64,000 nucleotides of DNA, from IMG/VR virus record IMGVR_UViG_3300044511_000202, positions 1 to 64,000 of that record. One strand, 5' to 3'. Below are positions 1 through 64,000 of the stretch, in pieces. This stretch comes from a virus. The translations under genes were made by a program, and so were the position numbers. How positions within the stretch are numbered: position 1 is the first letter of the stretch; each line of letters begins with the position of its first letter. The notes under the pieces are model-generated. The model searched no databases. It was not told the origin of the DNA and saw only the letters and a program-made list of their open reading frames with translations.

Positions 1-27
1 ATCCTTGTGTGCGCTCGTCTTCGTCAT
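1..27 (-). CDS. Start of an unidentified leftward gene, cut by the window edge
   Basis: Only the first nine codons (MTKTSAHKD) are inside the window. The ATG lies directly behind a copy of the ~98-base leader repeat, in the same position as the starts at 1055, 3269 and 4340, which is the main reason to call it a gene. The function cannot be judged. Confidence 0.5.
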
Positions 28-125
28 GGTCAGAGGTAGTGCAGTCCGCGTGCCGCGGGTAAGTCGTCGTTTCCTGGTGGCCGGCGGGCCGTTCGTGAAC
101 GGTGGTTCTCAGCCGGGGCGTGAAC
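28..125 (-). repeat. Leader repeat copy 1
   Basis: Read on the minus strand it contains, in order: a GTTCAC half-site, the palindrome GTTCACGAAC (91-100), the conserved block CCAGGAAACGACGACTTACC, a hairpin CCGCG-GCA-CGCGG, then TGCACTACCTCTGACC and the start codon. It lies between the gene ending at 132 and the start at 27. Six related copies lie within the next 4.4 kb. Confidence 0.85.
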
Positions 126-131
126 GGCCAG

Positions 132-1055
132 CTACGCCGCATCCCGGATCGCGCGCCCGAGCGCGATCCACGACTCGACCACGTCGTCCGAGCCGTCGAC
201 GGTCTGGAGCACCTCCAGGGTCGCCTCGACGATCTCCGCGTCCGAGATCGTCGTGCCGTCGACGACGCGCGAGGCGGGCACCCACGCCTGGACGCGCACC
301 GCGTCGCGGCCGGAGATCCAGAGCGCCTCACACATGCAGCGCTTGGCGTGGGTGCAGGTCTTCAGGCCAAGACGGAGACCCTCGCTCTTGACGCCCGTCC
401 AGAACACCCGACCGCGCGCGCCGCGGTGGGGACCGCCGACGACGAGCGCCATGTCACCCTTCGAGCCGGTGAACTCCGGGCGAACGATGCGGTACACAGC
501 CTTAGCCTGGGCCTCGGCGATCGCGGCGGGCGGGAGCGCGATCGGCTCCACGTGCTTGAGGTTGACGTACACCGGCTTTTCCTCGCCCTCCACCTTGACG
601 CCCACGCGCTCCGACACCGAGCCGCCGAGGTAGCCCACGCGGTGGTTGTAGTACGCCCCGCCGTGGCGGGACTCGCCCACCCAGACCACCTTACCGACCT
701 TGCCCGTGTGGGCCTTCGCGTTGCCGCGCGAGCCGGAGATTCGCACCCAGCGCCCCTTGACGATCGTGGAGTAGATCTCCGACATGTGGAGCGCGAACGC
801 CGTGAGCGCCAGGCCGGGGCGGAGTGCGGCCTCGACGGCCGCACCGACGAGCGCCAGGGCGCGGAGCCCGGTGAGAGCGGGGTACAGCGCCGCGAGCTTC
901 CCGGCGATCTCCCAGTTGTTCTCCAGCGCGCGGTAGCCGTAGGCGTAGGCGCGGCAGTGGTGACCGTAGTTCTCCAGGTCGTACCCCGAGCACGAGCAGC
1001 GGGCCGGGGAGGTGAGGAAGCTGTACATCGCGGCCGGGTTCGTCGTGTTCATCAT
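132..1055 (-). CDS. Hypothetical protein with KOW-like motifs
   Basis: A 307-residue protein with no confident family. Around residues 103-125 (RISGSRGN, KVGKVVWV) and again near 205-222 (ALVVGGPHRGARGRVFW) it has two segments like KOW motifs, the short beta-barrel elements of NusG and ribosomal L24. The N-terminus has a small Cys cluster (CSC near residue 20). It starts with two adjacent ATG codons behind leader copy 2 and seems to be transcribed alone. A role in RNA or ribosome binding is only a guess from the KOW-like pattern. Its position among small leftward genes fits an early host-takeover gene. Confidence 0.75.
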   Translation of the reverse strand: MMNTTNPAAMYSFLTSPARCSCSGYDLENYGHHCRAYAYGYRALENNWEIAGKLAALYPALTGLRALALVGAAVEAALRPGLALTAFALHMSEIYSTIVKGRWVRISGSRGNAKAHTGKVGKVVWVGESRHGGAYYNHRVGYLGGSVSERVGVKVEGEEKPVYVNLKHVEPIALPPAAIAEAQAKAVYRIVRPEFTGSKGDMALVVGGPHRGARGRVFWTGVKSEGLRLGLKTCTHAKRCMCEALWISGRDAVRVQAWVPASRVVDGTTISDAEIVEATLEVLQTVDGSDDVVESWIALGRAIRDAA

Positions 1056-1153
1056 GACCGGAGGTAGTGCAGCTCAGGTGCCAGCTGTAAGGCGTCGTTT
1101 CCTGGTGGCGAGCGTTCGCTCCGTGAACGGCGGTTCTCACCGGGGGCGTGAAC
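1056..1153 (-). repeat. Leader repeat copy 2
   Basis: Same plan as copy 1. The hairpin sequence differs, but both arms have changed together (CAGCT...AGCTG around the retained GGCAC loop), which suggests the RNA fold is under selection. The GAAACGACG block is kept. The start codon is preceded by CTACCTCCGGTC rather than a normal Shine-Dalgarno sequence. Confidence 0.8.
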
Positions 1154-1322
1154 GGATCTTCACAAGCTCGGATCCGTCGAGGGTCACGGCCGTGACGTGC
1201 CAGCTCCCGGGCTTCACGGTGGCGAAACCGAACCACCGCTCACCGATGCGAGCGAGCGAGCCGCACGCGACGATGGCCAGCTCGGCGGAGATCTCGATTC
1301 TAGGACGGACGGCGGGGCGCAT
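1137..1322 (-). CDS. Hypothetical 61-aa protein
   Basis: Third gene of a small leftward unit (1925 to 1137). The ATG at 1322 overlaps the stop of the preceding gene as TGATG, implying translational coupling. An ATG at 1337 would add five residues with a longer overlap. The product is basic, with a beta-strand-rich pattern and no recognised motif. It ends inside leader copy 2. Confidence 0.6.
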   Translation of the reverse strand: MRPAVRPRIEISAELAIVACGSLARIGERWFGFATVKPGSWHVTAVTLDGSELVKIRSRPR

Positions 1323-1753
1323 CACGCGTGGCTCCACTGGTAGCGCGGGCCCATGAGCACCCGGTCGATATCCTCGCGGATAGCCGCGAGATCCAGCGTG
1401 AGGCTACCGGGGCCGACTTCGGCGCCCAGCTCGGCGATGAGCGCCTCCACCTCGGGGGCCTCGACGAGGGCCCACGTCACCGACGAGTAGCTCTCGCGGG
1501 AACCGGTGTAGGCGCGCTCCACGAACCCCCGCGGGATCGCGGTGCCGTGGGGACGCCGGTACGTCGTGGCCAGGCAGTGCATGACCGGTGCCAGCTCGCT
1601 GGGCTTGATCCCCATCCGGCCGGCGAGCTGGCGGGTGGACAGGACTCGGCGCTCCACGCGCTCGTCCCCGCGGTACACGGGGTGGCGGCGAGCCGCGGCG
1701 AGGAGGAGGAGCGCGGCGCGCGCCGCGGGTCGGATGTTGTTGGCTGCGAGCAT
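1322..1753 (-). CDS. Putative winged-helix DNA-binding protein
   Basis: A 143-residue protein. Residues ~38-65 (STRQLAGRMGIKPSEL, then a second helix ending in ATTYRRP) look like the helix-turn-helix of a winged-helix domain of the Rrf2/MarR general type, followed by a possible wing. The start lies one base behind the TAA of the 56-aa gene upstream, so the two are probably co-translated. A regulator of phage or host genes is plausible; no family was identified with certainty. Confidence 0.65.
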   Translation of the reverse strand: MLAANNIRPAARAALLLLAAARRHPVYRGDERVERRVLSTRQLAGRMGIKPSELAPVMHCLATTYRRPHGTAIPRGFVERAYTGSRESYSSVTWALVEAPEVEALIAELGAEVGPGSLTLDLAAIREDIDRVLMGPRYQWSHA

Positions 1754-1754
1754 G

Positions 1755-1925
1755 TTAACCCTTCTCCGTCATCAGCTCGATGATCTTCGCTTCGACGTCA
1801 TCATCCTGCCACTCCGTGGCGCCGTACACCTTGCGCGCCTCGTCGAGGAGCTGGCGGATCTTCTTCGCGGTTTCGTAGGTGATCATGGCCTTATCCTGCT
1901 CCTTCTGGATCTTCGCGATCGTCAT
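1755..1925 (-). CDS. Small helical protein, 56 aa
   Basis: Short gene with a good Shine-Dalgarno sequence (AGGAGAGAGGC before ATG) directly behind leader copy 3. The product is charged and probably all-helical (begins MTIAKIQKEQDKA, ends MTEKG). It is the first gene of a three-gene unit with the winged-helix protein. Function unknown. Confidence 0.65.
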   Translation of the reverse strand: MTIAKIQKEQDKAMITYETAKKIRQLLDEARKVYGATEWQDDDVEAKIIELMTEKG

Positions 1926-2021
1926 GCCTCTCTCCTGGTGCAGCCCGCGTGCCGCGGGGGTAAGTCGTCGTTTCCTGGTGGCGAGCGGGCGATTCGTGGA
2001 CGGCGTTTCTCACCGGGGTGT
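1926..2021 (-). repeat. Leader repeat copy 3
   Basis: Contains the conserved AAACGACGACTTACC block and the perfect hairpin CCCGCG-GCA-CGCGGG just upstream of an AGGAGAGAGGC ribosome-binding site. The palindromic core is diverged here (ATTCGTGGACG on the plus strand). Confidence 0.8.
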
Positions 2022-2026
2022 GGAGG

Positions 2027-2320
2027 CTAGAACACGCGAACCGGCGTGGCCAGGCGGTACGCCGTACCGTATGCATGCTCGATCGCGACGTCGTGGGGGA
2101 TGTCGGAACCGTCCACCTTGTGACCGCGCTCGTAGCCCCGCGTCACCAGCTCGGCCGTGCAGGCCGTCACCAGCTCGAGCTTCCCGAGTGCGGCGCGCTG
2201 GACGTACGGGCACGAGGAGGACATCGCAGCCTCGATCTCCGAGTTCAGGGTCCGCGCCACGTGGAAGAGCGCGTAGTCGGACATCTGTGAGGCGGCGCGA
2301 GCGGCGTGTTCGTTCACCAT
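2027..2320 (-). CDS. Hypothetical 97-aa protein
   Basis: Begins MVNEHAARAASQ with AAGGAGAGGC immediately before the ATG, behind leader copy 4. A single-gene unit that ends inside leader copy 3. Predicted mostly helical; no motif recognised. The first codons (ATGGTGAAC) resemble those of the 73-aa gene starting at 2830 (ATGGTAAAC), so the leader similarity extends into the first codons. Confidence 0.7.
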   Translation of the reverse strand: MVNEHAARAASQMSDYALFHVARTLNSEIEAAMSSSCPYVQRAALGKLELVTACTAELVTRGYERGHKVDGSDIPHDVAIEHAYGTAYRLATPVRVF

Positions 2321-2420
2321 GCCTCTCCTTTCGTGCAGCCCGCGTGCCGCGGGCCAAGTTGTCATTTCCTGGTGGCGGGTTGGCCGTTCGTGAACGGCGG
2401 TTCTCAGTCGGGGTGTGAAC
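2321..2420 (-). repeat. Leader repeat copy 4
   Basis: Has the GTTCACGAAC palindrome, the GGAAATGACAACTTGG variant of the conserved block, a hairpin with the GGCACG loop, and the AAGGAGAGGC ribosome-binding site. The stop codon of the upstream 71-aa gene lies inside the element. Confidence 0.82.
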
Positions 2421-2619
2421 GGTCGGCTACAGCTGCGAGCGCGGCGTCCAGCGCCTCGCGCGCTTCCCTGCGCACGCGCCAGCGCCGCTCGATCTCGCGA
2501 ACGCGCACGATGCCGCGATAGCGGTGTAGGCACGGCGGAGAGCGGGCCTCCAGGTCGGCGGCCAGGTAGGCGCGTACAAGTGCGGCAAGATTGAGGCACG
2601 CGGCGCGATCACTCGCCAT
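2404..2619 (-). CDS. Hypothetical 71-aa arginine-rich protein
   Basis: The start codon overlaps the end of the 73-aa gene upstream by 11 nt, so it is probably translated from the same mRNA. The product is helical and strongly basic in the middle (repeated R-x-x-R). The TGA stop lies within leader copy 4. No recognised family. Confidence 0.6.
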   Translation of the reverse strand: MASDRAACLNLAALVRAYLAADLEARSPPCLHRYRGIVRVREIERRWRVRREAREALDAALAAVADRSHPD

Positions 2620-2830
2620 CTACGTGTCCGATCTCGTAGTGAAAATCCTCGGTGGAGACCACCCACATATCAGCCAGCGCCGTGCGAACGATCGCAGGAT
2701 CGAGGCGCGCGGCACGATCCGCGGCGTGGTAAGCGGACTCACTACCGGTCAGGAGCACGGTGCGCGCTCCCGTCCCGCGGCAGATTTGCACCACGTAGTA
2801 GCCGGGTTCGATGTTCGTCGTGTTTACCAT
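2609..2830 (-). CDS. Hypothetical 73-aa protein
   Basis: Starts MVNTTNIEPGYYVV behind leader copy 5 with an AGAGGAGAGGC ribosome-binding site. The N-terminal part reads as beta strands (YYVVQICRG, RTVLLTG), followed by a helix. First gene of a two-gene unit. Function unknown. Confidence 0.68.
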   Translation of the reverse strand: MVNTTNIEPGYYVVQICRGTGARTVLLTGSESAYHAADRAARLDPAIVRTALADMWVVSTEDFHYEIGHVDGE

Positions 2831-2930
2831 GCCTCTCCTCTGGTGCAGCCCGCGTGCCGCGGGGTAAGTCGTCGTTTCCTGGTGGCGGGCGGGCCGTTCG
2901 TGAACGGTGGTACTCACCGGGGGCGTGAAC
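2831..2930 (-). repeat. Leader repeat copy 5
   Basis: One of the best preserved copies: GTTCAC half-site, GTTCACGAAC palindrome (plus-strand centre about 2901), CCAGGAAACGACGACTTACC, perfect CCCGCG-GCA-CGCGGG hairpin, then AGAGGAGAGGC and ATG. Confidence 0.87.
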
Positions 2931-2936
2931 CCACGT

Positions 2937-3269
2937 TCACCACTCCTCGCCGTCGAGGAGGTGGGTGGTCACCCGCGTTAGGTTGTCCTGGACGTGGTGG
3001 ACGAACCCACCCCACCGACGGGAGTGGTCGTACTGGGCCGTGCCCGAACCTTGCACGTGGTTGAACAGCTCGCACACGGTGTAGAGGGTGGCGCTGTACG
3101 CGTGGCGCTCGGAGGCGAGCACGGGCGAGCGGTCCACCGCCCAGTTGAACCCGGCGGACGGAGCGCCCGCTTCGAGCGCGACGTCCACCGCCACCGCCAT
3201 CGTCTCCGCGATCTCCGCGCGGAGCGTTAGGATGTAGAAGGTCTCGGCCGCGTAGTTCGTCGTCGTCAT
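2937..3269 (-). CDS. Hypothetical 110-aa protein
   Basis: Begins MTTTNYAAETFYILT. It sits behind leader copy 6, whose last bases before the ATG are CTACCTCCGAGC, without a normal Shine-Dalgarno sequence. Predicted mixed helix and strand, with a His-rich stretch near residue 88 (FVHHVQ). It stands between two leader copies and so looks like its own transcription unit. No family recognised. Confidence 0.7.
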   Translation of the reverse strand: MTTTNYAAETFYILTLRAEIAETMAVAVDVALEAGAPSAGFNWAVDRSPVLASERHAYSATLYTVCELFNHVQGSGTAQYDHSRRWGGFVHHVQDNLTRVTTHLLDGEEW

Positions 3270-3367
3270 GCTCGGAGGTAGTTCACGTCCCGTGCCACCG
3301 GGTAACTCGTCGTTTCCTGGTAGGTGCGGGGCGGATCGTGAACGGCCGTTGTCACCGACGGTGTGAA
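3270..3367 (-). repeat. Leader repeat copy 6
   Basis: The hairpin here is CCCG...CGGG around the conserved GGCA loop, and the block reads AAACGACGAGTTACCC. The plus-strand core GATCGTGAACGGCCGTTG matches a sequence before the large terminase (62487 on) at all but one base of 18. Confidence 0.82.
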
Positions 3368-3807
3368 CCGTCGATTACGCGCTCGGCCCAGTCCGCCTGC
3401 ATGTGCGCCATCTGGGCCCCGGTGCGAACCGTCGCGGTCGGTGACGGACGGTAGGAACCCGCCTCCTCCGCGGCCATGCAGGCGTTCTCCACCGCGCCGA
3501 TGGCGAGGCTGTAGCGGCGCGACCGCGACTCCATGTCCACCGCCCGGATCGCGATCAACCGCTCGAGCGTGTCCTCGTACGCGAGCGCGGTGCTGAGGCG
3601 CAGCGACAACTCCTCGAAGGCCAGCCACGACGCGTTACGCAGTGCGTGGCGCGCCAGGTTCGAGGAGGCCGGACCGATCACGGGGTCGACGAGCACCTCC
3701 GCGGCGCGGTAGCAGCCCAGTTGACGGAGCAGCGCCGGTAGGCGGACGCGCACGAGCGCGTCCAGGCGCTCCCACACGGCGGCAAGCGGGCGGTTGTCGG
3801 TGTTCAC
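3352..3807 (-). CDS. Hypothetical 151-aa helical protein
   Basis: The GTG start at 3807 overlaps the upstream TGA (GTGA), giving a protein beginning VNTDNRPLAAVWERL. Predicted all alpha-helical. It carries a 44-base stretch (3534-3577) that is identical to part of the adenine methyltransferase gene at 40714-40757, though the two genes read it in different frames. The stop lies within leader copy 6. Function unknown. Confidence 0.68.
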   Translation of the reverse strand: MNTDNRPLAAVWERLDALVRVRLPALLRQLGCYRAAEVLVDPVIGPASSNLARHALRNASWLAFEELSLRLSTALAYEDTLERLIAIRAVDMESRSRRYSLAIGAVENACMAAEEAGSYRPSPTATVRTGAQMAHMQADWAERVIDGSHRR

Positions 3808-4340
3808 GGTGCAGCCTTTCTTTTGCGAGGAGTTGCGCTCTTCGGAGCCCAGTCCGCGAGCGCCGCGTTGCAGGTGTCGCGCCATGCGACCGCGTTCTCC
3901 AGCTCGAGCTGGAGCTTTGCGGTGCGCGACCGGTGCAGCTCATCGTACGACGGCACGGGGTAGCCGCTGACGCAGTGCTCCGGGGCGAAGTACGAGCGGC
4001 CGGCGCCGTCGACGATCTCGATTGAGGCGGGCTTGGCGCCGTGGCGCGCGTCGAAGCGGGAGGGCTCGATCGTGTAGGTGAGCGCGGGGCGGGCGGCCAG
4101 GTGCATCTGCTCTAGGAAAAGGCGAGCGATGCTGTTCTCCGCGCGGCGGTGGGACGCCTGGCACGCGTCGGGGCTGATCCCGTGGTGGGGGAAGTCGGTT
4201 CCGTGGCAGGGGCCGGTGTGCCACCCGCCGCTGAAGCCGTGACGCACATTGTGCGCCGCGAACCCGTGGCGAACGGGGTACCCCTTGGAGTCCACCGCGA
4301 GGGTGCGGAGGCAGTAGCCGCAGGTAGCTTCGGTCTTCAT
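3804..4340 (-). CDS. Hypothetical zinc-binding protein
   Basis: A 178-residue protein that starts MKTEATCGYCLRTL. C7 and C10, with His residues at 25-42 and Cys45 in a Gly-rich stretch, look like a zinc site. The C-terminus is a helix rich in Glu and Leu followed by a basic tail. It lies behind leader copy 7 and is translationally coupled to the 151-aa gene downstream. Proteins with this CxxC N-terminus occur among phage genes of unknown role; no function is assigned. Confidence 0.72.
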   Translation of the reverse strand: MKTEATCGYCLRTLAVDSKGYPVRHGFAAHNVRHGFSGGWHTGPCHGTDFPHHGISPDACQASHRRAENSIARLFLEQMHLAARPALTYTIEPSRFDARHGAKPASIEIVDGAGRSYFAPEHCVSGYPVPSYDELHRSRTAKLQLELENAVAWRDTCNAALADWAPKSATPRKRKAAP

Positions 4341-4437
4341 GCTCGGAGGTAGTTCACGTCTCGTGCCGCGCGGGAACTCGTCGTTTCCTGGCAGCGGAGC
4401 GCCGGTTCGTGAACGCCCGTTCTCACCTCGGGTGTGT
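4341..4437 (-). repeat. Leader repeat copy 7
   Basis: Right-most copy in the left arm. The GGTTCGTGAACG core (plus strand) and AAACGACGAGTTCCC block are clear. The hairpin is imperfect. The start codon of the downstream gene is preceded by GTGAACTACCTCCGAGC. Confidence 0.8.
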
Positions 4438-4472
4438 CTGAAGATTCACCCTTGCGCGTCCCAGCGGCGTGG

Positions 4473-4544
4473 TTACCCTGGTCGGGTGGGCGGGAGGACC
4501 CGACCCGCGACGAGGGGTACCCTGTCCGAGATGAGCCACTTCAT
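4473..4544 (-). CDS. Possible 23-aa peptide
   Basis: The ATG at 4544 overlaps the TGA of the 63-aa gene (ATGA) and has an AGGAG just upstream. Its reading frame (MKWLISDRVPLVAG...) stays open for only 23 codons and ends near the hairpin at 4480-4505. It may be a coupled leader peptide or noise. Confidence 0.25.
   Translation of the reverse strand: MKWLISDRVPLVAGRVLPPTRPG
4480..4505. repeat. Inverted repeat, possible terminator or operator
   Basis: GGTCGGGT at 4480-4487 pairs perfectly with ACCCGACC at 4498-4505 around a 10-nt loop. It lies at the end of the short leftward unit starting at 4965 and before leader copy 7. No T-run follows on either strand. Confidence 0.5.
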
Positions 4545-4732
4545 CTCCTCAGGCTCGACATGGCGCCGCAGCGCCTGGCTCCCAGGCGACGAGTGCCTCC
4601 GGCCATTTGTTCGCCAGGGTGGTGAGCCCGATCGGCTGCATACCGGACCACGAGCGCCACCCCCCTCGGGGGTCGAGTGGAGTCGCACACCGCGCACGGT
4701 TGCTCGATGGCGTGCTCTATGCACGCCCCCAT
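4541..4732 (-). CDS. Hypothetical 63-aa protein with Cys pair
   Basis: Start overlaps the upstream stop as TGATG. The product begins MGACIEHAIEQPCAVCDSTR. C4, C13 and C16, with H7 nearby, could bind a metal. The C-terminal half is basic. Second gene of the unit starting at 4965. Unrecognised. Confidence 0.5.
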   Translation of the reverse strand: MGACIEHAIEQPCAVCDSTRPPRGVALVVRYAADRAHHPGEQMAGGTRRLGARRCGAMSSLRR

Positions 4733-4965
4733 CACACCACGGCCCACACGCGCTCGGCGGGGAGGAGGTACCATTCGTCGTTCCAGACGCGGTACACCCA
4801 CACGCGCCCGCCGCTCTCAGTGTCGCCCGCGATCGCGCGCCACTCCGGGCGGGCGAGATCCTCCGACAGCACCGCCACGGTGCTCCCCGGTCGGATAGCA
4901 GAGGTAGGTGCGCCGAGCGGCGGCAGGATGCGGTTCTCCCAGTTGTACTTGGAGGGGGTCATCAT
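4732..4965 (-). CDS. Hypothetical 77-aa protein, SH3-like pattern
   Basis: First leftward gene next to the divergent promoter region at 4966-5074. Residues 30-75 alternate hydrophobic and polar residues in short strands (TVAVL, VWVYRVW, EWYLLP), as in a small beta barrel. Two ATG codons start it. No sequence family recognised. Confidence 0.6.
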   Translation of the reverse strand: MMTPSKYNWENRILPPLGAPTSAIRPGSTVAVLSEDLARPEWRAIAGDTESGGRVWVYRVWNDEWYLLPAERVWAVV

Positions 4966-5025
4966 GCTCTATCCGTAGCAACGAATCGGGCCGCGCGCAA
5001 CCTGGAAACGGACGTCGTTTTTGTG

Positions 5026-5054
5026 TTGCTTTCTCACCCGCGCTCCACTACAAC
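5026..5054 (+). promoter_or_regulatory. Sigma70-like promoter for the rightward genes
   Basis: TTGCTT (5026-5031), exactly 17 nt, then TACAAC (5049-5054). Transcription would begin about 5061, ahead of the AGGAG ribosome-binding site of the HTH gene at 5075. The same -10 with the same 17-nt spacer occurs at 37571-37599. Confidence 0.7.
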
Positions 5055-5074
5055 TGGTAGCGTAGGAGAACGTC

Positions 5075-5593
5075 ATGAATTCACGTTCGAGGTTACGCGA
5101 GGATCTGCTGGGGCTCCGCGCCGTCGCGCGCCAGCTAGGCACCCACGAATCCAGCGTCCGCCGCATGGTGGAGCGCGGGGAGTTGAGCTGCATCCAGGAG
5201 CGCTCCGGCGCTCGGCTCCTCTTCACGCCCGAGGACGTGAGCCGCGCGAAGCGATCGCACCCGGCACGCGGGCCCGGGCGGCCCCGCGCGCGCGAGGGGG
5301 ACGAGGACTCGAGCTACCTCCGGGTGACGATTCGCGAGGCGCGAGCGTGGAACTGCGCCGCGCGGGCGCAGGGTCTCGACCGTACCGCGTGGCTCAGCCG
5401 AGCGTGCAACCTCCAGTGCACCTCAGCGAGGCTGCTCGCCGGCACCCAGGAGCGCGCGGGCTCTCACCCGGTCAACTTCCGGCACTCGGCTCGCGCGGCC
5501 GTGCAGTGGGACGAGGCGGCCAGGCGCGCGGGCGCGTCTCGCGTGCAGTGGATACGCGCCGTCGCGAACGACGTCGCGAAGGTGCGTCGGTGA
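5075..5593 (+). CDS. HTH DNA-binding regulator
   Basis: A 172-residue protein. Residues ~14-58 (LRAVARQLGTHESSVRRMVE, then RLLFTPEDV) match the MerR/excisionase-type helix-turn-helix: helix, turn, recognition helix, then a basic wing and the typical F-x-x-E-D-V. A basic GRPRAR linker follows, then an ARAWNCAARAQG helix resembling a ribbon-helix-helix or dimerisation part. It is the first rightward gene behind a clear promoter and just before the head genes, so it could control the divergent region or late genes. It may instead be an excisionase-like or terminase-accessory protein. Confidence 0.8.
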   Translation: MNSRSRLREDLLGLRAVARQLGTHESSVRRMVERGELSCIQERSGARLLFTPEDVSRAKRSHPARGPGRPRAREGDEDSSYLRVTIREARAWNCAARAQGLDRTAWLSRACNLQCTSARLLAGTQERAGSHPVNFRHSARAAVQWDEAARRAGASRVQWIRAVANDVAKVRR

Positions 5594-5817
5594 CGGCGGC
5601 CGAGCTGCGCGCCTGGTGCGAGGGGTACCTCCTGATCGCACCCGTGACGCTGGAGCGCGCGAGGGAGGCGCTGGAGGAGCTGCGTCCGCTCGTCCCCGCG
5701 GGTGTGCCCTTCGAGGTGACGATCGCCCCTGAGAGTGGCGCGCTCATCGTGGCGATCGGGGTCGGCAAGGCTCGAAGGTGCGAGCGGATCAACGCGTTCA
5801 CGGGAGCTGGAGCGTAG
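5590..5817 (+). CDS. Hypothetical 75-aa protein
   Basis: The GTG start overlaps the regulator's stop (GTGA). Begins VTAAELRAWCEGYLL. Helical N-terminal half, then a beta hairpin (VPFEVTIAPESGALIVAIG). Ends just before the inverted repeat at the portal start. Function unknown. Confidence 0.65.
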   Translation: MTAAELRAWCEGYLLIAPVTLERAREALEELRPLVPAGVPFEVTIAPESGALIVAIGVGKARRCERINAFTGAGA

Positions 5818-5818
5818 G

Positions 5819-5869
5819 CGAATTTGTTCGGCTGCTACCCTTTAGGGGATGGCACGCCGAACAAATTCG
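5819..5869 (+). promoter_or_regulatory. Perfect 14-bp inverted repeat around the portal start codon
   Basis: CGAATTTGTTCGGC (5819-5832) is perfectly complementary to GCCGAACAAATTCG (5856-5869). The 23-nt loop holds a TGCTACCCT promoter-like box (5833-5841) and AGGGGATG, the portal start. It may act as an operator in DNA, or as an RNA hairpin presenting or masking the start codon. The right arm codes for portal residues 3-7. Confidence 0.8.
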
Positions 5870-7672
5870 AAGCCTCGCCGGGGAAATCCCAACTGGAAGC
5901 CCGGCACGTCGGGGAACCCGAAGGGGCGCCCGCCGAAGGCGCGCCAGGACGCGGAGCCCGGAGCCGCGCGCTACGTGGAGGACTCGAGCTTCCACCGCGA
6001 CGGGTGGATCGACTTCCTCACGGGCATCGGTCAGAAGGGGACGGACAAGCGACTCGGGACGGGGTTCTACGCCGACGTCGTGGACTACGTCCAGGCCCGC
6101 GAGCTGTGGCGCGGCGATCCGCTCGCAGCGCGCATCGTGGAGGCCGTACCCGACGACATGCTCCGCGTACCGTTCGAGTTCTGCGTCCCGGAGGATGCGG
6201 AAGGCAACGATGACGTTTTCGGCACCGAGCTTACGAAGCGCGTCGGGGCGGAGTGGAAGCGCCTCAAGCTCGTGGAGAAGCTGCACCAGGCGCTCTGCTA
6301 CCAGCGAGCGTACGGTGGCGGCGCGATCCTGATCGGCGCGAACGACGGCTCCACCGACCTGTCCGCGCCGCTGCGCCCGGAGGCCGTGTTCGAGGTGGAG
6401 TGGCTCACCGTGCTCGAGCCCCGGGAGATCCAGCCGATCGAGTGGTACACGAACCCGGCCGCGGCCGGGTTCGGCTCGCCCGAGATCTTCCTCGTCACTC
6501 CGCTGATCACCGGCGCCCCGAAGGTCGGGGTACCCATGATGACGGCGGTACGCGTGCACGAGTCGCGGCTCGCCGTGTTCGACGGCGTGCGCGTCACGCG
6601 CGAGCACCTCATGGGGACGTTCGGCCTCTGGGGTGACTCGATCCTCACGCGCGTGCAGAACGTACTCCGGGACTTCAATCTCTCGTGGGCGGCGGCCGGC
6701 AACCTCGTGACGGACTTCTCGGCCGCGGTTCTGAAGATCGATGGCCTGGCGCGCATGATGGAGAAGAAGGACCGCGAGCTTTTCCAGGCGCGCATGGCCG
6801 GCGTGGCGATGAGCATGAGCGTCGCGCGCGCCGTGCTGATCGACAAGAACGAGGAGTACAAGCGCGAGCAGACGCCGGTGAGCGGGCTCCCCGAGCTGCT
6901 CACCCTGTTCTGCAAGCTCCTCGCCGCGGCGGCGGGCGTACCGGTGAGCGTGCTCTTCGGTGAGAGCCCGGGCGGCATCAACGCGTCCGGCGCGAGCGGC
7001 GACCAGATGCGCCTCTACTACGACCGGGTAGCAGCCCAGCAGGTGAAGGAGCTGGAACCCCCGATCCGCAAGATCACCGAGGTGATCCTCTCCGCGATCG
7101 GCGGCGAGCCCGTGGACTGGAGCGTGGGGTTCGGCCCGCTCTGGACCCCCTCCCAGAAGGAGGAGATCGAGACCCGCAAGATCCAGATGGAGATTGACCG
7201 GGGGTACTTCGACATGGGCGGCCTGGACGGGCAGACGATCGTGCGGGCTCGATTCGGCGGCAAGAGCTACTCGTACGAGACTCGCCTCCCGAAGGGTAGC
7301 GACGAACCCTCTCTCCCGCCGACGGACGAAGAGCGCGCGGAGTACGAGGCAGGCCTCCCGGGCGCGAGTGCGGGCGCGCCCGAAGACAAGGCGAAGGAGG
7401 GTCTCAACGGCGCGCAGATCTCCAGCATGGTGGAGGTGGTGTCGGCGGTGAACGAGAAGAAGATCTCCCGCGAGTCGGGCGTGGCGATCCTCATGCGCGC
7501 GTTCGACATGCCGCGGGAGGAGGCCGAGGCGATGGTGGGCCCGAAGGAGTTCGAGCCCGCGCCACCCGCCGCACCGCCACCGTTCGGGCGCCCGAGCGCC
7601 GACCCCTCGCCACCGGCGGAGGGTGAGGAGGAGGAACCGGAGGGTGAGGAGGAACCGGAGGGCGGCGCGTGA
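5849..7672 (+). CDS. Portal protein (DUF1073 type)
   Basis: Portal of the DUF1073/Mu gp29-like group, 607 residues: the dodecameric ring through which DNA enters the head and to which neck proteins attach. Typical signatures are the LWRGDPLAARIVE and DMLRVPFEF region near residues 90-115 and the SVLFGESPGGINASG segment near 365, followed by QMRLYYDRVAAQQ. Residues 10-30 (GNPNWKPGTSGNPKGRPPK) form a DUF5681-type motif normally seen at the start of small terminases and also present in this phage's own small terminase. The C-terminus is acidic and low-complexity (Pro/Glu). The start ATG lies in the loop of a perfect inverted repeat. Confidence 0.93.
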   Translation: MARRTNSKPRRGNPNWKPGTSGNPKGRPPKARQDAEPGAARYVEDSSFHRDGWIDFLTGIGQKGTDKRLGTGFYADVVDYVQARELWRGDPLAARIVEAVPDDMLRVPFEFCVPEDAEGNDDVFGTELTKRVGAEWKRLKLVEKLHQALCYQRAYGGGAILIGANDGSTDLSAPLRPEAVFEVEWLTVLEPREIQPIEWYTNPAAAGFGSPEIFLVTPLITGAPKVGVPMMTAVRVHESRLAVFDGVRVTREHLMGTFGLWGDSILTRVQNVLRDFNLSWAAAGNLVTDFSAAVLKIDGLARMMEKKDRELFQARMAGVAMSMSVARAVLIDKNEEYKREQTPVSGLPELLTLFCKLLAAAAGVPVSVLFGESPGGINASGASGDQMRLYYDRVAAQQVKELEPPIRKITEVILSAIGGEPVDWSVGFGPLWTPSQKEEIETRKIQMEIDRGYFDMGGLDGQTIVRARFGGKSYSYETRLPKGSDEPSLPPTDEERAEYEAGLPGASAGAPEDKAKEGLNGAQISSMVEVVSAVNEKKISRESGVAILMRAFDMPREEAEAMVGPKEFEPAPPAAPPPFGRPSADPSPPAEGEEEEPEGEEEPEGGA

Positions 7673-8562
7673 TCCTCGGCTCCGCGAAGGCGCGCACCAT
7701 CGCGCTCGTCAAGGCGCATCGCCACGTGGGCGGCGCGAAGGGGAGGCGCCGCAACATCCCGCGCCAGCGCTACCCGCTCGCGATCGAGGCGGCGATGGCG
7801 CGAGCGATCGCGGCCATGTTCTCGCGCGCGACCGTGCGCGCCGCGTACCAGCCGCTCCTCGATCAGCTCCCCCAGATCTTCGCGGAGGCGCGCGCGTTCG
7901 AGCGGCGGGACGCGGACCCGCGGAAGAAGGTGCGGGACTTCTCGGCGAAGGTGCGGCGAGAGTTTCACCAGCGCGTGACGCGCGACGCGGTGGCGAGCAT
8001 GTCTCGCCAGTTCGCCACCCAGGTGAGCGCCTACAACCGAGCCCAGCTCGATCGCCAGTCGCGCGCGGCGCTCGGCACGGAGGTGGCCTTCTCGGACTCG
8101 AAGCTCGAGGCGCGCGTGGAGGCGTGGGTGGAGGCGAACGTCGCGCGCATCACCGACATCACCGACGAGATGTCGCGGCGCGTGGAGCGCGTCATCATCG
8201 CGGCGGTGGGCGCGGGCGCGGCGGCGGAGGCCCTCCTCGGCGAGCGGCTGGACAAGGAGTTCGGGTTCGGTGAGCGCCGAGCCGAGCTGATCGCCCAGGA
8301 TCAGCTCGGCTCCCTGTACGGGCAGTTCAACCGCGATCGCCAGCGAAGCGTGGGGGTGCGCTCGTACATCTGGCGCACGATGGGTGACGATCGCGTGCGC
8401 GACGAGCACGAGGCGATCGAAGGTGAAGAGTTCACGTGGGACGAGGGCCATCCCGTGGAGGGCCACCCCGGCGAACCCATCGCGTGCCGCTGCACGGCGG
8501 AGCCCGTGTATGAGGAGATCCAGGACGATCTCGACGAGGAAGAGGAGGAGGCCGACGAATGA
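7669..8562 (+). CDS. Phage head morphogenesis protein (SPP1 gp7/Mu F family)
   Basis: A minor head protein of 297 residues beginning at a GTG overlapping the portal stop. Residues ~215-290 carry the family signature: AQDQLGSLYGQFNRDRQ, then WRTMGDDRVRDEHEAIEG, and PGEPIACRCTAEPV. The preceding part is a long basic helical region. Members bind the portal or packaged DNA at assembly and may be ejected. Acidic C-terminus (DLDEEEEEADE). Position directly after portal is the usual one. Confidence 0.92.
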   Translation: MILGSAKARTIALVKAHRHVGGAKGRRRNIPRQRYPLAIEAAMARAIAAMFSRATVRAAYQPLLDQLPQIFAEARAFERRDADPRKKVRDFSAKVRREFHQRVTRDAVASMSRQFATQVSAYNRAQLDRQSRAALGTEVAFSDSKLEARVEAWVEANVARITDITDEMSRRVERVIIAAVGAGAAAEALLGERLDKEFGFGERRAELIAQDQLGSLYGQFNRDRQRSVGVRSYIWRTMGDDRVRDEHEAIEGEEFTWDEGHPVEGHPGEPIACRCTAEPVYEEIQDDLDEEEEEADE

Positions 8563-8735
8563 AGGAGCGTCCCGCCCACGCGACCGAACCCGTCGACGAA
8601 CCCGATCGCACGCTGTGCGGTCACTACCTGGAGCGACCCGCCCACCTGGAGGCCCTGAAGATCGACGACGCGAACCCCACGTGTCGCGCGTGCCTCAGGA
8701 TCATCGGCGCGCGCCTTCGGGGGAGCGCGCCGTGA
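8559..8735 (+). CDS. Small zinc-ribbon-like protein, 58 aa
   Basis: ATGA overlap with the gp7-like gene and GTGA overlap with the next gene show it is translated. CGH at residues 20-22 and CRAC at 42-45 could form a single treble-clef-like zinc site. Unknown role in the head region. Confidence 0.7.
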   Translation: MKERPAHATEPVDEPDRTLCGHYLERPAHLEALKIDDANPTCRACLRIIGARLRGSAP

Positions 8736-8992
8736 GCTTCGCTCTCGCGGCAGTGGCGGCTGCGACGTGCGCCGGGCTGCTGGACTACGCGCTCGCTCGC
8801 TACAACCTCGCGCTGCGAGACGGTCACCACCATCGCGCGGGGGTGTGGAGCGTCGCGGTGGCGCTGCTCGCCGGGTTCGGCGTTCTCGCGCTCGTCGGTG
8901 AGCCGTGGATCCTCCTGCCCCAGTGCGCGGGGTACTACGCGGGGACTCGACTCGGCGCGAGGGCCCACGAGCGGCGCCAACCGGAGGTGTGA
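8732..8992 (+). CDS. Small membrane protein, 86 aa
   Basis: GTG start overlapping the upstream stop. It has a hydrophobic N-terminal segment (SFALAAVAAATCAGLL), a His-rich link (DGHHHRAG) and two further hydrophobic segments (WSVAVALLAGFGVLALVG and the following WILLPQCAGYYAG), so two or three membrane spans. Membrane proteins inside a head operon are unusual; it could be a superinfection-exclusion or holin-like protein, but nothing proves it. Confidence 0.65.
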   Translation: MSFALAAVAAATCAGLLDYALARYNLALRDGHHHRAGVWSVAVALLAGFGVLALVGEPWILLPQCAGYYAGTRLGARAHERRQPEV

Positions 8993-9012
8993 CAGGGTGG
9001 CTCAGCGGCATC

Positions 9013-9021
9013 TGCTACGCT
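9013..9021 (+). promoter_or_regulatory. TGCTANNCT box before the protease/scaffold gene
   Basis: TGCTACGCT ends 12 nt before the ATG at 9034. It has the form of an extended -10 promoter element and belongs to a set of similar boxes before rightward genes. No clear -35. Confidence 0.45.
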
Positions 9022-9033
9022 TGAGGCTCAAGC

Positions 9034-10242
9034 ATGGCGTTTCGAGTTGACATCGGCTCCCCCCTCCGTCCCGCGAAGTACCTCGCGGACGGAGGGGCCC
9101 GCTTTGACGCGATCCTCACCCGAGCTGGTGTGTTCACCTACTGGGTGGACGGCAAGCCGTTCCTGGAGTTTCGTCCCGAGTCGGAGGTGTTCGACGCGGA
9201 GAGCATGGCCTCATTCGAGGCGCTCCCCGCGACTGACGATCATCCGGCGGAGGGCGGGGTCACCCCGCAGAACCGCGACGCGCTGAAGCGCGGCCGGGTG
9301 GGTGACACCGTCAAGCGCGATGCGCTGAACATGGTGGGTGCGCTCATCATCGATGATGCGGGACTGCTCGCGAAGATCAGGGCCGGCAAGGTCGAGGTGT
9401 CGTGCGGGTACACGTGCGATCTCGAGCTGAAGCCCGGCGAGTGGAACGGCATCCGATACGACGCCGTCCAGCGGAACATCCGCGGTAACCACGTCGCGAT
9501 CGTGGACCGCGGTCGAGCCGGAAACGCGCGGGTGCGCGTCGACGGTCACCAGTGCGAGGACGTGCCCGAGGCGCGGGCGGCCGAGCCTTCACCCCCGAAG
9601 AGCGCCCAGAGGACCGACAACATGCAACTGGAAGAGCTGCTGAAGAAGCTCGGTGAGGTGACGGCGGACGGCGAGAAGCAGCGCCACCGCGCAGACACCG
9701 CCACCGCAGAGCGCGATGCTGCTCGGGCGGAGCGCGACGCCGCGCGCGCCCAGCTCGACACCATGAGGGCCGAGCGCGACACGGCGAAGAAGGACGCCGA
9801 GGACGCCGCGAAGGCTCGCGAGGACGCCGCGAAGGACGGTCCCGAGCGCGCGCGCGAGAGCGCGAAGACGATCGCGAAGGGCGTGGTGATGCTCGGCGCG
9901 GACGCGAAGATCAAGATCGACGGAAAGGACGTCGACATCTTCGACGCCGACCCGCACGCGATCCGCCTCGCCGCGATCCAGAAGATCCACAAGGTGGACT
10001 GCTCGAAGGAGAGCGAGGCGTACGTCAGGGTCCGCTTCGATCTCGCGTTCGACACGCTCGACAAGTCGCGGGCGGCGCTCGACGCCGCGCGCGTCGTCGC
10101 CGAGCCGACCCCGCGCGTCGACGGTGACGGCAAGGCTGCGCCGTCGAACGGCGACGCGTACACCCGCGAGAACGAGGCCCGCAAGAAGATGAACAAGCGC
10201 CACCAGGACGCCTGGAAGGCCGACGACGAAGGGAAGGAGTAG
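9034..10242 (+). CDS. Prohead protease (DUF2213) fused to scaffold domain
   Basis: 402 residues. The first ~185 match the DUF2213 head-maturation protease group: FLEFRPESEVFDAESMASFE, ALPATDDHPAEGG (His of the active site) and RGNHVAIVDRGRAGNARV (catalytic Ser/His region). From ~195 onward a long, highly charged coiled coil (repeated ERDAAR, AEDAAKARED) acts as scaffold, ending with a helical domain. Protease and scaffold are thus one polypeptide, as in many phages of this type. It would cleave itself and capsid proteins during head assembly. Confidence 0.9.
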   Translation: MAFRVDIGSPLRPAKYLADGGARFDAILTRAGVFTYWVDGKPFLEFRPESEVFDAESMASFEALPATDDHPAEGGVTPQNRDALKRGRVGDTVKRDALNMVGALIIDDAGLLAKIRAGKVEVSCGYTCDLELKPGEWNGIRYDAVQRNIRGNHVAIVDRGRAGNARVRVDGHQCEDVPEARAAEPSPPKSAQRTDNMQLEELLKKLGEVTADGEKQRHRADTATAERDAARAERDAARAQLDTMRAERDTAKKDAEDAAKAREDAAKDGPERARESAKTIAKGVVMLGADAKIKIDGKDVDIFDADPHAIRLAAIQKIHKVDCSKESEAYVRVRFDLAFDTLDKSRAALDAARVVAEPTPRVDGDGKAAPSNGDAYTRENEARKKMNKRHQDAWKADDEGKE

Positions 10243-10246
10243 ACCC

Positions 10247-10771
10247 ATGCCGGTCCAGAACACCTACAGCATCGCGCCCGCGCGCGCCGTGAACGGCCAG
10301 CTCGCCTGCCGTCGCGACAAGGCGGAGATCGACACCGCGTACAACGGTGAAGCGAGCGCCGCGATCAACTTCGGTCTCGGCGTGAAGTGGGGCTCCGCGA
10401 CGGACAAGGACTCCGTCAAGCTCCCGACCGCGGAGACCGACAAGATCCGCGGCATGACCGTGCGCCTGCACACCTACGATCCGGGTGACCAGGGCGACAT
10501 CACCGCCAGCGGCGTGTCGGCCGGGGCGAAGCTCAACATCCTCAAGGCGGGCGAGATCTTCGTCACCTGTGACACCGGGTGCGCGCCCGGTGACAAGCTG
10601 TGGATCCGCGCCGTCGGCGGCGGTGACCACGGCGGTGGCGTGCCGGAGCGCGTCGGTGCGCCCGAGAACGCGGACGACTCCACCGACATGATCGACTGCA
10701 CCGCACTCGGCGAGTGGCAGGAGTTCGCCGCGGCGGGCTCCATCGCCAAGCTCCGCGTTCGCTTCTTCTAG
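10247..10771 (+). CDS. Capsid cement/decoration protein
   Basis: 174 residues, between scaffold and major capsid genes where the structural cement protein (Gp24-like family) normally sits. Mostly beta strands. It begins MPVQNTYSIAPARAVNGQLA, a typical N-terminal pattern of that group, and contains the barrel-like segment LNILKAGEIFVTCDTGCAPGD. It would stabilise the expanded capsid. A five-base gap from the scaffold gene suggests co-transcription. Confidence 0.82.
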   Translation: MPVQNTYSIAPARAVNGQLACRRDKAEIDTAYNGEASAAINFGLGVKWGSATDKDSVKLPTAETDKIRGMTVRLHTYDPGDQGDITASGVSAGAKLNILKAGEIFVTCDTGCAPGDKLWIRAVGGGDHGGGVPERVGAPENADDSTDMIDCTALGEWQEFAAAGSIAKLRVRFF

Positions 10772-10788
10772 GAAAGGGACCCAGCACC

Positions 10789-11751
10789 ATGAACGCCTAC
10801 CACCTGGACGGACTCGAGCGAGCGGACGCAAACCTCGCCGCGTTCTTCTCCAAGCAGCTGGAGCAGATCCGCCCCGAGCTGTACGAAGTCAAGTTCCCCG
10901 AGCTGAAGGGGCGCCTCATGGTGCCCGTCAACAACAACGTGCACCCGGGCGCCAGCTCGGTGACCACGCGCTCGATCTCCGAAGTCGGTGAGGCCGACTG
11001 GGTCGAGGATCTCGCCGACGACGCGCCCGAAGTCGAGGTGACCGGCGGCTCGGAGGACAATATCAAGATGAAGACGATCCAGGGTGCCTACGGCTGGCAC
11101 CTCCAGGAGGCGCGCTCGGCGGCCTTCGCGGGGATCGATCTCTCGCCGCGCAAGGCGCGCGCGTGTCGCCAGGCGATCGAGCGCAAGATCGACCAGTCGC
11201 TCCTCGTCGGCGCGACGATCGGCAGCACCGTGCTCCAGGGCCTCTTCTCGCTGACCGGCTCGCAGGCGGTACTCTCGTACGCCCCGACGGTCCTCACGTT
11301 CGAGGACGAGGACTCTGACGCGATCTACGGCGCGCTGATGGACTTCGTGAACAACATCTACGTTGCCTCGAAGGAGATCGAGGTGCCTGACACCATGGTC
11401 CTCCCGACCACGACGAAGATGCTCCTCAAGTCGCGCCGCATGGGCGACGCGAACAACATGTCCGTCCTGGACTACTTCCTGGCGTCGAACGAGTTCATCA
11501 AGACGGTGCACACGTCGCACTACCTGGAGCAGGGCGCCAGCGGTTCGACGCTCGGCCACGGCGGCTCGCCGTCGGTCAAGCGCATCGTCGCCTACCGGAA
11601 GGACCCCGACATCCTCGAAGGCTGGGTGAACGAGTTCGAGCAGCTCCCGCCGGAGTTCAAGTCGGCGCGCGTGCTGACGACGTGCCTCGCTCGCAGCGGT
11701 GGCGTGCAGGCTCACCGCCCGAAGGCGATCAGCTACTACGACGGTTGCTAG
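10789..11751 (+). CDS. Major capsid protein (DUF2184-like)
   Basis: 320 residues, starting at the ATG behind GGAAAGGG. Likely HK97-fold major capsid protein: N-terminal helix, then YEVKFPELKGRLMVPVNNNV (typical of DUF2184 coat proteins), a VGEADWVEDLADDAPEV E-loop-like part, a central helix with RKARACRQAIERKIDQSLL, and the DTMVLPTTTKMLL segment of the P/A domains. Followed directly by a GC hairpin and the tRNA-like element. Confidence 0.92.
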   Translation: MNAYHLDGLERADANLAAFFSKQLEQIRPELYEVKFPELKGRLMVPVNNNVHPGASSVTTRSISEVGEADWVEDLADDAPEVEVTGGSEDNIKMKTIQGAYGWHLQEARSAAFAGIDLSPRKARACRQAIERKIDQSLLVGATIGSTVLQGLFSLTGSQAVLSYAPTVLTFEDEDSDAIYGALMDFVNNIYVASKEIEVPDTMVLPTTTKMLLKSRRMGDANNMSVLDYFLASNEFIKTVHTSHYLEQGASGSTLGHGGSPSVKRIVAYRKDPDILEGWVNEFEQLPPEFKSARVLTTCLARSGGVQAHRPKAISYYDGC

Positions 11752-11770
11752 GCCGTCGGAGCCAGCTCGG

Positions 11771-11789
11771 CACCGCCTCGCCGGCGGTG
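11771..11789 (+). terminator. GC hairpin after the major capsid gene
   Basis: CACCGCC (11771-11777) pairs with GGCGGTG (11783-11789) over a 5-nt loop, 20 nt after the capsid stop. There is no T-run, so it is more likely a 3' stabiliser or weak attenuator than a strong terminator. Confidence 0.5.
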
Positions 11790-11794
11790 TCTCG

Positions 11795-11863
11795 GTCGCT
11801 ACCTCATGGAGGAACCCGGCTCCGTAAGCCGGCGCAACGGTGGTTCGACTCCACCTAGCGGCA
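11795..11863 (+). tRNA. Degenerate tRNA-Thr(CGU)-like structure
   Basis: Acceptor arms GTCGCTA (11795-11801) and TAGCGGC (11856-11862) form 7 bp with one G-U pair. The anticodon stem CCGGC/GCCGG encloses TCCGTAA (anticodon CGT if counted normally). The T arm GGTGG/CCACC encloses TTCGACT. The discriminator is A. Loop and T arm resemble bacterial tRNA-Thr(CGU), but the D arm is shrunk to 14 nt, U33 is C, and no CCA is encoded. It is either a decayed tRNA or a structured tRNA mimic between capsid and neck genes. Confidence 0.6.
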
Positions 11864-11903
11864 CCCGGAACTTGATCAACTGCCCTGCCCTCAGGAGGAA
11901 CCC

Positions 11904-12686
11904 ATGGGCTTCGCTCGCAACAAGCGCAACCAGGATCTGATCACTCTCCGCTTCCCGTTCCCCGCCCAGGGCAAGCGCGCCACCGGTTCGATCGTCTGCG
12001 CGACGAACGCGAACATGGCGGACTCGGACTTCATCACGATCAGCGACGGCATCAACGCGCCGGTGCTGTACGAATACGACAAGAGCGCCAACGGCGTGAC
12101 GGCCGGTCGCGTGGCCGTCACTGCCGGCGGCGGCACCGCGGCCCAGACGGCGGCCAACTTCAAGACGGCCATCAACGCGAACCAACCGCTGCTCGATGTG
12201 ACCGACAACCTCGACGGCTCGCTCACGCTCGAGTCCAAGCTCCCAGGCACGTTCGCGAACGTGAGCATCACGGAGAACGTCGCGCACGCGAGCTTCACCG
12301 TCTCGGGCATGACCGGCGGCCTCGACACCGATCGCGTTCAGGCCGACATCGCGACGATCCCCTACTGGACGGCGGAGGCGGACTTCGAGGTGTTCGACGC
12401 GAAGATCTACACGCGTGACGGTCTCGCGAACAGCGCATCCGCGTTCGCCGTCATCGCCCTGAAGAAGGGCGCCACCGTGATCGCGGACTGGTCCACGGAG
12501 ACGGGCCAGGAGGGTACCCTCACCGCAGGCGCGGTGCAGGATCTGACGATGGCCACGCTGGTGGCCGATCGCCGCGGTGCCGCCGGCGACACCCTGTCGC
12601 TCGGTATCGACGTCACCCTCACCCCCAAGGTCCCCCAGGGGTACGTGGAGGTTCACCTCCGCTACCGCGGACCGGTGAGGGCGTAG
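11904..12686 (+). CDS. Structural protein with Ig-like/virion beta domain
   Basis: 260 residues, AGGAGG ribosome-binding site. Residues ~37-140 (ADSDFITISDGINAPVLYEY ... TDNLDGSLTLESK) form a domain that recurs in the next gene (ADTDYFTLAVDGITKVFEI ... TDNADGTLTLLAT). A second beta-rich domain follows. The pair lies between capsid and neck genes, suggesting head decoration or a neck-attached protein. No named family assigned. Confidence 0.75.
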   Translation: MGFARNKRNQDLITLRFPFPAQGKRATGSIVCATNANMADSDFITISDGINAPVLYEYDKSANGVTAGRVAVTAGGGTAAQTAANFKTAINANQPLLDVTDNLDGSLTLESKLPGTFANVSITENVAHASFTVSGMTGGLDTDRVQADIATIPYWTAEADFEVFDAKIYTRDGLANSASAFAVIALKKGATVIADWSTETGQEGTLTAGAVQDLTMATLVADRRGAAGDTLSLGIDVTLTPKVPQGYVEVHLRYRGPVRA

Positions 12687-12690
12687 CGCC

Positions 12691-13320
12691 GTGACCTACC
12701 CGGTGCCGAAGATCGCGGAGTCGATCCAGCTGAACGTCGCCATCGCGGAGGCCGACTTCTCGCTGGCGATGGCTCCGCAGGTGCTCTACCGGTTCAGCTC
12801 CAGCACGGCGTGCTGGATCAAGCAAGGCAAGGCGCTGCTCCTCACCGCCGTCACCAAAGCCAACTTCGCGGACACCGACTACTTCACCCTCGCGGTGGAC
12901 GGCATCACGAAGGTGTTCGAGATCGACAAGGCGGGCGACGGCCTCACTGCGGCGGGCGTGAACGCGGGGCGCATCGCGATCGACATCTCCGCCGACACCA
13001 CGGCGGCGCAGTGCGCAACTCGCATTCGCACCGCGCTACTCGCGGCCTTCACGTCGTACCTGTCGATCACCGACAACGCCGACGGTACGCTCACGCTGCT
13101 GGCCACGCGCCAGATGTCGGCGCCCGCCGACAACGTCGCGAACGCCGGGTTCAGCATCGCGGCGAGCACGCTCCTCGCAGCCTCGGCGGCGAGCGGTTCG
13201 ATGTTCGTCGCGGCGGGCGAGGTGATCATGCTGGACGGGCGCGACGGGCAGACGCTCTCCGTCATCCGGGACACGGCGGACGGCAAGGCGTCGCTCACCC
13301 CGCTGCGGTTCGTGAGGTAG
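12691..13320 (+). CDS. Structural protein, paralogous domain to preceding gene
   Basis: 209 residues, GTG start 4 nt behind the upstream stop. The N-terminal ~45 residues resemble a short strand-rich head-associated domain. From ~55 to 155 it repeats the domain of the previous protein, including FEIDKAGDGLTAAGVNAGRI, AAQCATRIRTAL and TDNADGTLTL. Probably a virion surface protein. Confidence 0.75.
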   Translation: MTYPVPKIAESIQLNVAIAEADFSLAMAPQVLYRFSSSTACWIKQGKALLLTAVTKANFADTDYFTLAVDGITKVFEIDKAGDGLTAAGVNAGRIAIDISADTTAAQCATRIRTALLAAFTSYLSITDNADGTLTLLATRQMSAPADNVANAGFSIAASTLLAASAASGSMFVAAGEVIMLDGRDGQTLSVIRDTADGKASLTPLRFVR

Positions 13321-13323
13321 CCG

Positions 13324-13728
13324 GTGGCCGACATCACGTGGGCTCAGGTGCAAGCATTCGAACCCGCTATGGCGGGGGTGGTGCTGGACGTCCAAACGAC
13401 CATCCTCGCCTACGTGAACAACCACTACGACTCCTCGATCTTCAACGGAGACGCGGAGTACGTGCTCGCCCGGATCTACCTGGCCATCCACCGCGGGTGG
13501 GGCTCGCTGGGTGGCGCCTCGGGTGCGGCCGGCGCCGTCACGGCGGAGTCGGGAGGCGGACTCTCGGTGTCGTACGCCGCGCCAGCGGGGTGGGAGCTGA
13601 ACGATCTCACCAGCTCGCAGGCGGGGCGCGCCGCGCTCTCGCTCTCGGGGACGTCACTCGCGCGCGCGTGGGTTGCGCTCGGGGACGTGCAGACGTCGTG
13701 CCCTGACGACGGGTTCGGCCAGTGGTGA
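13324..13728 (+). CDS. Head-tail connector/adaptor (DUF4054/gp6-like)
   Basis: 134 residues, GTG start. The helical N-terminus and the YVLARIYLAIHRGW segment with a flexible Gly/Ala stretch, followed by SYAAPAGWELNDLTSSQAGR, are typical of adaptor proteins that bind under the portal. Its position before the gp10-like and neck genes supports this. The family name is from the pattern only. Confidence 0.72.
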   Translation: MADITWAQVQAFEPAMAGVVLDVQTTILAYVNNHYDSSIFNGDAEYVLARIYLAIHRGWGSLGGASGAAGAVTAESGGGLSVSYAAPAGWELNDLTSSQAGRAALSLSGTSLARAWVALGDVQTSCPDDGFGQW

Positions 13729-13731
13729 ACC

Positions 13732-14202
13732 GTGCGGCCCACCTTCGACGTCAAGATCGTTGACGAGAAGTGGCGCGGTGTGCTCGCGCGCATTCGCCAC
13801 GCGCGGAGCGGGCTTGCGGTCAAGGTCGGCATCCCCGAAGGTGTGGCTCACCCGGACGCCGACATCACGATCGCGGAGATCGGCGCCATCCATGAGTACG
13901 GATCGGCGAAGGCGAAGATCCCGCGGCGCTCGTGGCTCGCGCGCACGTTCAAGCGCGCCGATCGCGATCTGAAGTCGCAGATGCGAACGCTGGCAACGGC
14001 CGTCACTGCTGGGCGCGCGAGTCCGAGCATGGCGCTGGCGCAGCTCGGCCAGTGGGCCGTCGAGGCGGTCCGGCGAAGTATCTACATGAACATCCCGCCC
14101 CCGCTCACGGAGTATACTGTGCGGAGGAAGGGGCACCGGCTCGCGCTCGTCGACAGCGGCGCGCTCATCCGAGCGATCACCTGGTTCCGGGAGGCATCGT
14201 GA
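13732..14202 (+). CDS. Tail completion/neck protein (HK97 gp10-like)
   Basis: 156 residues, GTG start. Has the motif of gp10/virion-morphogenesis proteins: KVGIPEGVAHPDADITIAE, then IGAIHEYGSAKAKIPRRSWL, and a C-terminal LVDSGALIRAITW. These proteins bridge head connector and tail. Overlaps the next gene by GTGA. Confidence 0.82.
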   Translation: MRPTFDVKIVDEKWRGVLARIRHARSGLAVKVGIPEGVAHPDADITIAEIGAIHEYGSAKAKIPRRSWLARTFKRADRDLKSQMRTLATAVTAGRASPSMALAQLGQWAVEAVRRSIYMNIPPPLTEYTVRRKGHRLALVDSGALIRAITWFREAS

Positions 14203-14540
14203 TCACCCACGCGATCCTGACGTTCAAGACGGGCGACTACGACGTCACTCGACCGGGCTCGGGCTCGCGCGTGAACGGCGTATGGACGGAGGCGGCCCCT
14301 GCCGTCACGACGGGTGTGGCCATGGCGATCCAGCCGATCGACGGGCGCGATCTCCAGGAGCTGGCGGAGGGTACCTACGCCGAGGACTACCGGCTGGTGC
14401 TCACGGAGTTCGCGCTCCGCGTGCGCGATGAGGTGGCCTTCGAGGGGGAGCAGTGGACGGTGTACCGCGCGCAGCCGTGGACGCTTCGCGGTGCATCGTG
14501 GACGCGCGCGTACATCTCGCGCAATGAGGTGACACCGTGA
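14199..14540 (+). CDS. Head-tail joining protein candidate
   Basis: 113 residues beginning at the GTG that overlaps the gp10-like stop. Beta-rich, with AIQPIDGRDLQELAEGTYAE and FEGEQWTVYRAQPW, as in phage head-closure/stopper proteins of about this length. Placed between gp10-like and neck genes. Assignment rests on order and fold pattern. Confidence 0.68.
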   Translation: MITHAILTFKTGDYDVTRPGSGSRVNGVWTEAAPAVTTGVAMAIQPIDGRDLQELAEGTYAEDYRLVLTEFALRVRDEVAFEGEQWTVYRAQPWTLRGASWTRAYISRNEVTP

Positions 14541-15355
14541 GCCTGGACTTCGCCGCGATCGAAACCGCGCTCGTAAGCTGGGTGATGCTCGGCACGGGCC
14601 TCGACTCCGCCCACGTGATCCTGGAGGACGCGGGGCACCGTCCGGCGGACGAGCCGTACGCCGTGATCCACATCGGGGACGAGCGCCAGATCGGCCAGGA
14701 CGAGGTGACCCAGAGCGCGAACTACCTCGTATTCGCGGATGTCACCATCACGGCGGTGTCACCCGCGGCCAACACCCTGACGAAGACGGCGCACGGACTC
14801 CTCACCGGAGACGGGCCGGTGAGACTAACGACGACGGGTGGGGCACCTGGCGGACTCGCCGTCGCGACGGACTACTGGGTGATCCGCCTCGACGCCGACA
14901 CGGTGCAGCTCGCGGCGACGTTCGAGGCGTCGCTCGCACTCACCCCGATCGACATCACCAGCGCGGGCACCGGGACGCACGCGATCGTCGACACGCCCAC
15001 CACGCGTCGCGTCGGACAAGAGGTGCTCCGCGAGCACACCGCGCCGTGTGAGCTGGACGTCGAGATTCAGATCGTCGGCGGGAGCAACGTCGGTAACGCG
15101 ACGTCGCGCGCGCTCGCCAGCACCCTGCGCAAGCGCGGCGAGCGCCTCCTGGCGATGCGCGCGATCCTGGAGGGCGCCAACGTATCGGTGCTGCGCTGGC
15201 AACCCGCGCGCAACCTTCTCCCTACCCGACAGCTGGTCACGTTCGAACCGCGCACGGTGCTATCGCTGGTGCTGAGCTGCTCGAACTACGAGAGCGAGCT
15301 TTGCGGCATCGTGGAGCGCGTGTTCGGCACCTTCGAGATCGAGGGCCTGCCCTAG
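14537..15355 (+). CDS. Neck/tail-terminator protein with inserted beta module
   Basis: 272 residues, GTG start with overlap. The N-terminal part (FAAIETALVSWVMLG) and the C-terminal part (SNYESELCGIVERVFGTFEI) fit the phage neck-terminator type that caps the tail. Between them, residues ~72-152 hold an extra domain (TKTAHGLLTGDGPVRLTTTG, DYWVIRLDADTVQLA, LALTPIDITSAGTGTHAI) that is also found inside the sheath protein at 18302. Confidence 0.75.
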   Translation: MSLDFAAIETALVSWVMLGTGLDSAHVILEDAGHRPADEPYAVIHIGDERQIGQDEVTQSANYLVFADVTITAVSPAANTLTKTAHGLLTGDGPVRLTTTGGAPGGLAVATDYWVIRLDADTVQLAATFEASLALTPIDITSAGTGTHAIVDTPTTRRVGQEVLREHTAPCELDVEIQIVGGSNVGNATSRALASTLRKRGERLLAMRAILEGANVSVLRWQPARNLLPTRQLVTFEPRTVLSLVLSCSNYESELCGIVERVFGTFEIEGLP

Positions 15356-15361
15356 CGCGGC

Positions 15362-15370
15362 TGCTAAACT
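15362..15370 (+). promoter_or_regulatory. TGCTANNCT box before structural gene
   Basis: TGCTAAACT ends 12 nt before ATG 15383, with CAGGAGG between them. Same form and position as the boxes at 9013 and 18274. Confidence 0.45.
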
Positions 15371-15382
15371 CAGGAGGCACAC

Positions 15383-15802
15383 ATGGCGACTTTTAACCGC
15401 TTCGAAGTCTTCAGCGAGAACCTCGCCGAGAAGGTTCACAACCTCGACACCGACACCCTCAAGGTGTACCTGTCCAACACCGCCCCGAACGTGGCGACGC
15501 ACACCGTCAAGGCGGACATCGCGGAGATCGCGGGTGGTAACGGCTACACGGCCGGCGGACACGACACCCAGAACGCCACGAGCAGGTCGGGCGCCGTCAC
15601 GTCGGTGACCGGCGTGGACATCACGATCACGGCAACCGGCGGAAGCGTGGGGCCGTTTCGCTACGCGATCCTCTACAACGACACCCCGACGTCCCCGGCC
15701 GACCCCCTGATCGGCTACTGGGATTACGGCTCGTCGATCACGCTCAACGACACCGAGCCCTTCCTGGTGGACTTCGGCGCGAGCATGTTCACGGTGGGGT
15801 AG
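15383..15802 (+). CDS. Virion structural protein, 139 aa
   Basis: All-beta protein with the segment FRYAILYNDTPTSPADPLIG, then YWDYGSSITLNDTEPF. This LYNDTP...PLIGYWDYG pattern is frequent in phage structural genes near tail fibres, with no biochemical role known to me. It follows the neck genes and precedes the glycine-rich fibre. Preceded by a strong AGGAGG. Confidence 0.75.
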   Translation: MATFNRFEVFSENLAEKVHNLDTDTLKVYLSNTAPNVATHTVKADIAEIAGGNGYTAGGHDTQNATSRSGAVTSVTGVDITITATGGSVGPFRYAILYNDTPTSPADPLIGYWDYGSSITLNDTEPFLVDFGASMFTVG

Positions 15803-15808
15803 TCCGCG

Positions 15809-17137
15809 ATGATGATCCTCAATCCCAGCTCGCTGATCCGGGTGGTCACCACGACGGGTGCCGACATCGAGTGCCACGCGTCGTGGGTGGATCGCGTGGA
15901 CGCGACCGGCGTTCAGACGCCCGACACCGACAACGTGATCGTCACCACCGCCACCACCACCACCCTGGTGGGTTCGCCGAGCGCTGGTACCAAGCGCAAC
16001 GTCAAGCTGCTGACGATCGTCAACGTGGACGTGACCGCGCAGACGCTCACGCTCGAGCACAGCGACGGCACCCAGGTGGTGAGCCTCCCCTCGTGTCACA
16101 ACGTGACGCTGCAACCGGGCGACTCGATCACCGTCGACGACACCGGCAAGATCACGCTGTCCAGCGCCTCGATGCCCCGCGAGATCCAGATCTTCACCAC
16201 CCCGGGCGCGAACACGTGGACGAAGCCCACATCGTTCACGCCGTTGTACGTTGTTGTGCAGTGCATCGGCGCGGGCGGCGGCGGCGGCGGCGGCTCCTCA
16301 CAGACCGGCGCCGTGGTCCGTACGGGTGGCTGCGGCGGCGGCGGCGGCGGGTACGCGGAGGCGACCGTGCGCGCGAGCGAGCTGGGAGCCACCGAGACCG
16401 TCACCGTCGGGACAGGCGGTACGGCGGGCACGGCCGGAGCCTCGGGCGCCGACGGTGGTAACGGCGGACTCGGGAGCGCGTCATCCTTCGGCGCAGCCCC
16501 GATCGTTCGAGCTGGTGGCGGAGGCGGCGGCTCTTTCGGTGACAACGCGTCCACCGCTGGTGGCGGCGGCGGCGGCGGCGGGTTCGGCGACGGCGCCACT
16601 GGTACGACGGCCGGCGGCACCGGCGGGATTCCCGGCACCGGATCGCTGACGTCGGTCGGGCGCACCGGCGCGATCGGCGGGGCGAACGGTTCGGCCGGCG
16701 GGTACGCGGAGGACGGCGGCGGCGGAGGCGGTGGTCACACGAACACCCCCGCCAACGGTCCCGGAGGTACCTCGATCCGCGGCGGCGGCGGTGGTGGTTG
16801 CGGCGGCGGCGCGACTGTCGCCCCCGCGACCGTCAACGCGACAGCCGGCGGCGCCTCGGGCACGTGCGTGGCCGCGGGCGGTGGCGGCGGCGCGGCCGGT
16901 ACGAGCGGCGCCTCCCCCACGGCGGGCACCGCCGGCTCCGACGGGAACACCCTCCGCGCGGGGCACGGCGGCGGCGGCGGCGGCGGCACGATCACGGCCA
17001 GCACCAACGGCGGTGGCGGCGGTAACGGTGGCGCGCCCGGTGGCGGTGGCGGCGGCGGCGGGGTTGGGTCGAACACGGGTACCGGCGGAGCGGGCGGGGC
17101 GGGCGCGCGCGGCGAGGTGCGGGTGTACTGCTGGTGA
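15809..17137 (+). CDS. Glycine-rich adhesin/tail-fibre-like protein
   Basis: 442 residues. The N-terminal ~120 residues are a beta domain (TRxVTTTG...LTLEHSDGTQVVSL). Then FTTPGANTWTKPTSFTPLYV leads into ~290 residues dominated by Gly (many GGGGGGG runs) with few hydrophobic residues, ending GARGEVRVYCW. Such Gly-rich tails form polyglycine-II sandwiches in phage receptor-binding adhesins and vary in their loops. It probably contributes to host binding. The repeats make this DNA prone to recombination. Confidence 0.8.
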   Translation: MMILNPSSLIRVVTTTGADIECHASWVDRVDATGVQTPDTDNVIVTTATTTTLVGSPSAGTKRNVKLLTIVNVDVTAQTLTLEHSDGTQVVSLPSCHNVTLQPGDSITVDDTGKITLSSASMPREIQIFTTPGANTWTKPTSFTPLYVVVQCIGAGGGGGGGSSQTGAVVRTGGCGGGGGGYAEATVRASELGATETVTVGTGGTAGTAGASGADGGNGGLGSASSFGAAPIVRAGGGGGGSFGDNASTAGGGGGGGGFGDGATGTTAGGTGGIPGTGSLTSVGRTGAIGGANGSAGGYAEDGGGGGGGHTNTPANGPGGTSIRGGGGGGCGGGATVAPATVNATAGGASGTCVAAGGGGGAAGTSGASPTAGTAGSDGNTLRAGHGGGGGGGTITASTNGGGGGNGGAPGGGGGGGGVGSNTGTGGAGGAGARGEVRVYCW

Positions 17138-17145
17138 GGTGACGC

Positions 17146-18252
17146 ATGGCTGACTGGTTCGACGGAAACGACGAATCGGGCGATAGCCGCTGGTTCGATC
17201 GCGACGTACCCGACGTCACGTCGAACAGCTACTACCTCACCGCGAGCGCGGGCGCCGTACCGATCACCGGCACGGCCGCGGGGCTCAAGGCTTCGAGGAA
17301 CGTCGTCGCGGGCGCGGGTGACGTACCGATCACCGGCACGGCCGCGGGGCTCAAGGCTTCGAGGAACGTCGTCGCGAGCGCGGGCGACGTGCCGATCACC
17401 GGCACGGTCGCGGGCCTCAAGGCTTCGAGGAACGTCGTCGCGAGCGCGGGCGCCGTGCCGATCACCGGCACGGCCGCGACCCTAAGCCGCTTCTATCCTC
17501 TCACCGCGAGCGCGGGCGCCGTGCCGATCACCGGCACGGTCGCGGGGCTCAAGGCTTCGAGGAACGTCGTCGCGAGCGCGGGCTCCGTGCCGATCACCGG
17601 CACGGCCGCGGGGCTGAGGCGAACGCTCACCCTCACCGCGAGCGCGGGCGCCGTCCCTGTCACGGGCACGGCCGCGGGGCTGAGGCGAACGCTCACCCTC
17701 ACCGCGGGCGCGGGCGCCGTGCCGATCACCGGCACGGCCGCGGGGCTCAAGGCTTCGAGGAACGTCGTCGCGAGCGCGGGCGCCGTGCCGATCACCGGCA
17801 CCGCGGCGGGGCTGAGGCGATCGCTCACCCTCACCGCGAGCGCGGGCGCCGTGTCGGTCACCGGCACGGCCGCAACCCTGAGCCGCTCCTACGCGCTCGT
17901 CGCATCTGCGGGCGCCGTCCCGATCGCGGGCACGGCCGCGGGACTCAGGACTTCGAGGAGCCTCGCCGCGCTGGCGGGCGCGGCGGGGATCTCGGGAACA
18001 GCCGCGACTCTAAGCCGCTTCTACCCCCTCACCGCGAGCGCGGGCGCCGTCCCGATCGCCGGCACCGCGGCGGGGCTGCTGTACACACCGTCCGCACCCG
18101 AGAACGTGGTGGCGTGGAGCGTGGAGCGTGGACCGCTCGTGCAGGCTCCGCCGAACCCCTCCGTGAGCATCGGGTGGAAGGCAGAGCGCGGCCCCGCTAC
18201 TCCAGCTCCACCGGCCGGTACTCCAGTCCAAATCAGCTGGAGGACGCCGTAG
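17146..18252 (+). CDS. Tandem-repeat virion protein (22-aa repeat)
   Basis: 368 residues built from about 14 copies of a 22-residue unit (ASAGAVPITGTAAGLKASRN type), DNA period 66 nt, between about 17230 and 18080. Each unit ends in a variable six residues (KASRNVV, SRFYPLT, RRTLTLT). A short acidic N-terminus (MADWFDGNDESG) and a C-terminal tail rich in Pro/Trp flank the array. Repeats ending GTAAxL occur in other phage structural proteins. Likely a surface fibre or spacer; copy number should vary among relatives. Confidence 0.8.
   Translation: MADWFDGNDESGDSRWFDRDVPDVTSNSYYLTASAGAVPITGTAAGLKASRNVVAGAGDVPITGTAAGLKASRNVVASAGDVPITGTVAGLKASRNVVASAGAVPITGTAATLSRFYPLTASAGAVPITGTVAGLKASRNVVASAGSVPITGTAAGLRRTLTLTASAGAVPVTGTAAGLRRTLTLTAGAGAVPITGTAAGLKASRNVVASAGAVPITGTAAGLRRSLTLTASAGAVSVTGTAATLSRSYALVASAGAVPIAGTAAGLRTSRSLAALAGAAGISGTAATLSRFYPLTASAGAVPIAGTAAGLLYTPSAPENVVAWSVERGPLVQAPPNPSVSIGWKAERGPATPAPPAGTPVQISWRTP
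17230..18080 (+). repeat. 66-bp tandem repeat array
   Basis: About 14 near-identical in-frame units, e.g. GCCGTGCCGATCACCGGCAC recurs many times. The units alternate among three versions of the variable part, so the array appears to have grown by block duplication rather than by one-unit steps. Confidence 0.85.
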
Positions 18253-18273
18253 GGGCGTCTCCCGGTACCCACC

Positions 18274-18282
18274 TGCTACACT
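18274..18282 (+). promoter_or_regulatory. TGCTANNCT box before tail sheath
   Basis: TGCTACACT ends 19 nt before ATG 18302, with GGAGGG between. Identical to the box at 33223 and to the promoter of the small terminase (61107-61115). Confidence 0.5.
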
Positions 18283-18301
18283 TACGACGGAGGGCGCAAG
18301 C

Positions 18302-19942
18302 ATGGCCACGATCCCCGATATCACTGTAAACGTGCGACTCAACAACACCGGCGTCCCCGGAGCCGGCTTCGGCCTCCCGCTGGTGATCGACTACAGCGCC
18401 ACGCTCGGCGGCGACCGCATCCGCTACTACCGCAGCGTCGGTGAGGCCCTCGACGACGGCCACGCCGATGACGGGGCGACGATCGCGCTCCTCTCCGCGA
18501 TCTTCAACCAAGAGGTGCACCCCGTGAGGGTGGCCGTCGGTCGCGGCCTGCTCCCGCCCACCCAGCGCTACGCCGTGAACGTGGAGCGCGTCGTCGCAAA
18601 CTACACCTACCGCCTGAACGTGTTCGGCGAGGGGTTCGCCGAGACCGACATCGCGGTCACGACGACGAGCGGCGATCTCACGTTCGTGGACGGTGACGTG
18701 ACGGTGGGCACCGACACCATCGCAGAAGCCGCGCACGGCATGGTGACGGGAGCCGGGCCCTTCCGCGTCTCCAACGCGGGCGGCGCCCTCCCCGCCGGTC
18801 TGGCCGCGGACACGGACTACTGGATCATCGCCCCGACGACAGGTACCTACAAGCTCGCCAGCTCTCGCGCGAACGCGCTCGCGCTCACCCCCGTGGACAT
18901 CACGGCGGCGGCCGGCGGCGGCACCCACACGCTCCGGCGCGTGCAGAACGACGTGATCGTGGCCCAGCTCGTCCAGGCCCTGAACGACGTGGTGGCGAAC
19001 ACGTACACCGCGGCGCAGGTTGTTGGCGCGGGCGAGACCGACACGCTCACCGTCACCGCGGACGCGGCCGGCGCGTGGTTCTCGCTGGCGGTTCCAACCG
19101 CCTCGATCAAGGATCTCGGCATCCAGCAGAACCACGCCGACCCCGGCGTGGCCACGGATCTCGCCGAGCTGATGGACGCCGACGGCGACTGGTACGCGTT
19201 CGTTCACCCGATGAACTCGAAGGCCGTGGTGCTCGCCGCGGCGGCGTGGGCCGAGGCGAACGCGCGCATCTACTACGCGGACAGCAACGATACCGACTCG
19301 ATCACCACGACGTTCTCCACCGGCGTCTCCACGGACACGCTCGCCGCGATCAAGGATCTGGGGTACCGGCGCACCCTGCTCCAGTACCACCACATCCCGG
19401 GCCAGGCGATCGGCGCTGCCCTCGCGGGGTACCTGGTGCCGCTGCGCCCGGGTCGCTGGACGGCGAAGTACAAGACGCTCGTGGGTATCTCGCCCACGGT
19501 GCTCACGACGACGCACCTCACGAACCTGGAGGCGCGTCGAGGCAACGCCTACGTGACGCGAGCGGGGCGCAACATCACGATCAACGGCCAGGTGGCGAAC
19601 ACCACGTGGCTCTTCCTCGACAACGTGGTCCGCGTGGACTGGCTGGTGGACGACCTGTCGCGTACGCTCTTCGGCGTACTCTCGGGGAACGACATCGTGT
19701 CCATGACGGACGACGACATCCAGGGCAAGCTCGCGGGCGGCGCGCGCGGCACGCTCGCTCGAGCCATCGCTCCCAACCGCACCGTGTTCCGCAACGACCC
19801 CGAGCCCACCGCGAGCTTCCCGACGCTCGCCGAGATCGACGACGCCGACCAGGCCGCGCGCCAGGTGACCGGCGTCGTAATCTCCGGCGAGCTGGCCGGC
19901 GCGGTTCACGGCATCACCGTGGACGTCGTGGCGACGTTCTAG
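18302..19942 (+). CDS. Tail sheath protein (DUF3383)
   Basis: 546 residues. N-terminal IPDITVNVRLNNTGVPGAGF and the C-terminal part with AAWAEANARIYYADSND, YQRRTLL-like GYRRTLLQYHH and LTNLEARRGNAYVTRAGRN are characteristic of DUF3383 sheath proteins. It shows the tail is contractile. Residues ~126-212 contain an inserted beta module (TIAEAAHGMVTGAGPFRVS, DYWIIAPTTGTYKLASS, LALTPVDITAAAGGGTH) shared with the neck protein at 14537. Confidence 0.92.
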   Translation: MATIPDITVNVRLNNTGVPGAGFGLPLVIDYSATLGGDRIRYYRSVGEALDDGHADDGATIALLSAIFNQEVHPVRVAVGRGLLPPTQRYAVNVERVVANYTYRLNVFGEGFAETDIAVTTTSGDLTFVDGDVTVGTDTIAEAAHGMVTGAGPFRVSNAGGALPAGLAADTDYWIIAPTTGTYKLASSRANALALTPVDITAAAGGGTHTLRRVQNDVIVAQLVQALNDVVANTYTAAQVVGAGETDTLTVTADAAGAWFSLAVPTASIKDLGIQQNHADPGVATDLAELMDADGDWYAFVHPMNSKAVVLAAAAWAEANARIYYADSNDTDSITTTFSTGVSTDTLAAIKDLGYRRTLLQYHHIPGQAIGAALAGYLVPLRPGRWTAKYKTLVGISPTVLTTTHLTNLEARRGNAYVTRAGRNITINGQVANTTWLFLDNVVRVDWLVDDLSRTLFGVLSGNDIVSMTDDDIQGKLAGGARGTLARAIAPNRTVFRNDPEPTASFPTLAEIDDADQAARQVTGVVISGELAGAVHGITVDVVATF

Positions 19943-19951
19943 GAGGACCCC

Positions 19952-20389
19952 ATGGCCAACAAGACACCGTACAACGTCAAGAAGATCATGTGCACGTGGG
20001 GCCCCCACACGATGGAGGGGTGGTTCGACGGCACGTTCCTGGAGGTGGAGGCCGACGAGGACGGCACCGTCAAGCACGTGGGCGCCGACGGGCGCGCCAC
20101 CGTCGCCCTCTCGTGCAACAAGGGCGCGCAGATCACCATCACGCTCGCCCAGTCCAGCGCCAGCAACGACTTCCTGTCGGACAACATGCCCGACTCGGAC
20201 AAGAACTCGCTCCCGTGCTACGAGTTCCAGGCAAAGGACCTGAACGGCAACTCCGTGGTCCACGCCGAGGTGTGCTGGATCAAGAAGGTGGCGAAGGTGG
20301 AGTACGGCGAGGAGGTGCTGGCGCGCAAGTGGATGCTGGACACCGAGCGCTGCAAGTTCGTCATCAAGGGTGAGGCGGTGGCCGCGTGA
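19952..20389 (+). CDS. Tail tube protein (DUF3277-like)
   Basis: 145 residues, directly after the sheath with AGGAGG. DGRATVALSCNKGAQITITLAQSSASNDFL is the typical tube signature (strand, then ALSQSSxSND). Forms the inner tube inside the sheath. The order sheath-tube-chaperone-tape measure is standard. Confidence 0.92.
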   Translation: MANKTPYNVKKIMCTWGPHTMEGWFDGTFLEVEADEDGTVKHVGADGRATVALSCNKGAQITITLAQSSASNDFLSDNMPDSDKNSLPCYEFQAKDLNGNSVVHAEVCWIKKVAKVEYGEEVLARKWMLDTERCKFVIKGEAVAA

Positions 20390-20793
20390 GCGGCGATCAC
20401 AAGGAGCGCGTGATCGCGGGGGTGAAGGTCATCACGAAGCCCTTCGACGCGATGACGGCCTTCGAGCTGGGGCCCGAGGCGGCCCTCGTGATGACGCCCC
20501 TCCTCTCCCGCCTCAAGGACGGGCTCCAGCCGTCGGACGATCTCGCCGAGCTGGGTCCCGCCATCATGGGCATGGCGTCGCAGCTCACGGGCGGGAAGCT
20601 CCGCGCGCTCGCACCGAAGCTCCTCGCGCGCACCCAGGTGGTGGTCAACAACGAGCTGGTACCGCTCGTCGACGAGGCCGCGATCAACAAGGCGTTTTCC
20701 GGCGAGCGAGCCGGGGCGCTCTTCGGCGCGCTCGTGTTCGCGGCGGAGGTGTCATTCGGCGCGTTTTTCGCCGGAAGCGTCCCCCGCGGGTAG
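20386..20793 (+). CDS. Tail assembly chaperone, short form
   Basis: 135 residues, GTG start overlapping the tube stop. It begins with a beta part (VIAGVKVITKPFDAMTAFELG) and continues helical, like gpG-type chaperones of DUF3383-type myoviruses. It ends at 20793, but a second frame continues to the tape measure and is reached by a -1 shift near its 3' end. Confidence 0.85.
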   Translation: MSGDHKERVIAGVKVITKPFDAMTAFELGPEAALVMTPLLSRLKDGLQPSDDLAELGPAIMGMASQLTGGKLRALAPKLLARTQVVVNNELVPLVDEAAINKAFSGERAGALFGALVFAAEVSFGAFFAGSVPRG

Positions 20794-20996
20794 TCGATCC
20801 GGACTGCCTGGACGCGCCCCTCAAGAACCTACAGCCGGAGCACGTGCGGGCGTGGCCGGCGTGGCGCCTCGTGCTCGAGGGCCATGAGAAGCTCGGCGAC
20901 GTCAAGCGGATGACGCTCGACGAGGTGGATCTCTACAACCTCGGCCTGGACTCGATGGAGGCCGCTCGCAAGGAGGCCCGATGGCGGAAAACGTAG
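20386..20996 (+). CDS. Tail assembly chaperone, frameshifted long form
   Basis: After codon TTC at 20767-20769 the ribosome would step back one base (slippery GTTTTTC at 20763-20769; CCCCC at 20781-20785 is a second candidate) and continue CRKRPPRVVDPDCLDAPLKN... to the stop at 20996, overlapping the tape-measure start by 16 nt. The added ~75 residues include PEHVRAWPAWRLVLEGH, which has no start codon of its own in good context. Lambda gpG/gpGT precedent supports a programmed shift, to be tested experimentally. Confidence 0.75.
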
Positions 20997-22564
20997 CGGA
21001 CTTCGCGGCCCGCCTCGGGCTCGACATCTCCGAGAAGGAGTGGCAGCGCGGTTTCGCCTGGACGCAGAAGATGGGGCAGAGGCTCCACCAGATGCGTACC
21101 GAGGCGGGCGACGCTGCGGCCCGGGGCATCGACGTCTCCAAGGCCATGGGCCTGATCGGCATCACCGCTCCGAAGGCGGCGACGGCGAGTTTCAACTGGG
21201 CCGGCGCGCTCACCACGGTAGCGAAGGCGGCGGCGGCGGCGGGCGCGGCCATCGGCGGCGCGGCGGCGGCGCTCGCGTACATGGTGCACGGCACGCTCGA
21301 GTCCTTCGGGCGCGTCGACGATCTCCGCCAGATGACGGGTCTCACGAACGAGGAGATCCAGGAGTTCGGCTACGTCGCGGAGCACGAGGGCTCCTCGCTC
21401 GAAGCGTTCGCGGGTGGCGTCAAGAAGCTCTTCCTCGCCCTCAAGCACGGTGGCGAGGACAGCGAAGAGGCCGTGAAGGCCCTCCAGTCGGTGGGCATCG
21501 CGGGCCAGCGCGTGCAGGACATCATCTCCGGCAAGGAGCCGCTCTCCGAGTCGCTCTTGGATATCGCCACGGCGTTCCAGAGCATGGAGGACGGGCCGAA
21601 GAAGTCGGCGCTGGCGATGGCGCTCTTCGGTAAGACGGGCGGCGAGCTGATCCCGTTCCTGAACCAGGGGCGCAACGGGGTGCAGGCGCTCCGCGATCGC
21701 GCGCGCGAGCTGGGCCTCGTCATCGAGGAGGACACCGTCGCGGCGGGCGCGAACCTCGGCGACCAGCTGACGGACATCACGAAGGTGGTGGGCGGTCTGA
21801 AGAACCAGCTCATCGCGGCCCTCATCCCGTCAATCCGCCAGGGCGCGGACGCCGTGATGCTCTGGATCCGCGGGAACCGCGAGCTGCTCCAGCAAAAGGT
21901 GCGGGACTTCGCCGAGGCGATCGTCGCCGGGGTCCAGAAGCTCGTGGCGGCGGTGGAGTGGCTGTACGCGAACCGCGAGCTGCTTACTAAACCGCTCTCC
22001 GTGCTCATCGAGTCGGTGGAGGGTGCGGCCAAGATCATCCAGTTCCTGGTGGAGACGATCAACTCCATCAAGAGCGCGGTGGCCCCGGTGCTCGAGTGGC
22101 TCGCCGACAAGTTCGGCTTTGTGGCGGACGCCGTCAACAAGGTGGCGGACGGCATCAACCGGATCACGGGCGGCGGTGGTGATGGCGAGGACGGCGGTAA
22201 GAAGGGGTGGGGTTCGAAGGCCAGGGACGCGGTAGTGGACACGGCCCTGGGGCCGGTCTGGAACGCCGTGCGCGGGAAGAACCCCCTCAAGTCGGGCATC
22301 TTCAACCTGCTCGCGGACGAGACCGGGGCTCCGAAGGGTAACCTGGACTCGATCGACTGGACAGCGGGGCTCGGAGCCGCGACGCCCACGCTCCCCAGTT
22401 CCTCCACGTCCAACGTCACCAACGCGCCGGTGTTCGACGTGACTACGCAGATCGAGGTGCACGCCACCCCGGGCATGTCGGCCGCTGACGTCGCGGACGC
22501 CGTTACGACTCAGTTCGACGAGATGTGGGACGCGAAACTCCGACAGGCGAAGGGAGGAGGGTAG
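20981..22564 (+). CDS. Tape measure protein
   Basis: 527 residues. N-terminal domain ARLGLDISEKEWQRGFAWTQ, then a hydrophobic Ala/Gly-rich helix (KAAAAAGAAIGGAAAALAYM) and the pattern DDLRQMTGLTNEEIQEFGYV, typical of tape measures of this group, followed by long helices. At ~1.5 Å per residue this predicts a tail of roughly 80 nm, an estimate from known tape measures. Its start overlaps the frameshifted chaperone. Confidence 0.93.
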   Translation: MAENVADFAARLGLDISEKEWQRGFAWTQKMGQRLHQMRTEAGDAAARGIDVSKAMGLIGITAPKAATASFNWAGALTTVAKAAAAAGAAIGGAAAALAYMVHGTLESFGRVDDLRQMTGLTNEEIQEFGYVAEHEGSSLEAFAGGVKKLFLALKHGGEDSEEAVKALQSVGIAGQRVQDIISGKEPLSESLLDIATAFQSMEDGPKKSALAMALFGKTGGELIPFLNQGRNGVQALRDRARELGLVIEEDTVAAGANLGDQLTDITKVVGGLKNQLIAALIPSIRQGADAVMLWIRGNRELLQQKVRDFAEAIVAGVQKLVAAVEWLYANRELLTKPLSVLIESVEGAAKIIQFLVETINSIKSAVAPVLEWLADKFGFVADAVNKVADGINRITGGGGDGEDGGKKGWGSKARDAVVDTALGPVWNAVRGKNPLKSGIFNLLADETGAPKGNLDSIDWTAGLGAATPTLPSSSTSNVTNAPVFDVTTQIEVHATPGMSAADVADAVTTQFDEMWDAKLRQAKGGG

Positions 22565-22566
22565 TC

Positions 22567-23457
22567 GTGGCTTTCAAGCTGGTGCTGGTGGACGAGTTCC
22601 CGATCGACTGCGCGATCTCCGAGTCGCACGAGATTGAGAACGAGGTAACGTCGTTCCCCGTGGAGACGGGCGGCATGATCTCGGACCACGTGATCTCTAA
22701 GAACAAGAAGCTGGTTCTGGAGGGGGTGGTCTCCGACACGCCCGTGGGCGACATGGTGGGCGTGCGCGAGTCGCTGCTCACGCTCGGCGATCAGCTCGCC
22801 ACCGGCGTCGACGAGACGGCGGCGCTCCCCAGCCGGAAGGCCCTCGACAAGCTCGAGGAGCTGGACCGCACCAAGCGCGCCGTGACGGTGGTGTCGACGT
22901 TGAAGGAGTACCGCAACATGGTGCTGGAGCGCCTGTCGGTACCCGTGTCCTCCGACAAGTCGGGCGGGCTCTTCTTCACGGCCACGTTCGTGCAAGTCAC
23001 GTTCAAGCAGATCGCGCGCACGAAGGTAGCTGCACCGGCGGCGATGAGCGGGGCGGGCCTCGGTGACCGAACGAAGAAGGACGCGAGCATCCGCGGCATC
23101 CGGTGCGTGAAGCGCAACCCGAACACCGGGGAGTGCGAGTTGTCGGAGGCCGTGTCGAAGAAGTCGGGCGAGGGGAAGTGGCGGCACCCGAACGGTCAAC
23201 CCCTCACGGACCAGGAACACCAGGACTGGAGCAACGACATCCAGGCCACCCAGAAGAACAAGGCCACGTACGACAAGGCCCAGGGCACGTGGGTGGACGA
23301 CAAGACGAAGAAGCCGATCTCCAAGTACCCCGGTCGCGCCTACTTCCCGGAGAACTCCTCGAACAGCGGGAGCCCGTCGAGCCCGATCCAGAAAGGCAAG
23401 ATGACCCAGGCTCCCTGGGAACGCCACCCGGACCACCTCCAGAGGGGGATCGAGTAG
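22567..23457 (+). CDS. Dit-like distal tail/baseplate protein
   Basis: The GTG at 22567 (VAFKLVLVDEFPIDCAI) is preferred to an earlier in-frame start at 22525 because it follows the tape-measure stop. ISESHEIENEVTSFPVETGG and MISDHVISKNKKLVLEGVVS match the N-terminal domain of Dit-like myovirus baseplate proteins. The C-terminal ~120 residues are polar, with a lysine-rich part, and do not match it; they may be an extension that contacts the hub. Confidence 0.85.
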   Translation: MAFKLVLVDEFPIDCAISESHEIENEVTSFPVETGGMISDHVISKNKKLVLEGVVSDTPVGDMVGVRESLLTLGDQLATGVDETAALPSRKALDKLEELDRTKRAVTVVSTLKEYRNMVLERLSVPVSSDKSGGLFFTATFVQVTFKQIARTKVAAPAAMSGAGLGDRTKKDASIRGIRCVKRNPNTGECELSEAVSKKSGEGKWRHPNGQPLTDQEHQDWSNDIQATQKNKATYDKAQGTWVDDKTKKPISKYPGRAYFPENSSNSGSPSSPIQKGKMTQAPWERHPDHLQRGIE

Positions 23458-23458
23458 C

Positions 23459-23827
23459 ATGCAGGAGATCGCGTTCGCCCCGTCGCTGGGTAACTACGAC
23501 TTCTACACCACGCTGGGCCAGACGCCCGTCAAGCTGGTGGTGCACTGGAACGCCGAGGACAACGACGGCGAGGGCGCCTGGTACTTCGACATGTACGAGG
23601 TGGACGGCGCCACCCCGATCGCCAGCGGGCTCAAGATCACCATCGGCTCGTTCATCGGGCGCGCGTGCGAGCACGCCATCTTCTCGCGCGGCGCCATCCT
23701 CGCGCGCGACTACTCGCTCCAGGATCTGGACCCGGGGTTCGACGACATCGGGCCCGGACAGCGCGTCCGCGTGTTCTACCTGAGCGCGGACGAGCTGGTG
23801 CTCGGCACGGACCTGGAGGGTGCGTAG
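23459..23827 (+). CDS. Baseplate plug protein (DUF6983-like)
   Basis: 122 residues, one base behind the Dit-like gene. Strand-rich, with YDFYTTLGQTPVKLVVHWN, AWYFDMYEVDGATPIASG and the C-terminal YLSADELVLG, as in the small plug proteins of myovirus baseplates. Located between Dit-like and hub genes, as expected. Confidence 0.83.
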   Translation: MQEIAFAPSLGNYDFYTTLGQTPVKLVVHWNAEDNDGEGAWYFDMYEVDGATPIASGLKITIGSFIGRACEHAIFSRGAILARDYSLQDLDPGFDDIGPGQRVRVFYLSADELVLGTDLEGA

Positions 23828-24754
23828 GTGCGGGCGCCCGACCGATCGCAGCGCGTGGCTCGGCTCACTGTACAGCGCATGCTGGCGGACGCCGACTTCG
23901 ACAAGGCACACCCGGGGTACTTCTCGTCGGTGGACACTGGGATCGTGATCGAGTGCGGCGGTACGTCGGGGATGCGCTTGCGCGCGAAGCTCACGCGCAA
24001 GCTGGAGAAGGACCCCCACACCTGCGACGTCACCCTGACGAACCTCGCCGAGCCCACGCGCAAGCTGTTCGCCCAGCACCCCCTGTTCGCCCGGCTGGAG
24101 GTAGGGTGGGACTACGGCCAGGGTCCCGAGCTGCGAACCATCTTCTCGGGTGACGTGAAGTGGGCCGACTCGAACATCCGAGGCACGGACTGGGAGACGC
24201 TCGTGCAGCTGGCGGACGGCGCGCGAGCCTACGAGCGCGCGCGCGTCTCGAAAACGTTCGGCGCGGGTACCAAGGCGCGAGACCTGGTCGCCTACGCCGC
24301 GGGGCAGATGGGGCTCGCCATCCCAGCGAACCTCGCGAAGGACCCGCGCCTCGACACCCCGTACAACAGCGCCACGACGTCGTACGGGTGGAGCCGCGAC
24401 GAGCTTACCAAGGTGTTGAACCAGTTCGGCTACAGCTGGACGATCGCCGACGGCCAGCTCGTGGCGCTACGCGACGACGAGCTGAGGCTGGACCAGGCCC
24501 ACCTGGTATCGGCGGCGGTAGGTATGATCGGCTCCCCGGAGTTCGGGCCTCCGCCGAAGGAGGGAAAGAAGAGGAAGGCCGTGTCCCCGACGCTGAAGAT
24601 CAAGATGCTCCTCCGTCCCGAGATCCGACCGGGCCAGCGCCTGAAGGTGGAGAGCCGCAACGCAAACGGCACCTACCGCGCCGAGGAGGTGCAGCACGAG
24701 CTGGACACCGGCGGGGCCCCCTGGACCACCGAAGTGGAGTGCAAGACCGTATAA
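23828..24754 (+). CDS. Baseplate hub protein (gp27/gpD-like)
   Basis: 308 residues, GTG start adjacent to the plug stop. Contains CDVTLTNLAEPTRKLFAQHP and RTIFSGDVKWADSNIRGTDW, the first barrel pattern of phage D-like hub proteins, then a helical swivel domain, and RPEIRPGQRLKVESRNANGTY with YRAEEVQHELDTGGAPWTTE at the end. Carries the spike encoded by the next gene. Its stop codon lies within a TATAAT box. Confidence 0.88.
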   Translation: MRAPDRSQRVARLTVQRMLADADFDKAHPGYFSSVDTGIVIECGGTSGMRLRAKLTRKLEKDPHTCDVTLTNLAEPTRKLFAQHPLFARLEVGWDYGQGPELRTIFSGDVKWADSNIRGTDWETLVQLADGARAYERARVSKTFGAGTKARDLVAYAAGQMGLAIPANLAKDPRLDTPYNSATTSYGWSRDELTKVLNQFGYSWTIADGQLVALRDDELRLDQAHLVSAAVGMIGSPEFGPPPKEGKKRKAVSPTLKIKMLLRPEIRPGQRLKVESRNANGTYRAEEVQHELDTGGAPWTTEVECKTV

Positions 24755-24755
24755 T
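24750..24755 (+). promoter_or_regulatory. TATAAT box 6 nt before the spike gene
   Basis: Perfect consensus -10 TATAAT with no matching -35. The start ATG at 24762 is 6 nt further, so a transcript from here would have practically no leader. It overlaps the hub stop codon. Confidence 0.4.
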
Positions 24756-24761
24756 AAGGGC

Positions 24762-25385
24762 ATGTCGGAGACACCTTCCCTCAAGGAGCTGTTTGGCGAC
24801 GCCGTCGACGAGGCGCTAGACGGCGTGCTCGGGTGCGCGCCCGGTTACGTGCTGTCGTACGACAAGGCTACCCAGACGTGCGAGGTGCAGCCGGCGCTCA
24901 TGCGCGGGCGCGAGGTGGACGGAGAGCGCGTCGTCGAGGCCGTCCCACCCCACAAGGACGTCCCCGTGGTTTTCCCGGGCGCGGGCGAGGCGTCGCTCAC
25001 CTTCCCCATCCGTCGGGGTGCCCTCGTGCTCCTGGTCTACTGCTCGGGCTCGCTCGATCGCTGGAAGCACAGCGACGGGAAGGCCCTCGATCCGGGCGAC
25101 GACAGGCGACACGACGCGTCGGACGTGTTCGCGATCGCCGGAGTTCGGACGATGAAGCGCCCGCTCCCGGCGTCGGCGGTGTCCGACAGCGACGTGGTCG
25201 TATCGTCCCCGGGCCTCATCATCTGCGGCGGGTCCGAGCCGCTCGTCACGCGCGCGGAGTTTCTCGCCCACGGCCACCCCGTTGTGGCCACCGGCGCTGT
25301 GTCCCCTACCGCGGGGCCCGTCGCTGGTCTGGCGCCCGCGGGCTCCGCAGGGACGTTCCCCGGTACCCAGAAGCTGAGGGGGTAG
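24762..25385 (+). CDS. Baseplate spike protein (gp138 N-terminal domain type)
   Basis: 207 residues. YVLSYDKATQTCEVQPALM, then VPVVFPGAGEASLTFPIRRG and LVLLVYCSGSLDRW form the OB-fold of the Gp138/gpV spike group. The C-terminal part (SSPGLIICGG, then a Pro/Gly tail) is short. The trimer forms the membrane-piercing tip. Confidence 0.9.
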   Translation: MSETPSLKELFGDAVDEALDGVLGCAPGYVLSYDKATQTCEVQPALMRGREVDGERVVEAVPPHKDVPVVFPGAGEASLTFPIRRGALVLLVYCSGSLDRWKHSDGKALDPGDDRRHDASDVFAIAGVRTMKRPLPASAVSDSDVVVSSPGLIICGGSEPLVTRAEFLAHGHPVVATGAVSPTAGPVAGLAPAGSAGTFPGTQKLRG

Positions 25386-25388
25386 CGC

Positions 25389-25808
25389 ATGCCTCTCCTG
25401 TCCACCGATCCCGTGTGCCTCGCCGTCAACAACGTTACGGGCGAGCTGGAGATCCCCTTCCGATACCTCGTCGGCGCCGACGGGGTGCGCCAGCGCATCA
25501 TCACGCTGATCAAGCTCCACGCCGGGGAGTGGTTCCTCGACATGTCCAAGGGGATGACGTGGCTCCCGGGTAACGGGGTGTCGAAGAGCGAGGCCATCCT
25601 GGGTAACGACTTCGACCGCGTGAAGCTCCTCGCTCGGCTGCGGGACGTGATCGCCTCCGTCGACGGGGTCTCGGAGATCCTCACCGTGACGGCGGAGGAG
25701 AGCGAGCGCCACGTCTCGGTGTCGTTCGAGGTGCGGTGCCAGTTCGATGACACCGTGGACGATCTGGCCGAGGCCCGCACCGCGGGCACGGCGGAGGTGA
25801 CAGTATGA
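25389..25808 (+). CDS. Baseplate wedge protein (gp25/gpW-like)
   Basis: 139 residues. VRQRIITLIKLHAGEWFLDM and KGMTWLPGNG are the hallmark of gp25-like wedge proteins, followed by RDVIASVDGVSEILTVTAEE. Overlaps the J gene by ATGA-type coupling. Confidence 0.92.
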   Translation: MPLLSTDPVCLAVNNVTGELEIPFRYLVGADGVRQRIITLIKLHAGEWFLDMSKGMTWLPGNGVSKSEAILGNDFDRVKLLARLRDVIASVDGVSEILTVTAEESERHVSVSFEVRCQFDDTVDDLAEARTAGTAEVTV

Positions 25809-27199
25809 CGACGTACGGACTCACGGAAACGGGCTTCGTGAAGAAGCCCCTCACGGTCATTCGCCAGGAGATCGTAGATCTGATCCACGGTCGATTCCCC
25901 ACCCTCCCGCTGGACGAGTCCACGCCCGACGGGTTCATGGTGGGCGTGGTCGCCGATGTCGTCAACCAGGTGTGGGAGCTGGCGGAAGCGGTGCACAGCG
26001 CGCGAGATCCCGACAAGGCCACGAAGCTGGCGCTCCGCTCGCTGTGCCTCATCACCGGCACCATCCCGCCCCCGGCGAGCTACTCGGCAGTGATGATGCT
26101 CCTGGTGGGCGATCCGGCCACGCCGATCCCGGAGGACACGCGCTTCAGGATCGCTGACACGGATCGCGTGTTCGCCACCGTGGCGGCCGAACCCGAGCCG
26201 GCGCTCGCGGCGCTCGCGCTGTGGACCCCCGCGACGATCTACGCCGTGGGCAACGTGGTCACGACGACGGCCGATCGAGCCTACCTGTGCATCACGGCGG
26301 GCACGAGCCACGGCGCGACGGAGCCCACCGCGGAGACCGATGACGTCACGGACAACACCGTGCACTGGCTGTTCGTGGGTGAGGGGACGGCGAGCGCGCT
26401 CGTCGAGGCCAAGGCGACCGAGACGGGCCCCGTGTCGGGCGACGCGCGGTTGATCCGCGAGATCGTCACGCCGATCGCCGGTCTCAACGCGGTGGTGAAC
26501 CCGCTGGACGCCACGCTCGGTTCCGAGGCGTTCACGGACGGCGAGCTGAGGGTGCTCCGCGAGGTGGAGCTGGCGCAGGCCGGCGCCGGGACCGTACCGG
26601 CGATCCTGTCGGCGCTCGCGCGACTGCTGGCCGCGCTCGGGCTCCCCTCCTCCAACGTGACCGTGTTCCAGAACCGCACCGACTACACGGACGCGGACGG
26701 TGTCCCGCCTCACGCGGTGGAGGTGTTGATTTCGGGCGGTACGAACCAGGACGTGGCGGAGGCCATCTTCGACAACGTGGCCGGCGGGATCCGCACGCAC
26801 GGCACCGAGGCCGTGATCGTCGAGGACGAGGAGGGGCAGGACCACGAGGTTCGTTTCTCGCGCCCCGTCGAGATCCCGATCTACGTCACCGCTAACGTGA
26901 CCTACGACGCGGACGAATACCCGACCGACGGTGACGCCCAGGTCGAAGCGGCGATCATCGCGTTCGGGAACGCGCTGAAGAACGGGCGCAACGTGTACTC
27001 CCGCGCCATCGGCTCCTCGTCGATCCCCGACGAGGACGAAGAAGTACCCGGCGGTGTGGCCGGGGTGTTGGACATCGAGTGTCTCATCGGCCTCGCCCCG
27101 GCGCCCGGTACCACCACGACAATCAACATCACGGCGCGCCAGCGGGCCACCTTCGACACCTCGCGCGTGACCGTCAACAGCACCCCGGGAACGCCGTAA
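25805..27199 (+). CDS. Baseplate protein J with inserted carbohydrate-binding-like module
   Basis: 464 residues. N-terminal YGLTETGFVKKPLTVIRQEI and DESTPDGFMVGVVADVVNQV, then the C-terminal QRATFDTSRVTV, are those of J-like baseplate wedge proteins. At residues ~140-194 (WTPATIYAVGNVVTTTADRA, YLCITAGTSHGATEP, VHWLFVGEG) there is a module like the small CBM5/12 (chitin-binding-like) fold: W...Y..G..V...Y.C...GTS...P...W. It might aid attachment to the cell surface at contraction. Confidence 0.9.
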   Translation: MTTYGLTETGFVKKPLTVIRQEIVDLIHGRFPTLPLDESTPDGFMVGVVADVVNQVWELAEAVHSARDPDKATKLALRSLCLITGTIPPPASYSAVMMLLVGDPATPIPEDTRFRIADTDRVFATVAAEPEPALAALALWTPATIYAVGNVVTTTADRAYLCITAGTSHGATEPTAETDDVTDNTVHWLFVGEGTASALVEAKATETGPVSGDARLIREIVTPIAGLNAVVNPLDATLGSEAFTDGELRVLREVELAQAGAGTVPAILSALARLLAALGLPSSNVTVFQNRTDYTDADGVPPHAVEVLISGGTNQDVAEAIFDNVAGGIRTHGTEAVIVEDEEGQDHEVRFSRPVEIPIYVTANVTYDADEYPTDGDAQVEAAIIAFGNALKNGRNVYSRAIGSSSIPDEDEEVPGGVAGVLDIECLIGLAPAPGTTTTINITARQRATFDTSRVTVNSTPGTP

Positions 27200-27210
27200 A
27201 AACGCCGCGC

Positions 27211-27216
27211 TATACT
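27211..27216 (+). promoter_or_regulatory. TATACT box 7 nt before the 27224 gene
   Basis: TATACT, preceded by GCGC, ends 7 nt before the GTG start. Same geometry as the boxes before the portal and small terminase. Confidence 0.45.
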
Positions 27217-27223
27217 TGACGGC

Positions 27224-27793
27224 GTGAGCAAGTCGGCCGACATCGCCATCACCGAGGCCGCGTCGTGGTTCGGCGACGGTACCGAGGATCGGGATCTATC
27301 AGACCTGGCTGCGCGGCTGTGCAGCGTCGACGGGCCCCTCGCGGGCGCGTGCACCTACGTGCGCGTCCGCCCCGCGCGCGGTGTAGGCGGCGAGCTGGAT
27401 GTGCGCATCGAGCTGGATGAGGGTGGCGGGCCCGAGGTGGTGCGCTGGCGACCCCCCAGCTTCGCTCGCATTCGACACGACTACTTCACGTACGAAAGTA
27501 CGACCCAACGCACGAAACGGGCCGAGGCGCTGGGCGACGCGCTTGCGTTGGACACGGCGAGTGTCGAGGGGCTCCGCGTCACGATGGGTGCCCTCAACCT
27601 CTTGAAGACGGAGATCGCGGATCTCCGCGACATGGTCGAGGCGGGGGTCCAGGGGCTCGAACAGAACCTCGCGGGAGCCCAGGCGAAGCGTGTCGAGGTG
27701 TACGCTAAGCAGGTTGCGATCGTCCAGGCGCTGCGCGTGAAGGAGGCGAAGGAGATCACCGGCTCAACCTCCGCGGTGCTCGAGGAGGTGTAG
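27224..27793 (+). CDS. Hypothetical coiled-coil tail protein, 189 aa
   Basis: GTG start. N-terminal half mixed, with RVRPARGVGGELDVRIELDE and VVRWRPPSFARIRHDYF. The C-terminal ~90 residues form a continuous helix (MGALNLLKTEIADLRDMVEA and on), probably a trimeric coiled coil. Lies between J and the large fibre gene, so may be a fibre connector. No family recognised. Confidence 0.7.
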   Translation: MSKSADIAITEAASWFGDGTEDRDLSDLAARLCSVDGPLAGACTYVRVRPARGVGGELDVRIELDEGGGPEVVRWRPPSFARIRHDYFTYESTTQRTKRAEALGDALALDTASVEGLRVTMGALNLLKTEIADLRDMVEAGVQGLEQNLAGAQAKRVEVYAKQVAIVQALRVKEAKEITGSTSAVLEEV

Positions 27794-27794
27794 C

Positions 27795-30509
27795 GTGGCG
27801 ACACTCGCTAAATGGCTCCCTTGGTTCTTCCCGACGCGAACCTCCCAGCTCGCAACGGACACCACGGTAGGCACGGCGACGCGCCATGACTTCAGCGCGA
27901 TCACGATCGACATGCCCGAGGGTACGCGCACGATCAAGAGCGTGCGCCTCACCGTCACGGCGCGCGACGCGTTCACATCGGCGGTCGACTTCGATGGGTG
28001 GCGCCTTGGGATCAAGCTGGGCGCGGCGGCGTTCGATGACCTTGACGTCACCACGGCGCTTGCCAACACCGGCGACCACGAGACACTCGTCGCGTACCGC
28101 GACGTCACAAGCTACTTTGTTACCAACTTCGGCGCGGGCTCCACCCAAACGTGTCAGGTGGGTTGCGCGTTCGCCACGAGCGCGGCGGCCAACGTCGTCA
28201 ACATCACCGCGCGCCTCGACATCACGTACACGTACGACAACGGTGCCTCCACCCACGTCAAGACCGTGGAGATCGTGGCGCAGGGCCATCACACGGTGAT
28301 CTCCACCAGCGACGTGGAGATCGGTACCGTGAGTGGCACGGGCAACGCTCCCGCGAACCAGTTCCCGGACCTGAGCACCGAGCTTCCCGAGGCAGGTAAG
28401 ACGTACAAGCAGATCACCGCGGTAATCACCGCGATGGATTCCGGCAACGCCATCACCGACTTCAACGCGACGGTGACGATCGACTCCGGCACAGCGGACA
28501 CGCGCGGCACAATCGAACAGGCGCTCATCACGTCCGCGCTATATGTCGACCACGTGGATCTCATGGCGGCGCCGCACTCCATCACCACGAACGCGGCGCA
28601 CGCGTTCAAGATGGCCAGCTCGCTCGCAAGCACATTCGAGAACGTGAGCGTGACGTTCTTCGTCACGTACACGTTCGACGCATCCACGACGACGCTCGAG
28701 TATCACTCGGTGCGCCTACCCCTGGAGAACGAGGATAGTACGGCCTCGAACATCGGCAACACGGTGGGCGACGAGGAGCGATACACGGCTCGACTCGACA
28801 TCCAGGAACCGGCCCCGATCCGCCAGCGGCGCGTCGGCGCCGTGATCTACGACCACATGTCGAGCGTCAACGGGCTCACGCTCTCCGTGTACAACGCGAA
28901 CCAGTCGGTGCGCACGTACGCGCACGCGAACGTGGGGCGCTCAGCAGCCCACATCTACAACCGTCGACTGGACTGCGATCGCGCCGAGCAGGGCCTGGGT
29001 CGCGGCGAGAACTCGATCTCCGTCGACTTCACTAGTAATGCGGGCGCGGGCATCACCTACGGCGTTTCGGGTTACGTCGTGGTGAACTACGTAGCTGGTG
29101 TTCCGGCGCTCGGCATTGGCGCGGGTAACCGCACGACGTGCTGGAGCATCACGTCCCAGCCGGCGGAGTCCACGCTCGTCACTGCCACCCAGGATCGCGC
29201 GCCGGAGTTCCCGGAGAGCGTGTGGAAGGTGAGCGGCGTGTTCGCGCACGTGGGCTCGCGGGGAGTCCTGAGCACCATCGGTTCCACGTTCGGCGCCGAA
29301 CGCGCGATCGACGAGGGTGCGGGGAACGGCTGGTATAACGCAACACTCATCGGCGGGAACACACCCGAGTTGGGGCGGCGCGAGTGGATCGTACCCGTCA
29401 CGCGTTGGTGCAGGCTCACCAACTACGCCACGCGCGGTATGTCGCTCACGCGCACCGGGAGGCGTTGGCGCTTCTTCCAGCAGACTTCGATGGGGTTCGG
29501 CGCGGCGCTGTGGGTTACGCACCACTCCTGCACGTTCACTGTGGCGGGGAACTACTCGATCGACGGTGTCGCGTACCAGGGGCAGCAGATCGTTGACGTG
29601 TTCGCGAATGACGAGACTACGGGCGCCTCGGAGAAGATCGCCACGACGAACACCGACGGCGTGGGCGACTACTCCGTCACCGTGCCGGACAACACGCGCT
29701 TCTACTCCGTGACGGGGCGGGGCACCACCGGCGCGGGCGCGGCAGGCTACCCGTCCCCGGCGCCCGCGGGACCACCGTCCGTTCGCTCCGTAGGCGTTGC
29801 GGTGTCCGGCATCGGCGCTGTGACCCCGGCGTGGCCGCGGCACGAGATCTATGACATCGCCCTCCTCATCTGCGAGAGCAACTCGGGCGAGGCGGTGTCG
29901 CTCTCGGCGCCCGAGGGATTCGTCGAGATCGCGGACTCCCCGCAGGACTCCACTGGTTCGCGCCTCACGATGTTCTGGTGTCGCGCCTCGTCGTCGACCA
30001 TGACGTCGCCGACGGTGGCAGATCCGGGCGACCACGTCGTGGCTCAGATCATCGTCATCAAGGGGTGCGTGCGCACCGGTAACCCCTGGGACGTGACGGC
30101 GGGCGACACGGCGGCGACGAGCACGGCCGTATCCGTTCCCGGTGACACCACCACGGTGGGTAACTGCCTGGTGCTGGCCGTCACGACGAGTGGCCAGGAT
30201 TCGACGACGCCCCAGATCACCGATACCACGTGGGCTAACTCGAGTCTGGACGCGTTCCGCGCGTACGTCGCCACTAACGTGGCGGACGGCGGGGGTGGCG
30301 GGTTCTACGTGGCGGCTGGTGTGAAGGAGAGCGCGGGTGCCTACAGCGCCAGCACGGCGACGCTCAGCAACACGAGCACGCAGGGGCGCATCTCCATCGC
30401 GCTGAAGCCCTACGCGCCGAGCGCGGGCAACTTCGATCTCGTGGCATACACCTCCGGCCCCGCAGGCGGCGGCGGCTACGCCTACGGAAGGGTGGTTAAC
30501 GGATGCTGA
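27795..30509 (+). CDS. Large tail/baseplate fibre protein, 904 aa
   Basis: All-beta protein one base behind the previous gene. Two related N-terminal domains (residues ~15-150 and ~155-300) share patterns such as ITARLDITYTYDNGASTHVK versus NVSVTFFVTYTFDASTTTLE. They are followed by a third such repeat up to ~430, a Trp-rich central part and a C-terminal domain with LKPYAPSAGNFDLVAYTSGP. Length, composition and place after J suggest a side fibre or structural baseplate protein. The near-repeat domains hint at internal duplication. Confidence 0.75.
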   Translation: MATLAKWLPWFFPTRTSQLATDTTVGTATRHDFSAITIDMPEGTRTIKSVRLTVTARDAFTSAVDFDGWRLGIKLGAAAFDDLDVTTALANTGDHETLVAYRDVTSYFVTNFGAGSTQTCQVGCAFATSAAANVVNITARLDITYTYDNGASTHVKTVEIVAQGHHTVISTSDVEIGTVSGTGNAPANQFPDLSTELPEAGKTYKQITAVITAMDSGNAITDFNATVTIDSGTADTRGTIEQALITSALYVDHVDLMAAPHSITTNAAHAFKMASSLASTFENVSVTFFVTYTFDASTTTLEYHSVRLPLENEDSTASNIGNTVGDEERYTARLDIQEPAPIRQRRVGAVIYDHMSSVNGLTLSVYNANQSVRTYAHANVGRSAAHIYNRRLDCDRAEQGLGRGENSISVDFTSNAGAGITYGVSGYVVVNYVAGVPALGIGAGNRTTCWSITSQPAESTLVTATQDRAPEFPESVWKVSGVFAHVGSRGVLSTIGSTFGAERAIDEGAGNGWYNATLIGGNTPELGRREWIVPVTRWCRLTNYATRGMSLTRTGRRWRFFQQTSMGFGAALWVTHHSCTFTVAGNYSIDGVAYQGQQIVDVFANDETTGASEKIATTNTDGVGDYSVTVPDNTRFYSVTGRGTTGAGAAGYPSPAPAGPPSVRSVGVAVSGIGAVTPAWPRHEIYDIALLICESNSGEAVSLSAPEGFVEIADSPQDSTGSRLTMFWCRASSSTMTSPTVADPGDHVVAQIIVIKGCVRTGNPWDVTAGDTAATSTAVSVPGDTTTVGNCLVLAVTTSGQDSTTPQITDTTWANSSLDAFRAYVATNVADGGGGGFYVAAGVKESAGAYSASTATLSNTSTQGRISIALKPYAPSAGNFDLVAYTSGPAGGGGYAYGRVVNGC

Positions 30510-31696
30510 CCGTCAAGCGGGGTAATCTTGCCCGCATCAAGCTACTAGTCGACGACGCGTCCCCACCCGGGTTTGCGGATCTCGTCAACTCGTCGACGCA
30601 CGGAGCGATCAACTGCTCCGCTATCTCCAACAACAACTTCGCTTTCTTCGTGCACAACATCTGGCCCGGCGAGCGCCAGGGTACGAACGGGATCAGCGTC
30701 GAGCCCGGGCGAGGTGCATTCGCGATCTCGTTCGCCGAGGGGCTCCCGCTGAACGTCTCGCTGAGTGGTGACATCGTGACAGTGGACTACCAGACGGGCG
30801 ACACGGTGGGGGAGGTGTGGGATGCCATCAACGCGAGTGGCATCATCAAGGCAAATCCCCCGCTAGAGGCGGCTGCCGCTGCGGCAGTCCTGGATGCTAC
30901 TGACGAGGGGGATTCGAACGTGTGGGTGGAGGGAGTCGACGGTACAACAGGGATCTGGCTATCGCGCAACGGGTACAGCATGTCGCTCGTCGGCGGCACC
31001 GATGGCACCGTCACGATGGAGGGGGGTGAGCGCGCGCACGTGGTGTCCGAGTCGGAGTTTGCCACCTCGCCCACCACCCCCATCGGGGGTCACGAGGTGT
31101 GGCTCTGGCCGAATCACACGGACGTCGCAGGGGACACACACATCGTCGTCCCGGCCGAAGGTGTCGACCCGGCCCTCACCAGTCGTGCGGATCGCTTCTT
31201 CGAGATCGTTGACGCGATCGACGCGAACGTGGTGCAGTGGCGCGGTACCAATGTGGAGGATCCTGACACTGAGGGGCGTCCACACGTCCAGGTGGCGGCA
31301 TTCTCCTCCGGCGCCACACCGCTCTTCCCGACCGTCGCGGGTCGCACGCTCGGCGTACGGGCGGACGGTTCGGTGGAGGTGGGCTTGATCCAGAACGACA
31401 AGATCACGGCAGCCAGCATCGCGACGGACGCCGTTACGGAGATCCAGTCGGGCATCCCGGCGAGCGTGGTAGCGGCAATTCTCGCGCAGGCGCTCCGCTC
31501 GGGTTCGACGGTGAAGGGTCTACTGCGCGGCCTTGACGCACTCTTCTTCGGCGAGATCACCGGCGCCCCGACGCCCGCCAGCCCCACGGGCACCATGACG
31601 ATGAAGGGTGCGGACGGTACCGTGGAGATGACCGGCGCCTACGACATGGTGAACGGTACACGCGCAGAGTGCGATCGCTCGGGGGCCGAGTCATGA
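30503..31696 (+). CDS. Tail structural protein, 397 aa
   Basis: Overlaps the large fibre by 7 nt. Beta-rich, with VTVDYQTGDTVGEVWDAINA, a typical phage fibre segment, then the LIQNDKITAASIATDAVTEI hinge often found before a C-terminal trimerisation or fold domain in phage fibres. The C-terminus (ADGTVEMTGAYDMVNG) is short. Likely part of a fibre or baseplate. Unnamed family. Confidence 0.7.
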   Translation: MLTVKRGNLARIKLLVDDASPPGFADLVNSSTHGAINCSAISNNNFAFFVHNIWPGERQGTNGISVEPGRGAFAISFAEGLPLNVSLSGDIVTVDYQTGDTVGEVWDAINASGIIKANPPLEAAAAAAVLDATDEGDSNVWVEGVDGTTGIWLSRNGYSMSLVGGTDGTVTMEGGERAHVVSESEFATSPTTPIGGHEVWLWPNHTDVAGDTHIVVPAEGVDPALTSRADRFFEIVDAIDANVVQWRGTNVEDPDTEGRPHVQVAAFSSGATPLFPTVAGRTLGVRADGSVEVGLIQNDKITAASIATDAVTEIQSGIPASVVAAILAQALRSGSTVKGLLRGLDALFFGEITGAPTPASPTGTMTMKGADGTVEMTGAYDMVNGTRAECDRSGAES

Positions 31697-31869
31697 GCTG
31701 GATCGGCGGATGGCTCGGGCTCTCGGCGATCGTCGAGGTAGTCGAGGAGGCGAGCGGGCCGGCGGCGATCCCAGCAGCCGTGCCCGCGACATCGGCGGAG
31801 TACGTGGACGTGGTGGCGCGCGCGCTCGACCGCATCCCCCTCCAGTTCAGGGGGACCGGTGAGGAGTAA
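31693..31869 (+). CDS. Small hypothetical protein, 58 aa
   Basis: ATGA overlap with the upstream gene. Begins MSWIGGWLGLSAIVEVVEEA, mildly hydrophobic but not a clear membrane span; ends with LDRIPLQFRGTGEE. Its 3' end overlaps the DUF2612 gene start. Perhaps an assembly factor; nothing recognisable. Confidence 0.6.
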   Translation: MSWIGGWLGLSAIVEVVEEASGPAAIPAAVPATSAEYVDVVARALDRIPLQFRGTGEE

Positions 31870-32386
31870 CTTCGAGCACATCGTGTCCTCGTACATCGCG
31901 GGGCTCCAGGCGCTGCGGGACGCGCTGGTCACCCTCATCCGGATCACCGTCGACGACGCGACGGCGAACGAGCTGGACATCATCGGCAAGCTCGTAGGCG
32001 AGCCGCGCGACGGCGACGTGGACGCGGACTACCGGCGGCGCGTGAAGGCACGCATCGCGACGAACCGATCGAGCGGGACTCCGCGCCAGCTCACCACCAT
32101 CGCGCGCCTCCTGCTCGGCGACAGCTACTCCCAGGCGAACGGCGGGCTGGTGCGCTACGAGAACACCGGCACGGCGGGCTACACGCTCACGATCGACGGC
32201 CTAGCCGTGCCCACTGCGCTCGCCGACGTCCTCTCCCGCTTCCTGAATCAGGCGACTCCGGGCGGGATCGCGAGCGTGCTGGTCACCAACGGTGCGGTGC
32301 CCACCACGTGGTGTCGATTCGACGCTGCCCACAAGTTCGACGACGCTCGTACCTTCTTCACCGCGCGGCGCTCGCCGCGCAGCTAG
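31859..32386 (+). CDS. Baseplate protein DUF2612
   Basis: 175 residues, GTG start. ANELDIIGKLVGEPRDGDVD, then ADYRRRVKARIATNRSSGT, are the DUF2612 signature (LD.IGklVG.pR....D..YR..v.aRi..N.s.Gt). It substitutes for protein I in baseplates of this type. The C-terminus carries a short unique tail. Confidence 0.9.
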   Translation: MRSNFEHIVSSYIAGLQALRDALVTLIRITVDDATANELDIIGKLVGEPRDGDVDADYRRRVKARIATNRSSGTPRQLTTIARLLLGDSYSQANGGLVRYENTGTAGYTLTIDGLAVPTALADVLSRFLNQATPGGIASVLVTNGAVPTTWCRFDAAHKFDDARTFFTARRSPRS

Positions 32387-32395
32387 GACGCGACC

Positions 32396-33211
32396 ATGCC
32401 CGTTCAACCGCTTGCCGATCCCCGCTGGGCCACCGACGAGACGAACAACGACGAGCCCCTGAGCGGAAAGAAGAACACCGGGTTTCCCCAGGACTCGGAC
32501 GTCATCTCCACCGACTTCAACTGGTTGTTCTTCACGCTGTACGGGTGGCAGCAACTCGCGAAGGCTCGCCTCCCCCGTGACGTAAACGTACACCTCAACT
32601 GGTGCGCGCCCTCACTGGGTGCGTGCACGATCTGGGACAGCGGCACCGGCGTCACCACCGTGGAGAAGAGCGCCCATGCGTCGCGCCCTGGTCCGTGGCT
32701 CCGCCACAACGTCGCCGCGAACAACGACCGCGCGACGCGTGGGACAACGGATCGCTTCTTCGTGGGGCCGCTTCCTGCGGGGGTGCGGATCACGATGGAG
32801 TGGCTCGTCGAGGCCACCGATTTGGCGGGTACCCCCGCCCTGTCGTACAAGGCGGGGTTGTTCCACGACGAGTCTCAGGACGTATTCACCGAGGACGCGC
32901 TGGTGTTCTACAAGTCGAGCGCGTCCGCAAACTGGCGCCTCGTGTCCTCGTCCGGCACGGCGGAGAACGAGGACACCGGCATCGCGGCGTCCGGGGTTCA
33001 GCGCCTCCGGCTCGAGTTCTACGGTTCGGGCTGGAGCGGTGGGCAGCGCCTGGAGGCGTGGATCGACGACACGCTCGTTGCGACGGCGGACACCCAGTTC
33101 CCGGCTAACGACGCGATGACGTTCGGCGCCTTCCTCAAGAGCACCGGGGCCGCCAACAAGAACGTTTACACCAGCGCGATGTCGCTGGTGGCGGATCTGC
33201 AAGCCCCTTAA
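32396..33211 (+). CDS. Putative tail fibre/receptor-binding protein, 271 aa
   Basis: N-terminal ~50 residues (PRWATDETNNDEPLSGKKNT, then STDFNWLFFTLYGWQQ) recall the anchor part of phage fibres that links to DUF2612-type baseplates. From ~75 on, a jelly-roll-like beta domain follows (ITMEWLVEATDLAGTPALSY, VQRLRLEFYGSGWSG, RLEAWIDDTLVATADT), similar in pattern to lectin-like domains. Last gene of the tail series, before lysis. Confidence 0.72.
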   Translation: MPVQPLADPRWATDETNNDEPLSGKKNTGFPQDSDVISTDFNWLFFTLYGWQQLAKARLPRDVNVHLNWCAPSLGACTIWDSGTGVTTVEKSAHASRPGPWLRHNVAANNDRATRGTTDRFFVGPLPAGVRITMEWLVEATDLAGTPALSYKAGLFHDESQDVFTEDALVFYKSSASANWRLVSSSGTAENEDTGIAASGVQRLRLEFYGSGWSGGQRLEAWIDDTLVATADTQFPANDAMTFGAFLKSTGAANKNVYTSAMSLVADLQAP

Positions 33212-33222
33212 GCTGGCGCGAA

Positions 33223-33231
33223 TGCTACACT
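33223..33231 (+). promoter_or_regulatory. TGCTANNCT box before the lysis genes
   Basis: TGCTACACT ends 10 nt before the ATG at 33242. Same sequence as the boxes before sheath and small terminase. No strong -35. Confidence 0.5.
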
Positions 33232-33241
33232 GAAGGCTCAG

Positions 33242-33406
33242 ATGGCTACCGACGAGAAGAAGAAGAAGAGCGCAACCCCCGCGGCGTGGCGCAAGCGCGC
33301 CGCGGCGGTCGGCGCGATGCTGGCGCTCGTCTGCCACCTCCTCCCGGAGGAGTATCGGGAGGTTTGCCGCGCGCTCGCAGCGGTGTGCACCGGAGGATCC
33401 CTATGA
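33242..33406 (+). CDS. Small lysis-cassette protein, 54 aa
   Basis: Lys-rich N-terminus (TDEKKKKSATPAAWRKR), then a short hydrophobic span AAAVGAMLALVCHLL and PEEYREVCRALAAVC. This pattern is seen in small proteins beside phage lysis genes. ATGA overlap with the next gene. A small holin subunit or inhibitor is possible. Confidence 0.65.
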   Translation: MATDEKKKKSATPAAWRKRAAAVGAMLALVCHLLPEEYREVCRALAAVCTGGSL

Positions 33407-33993
33407 ACAAGACGATCACGATCGTGTCCGCAGTAGGAGCCGCGCTTGCGGCGTTCACCGCCACGGCCTTCGCAGCCGGCGCCGCAGCCCCCGAAGACGG
33501 GAACATCCTCGATCTCCTGTCGCCCGTCGTCGACGCCTTCCGCTCCGGTAAGTACCTCGCGGCGGGTGCGTTTGCCGTCGTGCTCGCAGTGGCGCTCGCG
33601 AAGCGTTACCTCCCCGGCAAGGCGGGAGCGTGGGTGAACGGTGACGCGGGCGGGGCGTTATCCGCGCTCGTGGTCTCATTCGCCGGTACCGTGGGTGTGG
33701 CCAGCGGCGCAGGTGACGCGTGGAGCTGGGCGATGGTGACGACGGCCGGGAAGATCGCGCTCATGGCGGCCGGTGGCTACGCGCTGATCAAGAAGCTCGT
33801 GATCGATCCGCTGCGCCCGCTCGTCGCGAGGGCACCCGGCTGGGTGCAGTGGCTCTTCTCGCTCGCCACGTTCGTGTTCGACAAGGCGACGGCCTCCCCG
33901 ATCAAGGATGCCGAGAAGGCGGGCAACGATGCCGTCACGGCAAACCCGCCGACCGGCGCTGACGGGGTGGTGGGAAAGCCTGAGGAGCTGTAG
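33403..33993 (+). CDS. Holin-like membrane protein, 196 aa
   Basis: N-terminal signal-like segment (ITIVSAVGAALAAFTATAFA), then three hydrophobic stretches (YLAAGAFAVVLAVALAKR, LSALVVSFAGTVGVASG, GKIALMAAGGYALIKKL) and a polar C-terminal tail. Placed at the head of the lysis region between a small membrane protein and a spanin-like gene. Holin is the best guess; no family signature confirms it. Confidence 0.65.
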   Translation: MNKTITIVSAVGAALAAFTATAFAAGAAAPEDGNILDLLSPVVDAFRSGKYLAAGAFAVVLAVALAKRYLPGKAGAWVNGDAGGALSALVVSFAGTVGVASGAGDAWSWAMVTTAGKIALMAAGGYALIKKLVIDPLRPLVARAPGWVQWLFSLATFVFDKATASPIKDAEKAGNDAVTANPPTGADGVVGKPEEL

Positions 33994-33998
33994 GGACG

Positions 33999-34361
33999 AT
34001 GAGGCCCCTCGTCGTTGCCACGGTGTTGTTCCTCTCTCCGCTCGTCGCGCCTCGCGCCGCGGCGGAGAGCGAGTTGCAACCGAGTAACCTCCGCATCACG
34101 GAGCCGGCGCTCGTGTGCACGCTCGCGCACCCCGAGCGCTGCGCCCAGCTTCGACCCGGTCGCTACCTCGACGAGGAGCGCTGGAGCCTGCTGGACGCGG
34201 AGGTGCGACGGCTCCAAACCGCGGAGACGCGCCTCACGGCGGAGAACCAGTCCATGCGCAAGAGCCTGGCCGGGTGGACCCCAGGCTGGAAAACCCTCGC
34301 GCTCGCGCTAGCATCGGGACTCGCCGGCGGCGCCTTCCTCGTGGCGAAGCTCTGCAACTGA
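33999..34361 (+). CDS. Spanin-like membrane protein, 120 aa
   Basis: Signal peptide MRPLVVATVLFLSPLVAPRA (cleavage likely near AAA-ES), then a periplasmic part with a coiled coil (LLDAEVRRLQTAETRLTAEN) and a C-terminal membrane span (LALALASGLAGGAFLVAK). N-out with a C-terminal anchor and a central coil resembles a unimolecular spanin without a lipobox. Located in the lysis region. Confidence 0.6.
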   Translation: MRPLVVATVLFLSPLVAPRAAAESELQPSNLRITEPALVCTLAHPERCAQLRPGRYLDEERWSLLDAEVRRLQTAETRLTAENQSMRKSLAGWTPGWKTLALALASGLAGGAFLVAKLCN

Positions 34362-34396
34362 AATACGCCTCGCTCGGGGTGCGTTAGGAGGCTTCA

Positions 34397-35890
34397 ATGG
34401 CGAAGTTGTGCGCGGGTCGGTGCGCCCGCACCCTGCCCGAGGACGATGAGCACTTCTACCCGGATCCTCGGACGGCGGGTTCGTACCGAGCGCGGTGTCG
34501 GGACTGCTACCTGGCGGACCAGAAGGACGCCCGATCGGCGGCGATGCTGGCGGACCTGCGAGCCGGTGGCGAGTCGCTCCTGGTGTTTGGTACACCGATC
34601 GAGCGCACGTGCGCCGAGGCGCTCCTTGCTCACGGCAACGTCGCCGACGCGGCCGAGAGCGTGCAGCTGTCGGCGCGCATGCTCCGTTCGCACCTCACCG
34701 AGTTGACGAGGCGGGCCGCGGAGCGCGGGTGGAGTCCCGGTCGCGACGTCGCCTCCAAGACCCCGGAGGGGTACCACGTCAAGGGCGTGTCGTCGTACTA
34801 TCGCGTGGCCGAGGACGGGACCCGCCAGCTCGCAGGCCAGTGGGTGAAGACGAACAAGGACGCGGACGAGCACCTCCAGTCCTTGATCTCCGCGGTGGGC
34901 GTCGCGTGTGCCGACTTCGCGACCGCACCCCCAGCCCCGCTCCTCACGTTCGAGGAGGCGTGGGCGAGGATGGAGGCTCAGGGCTTCCTGTACGGACCCG
35001 ACGCGCTGGCGAACGTGCGACTCGGGTTCGACATGGCCATGGCGGGCCCCGAGCGCGCGATGATGTCGGACGCGGCTCCCGAGCACGATCCGGCGGACCT
35101 GCTGTGCGTGTACCCCATGGGCGATCCCCACCTCGGGATGTACGCGTGGGCGGAGGAGACGGGAGCCTCTCACTTCGATCTCGAGATCGCGGAGCGCAAC
35201 CTCGTGGCGGCTGTGGACCACCTCGTCGCGTCGGGTCCGCCCGCCGACACCGGGCTCATCGTCAACGTGGGTGATTTCTTCCATTACGACAACAAGAGCG
35301 GCACGACGACGGCCGGCACCAGGCTGGACGCTGACACGCGCTGGCGCAAGGTTCTCCAGACAGGCGTGCGGGCGATGTGCAGGTGCATCAACCGCGCCCT
35401 GCGCAAACACAAGCTCGTGCGCGTCATCAACGAGATCGGAAACCACGACGAGCACAGCTCCCTCGTGCTGTCGCTCATGCTGGACTATGTGTACAAGAAC
35501 GAGCCGCGCGTCCAGATCGACGTCTCGCCCGAGCGCTTTCACTGGTTCCGCTTCGGACTCTGCCTGATCGGCGTGACGCACGGCGAGTCGGCGAAGGTGG
35601 ACAAGCTCCTCGGCGTCATGGCGGTGGATCGGGCGAAGGACTGGGGTGAGACGCTGCACCGCTACTTCTACACCGGCCACATCCACCACGACACGGTGAA
35701 GGAGCTACCCGGCGTCAAGGTGGAGTCGTTCCGCACGCTGGCGCCGCGGGACGACTACCACGCTCGGAGCGGCTACCGCTCGGGTCAAGACATGAAGATG
35801 ATCGTGCTCCACAAGCAGCACGGTGAGATCCGGCGCCACACCGTCACCATCCCCCAGCTCACTCCAACAACCTCGACGGAGCCCCAGTGA
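34397..35890 (+). CDS. Calcineurin-like metallophosphoesterase with zinc N-terminus
   Basis: 497 residues. From ~235: MGDPHLGMYAW (D-x-H), GLIVNVGDFFHYDN (GD), INEIGNHDEH (GNHD/E), GVTHGES and YTGHIHHD (GHxH) give the complete metallophosphatase motif set. The N-terminal ~40 residues have C5, C9, C34, C37 (CRDC), a zinc-ribbon-like site, and ~70-110 may be an HTH. It may act on nucleic acids or nucleotides; the family is diverse. An odd place between spanin-like and endolysin genes. Confidence 0.87.
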   Translation: MAKLCAGRCARTLPEDDEHFYPDPRTAGSYRARCRDCYLADQKDARSAAMLADLRAGGESLLVFGTPIERTCAEALLAHGNVADAAESVQLSARMLRSHLTELTRRAAERGWSPGRDVASKTPEGYHVKGVSSYYRVAEDGTRQLAGQWVKTNKDADEHLQSLISAVGVACADFATAPPAPLLTFEEAWARMEAQGFLYGPDALANVRLGFDMAMAGPERAMMSDAAPEHDPADLLCVYPMGDPHLGMYAWAEETGASHFDLEIAERNLVAAVDHLVASGPPADTGLIVNVGDFFHYDNKSGTTTAGTRLDADTRWRKVLQTGVRAMCRCINRALRKHKLVRVINEIGNHDEHSSLVLSLMLDYVYKNEPRVQIDVSPERFHWFRFGLCLIGVTHGESAKVDKLLGVMAVDRAKDWGETLHRYFYTGHIHHDTVKELPGVKVESFRTLAPRDDYHARSGYRSGQDMKMIVLHKQHGEIRRHTVTIPQLTPTTSTEPQ

Positions 35891-36522
35891 CACCCAAGGA
35901 TCTCAAGGAGTCGCTCACAACGCACCGCAAGCCCGACGTCACCCACGTGCGCACCTCGCTCATGCGGTACCTGTCGCGCGCGGCGGAGTACGGTAGCGAC
36001 AAGTACGAGCGGGCGAACTACATGCGGCCGACCGACGGTGGGGCGCACGACACCCCGACGCGCGCGGACTTCAATCGCCTGCGCTCCTACCTGCGAGCGT
36101 GCGTGTCGCACGCGTTCCTCGCCCTCGACGAGCTGGAGTATTACGAGGCGATGCACCCCCACCACGACGACGTGGAGGCGATGCGGCTCGCGGCGTACGC
36201 TCCCGACACCGACCCCTGCGACAAGGCGGGACCGTCGAAACTCCCCCACCTGTGCGGCGCCGCAGCCTCGCTCCAGTTCGCGCTCGAGCAGGCGATCAGG
36301 TGCGGGCTCCTGCCCCCCGATCCCGGTTGCCCGTGGAAGGACCCGGCAGCACCGATCCACCGCATGCTAGGAGAGCTGGCGTCAGTCGCGACGTCACTAG
36401 ACGCGAAGCGCGCGCTCCGGGCGGCGAAATCCATCACGGCCGACTACATCGGCCCCGACGCCGCGCGGTTCGCGGCCATCGATGCGGGCATCGCGGCGAA
36501 CGCGGCCGGAGAGAAGAGGTAG
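35887..36522 (+). CDS. dATP/dGTP diphosphohydrolase-like (DUF5664)
   Basis: 211 residues, GTG start overlapping the phosphatase stop. YGSDKYERANYMRPTDGG, then RLRSYLRACVSHAFLALDEL and HHDDVEAMRLAAYA follow the DUF5664 pattern (YG..KYe..NW..g.......R...H......G...D...H...a). Members include enzymes of the MazZ kind linked to modified-purine phages. Here there is no purZ in the window, so it may only adjust the dNTP pool. Confidence 0.75.
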   Translation: MTPKDLKESLTTHRKPDVTHVRTSLMRYLSRAAEYGSDKYERANYMRPTDGGAHDTPTRADFNRLRSYLRACVSHAFLALDELEYYEAMHPHHDDVEAMRLAAYAPDTDPCDKAGPSKLPHLCGAAASLQFALEQAIRCGLLPPDPGCPWKDPAAPIHRMLGELASVATSLDAKRALRAAKSITADYIGPDAARFAAIDAGIAANAAGEKR

Positions 36523-36523
36523 C

Positions 36524-37504
36524 ATGGCGAAGGTCTACTGGAGGATGGGGAGCAAGGGGGTGATCGTGTCCGCCATCCAGACCGCGATCAACGCGGCGAA
36601 CCCTGGCGGCAAGGCGCTAGCGGTGGACGGCGACTTCGGGGCCCTCACGGACGCGGCCGTGCGCGCCATCCAGACGCGGAAGAAGCTCGCGGTGGATGGC
36701 GTGGTCGGCCCGGTGACAGCGGCGGCGCTTGGTATCGCGGACAAACTGTACCCCCCGCCGGCACCCGGCGCGGCGTTCGTGGACGGCTGGTACACCGGCG
36801 CCACGCACCGCATCCCCGCCTACGGCGGACGCGTCGGCGGGGCGATCGAGGCGAAGGCTACCGTGGTGCACACCACCGACATGATGCCGGACACCTTCCG
36901 CGCGCTCATCAAGCAATGGGCGACGTCGGGCGGCAACGGCGCGTGCGCGCACTTCGTGCTAGGCCGGCGCCCGCCTACCACCGAGGAGTTGATGGCGGAG
37001 GGCGCCTACCCTGGCGGTGGGCTCGTGCAGATGGTACCGATCAACCGCAACGGCAACCACGCGGGTGGTATCCCGCGCGGCGGCTACTACGTCGACGCCC
37101 AGGGGACGCGGTTCCACCCGAACATGTACGCCGTGGGCATCGAGATCCACGCAGCCGGACACCTGTCGAAGGTGGGGGGCAAGTACATCTACGAGGGCTC
37201 GCGCATCGTGCCGGACGAGGAGGTGTACACCGACGCCACTGGGCGACCGTGGCACCTCGTGACGGAGTACCAGTTCGACGTGCTGGGCGCGCTGCTGGAC
37301 GCACTCGAGGCGCACATGCCTCGATTCCTCACCGTGGTGGGTATCAACCCATACGGCGACCACGCGAAAAACGGCGTGCCGTGGGCGAGTCACAAGCTCT
37401 TCGGGCCCCGCCTCGCAGGGCACGCGACGCTGGATCCGATCAACAAGACGGACCCAGGACCCCAGGTCATGGAATGGCTGGCGAAGCGATACGGTAAGCG
37501 GTAG
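36524..37504 (+). CDS. Endolysin: PG-binding domain plus amidase
   Basis: 326 residues. N-terminal peptidoglycan-binding domain (residues ~5-70, SAIQTAINAANP...AVDGDFGALTDAAVRAIQ...LAVDGVVGPVTAAAL). Then an amidase_2/PGRP domain: VVHTTDMMP with H116, ACAHFVLGR, GLVQMVPINRNGNHAGG, VGIEIHA with H209 and the final GHATLDPINKTDPGP carrying the zinc/catalytic His and Lys. It would cut the amide bond between MurNAc and the stem peptide. No signal sequence, so export relies on the holin. Confidence 0.92.
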   Translation: MAKVYWRMGSKGVIVSAIQTAINAANPGGKALAVDGDFGALTDAAVRAIQTRKKLAVDGVVGPVTAAALGIADKLYPPPAPGAAFVDGWYTGATHRIPAYGGRVGGAIEAKATVVHTTDMMPDTFRALIKQWATSGGNGACAHFVLGRRPPTTEELMAEGAYPGGGLVQMVPINRNGNHAGGIPRGGYYVDAQGTRFHPNMYAVGIEIHAAGHLSKVGGKYIYEGSRIVPDEEVYTDATGRPWHLVTEYQFDVLGALLDALEAHMPRFLTVVGINPYGDHAKNGVPWASHKLFGPRLAGHATLDPINKTDPGPQVMEWLAKRYGKR

Positions 37505-37528
37505 TTAGAAGTCACAAAGCGCGGGCGA

Positions 37529-37567
37529 GGGCCCCGGGGCGAATACGTCCCGGGGCTCGTCGTTTTT
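37529..37567 (+). terminator. Rho-independent terminator after the endolysin
   Basis: A 10-bp GC stem (37529-37538 with 37549-37558, one G-U pair), 10-nt loop, then GTCG and TTTTT at 37563-37567. It ends the long rightward late operon; a new promoter begins 4 nt later. Confidence 0.85.
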
Positions 37568-37570
37568 CGC

Positions 37571-37599
37571 TTGCGCTGGGCGAGGCCCGGCACTACAAC
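37571..37599 (+). promoter_or_regulatory. Promoter for three small genes
   Basis: TTGCGC (37571-37576), 17 nt, TACAAC (37594-37599). Predicted start about 37606, followed by AAGGAG and ATG 37618. Nearly the same boxes as the promoter at 5026-5054. Confidence 0.75.
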
Positions 37600-37617
37600 A
37601 AGGCAAAGGAGAAACGC

Positions 37618-37983
37618 ATGGAACCGAAGAACAAGAGGCCGACGATCGTCATCCTCTTCAGGACGAAGGCGAACCAGTTCCGCTTGATCATCCCGCCCAC
37701 CCCGACGTCGGGCCACCAGCTCGCCGTCGAACGGCGGGACGTCGCGGGGCTCGGGGAGATCGTGTGGATTCCGGTCTCGCGGAATCAGGACACCGTCACC
37801 CAGTACCTGACGGCGCTCGCCCTGTCCCAAATCGGAGCGGGTCTGATCAACCCCCTCCCCGAAGGGGCGGCGCTCCCGAGCGGAGTCTACCCCTCCTCGC
37901 CGGAGAACCCGCCCCCGTGCGGCCCGACCCTCACCATCCTCCTGGAGGGGGTGGTGGGGTGGAACGGTGAGGTAGAGTCGTGA
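37618..37983 (+). CDS. Hypothetical 121-aa protein
   Basis: First gene behind an independent promoter. Begins with a strand-rich part (RPTIVILFRTKANQFRLIIP), then a helix (VTQYLTALALSQIGAGLI) and a Pro-rich tail. No known family. The separate promoter downstream of a terminator marks this trio as a cargo-like (moron) unit. Confidence 0.7.
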   Translation: MEPKNKRPTIVILFRTKANQFRLIIPPTPTSGHQLAVERRDVAGLGEIVWIPVSRNQDTVTQYLTALALSQIGAGLINPLPEGAALPSGVYPSSPENPPPCGPTLTILLEGVVGWNGEVES

Positions 37984-38390
37984 CCGCACGCGACAGCCTA
38001 ACTCAGGAGCTGATCACCATCCTTCGTCAGGAGGAGACGGCCTCCCAGAAGATCGCGCAGTACGAGGCGTCGCACCGGCGTTTCACCGAGCGCATTTCAT
38101 CGCTCCTGGCGGCGGAGCAGGCGAACCGGAAGCAGATCGCCGCGCTTCAGAATCAGGTCGAGGCCCTCGCCAGGGAGCGAGACCACCTCGCCGCGAGGGT
38201 GGCAACCAGCCACCCGCTCGAGCAGCTCGAGCAGCTCGAGCAAACGCTGGTCAAGGTGCTGGCCGAGCTGACGGCGGCGCGCGGGTCGACCGCGCGCCCT
38301 CAGTCGATGGTGCGGGTTATCACCGGCTCCGGGGCTCTAGCGTCACCGTGGCTGGCGGCCCCATGGCGGGTGGAGAAGAGCGGTGGGTAG
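37980..38390 (+). CDS. Coiled-coil protein, 136 aa
   Basis: GTG start overlapping the upstream stop. Residues ~5-100 are a heptad-rich helix (QNQVEALARERDHLAARVAT) with the LEQLEQLEQ triple repeat, encoded by a CTCGAGCAG direct repeat at about 38217-38242. Non-helical C-terminus. Function unknown. Confidence 0.68.
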   Translation: MTARDSLTQELITILRQEETASQKIAQYEASHRRFTERISSLLAAEQANRKQIAALQNQVEALARERDHLAARVATSHPLEQLEQLEQTLVKVLAELTAARGSTARPQSMVRVITGSGALASPWLAAPWRVEKSGG

Positions 38391-38646
38391 CCGCGATCTC
38401 CCCCGGTACGCTCCTCTGCCTCCACCTGTGGAACCTCCGTGCGACGGGTGCCTGGCGATGGCGCGCGAATGTCGCGTCCCGAACGGCGACGAGGTGCTCC
38501 TCATGTGCTGGATGTGTGCCCACGCGTGCGTCGATCACGGGGTACCCGTTGAGGGACTCTCCGCGTGGTACGACGCCGCTGGATGCGGCTGTAAGCGGAG
38601 CGAGATCTACCCGCGATCCGCGAGCGAGCTATCCGAGCTGGGCTAG
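38383..38646 (+). CDS. Cys-rich 87-aa protein
   Basis: GTG start overlapping the coiled-coil gene. CDGC near residue 20, CWMCAHAC near 42-49, and CGC near 69 are likely to bind zinc. Last rightward gene before the convergent leftward block. Its stop lies in a 14-bp tandem repeat. Confidence 0.65.
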   Translation: MGSRDLPRYAPLPPPVEPPCDGCLAMARECRVPNGDEVLLMCWMCAHACVDHGVPVEGLSAWYDAAGCGCKRSEIYPRSASELSELG

Positions 38647-38664
38647 CGGCGCTGGGCTAGCGGC
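38637..38664. repeat. 14-bp tandem repeat at the convergent junction
   Basis: GCTGGGCTAGCGGC occurs twice with no gap (38637-38650, 38651-38664). The first copy contains the TAG stop of the rightward gene; the second contains the stop (CTA on the plus strand) of the leftward RuvC-like gene. Confidence 0.85.
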
Positions 38665-39316
38665 GCACGGCGCCAGCGAGAACGCGCCCCACGTAGCGCT
38701 TCAGCGCCCAGAGCCCCACGCCGATCCCGTCCACGGCGTCGTGCTGGTCTGGCGCCACCTCGCGCTCGCCCGGCGTCAGGAGGCTCCACACGAGGGCGCC
38801 GCGCGGCGACTGCCACGCGCTCTCGGGGAGCTTACCCTTCACCGTCTTTGGGAGCTGGCCCGTCCACTCCGCGGGGAGCGGCGCGACCATCGCGGGGGCG
38901 CGCCAGCTCCTCGTCACGTTGTAGTCCGTGACCTGGGACGCGAGGCTCTGACCCACGGCGACGAGGCCCAGAAGGTCGTTCGGGTCGCCCTTCGTCTTTC
39001 GCCTCTCGTCGCGCGGGTCGTACACCTGGGGCCACTCGAAGGCCACGGTGCGGATGACGGGGGAGCCGGTGGCGCTCGGACACACCTCCTCCTGCTCCAT
39101 CCACCACTCGAGGCCCAGGCGAGCCACGCGGTGCGCGCGCTCGGCTCGAGGCAGCTCGTGGAAGCTGGAGGGGACGCGCAGCTTGCCGGCGGCCACCAGG
39201 ATACCCTGGCGGAAGAGCGCGGCGCCGGGGTTGCGGAGCGCGGGATCGAGGCAGAGCATGTCACCGTGTCCGGCGTCGGCGCAGGCCGCGCGCTCGCGGT
39301 ACCCGAGCTGGGTCAC
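38657..39316 (-). CDS. RuvC-like Holliday junction resolvase/nuclease
   Basis: 219 residues. The RNase H-like acidic residues are in place: LCLDPALRNPG (D24), VAFEWPQVY (E94) and QHDAVDGIGVGLW (H192/D193/D196). This order D...E...HDAxD matches RuvC-type resolvases. It would cut branched DNA before packaging. Starts at GTG 39316 (GTGA overlap); an internal ATG at residue 20 is possible. Last gene of the leftward replication block. Confidence 0.8.
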   Translation of the reverse strand: MTQLGYRERAACADAGHGDMLCLDPALRNPGAALFRQGILVAAGKLRVPSSFHELPRAERAHRVARLGLEWWMEQEEVCPSATGSPVIRTVAFEWPQVYDPRDERRKTKGDPNDLLGLVAVGQSLASQVTDYNVTRSWRAPAMVAPLPAEWTGQLPKTVKGKLPESAWQSPRGALVWSLLTPGEREVAPDQHDAVDGIGVGLWALKRYVGRVLAGAVRR

Positions 39317-39597
39317 GGTGCCTCGACAGTAACCACCGCGTCGATCCCCTGGGCTCGGAGGTAGTCGCGGCGAGCGTCGGCTCCGTTGTCCCCGTGCCGG
39401 TGCTCGTACCGACCGAACCCGGCACCCGCGGCGAACCCCGTGGACGGCGGCGGGAGGGAGTGCCCCGGGAGCGGGTCGGCGCTCCTCACGACGACGAAGA
39501 AGGGTCCCATCACGCGGCCCCGCATTCCTCGGCCATTGAGCTTGCCGGTGGCCTCGGCCTCGCGAAGGGCCTTGGCGCTAGTAGGACGCGGGGGCAT
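39313..39597 (-). CDS. Hypothetical 94-aa protein
   Basis: Basic N-terminus (MPPRPTSAKALREAEATGK), then GPFFVVVRSADPLPG and a Gly-rich stretch, ending with a possible helix (ARRDYLRAQGIDAVV). Overlaps both neighbours by a few bases. No family recognised. Confidence 0.6.
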   Translation of the reverse strand: MPPRPTSAKALREAEATGKLNGRGMRGRVMGPFFVVVRSADPLPGHSLPPPSTGFAAGAGFGRYEHRHGDNGADARRDYLRAQGIDAVVTVEAP

Positions 39598-39811
39598 CAG
39601 ACACCTCCTTCTGAAAGTTCGAGAGCGCGCCCATCAAGTCGAGAGCGAGCTGGATGCTGTTCTGGACGATGTACGCGCGCCCCTCGGGGGAGCGGCACTC
39701 GTAGTCCTTGCAGAGCGCGGCTGCGATGACGGACGTACCGATCACCGTCGCGGTTCCTACGAGCGCACCCTCCACGCGGCGGATGAGATCCTCGTCGGAT
39801 AGGTCGCTCAC
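39578..39811 (-). CDS. Small helical protein, 77 aa
   Basis: GTG start with GTGA overlap. MSDLSDEDLIRRVEGALVG, then a moderately hydrophobic stretch TATVIGTSVIAAALCKDYEC that could be amphipathic or membrane-associated, then a helix. Unknown. Confidence 0.6.
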   Translation of the reverse strand: MSDLSDEDLIRRVEGALVGTATVIGTSVIAAALCKDYECRSPEGRAYIVQNSIQLALDLMGALSNFQKEVSDAPASY

Positions 39812-40059
39812 GGCGCCACCTCCCCCAGCTCGTACCGGTCGGGGGTGCTGCGCCCCTCGCAGCCAAAGCGGCGCTCCTGGCCGGTGTCGGCCCGGCGGAA
39901 CACACGGAAGTAGGTCGGGCGCAGGTCCCCGTAGCGGGGATCGGGCTCGCGGTCCGTGTGGGAGTACACATACGGCTCGCGGCCGTACTCCCCATCGCTC
40001 TCGACGAGGAAAAATGACCGCTGCCCTCGGGGCGGGGGCGGGTAGGTGAGATCGCGCAT
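39808..40059 (-). CDS. Hypothetical 83-aa protein
   Basis: The ATG at 40059 (MRDLTYPPPPRG) is chosen over upstream in-frame starts that would run into the methyltransferase gene. Short beta strands (SFFLVESDGEYGREPYVYS, YFRVFRRADTG). Coupled to the next gene by GTGA. No known family. Confidence 0.6.
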   Translation of the reverse strand: MRDLTYPPPPRGQRSFFLVESDGEYGREPYVYSHTDREPDPRYGDLRPTYFRVFRRADTGQERRFGCEGRSTPDRYELGEVAP

Positions 40060-40097
40060 CGGCGCCAATGACGCGCGGAGGCGGCGGGGTATTCCAC

Positions 40098-40898
40098 CTA
40101 TTTGGTGACGCGCCTCGCCTTCTTCGTCTTCAGCATATTGGCGTCCAGTTCGTCCAGCTCGGCGAGGCGGGCGACGCACGCGGCCGGGTCGGGCGCGGCG
40201 GCGAGCGCCGCGGTCCCGGCGTTGAACGCGTCCGCGTCCACCTCAGCTCCCACGAAGTCGCGACCCAGTCCCCGCGCGGCGATCCCCGTGGTGGCGAACC
40301 CGGCGCAGGGATCGGCGACGAGCCACCCGGGTAGGGTGTAATCGCGCACGATCTTGAGCATGAGATCCAATGGTTTGCCTCCGATGTGTCGGCGCCCCCC
40401 GCGACCGACCACGTAGGCACCGGGTCTCGTCCACCCGCCCAGGAAGCTCTTACAGCGCGGGCGCGAGACGTTGAGGTACACAGCCCAGGAGCTGGGTCCG
40501 TCCCCGGCCATCCGGCACGTCATGCCGCGGATGATGCACGGTACCGGCGCGAACGTGTAGCGCCCAGCGTCCTCCATAACCTGACGCCAGACCGGCGACA
40601 GGTCGGAGCACGACATGAACGCCATCCACCCGCGGGGGACGCGCGGCGCCCAGAAGCTGACGCACTCGCGGACGTCGCGCTCCGTCCAGTGCTCGTACGA
40701 CAGCTCGCGGCGCTGTCCACCGCCCGGATCGCGATCAACCGCTCGAGCGTGTCCTCGGTGCGTCCGACTCCCGTACGGAGGATCCGCGATCACGGCCCCC
40801 ACCTCGGTCACGTCGGTGAGGACGTCCTGGTAGCGGCCGTGGAGGAGAACGGGGTCCGGCTCGAGGAGCGCGTCCAAACCGGGCGTGTCGAACGCCAT
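40098..40898 (-). CDS. DNA adenine methyltransferase (DPPY, beta-class order)
   Basis: 266 residues. VIADPPYGSRTH (catalytic DPPY, residues 39-42) precedes the AdoMet site ADPCAGFATTG (~195-205), with GRYTFAPVPCIIRGMTCR and AGDGPSSWAVYLNVSRPR between, as in a common phage methyltransferase family. It may protect phage DNA from restriction. Residues ~48-65 are encoded by a 44-bp segment identical to part of the 3352-3807 gene. ATG directly follows the upstream TAG. Confidence 0.87.
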   Translation of the reverse strand: MAFDTPGLDALLEPDPVLLHGRYQDVLTDVTEVGAVIADPPYGSRTHRGHARAVDRDPGGGQRRELSYEHWTERDVRECVSFWAPRVPRGWMAFMSCSDLSPVWRQVMEDAGRYTFAPVPCIIRGMTCRMAGDGPSSWAVYLNVSRPRCKSFLGGWTRPGAYVVGRGGRRHIGGKPLDLMLKIVRDYTLPGWLVADPCAGFATTGIAARGLGRDFVGAEVDADAFNAGTAALAAAPDPAACVARLAELDELDANMLKTKKARRVTK

Positions 40899-41276
40899 CT
40901 ATCGCGCCAGCCTCCCGAGCGTGCACCGGGAGTGCGGCCACCACCCGGTGAGCGGCCACGAGCCCCAGGCCCACCCGTAGCGCCACGCTCCGAGGTGCTC
41001 TCCGACGGGGCCCGACCTGACTACCTGGCGGTACCGATAGAGGCGCCACCCTGACCACTGGATCGCGAAGAAGTTCACCCACCCCACCCACGAGCGGAGT
41101 CCCGCGAGCGCGGCGACGGCGCACGCTGCGCTGACAACCGCCACGCCGGTCGCCACGGCGTGGTAGGCGACCATGTCGAGACGGCGCGCGCTCGCGGCGC
41201 ACAGGTACAGCGCAGTGGCCAGCGCGGCGAACGCTCCGGTGTACCAGAGGCGGCTCCTCCAGCTCGAAGCGTTCAC
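40899..41276 (-). CDS. Membrane protein, 125 aa
   Basis: GTG at 41276 overlaps the upstream stop (GTGA) with GGAGGG before it. Three hydrophobic segments: YTGAFAALATALYLCAAS, YHAVATGVAVVSAACAVAAL and a Trp-rich third part (WVGWVNFFAIQW). Basic C-terminus. Perhaps a superinfection-exclusion or holin-like protein. No family. Confidence 0.65.
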   Translation of the reverse strand: MNASSWRSRLWYTGAFAALATALYLCAASARRLDMVAYHAVATGVAVVSAACAVAALAGLRSWVGWVNFFAIQWSGWRLYRYRQVVRSGPVGEHLGAWRYGWAWGSWPLTGWWPHSRCTLGRLAR

Positions 41277-41491
41277 GCGGCCCTCCGCTCTGAGGCGCGG
41301 GCGTGGAACCCTTCGCGGTCCTCCTCGTTGAGCCACGGATCGCGCTCGCGGCGCTCGAAGTCGAGCGGGGCCTCGGCGGGTAGGTCGCCCTCGTGGGCGA
41401 GGGCGCGCCAGTGCTCGGCCACCTCGCGCTCGTCGGGGATGATGGGTTCTGCGGCGTAGCAGCCGCGCGTGTTCAGCAGTCGCTTGAGCAT
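41273..41491 (-). CDS. Hypothetical 72-aa protein
   Basis: Begins MLKRLLNTRGCYAAEPIIPD, then strongly charged (LDFERRERDPWLNEEDREG). GTGA coupling to the membrane protein downstream. Unknown. Confidence 0.6.
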   Translation of the reverse strand: MLKRLLNTRGCYAAEPIIPDEREVAEHWRALAHEGDLPAEAPLDFERRERDPWLNEEDREGFHARASERRAA

Positions 41492-41518
41492 GGGGGGAGA
41501 ACGGTGGGGCGCGCCCGG

Positions 41519-42061
41519 CTATTCCGGGCCCAGCTCGCCGTGGATACCGCGCTCGTACTCCGCGGCCTTCTTCGCGCGGGCGGTCTCCCGCGCACCATCG
41601 TTGATCAGCCCACCGTCGTTCAAGGGGTCCTCCGCTAGCGCGGCGGTCGCAGCCTGGAGGTGACCCAGCTCAACGGAGAAGTAGTCGACGGATCGACGGT
41701 TGGTGTACGGGTTCGCGGAGCGCCCGAACCGGAGGAGCTTCGTCGCCCCCTGGATCGCCTCGCTGGCCTCCTCGATGAACCGCTCCAGCTTGCGGCGTTC
41801 GGCGGCGGTCAGCTTGACCCGAGGGCGCGAGTCGCGCGCCAGGAGCTGGGCGGCTAGCTCGCGCGGGAGGTGGTTCGGTCCGGCGCACTCGCACCCGTTC
41901 GGGCACCCGTGCACTAGGAGCTGGGCGGCCAGCTCGTAGTTCGGCGACCTGACCAGCGGTTTGATGCGCTCGTACTCCTCCCAGTCGGAGGCGTGCATCG
42001 TGGAGCCGTACCTCTGGAGGCGTGCCTCCTGCTCTTCGGGCGAGTCGAAGTAGTCACTCAT
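41519..42061 (-). CDS. MazG-like NTP pyrophosphohydrolase candidate
   Basis: 180 residues. RRKLERFIEEASEAIQGATK, then LLRFGRSANPYTNRRSVDYF and SVELGHLQAATAALAED follow the MazG-like arrangement EExxE...ElGdL, as in small phage homologues (EEcaEviqaa.K.lRFG). The N-terminal half adds a Cys cluster (HGCPNGCECAGPNH, ~52-65), possibly zinc-binding and absent from typical members. It could remove damaged or unwanted dNTPs. It lies near the polymerase. Confidence 0.68.
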   Translation of the reverse strand: MSDYFDSPEEQEARLQRYGSTMHASDWEEYERIKPLVRSPNYELAAQLLVHGCPNGCECAGPNHLPRELAAQLLARDSRPRVKLTAAERRKLERFIEEASEAIQGATKLLRFGRSANPYTNRRSVDYFSVELGHLQAATAALAEDPLNDGGLINDGARETARAKKAAEYERGIHGELGPE

Positions 42062-42326
42062 GGCCCCTCCGTCGCGGCCGTTCCGTCGCGGCCGTCCCGC
42101 TGGCGAACGGGGTGAGCATCACGTCGACCGTGCGCTCAACGTCGCACGTGAACGTCCACCAGTGGCCATCGTCAACGGAAGTCACGCGCACGTCCGCGCT
42201 GTCCTCGATGATCCCTTCCTCCGCTCGGACCCTAGCGTAGTGAAGAGCAGCTCTTCGCGGCGTCGCACACTCAGTCTCCGCGGGGTGCGAGCTGTCCTCA
42301 TCCATGCAGACCTTGAATCTGGGCAT
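42054..42326 (-). CDS. Hypothetical 90-aa protein
   Basis: ATG at 42326 (MPRFKVCMDEDSSHPAETEC) is preferred because earlier in-frame starts lie inside the polymerase gene. Strands DVRVTSVDDGHWWTFTCDVE suggest a small beta fold. TTCACCTCGC precedes the ATG, so the ribosome-binding site is poor. Overlaps the MazG-like gene by 8 nt. Confidence 0.6.
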   Translation of the reverse strand: MPRFKVCMDEDSSHPAETECATPRRAALHYARVRAEEGIIEDSADVRVTSVDDGHWWTFTCDVERTVDVMLTPFASGTAATERPRRRGHE

Positions 42327-42343
42327 GCGAGGTGAACGCGCGA

Positions 42344-44998
42344 CTAGGCCGCTTTCTTCTTCGGCGGAGGCTCCCACGGGACGAGCCGGTCATCGGGGCC
42401 CTTCCGCTTGGCGCCACCGTCGCGCCAGCGCGGGCTCGCCCCCTTGTACCAGCGGCGCATGAGCGCGGGCTCGGCGCGGCAAGCCTTCGCCAGGTCCGGG
42501 CAGTGGCGGCGAAGCTCCTCCTCCATGACGGCGGAGATGCGGTGCGCGGCCTCGTGCGCGAGGCACTCGTCCATCTCGACGATCAGCTCGTCGTGGGTGA
42601 ACACGATCACGCGCGCGTTCGCCAGGTACAGCGGCGACATCGCGCCGTCCGGCATGCGAAACGTAGCGTCGTAGCACTCGCGGGTCACGCGGCGGAGGGC
42701 GGCCTTCGCGGCGTCCGCGAGGAGCCCCTGGAACCACCCGTTGGCGATCGAGTTGCCCTGGGCTCCACCGCGGATGCGGTTCGACACGTGCTGGACGATC
42801 GAGCCCGGCTCCAGCTCCTCCAGGCCGAAGAGCGCCCTCTGCTCCTCGGTGAGCGGCTGCCCCTCCTCCTCGCAGTGCTTCACAAAATCGAAGTAGATTT
42901 TATTCTCCGGCCACTGCTCGAACCACTTCGCGCGGAGCCGCTCGGCGCATTCCACGCACCGCTTGCAGAGCGGCGCGGTGGCGCGCCCCTTCCACTCCGT
43001 GACCTTCTCGTCACCACACCTCGGCGCGCCGTCCATGAGGATGCAGAACCGTAGCCCCTTGTACCCCGGCCCCACGTAGTCCTCGGTCTCGATCGTGGTG
43101 GGGCCGTTCGGGCAAGGCGTGTCCGGCCCTTGCTTGCGCTGTTGGAGCACCAGCTTGGCGGCGCCCATGCGCCCGGGGAACCCGAAATTGGGCGGTTTGC
43201 TCGCCTGGCGCGCGTCGGCGCACACCTGGTAGCCCGGCGCGCCCTTGTCCGAGAATCGCTCCTGGAACTCCTCGTACGAGATGCCGAGCACCGTCGCGGC
43301 GAGCGCGTTGTGCACCTTCAAACCGGCGTTGAGGGCGTCAGCGAGCTTGGAGAACCCGCAGATCCAGATGCAGCTCTGCGCGTGCGTGACCAGCTCGCCC
43401 GCCTCGTAGTCCACGGTGGCGAACACGCGGCCGGGGCGCGCGACGATGCACTCGCGGATCCCGCCCTTGCGCGGCAGGAGCTGGACGCACCCGCCGTAGC
43501 TCGTGCGCCCCGTCTCCAGGAGCACGTTCGGCTTCAGGGTGAGCGGGATCGGCGCGTGGGTGTACGGGTCCCGGCCCTCACGGAGCCATGGGATGTATGT
43601 GCCGGGGAGTTTCTCCTCCTCCAGCCAGTCAGCCAGATCGATGAGTACCTCGTCGCCCGACTCCTGCAAGGCGTCGCGGCCCGTCCCCACTCCCTGAATG
43701 ATCCCCTCGCCCTCGCACTCGTCGCACTCAGTCATGTCCGGGAGCGAGCCGGTTCCCGAGCACGGCTTGCACTTCCCGCCGTCGGTGCGCGGAACCGGCG
43801 CGGACTCGAGCACCAGGCCCGTCGCGTCGCACGGCTTGCAGTTGATGAATTTGTTCGGGCGGGAGCCCTTGCCCTTGCAGCCGACGCACTCGAGCCCGGC
43901 GATCAGGCCCGAGCCCTTGCATGGGCGACACCGGACGATCTGCGCCTTCGGGCTCGGTACCTTCTGGGCGCCGTCGCAGTGCGGGCACGCCCCGTGGCAC
44001 CCGTAGGCCCGAGCGATGCGCCCTTTGATCGTCGCCATGTCGCGCGACGTCTTGATCTGCCCCTTCTCCTTCTTCAGCTTGAGCACGCCTGGCGCGAAGA
44101 GCGGTTTAGCCATCTCAGCCCGATCGGCGACCACGCGAGACTCGAGCGCGTCCACGGCGACCTGGTCGACGACGAAGCCCCAAGCTGCGCCCAGGTGCAT
44201 GGCGAAGTGCGAGTAGCACTGGTTCGCCAGGTCGTGGAGGTTGCGGCGGCGATCGCGGCGCGACACGCACGGGGCGCTGGCCTCGTACACCGAGCGCCCG
44301 CAGTGACGACACTGGGCGTCGGCGTTGTGTACGTCCACGAAGACGTGGGAGCCCGGGTGGGGGAGGTGACCGGTCTGGGCGAGGCACACCTCCAGCGTGT
44401 TGCACGCGTCATCTAGCGGGTACTGTCGCGCCAGCTCCGGCCACTCCTCGATGGGAAGCGGCTGGAGCAGCGCGTAGCTCTCGCGGTACACGTCGTTCAC
44501 CTTCGCGTTGACTCGGCCCAGCACCAGGTCCGTCACCACGGCCAGGTTATAGCGGACGGGCGTCTCGCCCGTGAGCGGATCGCGGAGCTGGCGCGCCGCG
44601 GGCGGCGGTCCGGTGCGCGGGTCCTTCCCGAGGTAGCCCGTCCCTACGGCGTGTAGCGCCTCGGCGATCTGCAAGTCGTACACGCGCTCGTCCTCGTACG
44701 CCTGGAAGATGAGCGGCATCAGGTCCACGCCGTCGGCGGCGGCGCGCACCGCGAGCACGAGCATATCGTAAGCGATGTTCGCGCCGATGATGACGAGCGA
44801 GCGATCGCCGAGGATCTTCTGTGCCGTCATCACGGTGGCGCGCTCGTCGAGGATTGCGGCCTTCACCACCCCGTCCGCGAGGCGCGCGATGGAGCCGCAC
44901 ACCAGCGGCGGCGCCAATAGACCCGGCTGGACGCGGTGCGTCTCGGTGTCGAACGCGCGACCGCGGTCGGCCAGCGAGCGGAGTCGCTCCTCGCGCAC
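42344..44998 (-). CDS. DNA polymerase, family A, with zinc-finger insertions
   Basis: 884 residues, GTG start right behind the upstream TAG. The 3'-5' exonuclease motifs are intact: AFDTET (D17, E19), GANIAYDML (N74, D78), YPLDDACNT (D196/197). Polymerase motifs: A VDYEAGEL (D530), B DARQASKPPNFGFPG (R597, K601, F605), C FTHDELIVEM (H802 D803 E804). Between them, residues ~334-432 hold six CxxCxGxG-type elements (CPHCDGA, CRPCKGSG, CVGCKGKG, CKPCDATG, CKPCSGTG, CDECEGEG) as in the DnaJ zinc domain. A second Cys-rich insertion follows motif B (C629, C652, C661, C678, C681, C684). No 5'-3' exonuclease domain. The replicative polymerase of the phage. Confidence 0.93.
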   Translation of the reverse strand: MREERLRSLADRGRAFDTETHRVQPGLLAPPLVCGSIARLADGVVKAAILDERATVMTAQKILGDRSLVIIGANIAYDMLVLAVRAAADGVDLMPLIFQAYEDERVYDLQIAEALHAVGTGYLGKDPRTGPPPAARQLRDPLTGETPVRYNLAVVTDLVLGRVNAKVNDVYRESYALLQPLPIEEWPELARQYPLDDACNTLEVCLAQTGHLPHPGSHVFVDVHNADAQCRHCGRSVYEASAPCVSRRDRRRNLHDLANQCYSHFAMHLGAAWGFVVDQVAVDALESRVVADRAEMAKPLFAPGVLKLKKEKGQIKTSRDMATIKGRIARAYGCHGACPHCDGAQKVPSPKAQIVRCRPCKGSGLIAGLECVGCKGKGSRPNKFINCKPCDATGLVLESAPVPRTDGGKCKPCSGTGSLPDMTECDECEGEGIIQGVGTGRDALQESGDEVLIDLADWLEEEKLPGTYIPWLREGRDPYTHAPIPLTLKPNVLLETGRTSYGGCVQLLPRKGGIRECIVARPGRVFATVDYEAGELVTHAQSCIWICGFSKLADALNAGLKVHNALAATVLGISYEEFQERFSDKGAPGYQVCADARQASKPPNFGFPGRMGAAKLVLQQRKQGPDTPCPNGPTTIETEDYVGPGYKGLRFCILMDGAPRCGDEKVTEWKGRATAPLCKRCVECAERLRAKWFEQWPENKIYFDFVKHCEEEGQPLTEEQRALFGLEELEPGSIVQHVSNRIRGGAQGNSIANGWFQGLLADAAKAALRRVTRECYDATFRMPDGAMSPLYLANARVIVFTHDELIVEMDECLAHEAAHRISAVMEEELRRHCPDLAKACRAEPALMRRWYKGASPRWRDGGAKRKGPDDRLVPWEPPPKKKAA

Positions 44999-45217
44999 CT
45001 AGCCCAGCTCCTCGACGGCCACGATCTCGGGCTCGCCGTCAAGCTCGCCGGAGGTGCACCACTCGGTGGTGCGCCCCTCCCTGTTACTCGCGCACGAGTG
45101 GCAGAGTGTCATGACGCCGCGTCGCGACGCGATGTCCTTGGCCTGCTCGGCGGAGCGAGCCTCCACCTCGGTACCGACGGAGATCGTCATCTCCGCCACG
45201 ACGTAGTAGCGCGCCAT
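44999..45217 (-). CDS. Hypothetical 72-aa protein with CxxC
   Basis: Start ATG at 45217 (MARYYVVAEMTISVGTEVEA) has an AAGTAGG upstream; an in-frame GTG at 45256 is an alternative that would overlap the previous gene. Strand-helix pattern with CHSC near residue 41-44 and another Cys near 56, perhaps a zinc site. Directly precedes the polymerase. Confidence 0.6.
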   Translation of the reverse strand: MARYYVVAEMTISVGTEVEARSAEQAKDIASRRGVMTLCHSCASNREGRTTEWCTSGELDGEPEIVAVEELG

Positions 45218-45224
45218 CGAGGAC

Positions 45225-45422
45225 CTACTTTCCGTGAACGGATAGGAGTCGCCCACTCCTGCTGAACACTACTTCAACCTCCTCGCCCGGTCGCGGCCAG
45301 CGTAGAGAGCTGTCAGCCTGAAACGATGTTGAGTGGAAACGGACACGACGTCCAGCGGACGACGTCACCACCCCGATAAGTAAGTTGAAGTCGAACCACT
45401 CCACCATCCAGGTCTCGTTCAC
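45225..45422 (-). CDS. Cold-shock/OB-fold-like protein, 65 aa
   Basis: GTG at 45422 overlaps the upstream stop (GTGA). NLLIGVVTSSAGRRVRFHST, then PGEEVEVVFSRSGRLLSV resemble a cold-shock domain (G.v....g..v.FH.s, p..G..V.f......l..v). May bind single-stranded nucleic acid, fitting the replication context. The classic RNP motifs are only partly matched. Confidence 0.6.
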   Translation of the reverse strand: MNETWMVEWFDFNLLIGVVTSSAGRRVRFHSTSFQADSSLRWPRPGEEVEVVFSRSGRLLSVHGK

Positions 45423-45844
45423 CTCTCCAACCACCTCTCCGTGGCGAACTCGTCCGAGTCCCACTGGACGTCGGGCGGAAGCTCGCGATACTCGATCTCG
45501 TGCCAGAGCCTAGGGGAGTGCGGCGCGGTACGGCGCGAGGCTGCCTCGATCCTCTCCGCGTCGGCGATCCCGTGGCGCATCCCCTCGGTGACGCCCCGAT
45601 CGATGTAAACCGCGGTGGCGTCGGCGCCGGCGCGCCAGTCGAACCCGGCGGCGATGCCGAGATTGCGCTCCTCGGGCACGCCGTCGTGCAGCACGCCCGG
45701 CTGGGTGTAGATGGCGTGGCTCGCCATCGGCGCCTCCCCGCGCCTAAAGCAGTCGTGCAGGCACGCGCGGAGGTAGCGGCGGTTACGCTCGCGCTCCGCC
45801 GGGTCCGGGGATCCGTATGGGGTCTCAACGATCACCGTGCGCAT
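45419..45844 (-). CDS. Nucleoside-deoxyribosyltransferase-like protein (DUF7768-like)
   Basis: 141 residues with a strong AAGGAGG. MRTVIVETPYGSPDPAERER, RRYLRACLHDCFRRGEAPMA, SHAIYTQPGVLHDGVPEERN and VYIDRGVTEGMRHGIADAE follow phage proteins of this type, which share a fold with nucleoside 2-deoxyribosyltransferases (DUF4406-like). Possibly nucleotide salvage. A 31-bp inverted repeat lies just upstream. Confidence 0.75.
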   Translation of the reverse strand: MRTVIVETPYGSPDPAERERNRRYLRACLHDCFRRGEAPMASHAIYTQPGVLHDGVPEERNLGIAAGFDWRAGADATAVYIDRGVTEGMRHGIADAERIEAASRRTAPHSPRLWHEIEYRELPPDVQWDSDEFATERWLER

Positions 45845-45863
45845 GGGCCTCCTTTGTTGTCGA

Positions 45864-45969
45864 CGCTCCGGGGAGCGCGCTACGTCGCGGGTCGCGGAGC
45901 CCGTTCGCCTGTCCCTATCGGGCGGCGTCGGTGGTATCCGACCCGCGACGTAGCGCGCTCCCCGGAGCG
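45864..45969. repeat. Perfect 31-bp inverted repeat
   Basis: 45864-45894 is fully complementary to 45939-45969, with a 44-nt centre that can form its own 5-bp stem (GCCCG 45899-45903 with CGGGC 45919-45923). Almost fills the gap between the genes ending at 45992 and starting at 45844. It could be a cruciform (origin or resolvase target) or, in RNA, a very stable attenuator or terminator (no T-run). Confidence 0.9.
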
Positions 45970-45991
45970 GGCGCGACGGCGCCCGATGGGT

Positions 45992-46216
45992 TCAGCGACG
46001 GCGGCGCCCGCGGCGCCCCGGCCCGTCGCCGGGCGGCGACGCGTCTGGCGAGTCCTCGCGGCGCTTGGCCGGCGGGACGTACCAGGCCGAAGTGCGGAAC
46101 ACCGTCCGCGTGGTCAGCTCACCTCGGTCGATGTTCTCGTAGACGAGGACTTCCTTCCCGGTGAACTCGCCGTCCTCGTCCATGAGCATCTCGTACTGCA
46201 CGAGGTTGTGCGCCAC
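45992..46216 (-). CDS. Hypothetical 74-aa protein with basic tail
   Basis: GTG start one base behind the upstream stop. Begins MAHNLVQYEMLMDEDGEFTG, then strands (EVLVYENIDRGELTTRTVFR), ending in a Pro/Gly/Arg tail (GPGRRGRRRR). Follows the ssDNA-binding-like gene, probably on the same message up to the inverted repeat. Unknown. Confidence 0.62.
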   Translation of the reverse strand: MAHNLVQYEMLMDEDGEFTGKEVLVYENIDRGELTTRTVFRTSAWYVPPAKRREDSPDASPPGDGPGRRGRRRR

Positions 46217-46217
46217 T

Positions 46218-46907
46218 TCAGTCCCCCAGCGCCTCGGCGAGTGAGACCGTCTGGGTCTGGACGGCCTCGACGGGCTGGGCGGCGGGCTGGGCGACGGGCT
46301 GGGCGGCGGGCTGGGCTTCGCCCTCCACCGGCGCGGTGTTCGGGTCCACCGTGGCCTTGTTGCCCGCCAGGAAGTCGCGGCCCTTCTTCCGGTCCTCCTT
46401 CGTCTGGGGGATCGGCGACCACTTGAACAGCACCAGCGGCTTGCCCTTGTTGCTGCTGTTGGAGCGGCCCTGGTTGGCGGTGCGGTACGTCTGGGCGTCC
46501 ACCACCATGCCGCGGAGGGGCTTCGCGTTCTGATCGCACGACTGCTCCATCACCTGCTCGGTGATCTTCGCCTCGGTGTAGCCGAACGGCGCGAGCACGT
46601 TCAGGATGAACGCCTTCGCGGCGCCCGGCGCGCTCTCGTGCTTGAAGCTCCACACGATGGAGCAGCTCGAGCCCGGCGCGTTCGGGACGGCCTTCCGACC
46701 GTCCGCGTACGGCCAGCCGTCCGGCCCGATGGCCACCTCGTCCACGGCCTCGGACGAGATGACTCGCAGCTCGGCGATCACCTGCTCCTCTTTCTTGTGG
46801 TTTTCGCGGGCGATCACGTTCTCGACCATGAAGCGGTATTTGCCGTCGCGTACGTTGGTTCCGCCGGACGTCATCTTCGCGGTGGCGAGCTTGGCGAACA
46901 TGGACAT
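46218..46907 (-). CDS. Putative ssDNA-binding protein
   Basis: 229 residues, GAAGGAG before the ATG. VRDGKYRFMVENVIARENHK, then QVIAELRVISSEAV and PGSSCSIVWSFKHESAPGAA resemble phage OB-fold proteins annotated as SSB-like. The C-terminus has a flexible QPAAQPVAQPAAQPV linker (encoded by a short GC repeat near 46265-46312) and an end with LAEALGD, as tail-like as in SSBs. Position between helicase and polymerase supports a replication role. Confidence 0.68.
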   Translation of the reverse strand: MSMFAKLATAKMTSGGTNVRDGKYRFMVENVIARENHKKEEQVIAELRVISSEAVDEVAIGPDGWPYADGRKAVPNAPGSSCSIVWSFKHESAPGAAKAFILNVLAPFGYTEAKITEQVMEQSCDQNAKPLRGMVVDAQTYRTANQGRSNSSNKGKPLVLFKWSPIPQTKEDRKKGRDFLAGNKATVDPNTAPVEGEAQPAAQPVAQPAAQPVEAVQTQTVSLAEALGD

Positions 46908-47010
46908 GGTTTTCGTTTCTCCTTCGTTGTCGTTAAAGTTGGCGCGGGCGGGGCCCTGACTCCCCGCTCGAATAGTCTCCCACCCGACGTGACGTCCGCG
47001 CGGTACCTGA

Positions 47011-47029
47011 GACGCCCGCGCCGGGCGTC
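47011..47029 (-). terminator. GC hairpin at the end of the helicase gene
   Basis: GACGCCCG (47011-47018) pairs with CGGGCGTC (47022-47029), 3-nt loop, immediately after the helicase TAA on the minus strand. No T-run. Possibly limits read-through to the ssDNA-binding-like gene, which has its own good ribosome-binding site. Confidence 0.5.
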
Positions 47030-49297
47030 TTATTCCGCCTCCCAGTCACCGTCGGGATCGGCGTCGTCGAACGCGTCCACGAAGTCGGCGATCGGGGCGG
47101 CCGAAGCGGCCTCCGGCCGCACGAACCCGCGGAGCAGCTTCTGGCTGCTCCCGATCGTGGTCTGCACGTACAGCGCCCGCGCGAGCGCGCGGTCCACGTG
47201 GTCCCGCAGCTCCGGGGTGTGGCGGTAGAAGCGCGCCCACACGCGCGGGCTGGTCTGGCCGATGCGGTGCAGGCGGCCCAGCAGCTGCTCCCAGTTGGTG
47301 GGGGATGCCGGGGGCTGGGCGACGAGTTGATCGTCGAAGAGCCGCTGTAGCCCGTCGCGCCCGGTGCCGTGGGCCTTGATGGAGCAGATGATCGACCGCT
47401 CACCCGTTTCCCGGGCGAGCAGCGCGGCGGCGTCCGGCCCGCCGGTGTGCTGGGCGAGGCCCGACAGCTGAGCGATCCACTTCCCGAACTCGGCGGACTC
47501 GTACCAGACGATCCCGCGGTTCTCGCGCGCCCAGTCGGCGGCGTCCTGGGCGAGGTACGGGTCCAGCCGCGAGGCGCGCGTCTCGTACACCACGCGCCCC
47601 TTGATGTCGCGCCACGCTGGCCAGAAGAGCGAGTCCCACTCCGGGTGCCTCGCCTCCCACTCCTCCTTGGAGCACGGGGCGCGCTTGCCGGTGCCGTGGC
47701 ACGCCTTGCAGCGGTGCTGGCACGACTCGATCTCGATACCCGTCCCGGCGCACGCCTCGCACGGGCGCTCACCCGGCCACTCCGGGACCTTGATGTCACC
47801 GTGGTGGCGCATCGCGGCCAGCTCCACGAGGTGCGGCGAGTCGAGGTGGTCGAGCCGGCGGAAGAGCTTGGATCGCACCTCGGAGCGGTAGTCCTTGCGG
47901 ATCTCCAGCCACTCCATGATGAGCCCGGCGTCCTGGGGTTGCCCGTTCACCTCGGGGTAGAACCAGTAATAGTGGAACCCGCAGGCCAGCTCGCGGGCGG
48001 TGCGCGCGACGCTCATCGCGTCCAGGAGCACCTCGCCGTCCGGGCGGCGCCACGTCTCGCGGAGGACGCGAAGATGCTCCTCGATCTCCCGGGGCACCTC
48101 GCTCCTGGGACGCTGCTCCTCGATGCACAGCTCGGCGCTCACCGCGGCGTCGGTCGTCGACACCACCCCCAGCGTCTGCACCAGGCGGCGGTGGAACCCT
48201 TCGCTCACGTGCTCGCCCTCCTCGCACAGCTGCTCGAGGGCTCCCATGGGCGCCGCGGAGTGCCACGGGGCGTAGGGGTCCTTCTCCTTCACCTCGTCGG
48301 GAACCTTCTTCGGATCGAGCGCGCGGCACCAGTCCTCCGTCACCTCGCGCTCCGTCGGGAGCGGGCTGCCCTGTCGCAACGCGGCAAACATGAGGTGGTC
48401 GTAGTCCTTGAGGCTCCCGTCCGTCGGGCTCCCGGACCACCAGCAGAACCGCGTGCGGTCCGGCTGATCGGACAGGCGACGGAACACGCGCGACGTCGTC
48501 GCGGTGTCGGCGTGGCGGAGGCGGTGGCCCTCGTCTGCCACGATGAGCGTGGGATCGATCTGGGTGAGGCGCGTCGACGAGTCGGGGCGCGACAAGCGCG
48601 AGTAGGGGTACACGTGGAGCCACACGCGGGTGGCGCGAGCGCCCTCGTGCTCCACCATGAAGTCGCGCGGCGCCGGGTCGCGCGGGAGCTTCACCTTCCC
48701 GTGCACGATGATGTTGGGTGTCTTGAAGTGCTGGGACACCAGCTCCCACTCGCGGATGAGCTGGTTCACGAGCGTGGGTGGCACGAGCAGCGCCACGTTC
48801 TCGCACCCGGGGAGCGCCATCCCGGCGAGGATGTCCAGGATCGTTTTCCCGTGCCCCACGCCGATGAGCCCGGAGAGTCCCATGGCCAGCGGGATCTCGT
48901 ACAGGCCCCACGCCTGGGCGAGGTTCAGCGCTGTGATGCACGCGCGCGGACGCTCCATGTGGCGCTCCAGGATCTCGGCGCACGAGCACGGCTTCCCGGT
49001 CGGGTCCACCCACGCGTGGCGTCGCGTCACCACGCGGATGAGCGCGGCCTCCTCCTTCGAGCCCGGTACGACGACGGGTCGGCGCGCGAGCCCCAGCACG
49101 CGCTGTAGCTCCTCGCTGTCACCCACGGCCAGCCTCGTGCTCTTGCCCGTCTCCGGCGCGCCGGACTGCCACGCCTGCGGTCTGAAGCCCTTCCGGGCAG
49201 TCAGCTCGTCCAGCGCCACGGTGGCGGTCACCTCGCGGCCGTCCGGCATCTCCACGAAGATGTCGTCCAGCCCCAGCTTGTCGTCCTCGTCGCTCAT
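47030..49297 (-). CDS. SF2/SNF2-like DNA helicase with DnaJ-type zinc insertion
   Basis: 755 residues; the ATG at 49297 overlaps the stop of the lipoprotein gene (ATGA). Walker A LIGVGHGKT (~144-152), LLVPPTLVNQLI (Ia), LIVADEGHRL (DEGH 255-258), WWSGSPTDGS (III) and LLGRLHRIGQ (VI, ~672-681) define an SF2 enzyme of the SNF2/DEAD kind. Residues 513-542 hold a zinc module: CEACAGTG, C526, CKACHGTG, C542, again like DnaJ. Probably a replicative or origin helicase. Confidence 0.9.
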   Translation of the reverse strand: MSDEDDKLGLDDIFVEMPDGREVTATVALDELTARKGFRPQAWQSGAPETGKSTRLAVGDSEELQRVLGLARRPVVVPGSKEEAALIRVVTRRHAWVDPTGKPCSCAEILERHMERPRACITALNLAQAWGLYEIPLAMGLSGLIGVGHGKTILDILAGMALPGCENVALLVPPTLVNQLIREWELVSQHFKTPNIIVHGKVKLPRDPAPRDFMVEHEGARATRVWLHVYPYSRLSRPDSSTRLTQIDPTLIVADEGHRLRHADTATTSRVFRRLSDQPDRTRFCWWSGSPTDGSLKDYDHLMFAALRQGSPLPTEREVTEDWCRALDPKKVPDEVKEKDPYAPWHSAAPMGALEQLCEEGEHVSEGFHRRLVQTLGVVSTTDAAVSAELCIEEQRPRSEVPREIEEHLRVLRETWRRPDGEVLLDAMSVARTARELACGFHYYWFYPEVNGQPQDAGLIMEWLEIRKDYRSEVRSKLFRRLDHLDSPHLVELAAMRHHGDIKVPEWPGERPCEACAGTGIEIESCQHRCKACHGTGKRAPCSKEEWEARHPEWDSLFWPAWRDIKGRVVYETRASRLDPYLAQDAADWARENRGIVWYESAEFGKWIAQLSGLAQHTGGPDAAALLARETGERSIICSIKAHGTGRDGLQRLFDDQLVAQPPASPTNWEQLLGRLHRIGQTSPRVWARFYRHTPELRDHVDRALARALYVQTTIGSSQKLLRGFVRPEAASAAPIADFVDAFDDADPDGDWEAE

Positions 49298-49581
49298 CGG
49301 CGGCACACCTCCCACGCGAGGTGAGTCCACGCGGACAGGCGCCTCAGGTGCTCGTCGCGCCGATGGCGGTCGATCGACTCGTCGCCCGTTAGCGTGGGCT
49401 CGGCGGGCGGCGGGTGGTTGAGGCACGGGCGCACCACGCGGGTCCGCACCTCGCGCTCCTCCACGCGGTAGAACACCTGCGGCTCGCACTTCGGGAGCCG
49501 GCGCTCGGTGACGTTCTCGACGGGTACGCGCGGCTCGGCGCATGACAGCGCCAGCGCGGCCAGGATGGCAAGAAGTTTCAC
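49294..49581 (-). CDS. Lipoprotein, 95 aa
   Basis: MKLLAILAALALSC is a clear signal peptide with lipobox (LALSC, Cys14), followed by AEPRVPVENVTERRLP and a polar, mostly helical remainder. A lipoprotein between helicase and zinc-protein genes is unexpected. It could be an outer spanin located far from the lysis cassette or a surface-exclusion lipoprotein. Confidence 0.72.
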   Translation of the reverse strand: MKLLAILAALALSCAEPRVPVENVTERRLPKCEPQVFYRVEEREVRTRVVRPCLNHPPPAEPTLTGDESIDRHRRDEHLRRLSAWTHLAWEVCRR

Positions 49582-49808
49582 GAGAGATCCTCCTCATCCA
49601 CCGCGATGGGCGCGCTGAGCAGCTCGATCGGGTCGGCGCGGAACACGGGCCCCGCGCCAACAAGCTCGCGGCGGTCGCCCTGGCACGGCGCCCCGCTAGC
49701 GTCGTCGTGCGGGAGCGGCCTCCAGGCGCACTCGCGCGTGCCGAGCTTCTGGGCACCCGGTGCGATGGGCACCAGCTTACAGCAGATGTGACAGTATCCC
49801 ATTGCCAT
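49578..49808 (-). CDS. Zinc-binding 76-aa protein
   Basis: Begins MAMGYCHICCKLVP. C6, C9/C10, C27 and C42 with H7 may bind zinc. An internal ATG (residue 3) is possible. Its start touches the 3' end of the tRNA-like element. Acidic C-terminus. Unknown. Confidence 0.6.
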   Translation of the reverse strand: MAMGYCHICCKLVPIAPGAQKLGTRECAWRPLPHDDASGAPCQGDRRELVGAGPVFRADPIELLSAPIAVDEEDLS

Positions 49809-49810
49809 CG

Positions 49811-49864
49811 AGCCGGGCGGCGGATTCGAACCGCTGCGCGCGCACCCCCAGGGTATCGCCCGGC
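49811..49864 (-). other. tRNA-like acceptor/T-arm structure without core
   Basis: On the minus strand GCCGGGC (49864-49858) and GCCCGGC (49818-49812) form a perfect 7-bp acceptor-like stem. AGCGG-TTCGAAT-CCGCC is a T arm (4 or 5 bp) with consensus loop. Only 22 nt separate the two, so D and anticodon arms are missing. The discriminator would be T and no CCA is encoded. Lies between two genes, after a GGCGCC hairpin. A tRNA relic, an att-like 3'-tRNA segment, or a mimic. Confidence 0.55.
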
Positions 49865-49868
49865 AGAG

Positions 49869-49885
49869 GGCGCCTGCACGGCGCC
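49869..49885 (-). terminator. GC hairpin after the nuclease gene
   Basis: GGCGCC, 5-nt loop, GGCGCC, starting 10 nt after the end of the nuclease gene on the minus strand. No T-run; may protect the message end or separate it from the tRNA-like element. Confidence 0.45.
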
Positions 49886-49894
49886 GAGGCTAGA

Positions 49895-51952
49895 CTAGCC
49901 GCGGATGACGGTCATCACCGGCGGGTCGGAGAGCGCGGGCTTGTCACCCTGCTGCACGCGCGCCAGCGCGAGCGCCTCGATCACGACGTCCGCGAAGTCG
50001 CTCCCGGAGCGCGCGTAGAAGCGCCCGCGCGGGAGTCGGCCCTCGTCGGCGGTGGCCTTCGTCGCGCCGTACACCGCGACGGTCGCCAGCTCGGCCTTCC
50101 ACGCTCCGAACGCCAGCGCCGTGATCGTCTTGTCGCCCGTGCGGATGTCGGGCACGCCGTGGTGGTGCGCGATGCCGCGCGCCCAGTAGCTGATCCACGG
50201 CTCGAGCGGCTGGGCCCCCTCGGGGCGACAGTCCACGTACAGCTCGAACGGCTCGTCCCCGTCGGGCGCGGGCCCCTTGGGGGCGGGGGCCTCGTCCTTC
50301 TTCTTCTTCGCGGCGACACCAGCCTTCTTCGTGGGCTCGGCGGCCGGCGGGGGCTCGGGGTTCCCCGCGGCGACCAGCTGCGCCTTCGTCACCGGCTCGG
50401 ACTTCGGCTCAGCCTGCGCCTTCGTCACCGGCTCGGACTTCGGCTCAGCCTGCGCCTTCGTCACCGGCTCGGACTTCGCCTCAGCCTGCGCCTGAGGCGC
50501 GGGCGGTGCCGGCGGCGGCTCGAGTCCGGGTGCGGGTAGCGCGGCCAGCGCCGGATTGCTCGCCGGGGTCTGCGGGCTCACGATGCCCATGGCGGCAGGG
50601 GACGCGCTCGGCGTCGGTTGCGCGACGGGAGCCGGCGCGGGCGCAGCGGCGGGGGTCTTCTTCTCGGCGTGCTTGCGCAGGTCGTCCCGCAGCTTGATCA
50701 CACCGTCCTTCGTACCGATCGGCGCGAGGCCCTTCAACTTCCCGTGCCCGGCCAGTCCGTCGCCCTGGAAGTCGAGGCGGGGCTCGGACACCGACGAGGC
50801 GTACACCTTCGCCACGTCCCCGGTGTACATCGGGCGGCCCACTCCGCGGGCCTCGATCTCCTTCAAGGCGGTGATCAGCTCGCCGTTCGAGTCCACAGCG
50901 TTCTGCTGAGCTTCCTCGTCCAGTAGCGCGTCCAGGATGTCGCTCATCGGTTCGTCACTCTCCAGATCCTCCGCCAGTGAGTTGCGCTCCTCCGCGGGGG
51001 CGGACCCGAGGAGACGTGCGCGACCCGCGGCGCCGAATAGCGACGCGGAACGCGCGGCTTGCGCGGCGCCCTTAGACGCCAGACCCACCGAGCAGTATTC
51101 CCGGTGCGGGCACCCTCGAAAGTAGGCGTCGCACGAGCGGTGGTTGCCCGGCACCTTCTCCGGGTCGATCTCGCGCGCCACGTCGCGCATGCGGCGGCCC
51201 AGACCATCCACGTAGCCCCAGCGACGGTGGACGTCCTCGCGCGACACGACGGTGGACACCTTCCACCCCTCGCTCCTGCCCTTCGTGAGCGTGTACACGT
51301 GGGACACGCGACCGCGCTCGGCGCGGGGATCCAGGCGGAAGCGGTGCTCCGCGTAGCCCACCATCTGGATGGCGGAGGCCAGCTCGCGGCCGGTCTTCGC
51401 GTACTTCCTGTCCCCGGTGCTCTTCCAGTCCAGCACCTCGAACGCCACGCCCGGATCGGGCTCCACGTCACCGTCGAGGTTGATCCACTCGCCCCAGTCG
51501 TGGCTGACGTCGATCTTCCCGACGAGCGGAATCCCGTCGGCGTCCAGCGGGTGGTGCGGAAAGCTGACATCGGGGAGCCCGGCGGCGAAATGCGCGAGCG
51601 CGACCTTGCGCTCGGTCTCGTCCGCGAGCAGGTGCGGCGACAACTCCCACTCGCACCAGATCGGGCGGCGCCCGGGCGCGGGCTCGCGGACCGGCATCCA
51701 GCGCACGATCGGGAGGATGAGCGGTCCGAACGCGCGCACGCCCGTCTCGTAGAACGCCTCGATCGGGTCGTGGAGCATGCGCTTGCCACGCTCCTGGGCC
51801 TCCGTCTCGGGCTCCTTCTTCCCGCCGACCTTGTCGAACCACCAGCGGCGCTCGCACCCCGCGTAGGTGTTCGGGTCGAACGTCTGGAGCGACGAGACGG
51901 AGGTGTAGCGCGGCACGCCGTCGACGACGGCGGGGCCGTATGGGCTACCCAC
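49895..51952 (-). CDS. PD-(D/E)XK nuclease with Fe-S-type cysteines and a C-terminal domain
   Basis: 685 residues, GTG overlapping the upstream TAG. YTSVSSLQTFDPNTYAGCER (C33), LVGKIDVSHDW (D148), FEVLDWKSTGD (D175, K177) and QMVGYAEH (Q196), then SCDAYFRGCPHREYC (C274, C281, C287) make the RecB/Cas4-like core; C33 plus the three late Cys match the four-Cys iron-sulphur arrangement of Cas4 and AddB. Then a linker with three 12-residue copies of AQAEPKSEPVTK (DNA repeat at 50381-50488) and a C-terminal domain (ELYVDCRPEGAQPLEPWISY). Likely a recombination exonuclease of the phage. Confidence 0.85.
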   Translation of the reverse strand: MGSPYGPAVVDGVPRYTSVSSLQTFDPNTYAGCERRWWFDKVGGKKEPETEAQERGKRMLHDPIEAFYETGVRAFGPLILPIVRWMPVREPAPGRRPIWCEWELSPHLLADETERKVALAHFAAGLPDVSFPHHPLDADGIPLVGKIDVSHDWGEWINLDGDVEPDPGVAFEVLDWKSTGDRKYAKTGRELASAIQMVGYAEHRFRLDPRAERGRVSHVYTLTKGRSEGWKVSTVVSREDVHRRWGYVDGLGRRMRDVAREIDPEKVPGNHRSCDAYFRGCPHREYCSVGLASKGAAQAARSASLFGAAGRARLLGSAPAEERNSLAEDLESDEPMSDILDALLDEEAQQNAVDSNGELITALKEIEARGVGRPMYTGDVAKVYASSVSEPRLDFQGDGLAGHGKLKGLAPIGTKDGVIKLRDDLRKHAEKKTPAAAPAPAPVAQPTPSASPAAMGIVSPQTPASNPALAALPAPGLEPPPAPPAPQAQAEAKSEPVTKAQAEPKSEPVTKAQAEPKSEPVTKAQLVAAGNPEPPPAAEPTKKAGVAAKKKKDEAPAPKGPAPDGDEPFELYVDCRPEGAQPLEPWISYWARGIAHHHGVPDIRTGDKTITALAFGAWKAELATVAVYGATKATADEGRLPRGRFYARSGSDFADVVIEALALARVQQGDKPALSDPPVMTVIRG
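50381..50488 (-). repeat. Three 36-bp tandem repeats inside the nuclease gene
   Basis: Units starting at 50381, 50417 and 50453 (CGCCTTCGTCACCGGCTCGG...), nearly identical, encode the AQAEPKSEPVTK linker. The last unit has a base change (CGCC for CGGC), so copy number probably varies. Confidence 0.85.
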
Positions 51953-52431
51953 TAGGCGGCCTCGCGGAGGAGCGCGAACCACGCGCGGCCCTCGTCGGTG
52001 ATCTCCCACTCGAGGGCGCAAGTCCGCCCCGGGGCCTCCTCGGCGTAGGCGAGCCCGTCCGCGCGCAGCGCGCTGGCGATGCCCACCACCTTCGCGTGGG
52101 GGAGGCGGGAGGCTCCGACCAGCTCCACCATCGTGAGCGGGCCGTCGGCCCGGGCGAGCGCCCCCAGCACGCGCACGCCGTCGAGGACTACGGTCCCGCG
52201 CGCGCGCGGGCGATCCAGCCGATCGCAGCGGTCGCACGCCTCGGCGCCCCGATCCTTGCGGCGCCCGCACTCGCACCAGCACATCGTGGTGCGACCCTCC
52301 GCGTTGCGGTTGGACTCGGGCGCGGGCTCGATCCGCGGTCGAAGGTTGGAGCGCACGGTCGCGCGCGGCACGCCAGTAGCGTGACCCGACATGGGGCGCC
52401 CGGTGTCGAACAGATCGGAGATGGCCTTCAT
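51952..52431 (-). CDS. Zinc and winged-helix DNA-binding protein
   Basis: 159 residues. Zinc part at ~51-72 (CWCECGRRKDRGAEACDRCD). Then a winged helix at ~78-155 (VVLDGVRVLGALARADGPLT, ELVGASRLPHAKVVGIASAL, EWEITDEGRAWFALL), as in MarR/ArsR-like regulators. May control the early block or assist replication. Overlaps the nuclease gene by one base. Confidence 0.7.
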   Translation of the reverse strand: MKAISDLFDTGRPMSGHATGVPRATVRSNLRPRIEPAPESNRNAEGRTTMCWCECGRRKDRGAEACDRCDRLDRPRARGTVVLDGVRVLGALARADGPLTMVELVGASRLPHAKVVGIASALRADGLAYAEEAPGRTCALEWEITDEGRAWFALLREAA

Positions 52432-52742
52432 GGCTCCTCCGACGCGCGACGCGCGCGGTCTAGTCCCAGCTTCGACAGCGCGCGGAGGTGATCGAGCGTG
52501 GCCTCGGGCACCTCGGCCGTGATCTCGTCGTCGGGCTCAATCTGGCCCGAGGTGACCAGGGACGCCACGAGCGCGCGGACCTTCGCTAGGGCCACCTCGC
52601 GGCGGCGGTGCAGCGATCGCTCCCCACGCTCCACGCACGCGTAGCCGGTAGGGACGTGGATCGCCACCACGTCCGGGACGGACGAGCCAACGTGCTGTCC
52701 CCCGCGGCCCTCGGGCGCGATGAGCCGGACCACGTAGCTCAC
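52428..52742 (-). CDS. GGQ-type peptide release factor-like protein
   Basis: 104 residues. IAPEGRGGQHVGSSVPDVVA (GGQ at 14-16), IHVPTGYACVERGERSLHRR and REVALAKVRALVASL match the catalytic domain of class I release factors and rescue factors (sGpGGQhvN....vr..H.PTG......erSq..N...A...l). It has no stop-codon-recognition domain, so it would act like ArfB/ICT1 on stalled ribosomes or on peptidyl-tRNA. The basic C-terminal tail typical of ArfB is weak. A role in freeing ribosomes during infection is inferred. Confidence 0.75.
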   Translation of the reverse strand: MSYVVRLIAPEGRGGQHVGSSVPDVVAIHVPTGYACVERGERSLHRRREVALAKVRALVASLVTSGQIEPDDEITAEVPEATLDHLRALSKLGLDRARRASEEP

Positions 52743-52993
52743 GTGGACGGCCTCGCGGCCAGCGCCCGCTCAAGCGCCTCGTAGGCATCGCACACGGCGT
52801 CCACCTCGCGCTCGCAATCCCCGTACACCCCGCCCACTTCTTCCAGGCCGCAGTGGAGCGCCTTCGCGGCGTCCACGATCCCCTGGTACAGCACTAGGCG
52901 ATCGCACGCGCGCTCGGCAGTGGCGGCGGCGCTCGCTGCGGCGGACGTCATGGCTCGGAGCCGCTCCTCGAGATCGTTCATGTCACCCGGCAT
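52739..52993 (-). CDS. Helical 84-aa protein
   Basis: ATG at 52993 (MPGDMNDLEERLRAM) has a very good AGGAGGTG six bases upstream and overlaps the previous gene. Contains an Ala-rich helix (AAASAAATAERACDRLVLYQ) and another (REVDAVCDAYEALERALAAR). Unknown. Confidence 0.65.
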   Translation of the reverse strand: MPGDMNDLEERLRAMTSAAASAAATAERACDRLVLYQGIVDAAKALHCGLEEVGGVYGDCEREVDAVCDAYEALERALAARPST

Positions 52994-53198
52994 CGGGCAC
53001 CTCCTCCCGCTCGAGCGCGCGAGCGCGCTCCAGCTCGGCCTGCTCCGTGGCCCGGAGGCGGCGGAGCTGTCGCGCAAACGCGTGCATCTGATCGTAGTTG
53101 CGCACGCCGTACACGGGCCGGCTGTCGGATCCGTACTTCACCACGCACCCGGCGATGGAGAAGAAGAGCACGGCGCGGAGGAGGGGGAGGCGGTTCAC
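52983..53198 (-). CDS. Small lipoprotein, 71 aa
   Basis: GTG overlapping the upstream TGA. VNRLPLLRAVLFFSIAGCVV has a signal peptide with lipobox SIAGC (Cys18). The mature part ends in a charged coiled coil (RQLRRLRATEQAELERAR). Resembles outer-membrane spanin subunits in plan (short lipoprotein with a coil), though it lies in the replication block. Confidence 0.68.
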   Translation of the reverse strand: MNRLPLLRAVLFFSIAGCVVKYGSDSRPVYGVRNYDQMHAFARQLRRLRATEQAELERARALEREEVPDAG

Positions 53199-53623
53199 GG
53201 GCTCACCTCGCTCCAGCCGGCCATCCGGGCCAGGTCGTGCAGGGGCTCGGCGTGCGGCTGGAGGATGATCCAATCCACGATCTCCTCCTCCCTGTAGGGC
53301 GCCACGCCGTCCCCGCGGTTGCGGGGCTGCGGGTCGTGAACGATCTTCCCGTCGAGACACACGATCGCGTGGAGCACCCCGTCCGCGCGGCGGGATGCCA
53401 CCCCGGCGATCGCGTACCCGACCGGGGCCGGGGTCGACCAGGGTAGGAAGATCGGCGTGTGTCCCCGGGCCTCGCACCACGCGCCGAACCGCTCCCACCA
53501 GGTGGCGGGGTCCTCGTTGAACCACGGCACCTCCTCGATCGGAAGCTCCAGGATGCTGGCCACGCACGCGGACAGGCAGTTACCCAGCACCGGGTCCGTC
53601 ACGGTCTGATCGACGGGAATCAT
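53195..53623 (-). CDS. Papain-like/C39-type cysteine peptidase candidate
   Basis: 142 residues. DPVLGNCLSACVASILELPI (Cys16), then GVLHAIVCLDGKIVHDPQPR (His85, Asp97) is a Cys-His-Asp arrangement seen in small phage proteins of the peptidase C39-like type (GnC..aCvAsilelp.eevP.f). Coupled to the small lipoprotein gene. Substrate unknown. Confidence 0.68.
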   Translation of the reverse strand: MIPVDQTVTDPVLGNCLSACVASILELPIEEVPWFNEDPATWWERFGAWCEARGHTPIFLPWSTPAPVGYAIAGVASRRADGVLHAIVCLDGKIVHDPQPRNRGDGVAPYREEEIVDWIILQPHAEPLHDLARMAGWSEVSP

Positions 53624-54105
53624 TCGGTACCCTCCCCGCCGAAGAGGCGGCGATACTCGTCCTTGGGGACGTGCGATCCGTTCACGAGGAAGCCCCAGGG
53701 CTGCACGCGCGGGCCGACGAAGAACAGGCTCCAGGATGAGCGCCCGAGCAGTGTCACGCGGTGGTAGGTGCGGGACGTGATGAAGTTCACCCGGCCCGGG
53801 CCCATCACCCGCGTGTACAGCGGCGCCTCGCGGTCCTCGCGGTAGCCACCCCAGAGGATGAAGGCAACGCTCGCCGCAAACGGGTGATTGTGGAGGTGCC
53901 GGTCACCGTCGCTCCGGTGAAACCGGTGCACGTACAGCTCCGCGGAGCCGCGCTGATCCTCGGGCGTGTCGCCCGCTCGGCGGGGCCACACGAACCACCG
54001 CGTGAGGTACGGGTCGCCGTTCAACTCGTAGGTGCGCCGATCGAAGAGGACGTCCAGCGCCCGCTCGGCGAGCGCGGCCACGCGCCGCTTGATGAACGCG
54101 ATCAC
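53620..54105 (-). CDS. Cupin-fold protein
   Basis: 161 residues. GDRHLHNHPFAASVAFILWG (H70, H72, H74), then GPGRVNFITSRTYHRVTLLG (H115) form a metal-binding cupin motif (HxHxH...G...H). Followed by SWSLFFVGPRVQPWGFLVNG. This phage-associated cupin type is known from many dsDNA phages; biochemical role unknown, possibly sugar or nucleotide modification. Confidence 0.75.
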   Translation of the reverse strand: MIAFIKRRVAALAERALDVLFDRRTYELNGDPYLTRWFVWPRRAGDTPEDQRGSAELYVHRFHRSDGDRHLHNHPFAASVAFILWGGYREDREAPLYTRVMGPGRVNFITSRTYHRVTLLGRSSWSLFFVGPRVQPWGFLVNGSHVPKDEYRRLFGGEGTE

Positions 54106-54311
54106 GCGTCACCCTCGGCGCGGGGGTACTCCAGCTCGGCCACCACGCCGCGGTTCTCGATCAGCTTCCTCGCGACGTCCAGAGCCATCTGCCGCGCCTG
54201 AGCGTCGCTCGTCGCTGGCGTGAAGAAGCGCACGCCGTCGATCCAGATCTCCACGCCCGGCTGCGGGGCGCCGCGAGTGAAGTCTACGGTGGGGCGAACG
54301 GTGATCGTCAT
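54102..54311 (-). CDS. Hypothetical 69-aa protein
   Basis: ATG at 54311 overlaps the upstream stop (ATGA) with GGAAGGA before it. MTITVRPTVDFTRGAPQPGV, then a helix (DAQARQMALDVARKLIENR) and VVAELEYPR: strand-strand-helix-strand. Unknown. Confidence 0.65.
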   Translation of the reverse strand: MTITVRPTVDFTRGAPQPGVEIWIDGVRFFTPATSDAQARQMALDVARKLIENRGVVAELEYPRAEGDA

Positions 54312-54571
54312 CGCCGATCCTTCCTCGGTCGCCCGCGGGGGCGCTTGATGTGTGACTCCAGCTTCGAGGAGTCGGCCTCGTACCACGTACCCTCGCGCGC
54401 GTCGACGGCCACCACGCGCCGCACGCTGGAGTCCGGCCCGGTCACGACGCAGAGCGCGTTGCGACCGGCCCAGTGGACGTGCAGCTCCTCATCCGGTTTG
54501 AGCGGGACGGCGTGATCGCTCGCCGTGGCGATCGAGCGGCGGTCTCGGCGGTTGCGGCTCCACCCGCTCAC
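54308..54571 (-). CDS. Hypothetical 87-aa protein, basic tail
   Basis: GTG at 54571 (GTGA overlap). The centre has strands (EELHVHWAGRNALCVVTGPD, VRRVVAVDAREGTWYEAD); the tail HIKRPRGRPRKDRR looks like an AT-hook (RGRPRK), suggesting DNA binding. Confidence 0.65.
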   Translation of the reverse strand: MSGWSRNRRDRRSIATASDHAVPLKPDEELHVHWAGRNALCVVTGPDSSVRRVVAVDAREGTWYEADSSKLESHIKRPRGRPRKDRR

Positions 54572-54798
54572 GGCGGGCACACTCGCACGAGGTGAGCGGG
54601 CCACGTCTCCAGCGCGCCCTCCGGCGTCTCCACCAGGAGGTAGAACGCGGCGGCCACGTACGCGTCGCGGTCCGGGTGCGGACGGCCCGGGTACAGCTCC
54701 ACGTGGCGCACCCACCCGTGACGCTGCTTGTCGTCGGCGATCTTTACCCGCTCACCGTCTTTGACGCGGAACACCTGCTTGACCTTCTTACCGATCAT
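54568..54798 (-). CDS. Hypothetical 76-aa protein
   Basis: ATG at 54798 with CAGGAG upstream. Strand-rich (KKVKQVFRVKDGERVKIADD, AYVAAAFYLLVETPEG). GTGA coupling downstream. Starts within the overlap with the Cys-rich peptide gene. Unknown. Confidence 0.65.
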   Translation of the reverse strand: MIGKKVKQVFRVKDGERVKIADDKQRHGWVRHVELYPGRPHPDRDAYVAAAFYLLVETPEGALETWPAHLVRVCPP

Positions 54799-54910
54799 CG
54801 TCGGACTCCTGTGCTTGGGACTCGCGCTTGACCTGCGGACACGACTCGGAGCACTCCGAGCGGTCACACTCGGCGCAGGTGCCCTCGGTGTCAGGCGTGC
54901 AGAGGCTCAC
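54788..54910 (-). CDS. Cys-rich mini-protein, 40 aa
   Basis: GTG at 54910 overlaps the protease stop (GTGA). The product VSLCTPDTEGTCAECDRSEC continues with SESC and a charged tail; Cys at 4, 12, 15, 20 and 24. It overlaps the next gene by 11 nt. Stop/start overlap on both ends argues it is real. May bind zinc or form disulphides; its link with the membrane serine protease next door is suggestive only. Confidence 0.5.
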   Translation of the reverse strand: MSLCTPDTEGTCAECDRSECSESCPQVKRESQAQESDDDR

Positions 54911-55797
54911 GGGATCCTCCCGGCGACGGCGACGGCGAACGACGACAGCTCGTCGTAACCGCCGTTCGTGGCGAGCCCGACGAGGCGCCCGCTCATGTCA
55001 TACACCCCGGAGCCGCTGTTACCGCCCACCACGGCGTCCTCGGGCTTCGACCACTGGAGCCACACGTCCACGTCCGCGCCCTGCTCCACGCGCTGGTCGC
55101 GGATCTTGGACACCTTCCCGCAGTGCCTCACGCGCTGGGGCCACGCGGCCTCGTAGCACACGTCCTGTCCAGGGCTCGCCGGCCCCAGCGCGAGTGGCGC
55201 GGCGGGCACGTCCTCCCACAACCGAACCACGGCGATGTCTCGCGACGCGTCGGCGCGCTCGAGCTGGCCGGAGACCACGCGCCCGCTGGCGGTGGTGACG
55301 GTGAGCGCCGTGTGGCGGAACCCCTCCGGGCACGAGGCCACGTGCGCGGCCGTGAGCACCTCGCGCGGGCCCATCACCACGCCCGATCCGTAACCTGCCT
55401 TGAACAGGATCGCGCCAGTGCCGAACATCCCCCCGGCGGGGATCTTGGCGCACTCGCGATAGATGCTAACCGCGGCGGCGGCCTGGGCGGTCTTCTCGCG
55501 CGCCCCGGCTGGGCGCTGGATGTCGGCGGCGCACCCGTGGCACGCGTACCAGATGGCGAGGAACGCGGCGATCACCCACCACGGGGCGTGCACGTGCCAG
55601 CGGCGCTCCAGCGCCTGGGCACTGCGCCTCTCCGCGGCGGCGCGTGCACGCACCTCTTGTGCCATGCTCAGGTGAAACACGGCGGCCTTCTCTTGGTACC
55701 CGGTGATACCGGCGGGTACGCAGTCGAAGGCCGTCGCGGCGGCGCGCATGTGACCCTCCCAGCTCGACTCCAGGTCGTCCTTCTCATACGTGATCAT
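54907..55797 (-). CDS. Membrane-anchored trypsin-like serine protease
   Basis: 296 residues. Cytoplasmic helix-rich part 1-68, one membrane span ~71-88 (APWWVIAAFLAIWYACHGCA), then a trypsin/HtrA-like domain with GSGVVMGPREVLTAAHVASC (H152), ADASRDIAVVRLWED (D187) and DAVVGGNSGSGVYDMSG (S261). All three catalytic residues are present. No PDZ domain. It should act on the periplasmic side. Rare in phage genomes; may attack or process an envelope protein, or process its own neighbours. Confidence 0.83.
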   Translation of the reverse strand: MITYEKDDLESSWEGHMRAAATAFDCVPAGITGYQEKAAVFHLSMAQEVRARAAAERRSAQALERRWHVHAPWWVIAAFLAIWYACHGCAADIQRPAGAREKTAQAAAAVSIYRECAKIPAGGMFGTGAILFKAGYGSGVVMGPREVLTAAHVASCPEGFRHTALTVTTASGRVVSGQLERADASRDIAVVRLWEDVPAAPLALGPASPGQDVCYEAAWPQRVRHCGKVSKIRDQRVEQGADVDVWLQWSKPEDAVVGGNSGSGVYDMSGRLVGLATNGGYDELSSFAVAVAGRIP

Positions 55798-55854
55798 CCG
55801 GGGCTCCTCTCGGTTGAGTGTGGGTACGGATCCGTAGCGCGCAAGGGCTGCGGG

Positions 55855-56127
55855 CTATTTCACGACTCGCGCGCGCGGGAGGTTCACGTCGGGGCGGCGC
55901 GCGCGCCCGCGCTCGAACAGGGGCGTCAGCGCGCGCCACATCAGGCAGATCCCCCGGATGATCGCCTCCAGCACCAGGCACCCGGGCCAGAAGAAGCCCA
56001 TCGCGAAGGGGAGCGGGTCGTCAATCGCCGACGGGATGACCCTCGACCACCGACCGGCGAAGTAGGCGCCAGCGGCGAAGTAGAGGAAGATCGCGAGCAC
56101 GACGGCGGGGATGTAGACGGCCTGCAT
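55855..56127 (-). CDS. Membrane protein, 90 aa
   Basis: ATG overlaps the upstream stop (TGATG). Two hydrophobic segments: AVYIPAVVLAIFLYFAAGAY and FAMGFFWPGCLVLEAIIRGI, basic C-terminus (RGRARRPDVNLPRARVVK). No family. A phage membrane protein of the early region. Confidence 0.68.
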   Translation of the reverse strand: MQAVYIPAVVLAIFLYFAAGAYFAGRWSRVIPSAIDDPLPFAMGFFWPGCLVLEAIIRGICLMWRALTPLFERGRARRPDVNLPRARVVK

Positions 56128-56477
56128 CACCTTCCCTCCGATCCGCAGTCGCAATCGCTGATCTGCTCCAGGGCGTCCTTCCACACCTGGCGCTCCACCT
56201 CGTACCACCCGCCGACTACCCGGGTCGGCTCGGGCTCCATGCTGTCAGCCACCTGCACCAGGTACCTGGGTCGACCGTTGGTGCCCAGGGCCATGGCGAC
56301 ACCCACTACCAGGTTATAGGTAGCGATGCTCCTGCGGTTGACCTGGGGTCCGGCGCCACCCAAGCTCTTGCGGAGCTGGGCCGCGGCGGCGGCCTCCAGT
56401 TGCGTGAAGCGGGAGCCGCGGCTCGCGGAGGAGTTGTCGCGGTACATCGGGTCCGATGGGTCGGTGGGATCGGGCAT
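56127..56477 (-). CDS. Hypothetical 116-aa protein
   Basis: N-terminus rich in Asp/Pro/Ser (MPDPTDPSDPMYRDNSSASR), then a helix (RFTQLEAAAAAQLRKSLGG) and strands (NLVVGVAMAL, RYLVQVADSM), ending CDCGSEGR. Translationally coupled to the membrane protein. Unknown. Confidence 0.62.
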   Translation of the reverse strand: MPDPTDPSDPMYRDNSSASRGSRFTQLEAAAAAQLRKSLGGAGPQVNRRSIATYNLVVGVAMALGTNGRPRYLVQVADSMEPEPTRVVGGWYEVERQVWKDALEQISDCDCGSEGR

Positions 56478-56505
56478 GGTGAGGGGAACGCGCGCCGCGG
56501 GAGAT

Positions 56506-56739
56506 CTAATCCCGGATCCCGTCCAGCTTGCACCGCGCGTTCCACGCGGCGACGAACGTTAACCAGCACGCCTCGGCCAGCTCCCTGGGAGACGAGAGTA
56601 CGCACAGAGGCGAGCGGGACACGTGCTCCCACGCCTCCAGCCACGCGGCCCAGGCCACCGGGGACGCGTTGCTCCGGCGCCTGGGCCACCCGCTCGCGGG
56701 ATCGTCGAAGAGTCCGGGGATGAAGGGTACGAGGGGCAT
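56506..56739 (-). CDS. Hypothetical 77-aa Trp-rich protein
   Basis: Begins MPLVPFIPGLFDDPASGWPR, then helices with many Trp and Ala (VAWAAWLEAWEHV, EACWLTFVAAWNARC). No motif recognised. 15 nt from the primase gene. Confidence 0.6.
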   Translation of the reverse strand: MPLVPFIPGLFDDPASGWPRRRSNASPVAWAAWLEAWEHVSRSPLCVLSSPRELAEACWLTFVAAWNARCKLDGIRD

Positions 56740-56754
56740 GGCGCTCCTACGCTC

Positions 56755-58986
56755 TCACGCGCTCGGTTGTTCCACCCCGCCGTGGCGGCTCTTGGAGAGC
56801 GCCCGACCGGCGTCGGTGAGCGCGTACTTCCCGCGAGCGCGCTCCTGCACGAACCACCCGCGGCTGGTGGCGAGCTTCAGCGCCAGGTGCTTCGTCTCGG
56901 TGCGCCCCTTGACGGTTGACTTGATCTGCTCCGACGTCACGAGCGGCTTCCGCGCCACCTCGGCGCGGTAGCACGCGTCCACCATCTGCATGGCCAGCTC
57001 CTCCCACGTCTCCACCTGATCGTCGGTGGCGGCGCCCGCGCCCTTCTCGGCGATCTCCCACCGGGCCTCGCGCGCCACGCCGCTCTCGGCGTCGTCCACG
57101 AGCTTGAGGGTCACGTCGAACACCCCGGCGGAGCGCGCGGCCTTCACCTCGCTCTCCAGGGTAGAGGTGATGCTGCACGCGTCCCCGCGGCGCTCGCGGA
57201 GGTAGATGCCCGAGTCCACGAACCCGTGGATCGCGCCGGAGCCGCGCATGGTCTGGCCGGGACGCTGGTTCCGGGTCGCCTCGCTGGCCTTCTTCGCGTG
57301 GTGTACGAGCAGCACCGTGCACCCGAGCAGCACCGAGATCAGCCGCACGTGCTTGAACACGACGGCCATGCTGTCGCTCGAGTCCTCCTCGCCCTCGTGC
57401 ACGTTGCGGAGTGGATCGAGCACCATCAACTTGCACCCGCCGGCCACGCGCGCGCTCGCCACGAGCCGCGCGACGTCGTCGGGCTTGGACAGGTCGATCG
57501 AGCGCCCGCGCGGCTGGCAGTACAGCGTCGAGGCGACGGCCCGGGGGCTCATGCCGCGCCCCGCGCACAGCGCCAGCAGGTGGCTCCGCACGGCCTCGCG
57601 CATGTCCTCGGTGTAGAAGTACATCACGCGCCCCGGCTTCGCGGCGTACTTCCCGAACACGGGGGTACCGCTCGCCACGGCCACGGCGATCTCGGTGGCG
57701 ATCCACGTTTTGCCGATCTTCGGCTCGGCGCCGATCAGCCCGATGCCGCCGTCCAGGACCAGGTTCCGCACGAGCCACTCCGGCCGCTCGTCGGGCATGG
57801 CGAACAGCTCCCCGGCGGACATGAAGAACGGGCGTTCCGCGGCGTCCCCGCCCTCCGCGGACCGGCCGAGCGCGGCGGCCACGTCGTCGACGGCGCGCCG
57901 CAGCTCCTCCAGGTACCTCGCTACGGGGCTCCCCGGCGGGAGGCTCACGCCCGGGTCGGCGTCGAGGATGTCGAGGGCCTCCTGGACGGCGGGCACCGCG
58001 ACAGGGTCACCCCCGCTGCGGGGCGGGAGGGCATCCGGGGGCGCCACGGCCGACGCAACGCCGATGCCGGCCCGGGCCAGGCGCGCGGCCACCGACGCGC
58101 TCGGGCGCGCCCACCCGCGGTGGCCGAAGGTCCCGTCCTCATCAGTACCGTCGGCGGCCACCGACAGCACGCGGCGCTCCAGCTCAGCCTGACCGTGTGG
58201 CTTGCCGCTCTGCTCCGACCACCAGGCGAGCTGGGCCCACCCGTCGTCGAGGGACAGCCCCCAGTCGTGGAACACGGTGCGGATCGCCCGGAAGGTGGTG
58301 GCGTTCCCGCCGCAGCGCGGTCCGAGCGCGGCGAGCTTCTCCCGCAGCGCCAGCACCTCGGCGCTGGAGAGCGGCCCGTCGACGGTGCGCTCCCACGCCT
58401 CGATCCCGAGATCCCCGGACTTGTCGTCGAGCCGCGGGTGATAGAGGGCGTCGAGCCACGCCTCGGGTACCTCGGGCGCCATCGCGATCGACAGCGCCGT
58501 GGGGCGCTCGCAGAGCCAGCGATACTGGGCCCCCGTCTTGTGGTGCACGCTCGGCTCCACCACCAGGTAGCCGTTGCACTTGACGTCCACGCCTCGCCCG
58601 AGCCCCAGGTGATCGAGGCGCCCCCGGGGGCGTCGCCCGGCGAGGATTTGATTCGGCGGCTCCCGCAAGATCAAATGCAGGCCACCTCCGCCCGAGCGCG
58701 CGCACAGCTCGCGCGGGAGCGGCCCGAGCTTGCGCTCGCACGCCGCGAAGGTCACCTCCCCGCCGTTGCGCGGGTCCACGTCCAGCGCGATCAGGCCGTT
58801 CGGGCGCATCGGCATCCCGACGTTGAACGTCGGGTCCGCACCCCACCAGGCGCGGATCGCCTCGGGGTCCGAGGAGGCCCCGTGGTACCCACCCTCGACG
58901 GCGGGGCGGCTCGACGCGCGCGCCATGGGGAAGACCACGATCCCTTCGGAGGCGAGGCGGAGGGCCTCGTCGCGGAGGGCGCTCAC
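56755..58986 (-). CDS. Primase-polymerase/RecA-like helicase fusion
   Basis: 743 residues, GTG overlapping the methyltransferase stop. N-terminal PrimPol domain (~1-180): LIALDVDPRNGG (D69, D71), SGGGGLHL (H104), GVDVKCNGYLVV. Linker and helical part ~190-390. C-terminal RecA/RepA-like ATPase: LIGAEPKIGKTW (Walker A ~419-427), KLMVLDPLRNV (Walker B), LLVHHAKK. A final winged helix (TSEQIKSTVKGRTETKHLA). It would start replication and unwind DNA. The combination is typical of phage and plasmid replication proteins. Confidence 0.92.
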   Translation of the reverse strand: MSALRDEALRLASEGIVVFPMARASSRPAVEGGYHGASSDPEAIRAWWGADPTFNVGMPMRPNGLIALDVDPRNGGEVTFAACERKLGPLPRELCARSGGGGLHLILREPPNQILAGRRPRGRLDHLGLGRGVDVKCNGYLVVEPSVHHKTGAQYRWLCERPTALSIAMAPEVPEAWLDALYHPRLDDKSGDLGIEAWERTVDGPLSSAEVLALREKLAALGPRCGGNATTFRAIRTVFHDWGLSLDDGWAQLAWWSEQSGKPHGQAELERRVLSVAADGTDEDGTFGHRGWARPSASVAARLARAGIGVASAVAPPDALPPRSGGDPVAVPAVQEALDILDADPGVSLPPGSPVARYLEELRRAVDDVAAALGRSAEGGDAAERPFFMSAGELFAMPDERPEWLVRNLVLDGGIGLIGAEPKIGKTWIATEIAVAVASGTPVFGKYAAKPGRVMYFYTEDMREAVRSHLLALCAGRGMSPRAVASTLYCQPRGRSIDLSKPDDVARLVASARVAGGCKLMVLDPLRNVHEGEEDSSDSMAVVFKHVRLISVLLGCTVLLVHHAKKASEATRNQRPGQTMRGSGAIHGFVDSGIYLRERRGDACSITSTLESEVKAARSAGVFDVTLKLVDDAESGVAREARWEIAEKGAGAATDDQVETWEELAMQMVDACYRAEVARKPLVTSEQIKSTVKGRTETKHLALKLATSRGWFVQERARGKYALTDAGRALSKSRHGGVEQPSA

Positions 58987-59702
58987 GCGCCCTCCAGCGC
59001 GTACCTGAGCCCGGGCGTGCGATACGGACCCAGGTAGTACAGGCGCTCCCTCGCGCGCCCCGACGTGCCCCCAGAGAGAGTCTTGACCGGCGTACCCTCC
59101 CATACCACCTCCCCCAGCGGGAAGTCGTACTCCGACACGAAGACGTCGGTGTGTCGAGCCCACTCGGCGACGCGTCTGCGAAAGAGTTCGTTATCGAACG
59201 CACCGGTTGCACCGTAAGCGGTGGTACCAGCGTAAGGGGGGTCGAGATAGAGTACCGTCGCTGTGGGATACGGTTCGACATCGAGGAAGTTGAGAAGTTG
59301 CACGGTGCGCTGTCGGGCGTCTCGCAGGAGGGCGCGACGGGCGGCGCCCGCGTAGTCCTGGTTAGACGCGCTACGCGCGTAACCTCCGAACCACTTGCCG
59401 CCGAACGAGCATCCAAAGCCCGCGAACGCTTTGAGAGGGTTATCGTCAGGAAGATGGCGCGCGGCGCGGTACTGCTCCTCGGACAGCGAGGGGGGCGGAT
59501 CCCACCCGTTACGCACTGCTTGATAGAGCGCTACGAGGGGTGCGCACGCGTCGCTCGCGAGCACGGGTCCGTCTGTAGACAGCGCCACGCTCATGCTCAA
59601 CCCCCCGCAGAACGCGTCCCACACGGGGCGCTCACCTGCGTGCGAGCGAATACACGCGGCGAGTTGCTTCGCGATTCGACTCTTTCCACCTAAGTACTGC
59701 AT
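58983..59702 (-). CDS. DNA adenine methyltransferase, D12 class
   Basis: 239 residues, ATG overlapping the upstream stop (TGATG). MQYLGGKSRIAKQLA (AdoMet site of Dam-type enzymes), WDAFCGGLSMSVAL, and VLYLDPPYAGTTAYG (DPPY 154-157), then a C-terminal FVSEYDFPLGEVVWEG. Alpha-class order, as in Dam. Target sequence not predictable. Together with the enzyme at 40098 it gives the phage two adenine methyltransferases. Confidence 0.9.
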   Translation of the reverse strand: MQYLGGKSRIAKQLAACIRSHAGERPVWDAFCGGLSMSVALSTDGPVLASDACAPLVALYQAVRNGWDPPPSLSEEQYRAARHLPDDNPLKAFAGFGCSFGGKWFGGYARSASNQDYAGAARRALLRDARQRTVQLLNFLDVEPYPTATVLYLDPPYAGTTAYGATGAFDNELFRRRVAEWARHTDVFVSEYDFPLGEVVWEGTPVKTLSGGTSGRARERLYYLGPYRTPGLRYALEGA

Positions 59703-60388
59703 CAAGGTACCCCGCACGAGCACGGGGCGGACAGGCAGAACACGCACGAGGCATCGTTTGCCCGGCCCTCGGCGGGCGTCGCTCGGAACATTCTGTCTGT
59801 GAACCCGGCGGCGCGCCACTGTACCTCGGCGCCCGCGCGGCGCCAGAGGTACTCCACGCCCGGCGCGCCGTCGACCAGGTCGCGGACGTCCAGGGAGCGG
59901 CAGAACACGCATCGCGACGCGCCCTCCAGCATCGCCTCGTGGGCCCAGACGTCCAGGCACCCCCGCGCGTCGTCGCTCGCCACCTCGGACGCCAGCGACG
60001 TGCCGCCGCACGCGCCGCACGCCACCCACCAGACGGGGCGCGACTCATACGAGCCCGGACCCTCGCAGGAGAGCCACTCGCACCACACGCCGGGGCTCGA
60101 GCGGCCGTCGGCGTACGGGCGGGCGTGCTCGGAGGAGAGTACGAGCCCGGAGCGGCACTGATCCGCGAGCTGGGAGCACGCGCGCTCGGCCCAGCCGTCG
60201 CTCTCTCGCGGGCGGCACTCGGCCAGCTCGCCTCGCACCCGGAAGTCGGGCAGGTAGCCGGGCAGGTCTACGGGTTCGTAGGCCCAGCCCCAACCCAGGG
60301 AGTCGAACATGGCGGCCCAGCGGGCCTCCAGGCGCGAGCGGAAGCGTGCGCCTCGGTACGTGGTGGGAATCGCGGTCGGCTTCTTCAC
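59702..60388 (-). CDS. Restriction-endonuclease-like (VSR-type) protein with Cys-rich C-terminus
   Basis: 228 residues; GTG at 60388 behind GATAGGAG. TTYRGARFRSRLEARWAAMF, then WAYEPVDLPGYLPDFRVRGE resembles phage PD-(D/E)XK proteins of the VSR/DUF-nuclease kind (RSRLEArwA..f..lg..weYEp....YlPDF), but the usual E-x-K after it is not clear. The C-terminal half has CxxC pairs (CGACGG, CVFCRS, CVFCLSAPCSC), probably zinc. First gene of the leftward block. Confidence 0.68.
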   Translation of the reverse strand: MKKPTAIPTTYRGARFRSRLEARWAAMFDSLGWGWAYEPVDLPGYLPDFRVRGELAECRPRESDGWAERACSQLADQCRSGLVLSSEHARPYADGRSSPGVWCEWLSCEGPGSYESRPVWWVACGACGGTSLASEVASDDARGCLDVWAHEAMLEGASRCVFCRSLDVRDLVDGAPGVEYLWRRAGAEVQWRAAGFTDRMFRATPAEGRANDASCVFCLSAPCSCGVP

Positions 60389-60598
60389 GGGGCTCCTATC
60401 TCGCCTCCGGCAAGAGGCGCGCGCCACTACCTCGGGTGCCGTCCGGTTGACCCAGGCGGAGAGCCTCGCCTGGCCGGCCCGAGGCAGTGAGCGCGGAGCA
60501 CCATGACGCGCGGGTGGTGGCGACCATTCCCGAGCGCGTTTGGCGTCGGTTGCCACCGACAAACGACGATCCCCCATCCCCTTTCCGATCGTCCCTCG

Positions 60599-60619
60599 AC
60601 CCGCCCCTTTAGGGGGCGG
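60599..60619. repeat. Inverted repeat CCCGCCCC/GGGGCGGG
   Basis: Perfect 8-bp arms with a TTTAG loop. Followed by GTCGACTGAATC, a sequence repeated at about 60953. Could be a bidirectional terminator-like stem. Confidence 0.6.
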
Positions 60620-60672
60620 GGTCGACTGAATCATCCCCGTCCATCCCGTTTGAATTACTCATCCTTCCCTTA

Positions 60673-60686
60673 ATTTCCCGCGGGAA
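60673..60686. promoter_or_regulatory. Perfect 14-bp palindrome, operator candidate
   Basis: TTTCCCGCGGGAAA is fully self-complementary. Flanked by two copies of CATCCCGTTTGAAT (60641 and 60710). Typical of a dimeric repressor site. Confidence 0.55.
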
Positions 60687-60729
60687 ATCGGGGACGATTT
60701 TGGCGATCTCCATCCCGTTTGAATCCGGT

Positions 60730-60873
60730 AGCGGATGCTTATCCGCTCGTCGGTTCTAGGTGGCACAAAATTAGGGTTCGCCAACGGAGTTACACGCGCT
60801 ATCGAAAAGTGTTCAATAGTCTAAGTACCCGAATTCGGCGTCCGCTAGAGCGGATACTCGCGGAATCTGCGAG
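60730..60873. repeat. Inverted-repeat cluster on TCCGCT/AGCGGA
   Basis: AGCGGAT-GCTT-ATCCGCT (60730-60747), TCCGCT-AG-AGCGGA (60841-60854) and CTCGC/GCGAG (60857-60873). A further TCCGC-TATC-GCGGA lies at 61030-61043. The shared hexamer in both orientations looks like a set of protein-binding half sites (iteron-like). Confidence 0.6.
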
Positions 60874-61086
60874 GCAGCTCACCAAACGGCCCTACCCGTA
60901 AGATACCACGCTAATCCCCGTCCCTCCCATGAGGCTTCCCGCCCCCATGGGGTCGACTGAATCGACGCGGAGCCCGGTCAGTAGTGCAGTTACCTCCGTG
61001 TCCCCGGAGACACGCGACAGAGTGTCACATCCGCTATCGCGGAGGAGCCTCGGGCGTGAGAGCTATCGGCCAGCCGGTGCGCCAAC

Positions 61087-61115
61087 TTGGCTCAGCGGAG
61101 GTGGGGTGCTACACT
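61087..61115 (+). promoter_or_regulatory. Promoter of the terminase unit
   Basis: TTGGCT (61087-61092), 17 nt, TACACT (61110-61115) with TGC before it (extended -10). Only 7 nt separate the -10 from the GTG start at 61123, so transcription should begin at or beside the start codon. Confidence 0.72.
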
Positions 61116-61122
61116 CAGGAGC

Positions 61123-61650
61123 GTGTATACCCCTGCCCCACCGCCCGCCAGCTCGCTCCCCCAGAGCACCGCGGCCGACCCGACCGGCGCGCAGTCACAC
61201 CCGAAGGGGGAGGGGATCGTGCTGGTGCCGCGCTCGTCGATCACCGGGCGCGGCGAGCCCGGCGCGGCGGTGCCCCGGGCACCGGGCGGGAAGTTCCAGA
61301 AGGGTCACAGCGCCAACCCCGGCGGGCGCCCCAAGGGGCTCCGCCGGATCTTCGACGAGGTGGTGGGGGAGCAGGGCGTGAAGAAGGCGCTGGAGGCACT
61401 CGCCTCGATCGCCTACGGTCCCCTATCGAGCGCGGCGGCGATGCACGTGCGCGTGCGGGCCATCGAGCTGCTCCTGGACCGGCGGTATGGCAAACCCCAC
61501 CAGACCCTCGATGTCGGCACGGCGGAGGGTCAGTCGTCGGGCGCGCTCGCGACCCTCACGGCGGCGGAGCTGGAGGCGCGGCGGGCGGCGCTCCAGAGGA
61601 TGCTCGCCCCGGCGGCGGAGGAACCCGTCGACGCGGAGGTGGTGGGGTGA
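61123..61650 (+). CDS. Small terminase subunit-like protein (DUF5681)
   Basis: 175 residues from GTG 61123 (VYTPAPPPASSLPQ); the longer frame from 61087 would begin inside the promoter. GGKFQKGHSANPGGRPKGLR is the DUF5681 motif, followed by RRIFDEVVGEQGVKKALEAL and a helical part (HVRVRAIELLLDRRYGKPHQ) as in small-terminase-type DNA-recognition proteins. Proximity to the large terminase supports the role. Pro/Ala-rich N-terminus. Confidence 0.8.
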   Translation: MYTPAPPPASSLPQSTAADPTGAQSHPKGEGIVLVPRSSITGRGEPGAAVPRAPGGKFQKGHSANPGGRPKGLRRIFDEVVGEQGVKKALEALASIAYGPLSSAAAMHVRVRAIELLLDRRYGKPHQTLDVGTAEGQSSGALATLTAAELEARRAALQRMLAPAAEEPVDAEVVG

Positions 61651-61892
61651 ACGCCAACCCGAGGTGTGACGTGTGCGCGCGGCCGATGGTGTGGATCGGC
61701 ATCGGCCCCGGCGCCGAGGCCGTGTGCCCGAAGGAGTGCGAGCTGGGCCCAGCGTGCCCGAAGTGCGGCTCCCGCAACACCGAGGAGTTCACCATCCCCG
61801 GCACCACGAGCTGGAGCTACTTCACGCCCGTGCACGTCACCCCGGACCGGGACGGGTGGCATTGCTGGGGGTGCGGGGAGGTGTGGGAGTGA
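61647..61892 (+). CDS. Zinc-ribbon protein, 81 aa
   Basis: GTG overlapping the small terminase stop. CDVCARPM (C7, C10), AVCPKECELGPACPKCGSRN and WHCWGCGEVWE give at least four Cys pairs, probably two zinc ribbons. Such proteins next to terminase genes may bind DNA ends or the motor; no evidence here beyond position. Confidence 0.72.
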   Translation: MNANPRCDVCARPMVWIGIGPGAEAVCPKECELGPACPKCGSRNTEEFTIPGTTSWSYFTPVHVTPDRDGWHCWGCGEVWE

Positions 61893-62305
61893 TCGACGAC
61901 GACGACGAGGACTCGCCGTTCGACTGCTCGGCGACTCACCAGGAGGCCCTCCGCGAGGTGCGCTCCGCGATGCCCATGGAGTGGACGTTCGAGCCCCGCC
62001 CCGCCCCGAAGGCGCCGACGAAGCGCCAGCGCGTCGCCATCCGGCGGGGCCTCGTGCGCGAGCGCGTGGAAGCGCGGGCGGTGCCGCCCACGTCGCCCTA
62101 CACCGACCCGAACGTGTTCGACGACACCATGACGGCGGAGCGGTCGCTCCACGTGGCGCGTTTCCTACACGAGGCGGCCGAGGCGCTCACGGGGGTGAAC
62201 GACTGGGAGTGCTATCCCATCATCGTGCACCGCGAGCCGTGCGCGTCGGACTCGGGGCCTTGCACGTGCCAGGCCGTGCTGACCTGGATCGGCGCCCGGT
62301 GCTAG
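61889..62305 (+). CDS. Hypothetical 138-aa protein
   Basis: GTG overlap with the zinc-ribbon gene. Acidic start (VIDDDDEDSPFDC), basic middle (KRQRVAIRRGLVRERVEARA), helix (RSLHVARFLHEAAEALTG), and Cys residues at the end (CASDSGPCTCQ). Unknown. Lies between terminase subunit genes. Confidence 0.65.
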   Translation: MIDDDDEDSPFDCSATHQEALREVRSAMPMEWTFEPRPAPKAPTKRQRVAIRRGLVRERVEARAVPPTSPYTDPNVFDDTMTAERSLHVARFLHEAAEALTGVNDWECYPIIVHREPCASDSGPCTCQAVLTWIGARC

Positions 62306-62523
62306 ATGCTGTCTTCTACCAGCCGGCCCAGAGTAGCAGTCACTGCCGACACGGCGTCGGCGGGCGTGAGCACGACGGCGGAGGCGATCACCGTCTCCTC
62401 ACCGTCGTCGCCGAGTCGTCATGCCCAGACGAAGTGCACTCGACGGGCCACCACCGAACGACCCGAATCCTCGATCCCCCAATCCCGATCGTGAACGCCC
62501 GTTGACGGGGCGACCGTGAACTA
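62306..62523 (+). promoter_or_regulatory. Leader region of the large terminase with operator-like element
   Basis: 218 nt without a supported gene. At 62487-62521 GATCGTGAACGCCCGTTGACG...CGTGAAC closely resembles the core of the left-arm leader repeats, matching copy 6 at 17 of 18 bases. The GTG start of the terminase follows three bases later. The hairpin and GAAACGACG parts of the leader are absent. Confidence 0.6.
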
Positions 62524-64000
62524 GTGGACACACCCTACAGCACCCCGGGACTCGCGGCGCTCCTCGACGGCCCGGAACCCGACCCCACCCCGACCCCCGC
62601 CGAGGCCATGCTCGAGTGCCACGAGCACGTCCCCACCGACCTACCGGTGGACGAGCTGGAGGCGTGGGTGCGCGAGCAGATCCGCGCTGCGGAGGAGGAG
62701 CTGTGCCGGCGGGATCTCGGTGAGTTCGTCCGGTGCGCGGCGCGCGAGGGGCTCCTCCCGGGCGTGCATAAGCTCGACTGGGCGCCGCACCTGGAGGCCA
62801 TGTGCTACGAGGGCCAGATGCTCGTCGAGGGGTGGCTCGTCGCCAACGGGCGGGGAACCCCGGACATGGTGGTGCGCCAGGCGGACGCGTGGGCGTCGAA
62901 CGGCGCGACGTGGGATGACGTGGACGAGGAGGGCGCCTCGGTCGGTCCCCTCCCCGAGCCGTGGCTCCGGCACGTGCTGGTGCAGAATCACATCACGAAC
63001 ATCCCCCCGGGCACGCTGAAGAGCACGATCTGGTGCGTGTGCCTCCCGGCCTGGGCATGGCTCTGGGCCCCGGACCTGAAGTTCGGGTGCCTGTCGGCCG
63101 TCGATAAGAACGTCCGGCGCGACTCGAACGCGCACCGCGATCTCGTCACGAAGCCCTGGTACCGAACCACGTTCAGGGTGCGGTGGACACTCACGCAAGA
63201 GGATGCCGTGGATAAGTGGGTGACCACGGCGGGCGGCGAGCGCATCTCCGTGACGCTCATCACCGGCATCACCGGGACGCACGTCCACATCATCATCGTG
63301 GACGATCCCGACGATGCCGACAAGGTGTGGAACGAACCCATCCGACGGCACACCCAGGATCGGTGGACGCGCGCGGTTGAGAACCGCGTGGTGGACGAGC
63401 GCACCGCGATCCGCATCGTGCTCCAGCAGCGCGTCCACGTCGACGATCTCACCGCGCACCTGCTCGCCGTCGCGCGGTGGCTCCCGTCCAAGCGCAACGG
63501 GTGGATGCAGCTCTGCATCCCGATGGAGTGGGGTAGGCAGCCCTCCGACAGCCCGCACGTTACGGCCTTCGGGTGGGTGGACTGGCGCCTAGGCAAGCCC
63601 GGCGCGCTCCTCCAGCCGCAGCGCTTCACCCCGGCCGTCCTCGCCGACAAGCGCGAGAAGATGGCGGACGGGTACGACGGCCAGTACAACTGCAACCCGC
63701 AGCCGCTCACGGCGGGGATGTTCGCGCGCGACAAGCTCCGGTTCTTCGTGATCGAGGGCACCCCCGAGGGTGTCACGATGGGGGCGCACCTGCGCAAACG
63801 CCCCGAGGGTTGCCTCCAGCGGGACGTCCTCCCGCCGATCCTCCTGAGGCGCGACAGGCTCACCGGTAAGCTCCAGGTGGACTGGATGTGTGTCTCCATC
63901 GATGCCTCCAACGGAGGCGAGGCCACGACGTCCAGCGCGTGCGGCCTGCTCGCCCTGGCGGGCCTGGACGCCAACCGGTTCGTGCTGGACGATCGCACCG
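62524..64000 (+). CDS. Large terminase subunit, N-terminal part (cut by window edge)
   Basis: 492 codons are visible. After a ~140-residue N-terminal helical part: NIPPGTLKSTIWCVCLPAWA (Walker A-like PPGTLKST, 161-168), VHIIIVDDPDDADKVWN (Walker B IIIVDD ~257-262), RTAIRIVLQQRVHVDDL (coupling motif-like). Near 458 VSIDASNGGEATTSSACGLL gives the first acidic residue of the RNase H-like nuclease. The frame is open to the end of the window. GTG start in a poor ribosome-binding context. Confidence 0.92.
   Translation, partial: MDTPYSTPGLAALLDGPEPDPTPTPAEAMLECHEHVPTDLPVDELEAWVREQIRAAEEELCRRDLGEFVRCAAREGLLPGVHKLDWAPHLEAMCYEGQMLVEGWLVANGRGTPDMVVRQADAWASNGATWDDVDEEGASVGPLPEPWLRHVLVQNHITNIPPGTLKSTIWCVCLPAWAWLWAPDLKFGCLSAVDKNVRRDSNAHRDLVTKPWYRTTFRVRWTLTQEDAVDKWVTTAGGERISVTLITGITGTHVHIIIVDDPDDADKVWNEPIRRHTQDRWTRAVENRVVDERTAIRIVLQQRVHVDDLTAHLLAVARWLPSKRNGWMQLCIPMEWGRQPSDSPHVTAFGWVDWRLGKPGALLQPQRFTPAVLADKREKMADGYDGQYNCNPQPLTAGMFARDKLRFFVIEGTPEGVTMGAHLRKRPEGCLQRDVLPPILLRRDRLTGKLQVDWMCVSIDASNGGEATTSSACGLLALAGLDANRFVLDDRT

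What the first reader, a model, noticed from the sequence alone, without database searches (positions are those of the whole stretch)
42344..44998. DNA polymerase A with a DnaJ-type zinc domain between exonuclease and polymerase
Six CxxCxGxG-type elements at residues ~334-432 sit exactly between intact exonuclease and polymerase motifs, and another Cys-rich insertion follows motif B. DnaJ zinc domains bind unfolded protein or mediate contacts. In a polymerase they could hold a processivity partner or the helicase, which carries the same kind of module.
Basis: partly seen in the sequence, partly recalled or inferred. Interest (0 to 1): 0.85.

Follow-up and report, generated by a model that had tools for sequence, protein, structure and literature searches.

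The report
Phage DNA polymerase with zinc-knuckle thumb
An uncultivated contractile-tailed phage encodes a family A DNA polymerase whose DNA-gripping "thumb" carries a cysteine-rich (probably zinc-binding) insert resembling part of the chaperone DnaJ; the basic layout was already known from abundant marine phages, but here it sits in a separate polymerase lineage and is enlarged from two to six cysteine elements.

Summary
The 884-aa PolA (42344-44998, -) has intact exonuclease and polymerase motifs and six CxxC elements at residues 338-428 (0 of 20,000 shuffles reach six). The insert is inside the polymerase thumb, at the tip loop equivalent to Klenow residue ~599, next to but not at T7's thioredoxin-binding site. 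Relatives show the ancestral unit is ONE Cys4 knuckle (two elements), present in 22 of 31 homologues. The window has a DnaJ-like nested inner pair plus a unique third pair. A second Cys4 insert in the fingers is more conserved.

The layout is not new in kind: HMO-2011-type marine phages are defined by a PolA with two CXXCXGXG motifs between exonuclease and polymerase (PMC9038755, PMC6918029). CRP-1 and CRP-3 have theirs in the same thumb loop, yet their polymerases group with knuckle-less PolAs, so the two lineages probably acquired it independently or by exchange.

The helicase link is weak: its module is absent from nearly all relatives' SNF2 proteins (found only in the window and L113). Most likely function: a metal-stabilised thumb-tip extension that grips duplex DNA or docks a partner, like T7's thumb insert. 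This is inferred, not shown.

The parts
42344..44998 (-). Family A DNA polymerase gene, 884 aa, GTG start
44369..44965 (-). 3'-5' exonuclease domain, about residues 12-210, motifs FDTET / GANIAYD / YPLDD
   Evidence: weak Pfam DNA_pol_A_exo1; model
43691..44002 (-). Thumb-tip cysteine module, residues 333-436, with all six CxxC elements
43829..43987 (-). Span of the ancestral outer pair, C338/C341 and C387/C390 (one predicted Cys4 metal site)
   Evidence: alignment A4: C387 and C390 invariant, C338 and C341 at least 90%; pLDDT about 91-93
43877..43930 (-). Nested inner pair, C357/C360 and C371/C374, giving a DnaJ-like 1-4 / 2-3 order
   Evidence: counterparts in L100, L104, L008; pLDDT about 60
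43715..43771 (-). Third pair, C410/C413 and C425/C428, in this alignment only in the window's protein
   Evidence: pLDDT 45-50, placement uncertain
43163..43210 (-). Polymerase motif B, residues 597-612, RQASKPPNFGFPGRMG
42941..43117 (-). Fingers Cys4 insert after motif B, residues 628-686 (C652, C661, C678, C681)
   Evidence: the four Cys at least 90% conserved in A2; absent from L129 and L017
42587..42595 (-). Polymerase motif C, HDE 802-804
47030..49297 (-). SNF2-type helicase/translocase, 755 aa, linked to this PolA in 27 related loci
47687..47761 (-). Two CxxCxGxG elements in the SNF2 protein (residues 513-537), in a length-variable loop
49895..51955 (-). PD-(D/E)XK nuclease-like protein, part of the shared replication block (start approximate)
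56755..59163 (-). Prim-Pol plus AAA (RepA/DnaB-like) primase-helicase

Best explanation
This is the replicative family A DNA polymerase of a contractile-tailed phage. SHOWN by sequence: the thumb tip of the polymerase, just before the segment matching Klenow LKKTPGGAPSTSEEVL, carries a cysteine knuckle of the CxxCxGxG kind. The ancestral form in its lineage is a single Cys4 unit, enlarged in this phage by a nested inner pair and a third pair. A second Cys4 insert lies in the fingers. INFERRED: the Cys4 units bind zinc (or iron) and act as small rigid struts; the thumb unit lengthens the thumb tip so that it holds the primer-template duplex more firmly and/or offers a docking face for a phage replication partner. 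It would therefore work like the T7 thumb insert, by raising processivity, without being a thioredoxin-binding domain. The partner, if any, is not known.
For: PolA fold: model pLDDT 89.5, pTM 0.88; Taq/Bst/Klenow matches, best Z 26.8. Insert site: profile-to-Klenow alignment resumes at chain position 275-276 with LKKTPGG, Klenow residue 599 in my numbering; module-free relatives have a plain loop, e.g. AYDGLPPTTDGGDISMSRE, at the same place. Conserved outer Cys. The same kind of unit at the same thumb loop in HMO-2011-type CRP-1 and CRP-3, whose polymerases group with knuckle-less PolAs (AU test against one clade p 0.0076). T7's thioredoxin-binding insert lies just before the neighbouring helix (FNPSS at residue 334). 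Thumb truncation of E. coli Pol I reduces processivity and fidelity (Minnick 1996) and T7's insert gives E. coli Pol I processivity (Bedford 1997), both as cited in PMC10061031.
Against: No metal, DNA-binding or processivity data. The inner and third pairs are low confidence in the model (about 60 and 45-50 pLDDT). Seven members (L011-L013, L121, L123, L125, L126) lack the knuckle, so it is not essential to this polymerase type. Size differs widely between close relatives, which could mean weakly constrained drift of a loop. No partner gene co-varying with the knuckle was seen in the flanks (flanks limited).
Confidence: 0.5

Rival explanations
1. The cysteine module is a purely structural, tolerated loop insertion. 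One metal knuckle caps a surface loop and extra pairs accumulate by drift without a specific function.
For: Module length varies from 45 to 104 residues among knuckled relatives and the knuckle is lost in one clade; the helicase loop that gained elements is also length-variable; the inner and third pairs are poorly modelled.
Against: The outer Cys are invariant or nearly so across divergent members; enlargement mostly adds CxxC pairs rather than random sequence; a second polymerase lineage has the same kind of unit in the same loop.
Confidence: 0.25
2. The modules in PolA and the SNF2 protein are a matched pair that brings the two together.
For: SNF2 and PolA genes are neighbours in 27 related loci. 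In the window and in L113 the SNF2 protein and PolA are the only proteins seen with several such elements, and both have enlarged PolA modules. The two are not sister lineages.
Against: Relatives with knuckled PolA mostly have no module in the SNF2 protein; enlarged PolAs of L104, L008 and L100 go with module-free SNF2 proteins. Two cases only.
Confidence: 0.12
3. A chaperone-like, unfolded-protein-binding module in the sense of DnaJ.
For: The fragment passes the Pfam DnaJ central-domain cut-off; weak structural matches are to BSD2, DnaJ and DnaJA2.
Against: No J domain or other DnaJ domain found in the protein; similar units occur in UvrA and Anti-TRAP, so the motif does not imply chaperone function; Foldseek E-values are 0.18 or worse.
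Confidence: 0.05

Closest known systems
HMO-2011-type phage DNA polymerase (Puniceispirillum phage HMO-2011, roseophages CRP-1, CRP-3; PMC9038755, PMC6918029)
   Same: Family A polymerase with a partial DnaJ central domain between exonuclease and polymerase motifs; the knuckle sits in the same thumb loop.
   Different: Two elements in 74 of 80 scanned relatives, not six; no fingers Cys4 insert in CRP-1; DnaB-like helicase, separate primase and RNR in the phage; the polymerase groups with AB3/SeaP3/BM15, not with the window clade.
Myoviridae sp. ctsHD2 PolA (MW202816, Manatee Spring)
   Same: The only named phage relative found; same set of PolA, SNF2 protein, PD-(D/E)XK nuclease and Prim-Pol helicase; knuckle at the same site; fingers insert present.
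   Different: Only two CxxCxGxG elements in PolA and none in the SNF2 protein.
T7 DNA polymerase thioredoxin-binding domain
   Same: An insertion at the thumb tip of a phage family A polymerase.
   Different: T7's insert lies before the helix that starts FNPSS, the window's after it; no CxxC in T7 gp5; no evidence of thioredoxin binding here.
DnaJ central cysteine-rich domain (PF00684)
   Same: CxxCxGxG elements with similar spacing and nested order; fragment scores 38.9 bits against a cut-off of 32.7.
   Different: Six elements rather than four, two of them degenerate; no other DnaJ domain; structural similarity only weak.
Anti-TRAP (PF15777)
   Same: Single two-element CxxCxGxG zinc unit, as in most relatives; weak Pfam matches in 12 of 30 members.
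   Different: A free-standing small oligomeric regulator (PMC2896485), not a polymerase insert; best match E 3.1e-05 among members, none in the window's whole protein.

Membership tests
Family A DNA polymerase (PF00476) | Motifs A, B and C with catalytic Asp/Asp and the PolA fold | tested here: met
   DNA_pol_A 5.8e-11 above cut-off; D530, R597/K601, D803; Z 26.8 to Taq polymerase
Family A DNA polymerase (PF00476) | 3'-5' exonuclease motifs present (proofreading type) | tested here: met
   FDTET, GANIAYD, YPLDD conserved in the alignment
HMO-2011-type DNA polymerase | Partial DnaJ domain with two CXXCXGXG motifs between exonuclease and polymerase | tested here: inconclusive
   Module is at the same site but has six elements, four strict; two in most relatives
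HMO-2011-type DNA polymerase | Polymerase shares ancestry with the HMO-2011 group to the exclusion of other PolAs | tested here: not met
   Tree and AU test p 0.0076; hhalign 156 bits to the window clade against 241-253 to AB3/SeaP3/BM15. Long branches present.
HMO-2011-type DNA polymerase | Sequence similarity detectable by tblastn to HMO-2011-type genomes | tested here: not met
   P0001 finds only ctsHD2 among 50,697 phage records
DnaJ central domain (PF00684) | Four CxxCxGxG elements scoring above the Pfam cut-off | tested here: inconclusive
   23.2 bits in the whole protein, 38.9 in the fragment, cut-off 32.7
DnaJ central domain (PF00684) | Two Zn sites formed by elements 1+4 and 2+3 | not testable with these tools
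   Nested order fits but no metal or coordinate data; inner pair about 60 pLDDT
DnaJ central domain (PF00684) | Fold match to solved DnaJ cysteine-rich domains | tested here: inconclusive
   Best Foldseek E 0.18 (BSD2), 1exk E 1.0; VIA Z 2.0-2.4
T7-type thioredoxin-binding thumb insert | Insert on the N-terminal side of the FNPSS helix | tested here: not met
   Window insert is on the C-terminal side of that helix
T7-type thioredoxin-binding thumb insert | Binds thioredoxin and raises processivity | not testable with these tools
   Needs biochemistry

The most novel reading that the evidence does not exclude
Two separate phage polymerase lineages independently placed a DnaJ-type metal knuckle at the same thumb-tip loop, making a recurrent metal-built processivity or docking device of family A polymerases, which in this lineage grew to three metal sites and in two phages was also fitted to the linked SNF2 protein.
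Probability: 0.25. Interest if true: 0.62.

Novelty: new variant of a known kind. Interest (0 to 1): 0.4.

Why it matters
HMO-2011-type polymerases are abundant in the ocean, and the papers read here describe their DnaJ-like insert without testing a function. A second, separate lineage with natural versions carrying none, one and several cysteine pairs at the same thumb position gives a ready comparison set for asking what the insert does. SNF2-linked viral polymerases have been reported to strand-displace (PMC9069017), so a thumb element of this kind could also be of practical interest.

Tried and rejected
A single-sequence search of viral contigs found no relatives; the two-sequence alignment did. 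HMO-2011 membership was considered and not supported. A helicase-wide shared module was considered: not found in relatives except L113. A co-varying partner gene in the flanks: none seen. Recent tandem duplication as the source of the extra elements: only short imperfect DNA repeats (18 and 15 nt). Structure search with the module alone gave only weak matches. Coordinates of the models were not available, so Cys-Cys distances were not measured. The original HMO-2011 paper and the T7 insert paper were not held, so they are cited through later papers.

Full report
OBSERVATION. The ORF at 42344-44998 (-) encodes 884 aa. It has six CxxC elements at 338, 357, 371, 387, 410 and 425; four fit CxxCxGxG strictly. 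Shuffling the protein 20,000 times never gave six CxxC within 100 residues. Exonuclease and polymerase motifs are intact. The linked SNF2-type protein (47030-49297, -) has two CxxCxGxG elements; these two ORFs are the only ones in the window with two or more such elements.

WHERE THE INSERT SITS. A profile of 30 homologues aligns to Klenow with its match resuming at LKKTPGGAPSTSEEVL, chain position 275-276, residue 599 in my numbering. Homologues without the insert have a plain loop there. The insert is therefore at the thumb tip, within the polymerase domain. T7's thioredoxin-binding insert lies on the other side of the adjacent helix (its limits, about 258-334, are from memory). The AlphaFold2 model is confident overall (pLDDT 89.5, pTM 0.88) and for the outer pair (about 91-93), poor for the inner (about 60) and third pair (45-50). 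Modelling the fragment alone gave the same pattern.

RELATIVES. Only one named phage record matches, ctsHD2, 35% identical, with two elements. Searches of IMG/VR and genome contigs added about 30 loci. In 31 aligned polymerases, 22 carry at least one knuckle, and five (window, L113, L104, L008, L100) have clearly enlarged modules with 8 to 13 Cys. Knuckle-less members L011, L012, L013, L121, L123, L125 and L126 form one clade, and basal L129 and L017 also lack it. The extra inner pair of the window has counterparts in L100, L104 and L008; the third pair does not. The fingers Cys4 is at least 90% conserved among 14 members, including knuckle-less ones, and is absent from L129 and L017.

LITERATURE. 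HMO-2011-type phages are described as having an atypical polymerase with a partial DnaJ central domain and two CXXCXGXG motifs between exonuclease and polymerase; this is used as a criterion for the group, for which more than 2000 polymerase sequences were identified (PMC9038755; PMC6918029; PMC8528129). I read the CRP-1 and CRP-3 polymerases: the unit lies between the NLNSPEQL / NLNSGIDM helix and the TSKDKL / TDKVTV segment, the same thumb loop; 74 of 80 CRP-1 relatives scanned have two elements.

ARE THE TWO LINEAGES ONE? Profile comparison puts HMO-type closer to AB3, SeaP3 and BM15 (241-253 bits, none with CxxC) than to the window clade (156 bits). The tree separates them, and the presence of the knuckle needs at least three changes. 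Holding the HMO-type and window clades together was rejected (p 0.0076), with the caution that long branches are present. A profile of the window-clade knuckle finds HMO knuckles weakly (best E 3e-05, most near 1e-3), so exchange of the module by recombination is not excluded.

HELICASE. SNF2 neighbours PolA in 27 related loci. Modules in the SNF2 loop were found in the window and in L113 only. L104, L008 and L100, which have enlarged PolA modules, lack it; in L100 the two helicase matches abut, leaving no room for it. No SNF2 match was found in L003's record.

MECHANISM. Shown: position, conservation and Cys patterns. Inferred: metal binding, thumb stiffening or lengthening, duplex grip or partner docking. 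Precedents: thumb truncation of Pol I lowers processivity and fidelity, T7's thumb insert confers processivity on Pol I, and a Clostridium polymerase is predicted to bind SSB with its thumb tip (all via PMC10061031). Anti-TRAP shows that a two-element unit can be a zinc-dependent protein-contact module (PMC2896485).

VERDICT. A real, well-defined variant of a known arrangement; the mechanism is untested.

Noticed in passing
L008:9467-9717: The L008 PolA gene is interrupted: a stop after ...EEPEEASDAE and resumption about 250 bases later, with a Cys-rich reading in another frame. Possibly a frameshift or assembly error.
   Followed up: partly
window:43163-43210: Motif B in most of the clade reads NFGFPGGMG (window NFGFPGRMG), so by my alignment the Pol I Tyr766 position is Gly and Ile765 is Pro, while Phe762 is kept.
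   Followed up: no
window:54907-55797: Trypsin-like protease (Pfam Trypsin_2 5.4e-15) in the early region near the replication genes.
   Followed up: no
window:53620-54105: Protein matching a PHROG annotated cysteine dioxygenase (1.7e-33).
   Followed up: no
window:45419-45844: DUF7768 protein (Pfam 1.5e-21), also matching a nucleoside 2-deoxyribosyltransferase PHROG (2.3e-12), between PolA and SNF2.
   Followed up: no
window:18302-19942: Tail sheath protein (phrog_205, 5.8e-57): the phage has a contractile tail.
   Followed up: no
L113:827-3058: SNF2 protein with CxxC elements (CMSCDGSG, CQDC, CDECGGRG) in the same loop as in the window.
   Followed up: yes
L006:10792-11514: A separate ORF in L006 has CRECSGKG...CHECNGTG and matches the knuckle profile weakly (E 0.0014).
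   Followed up: no
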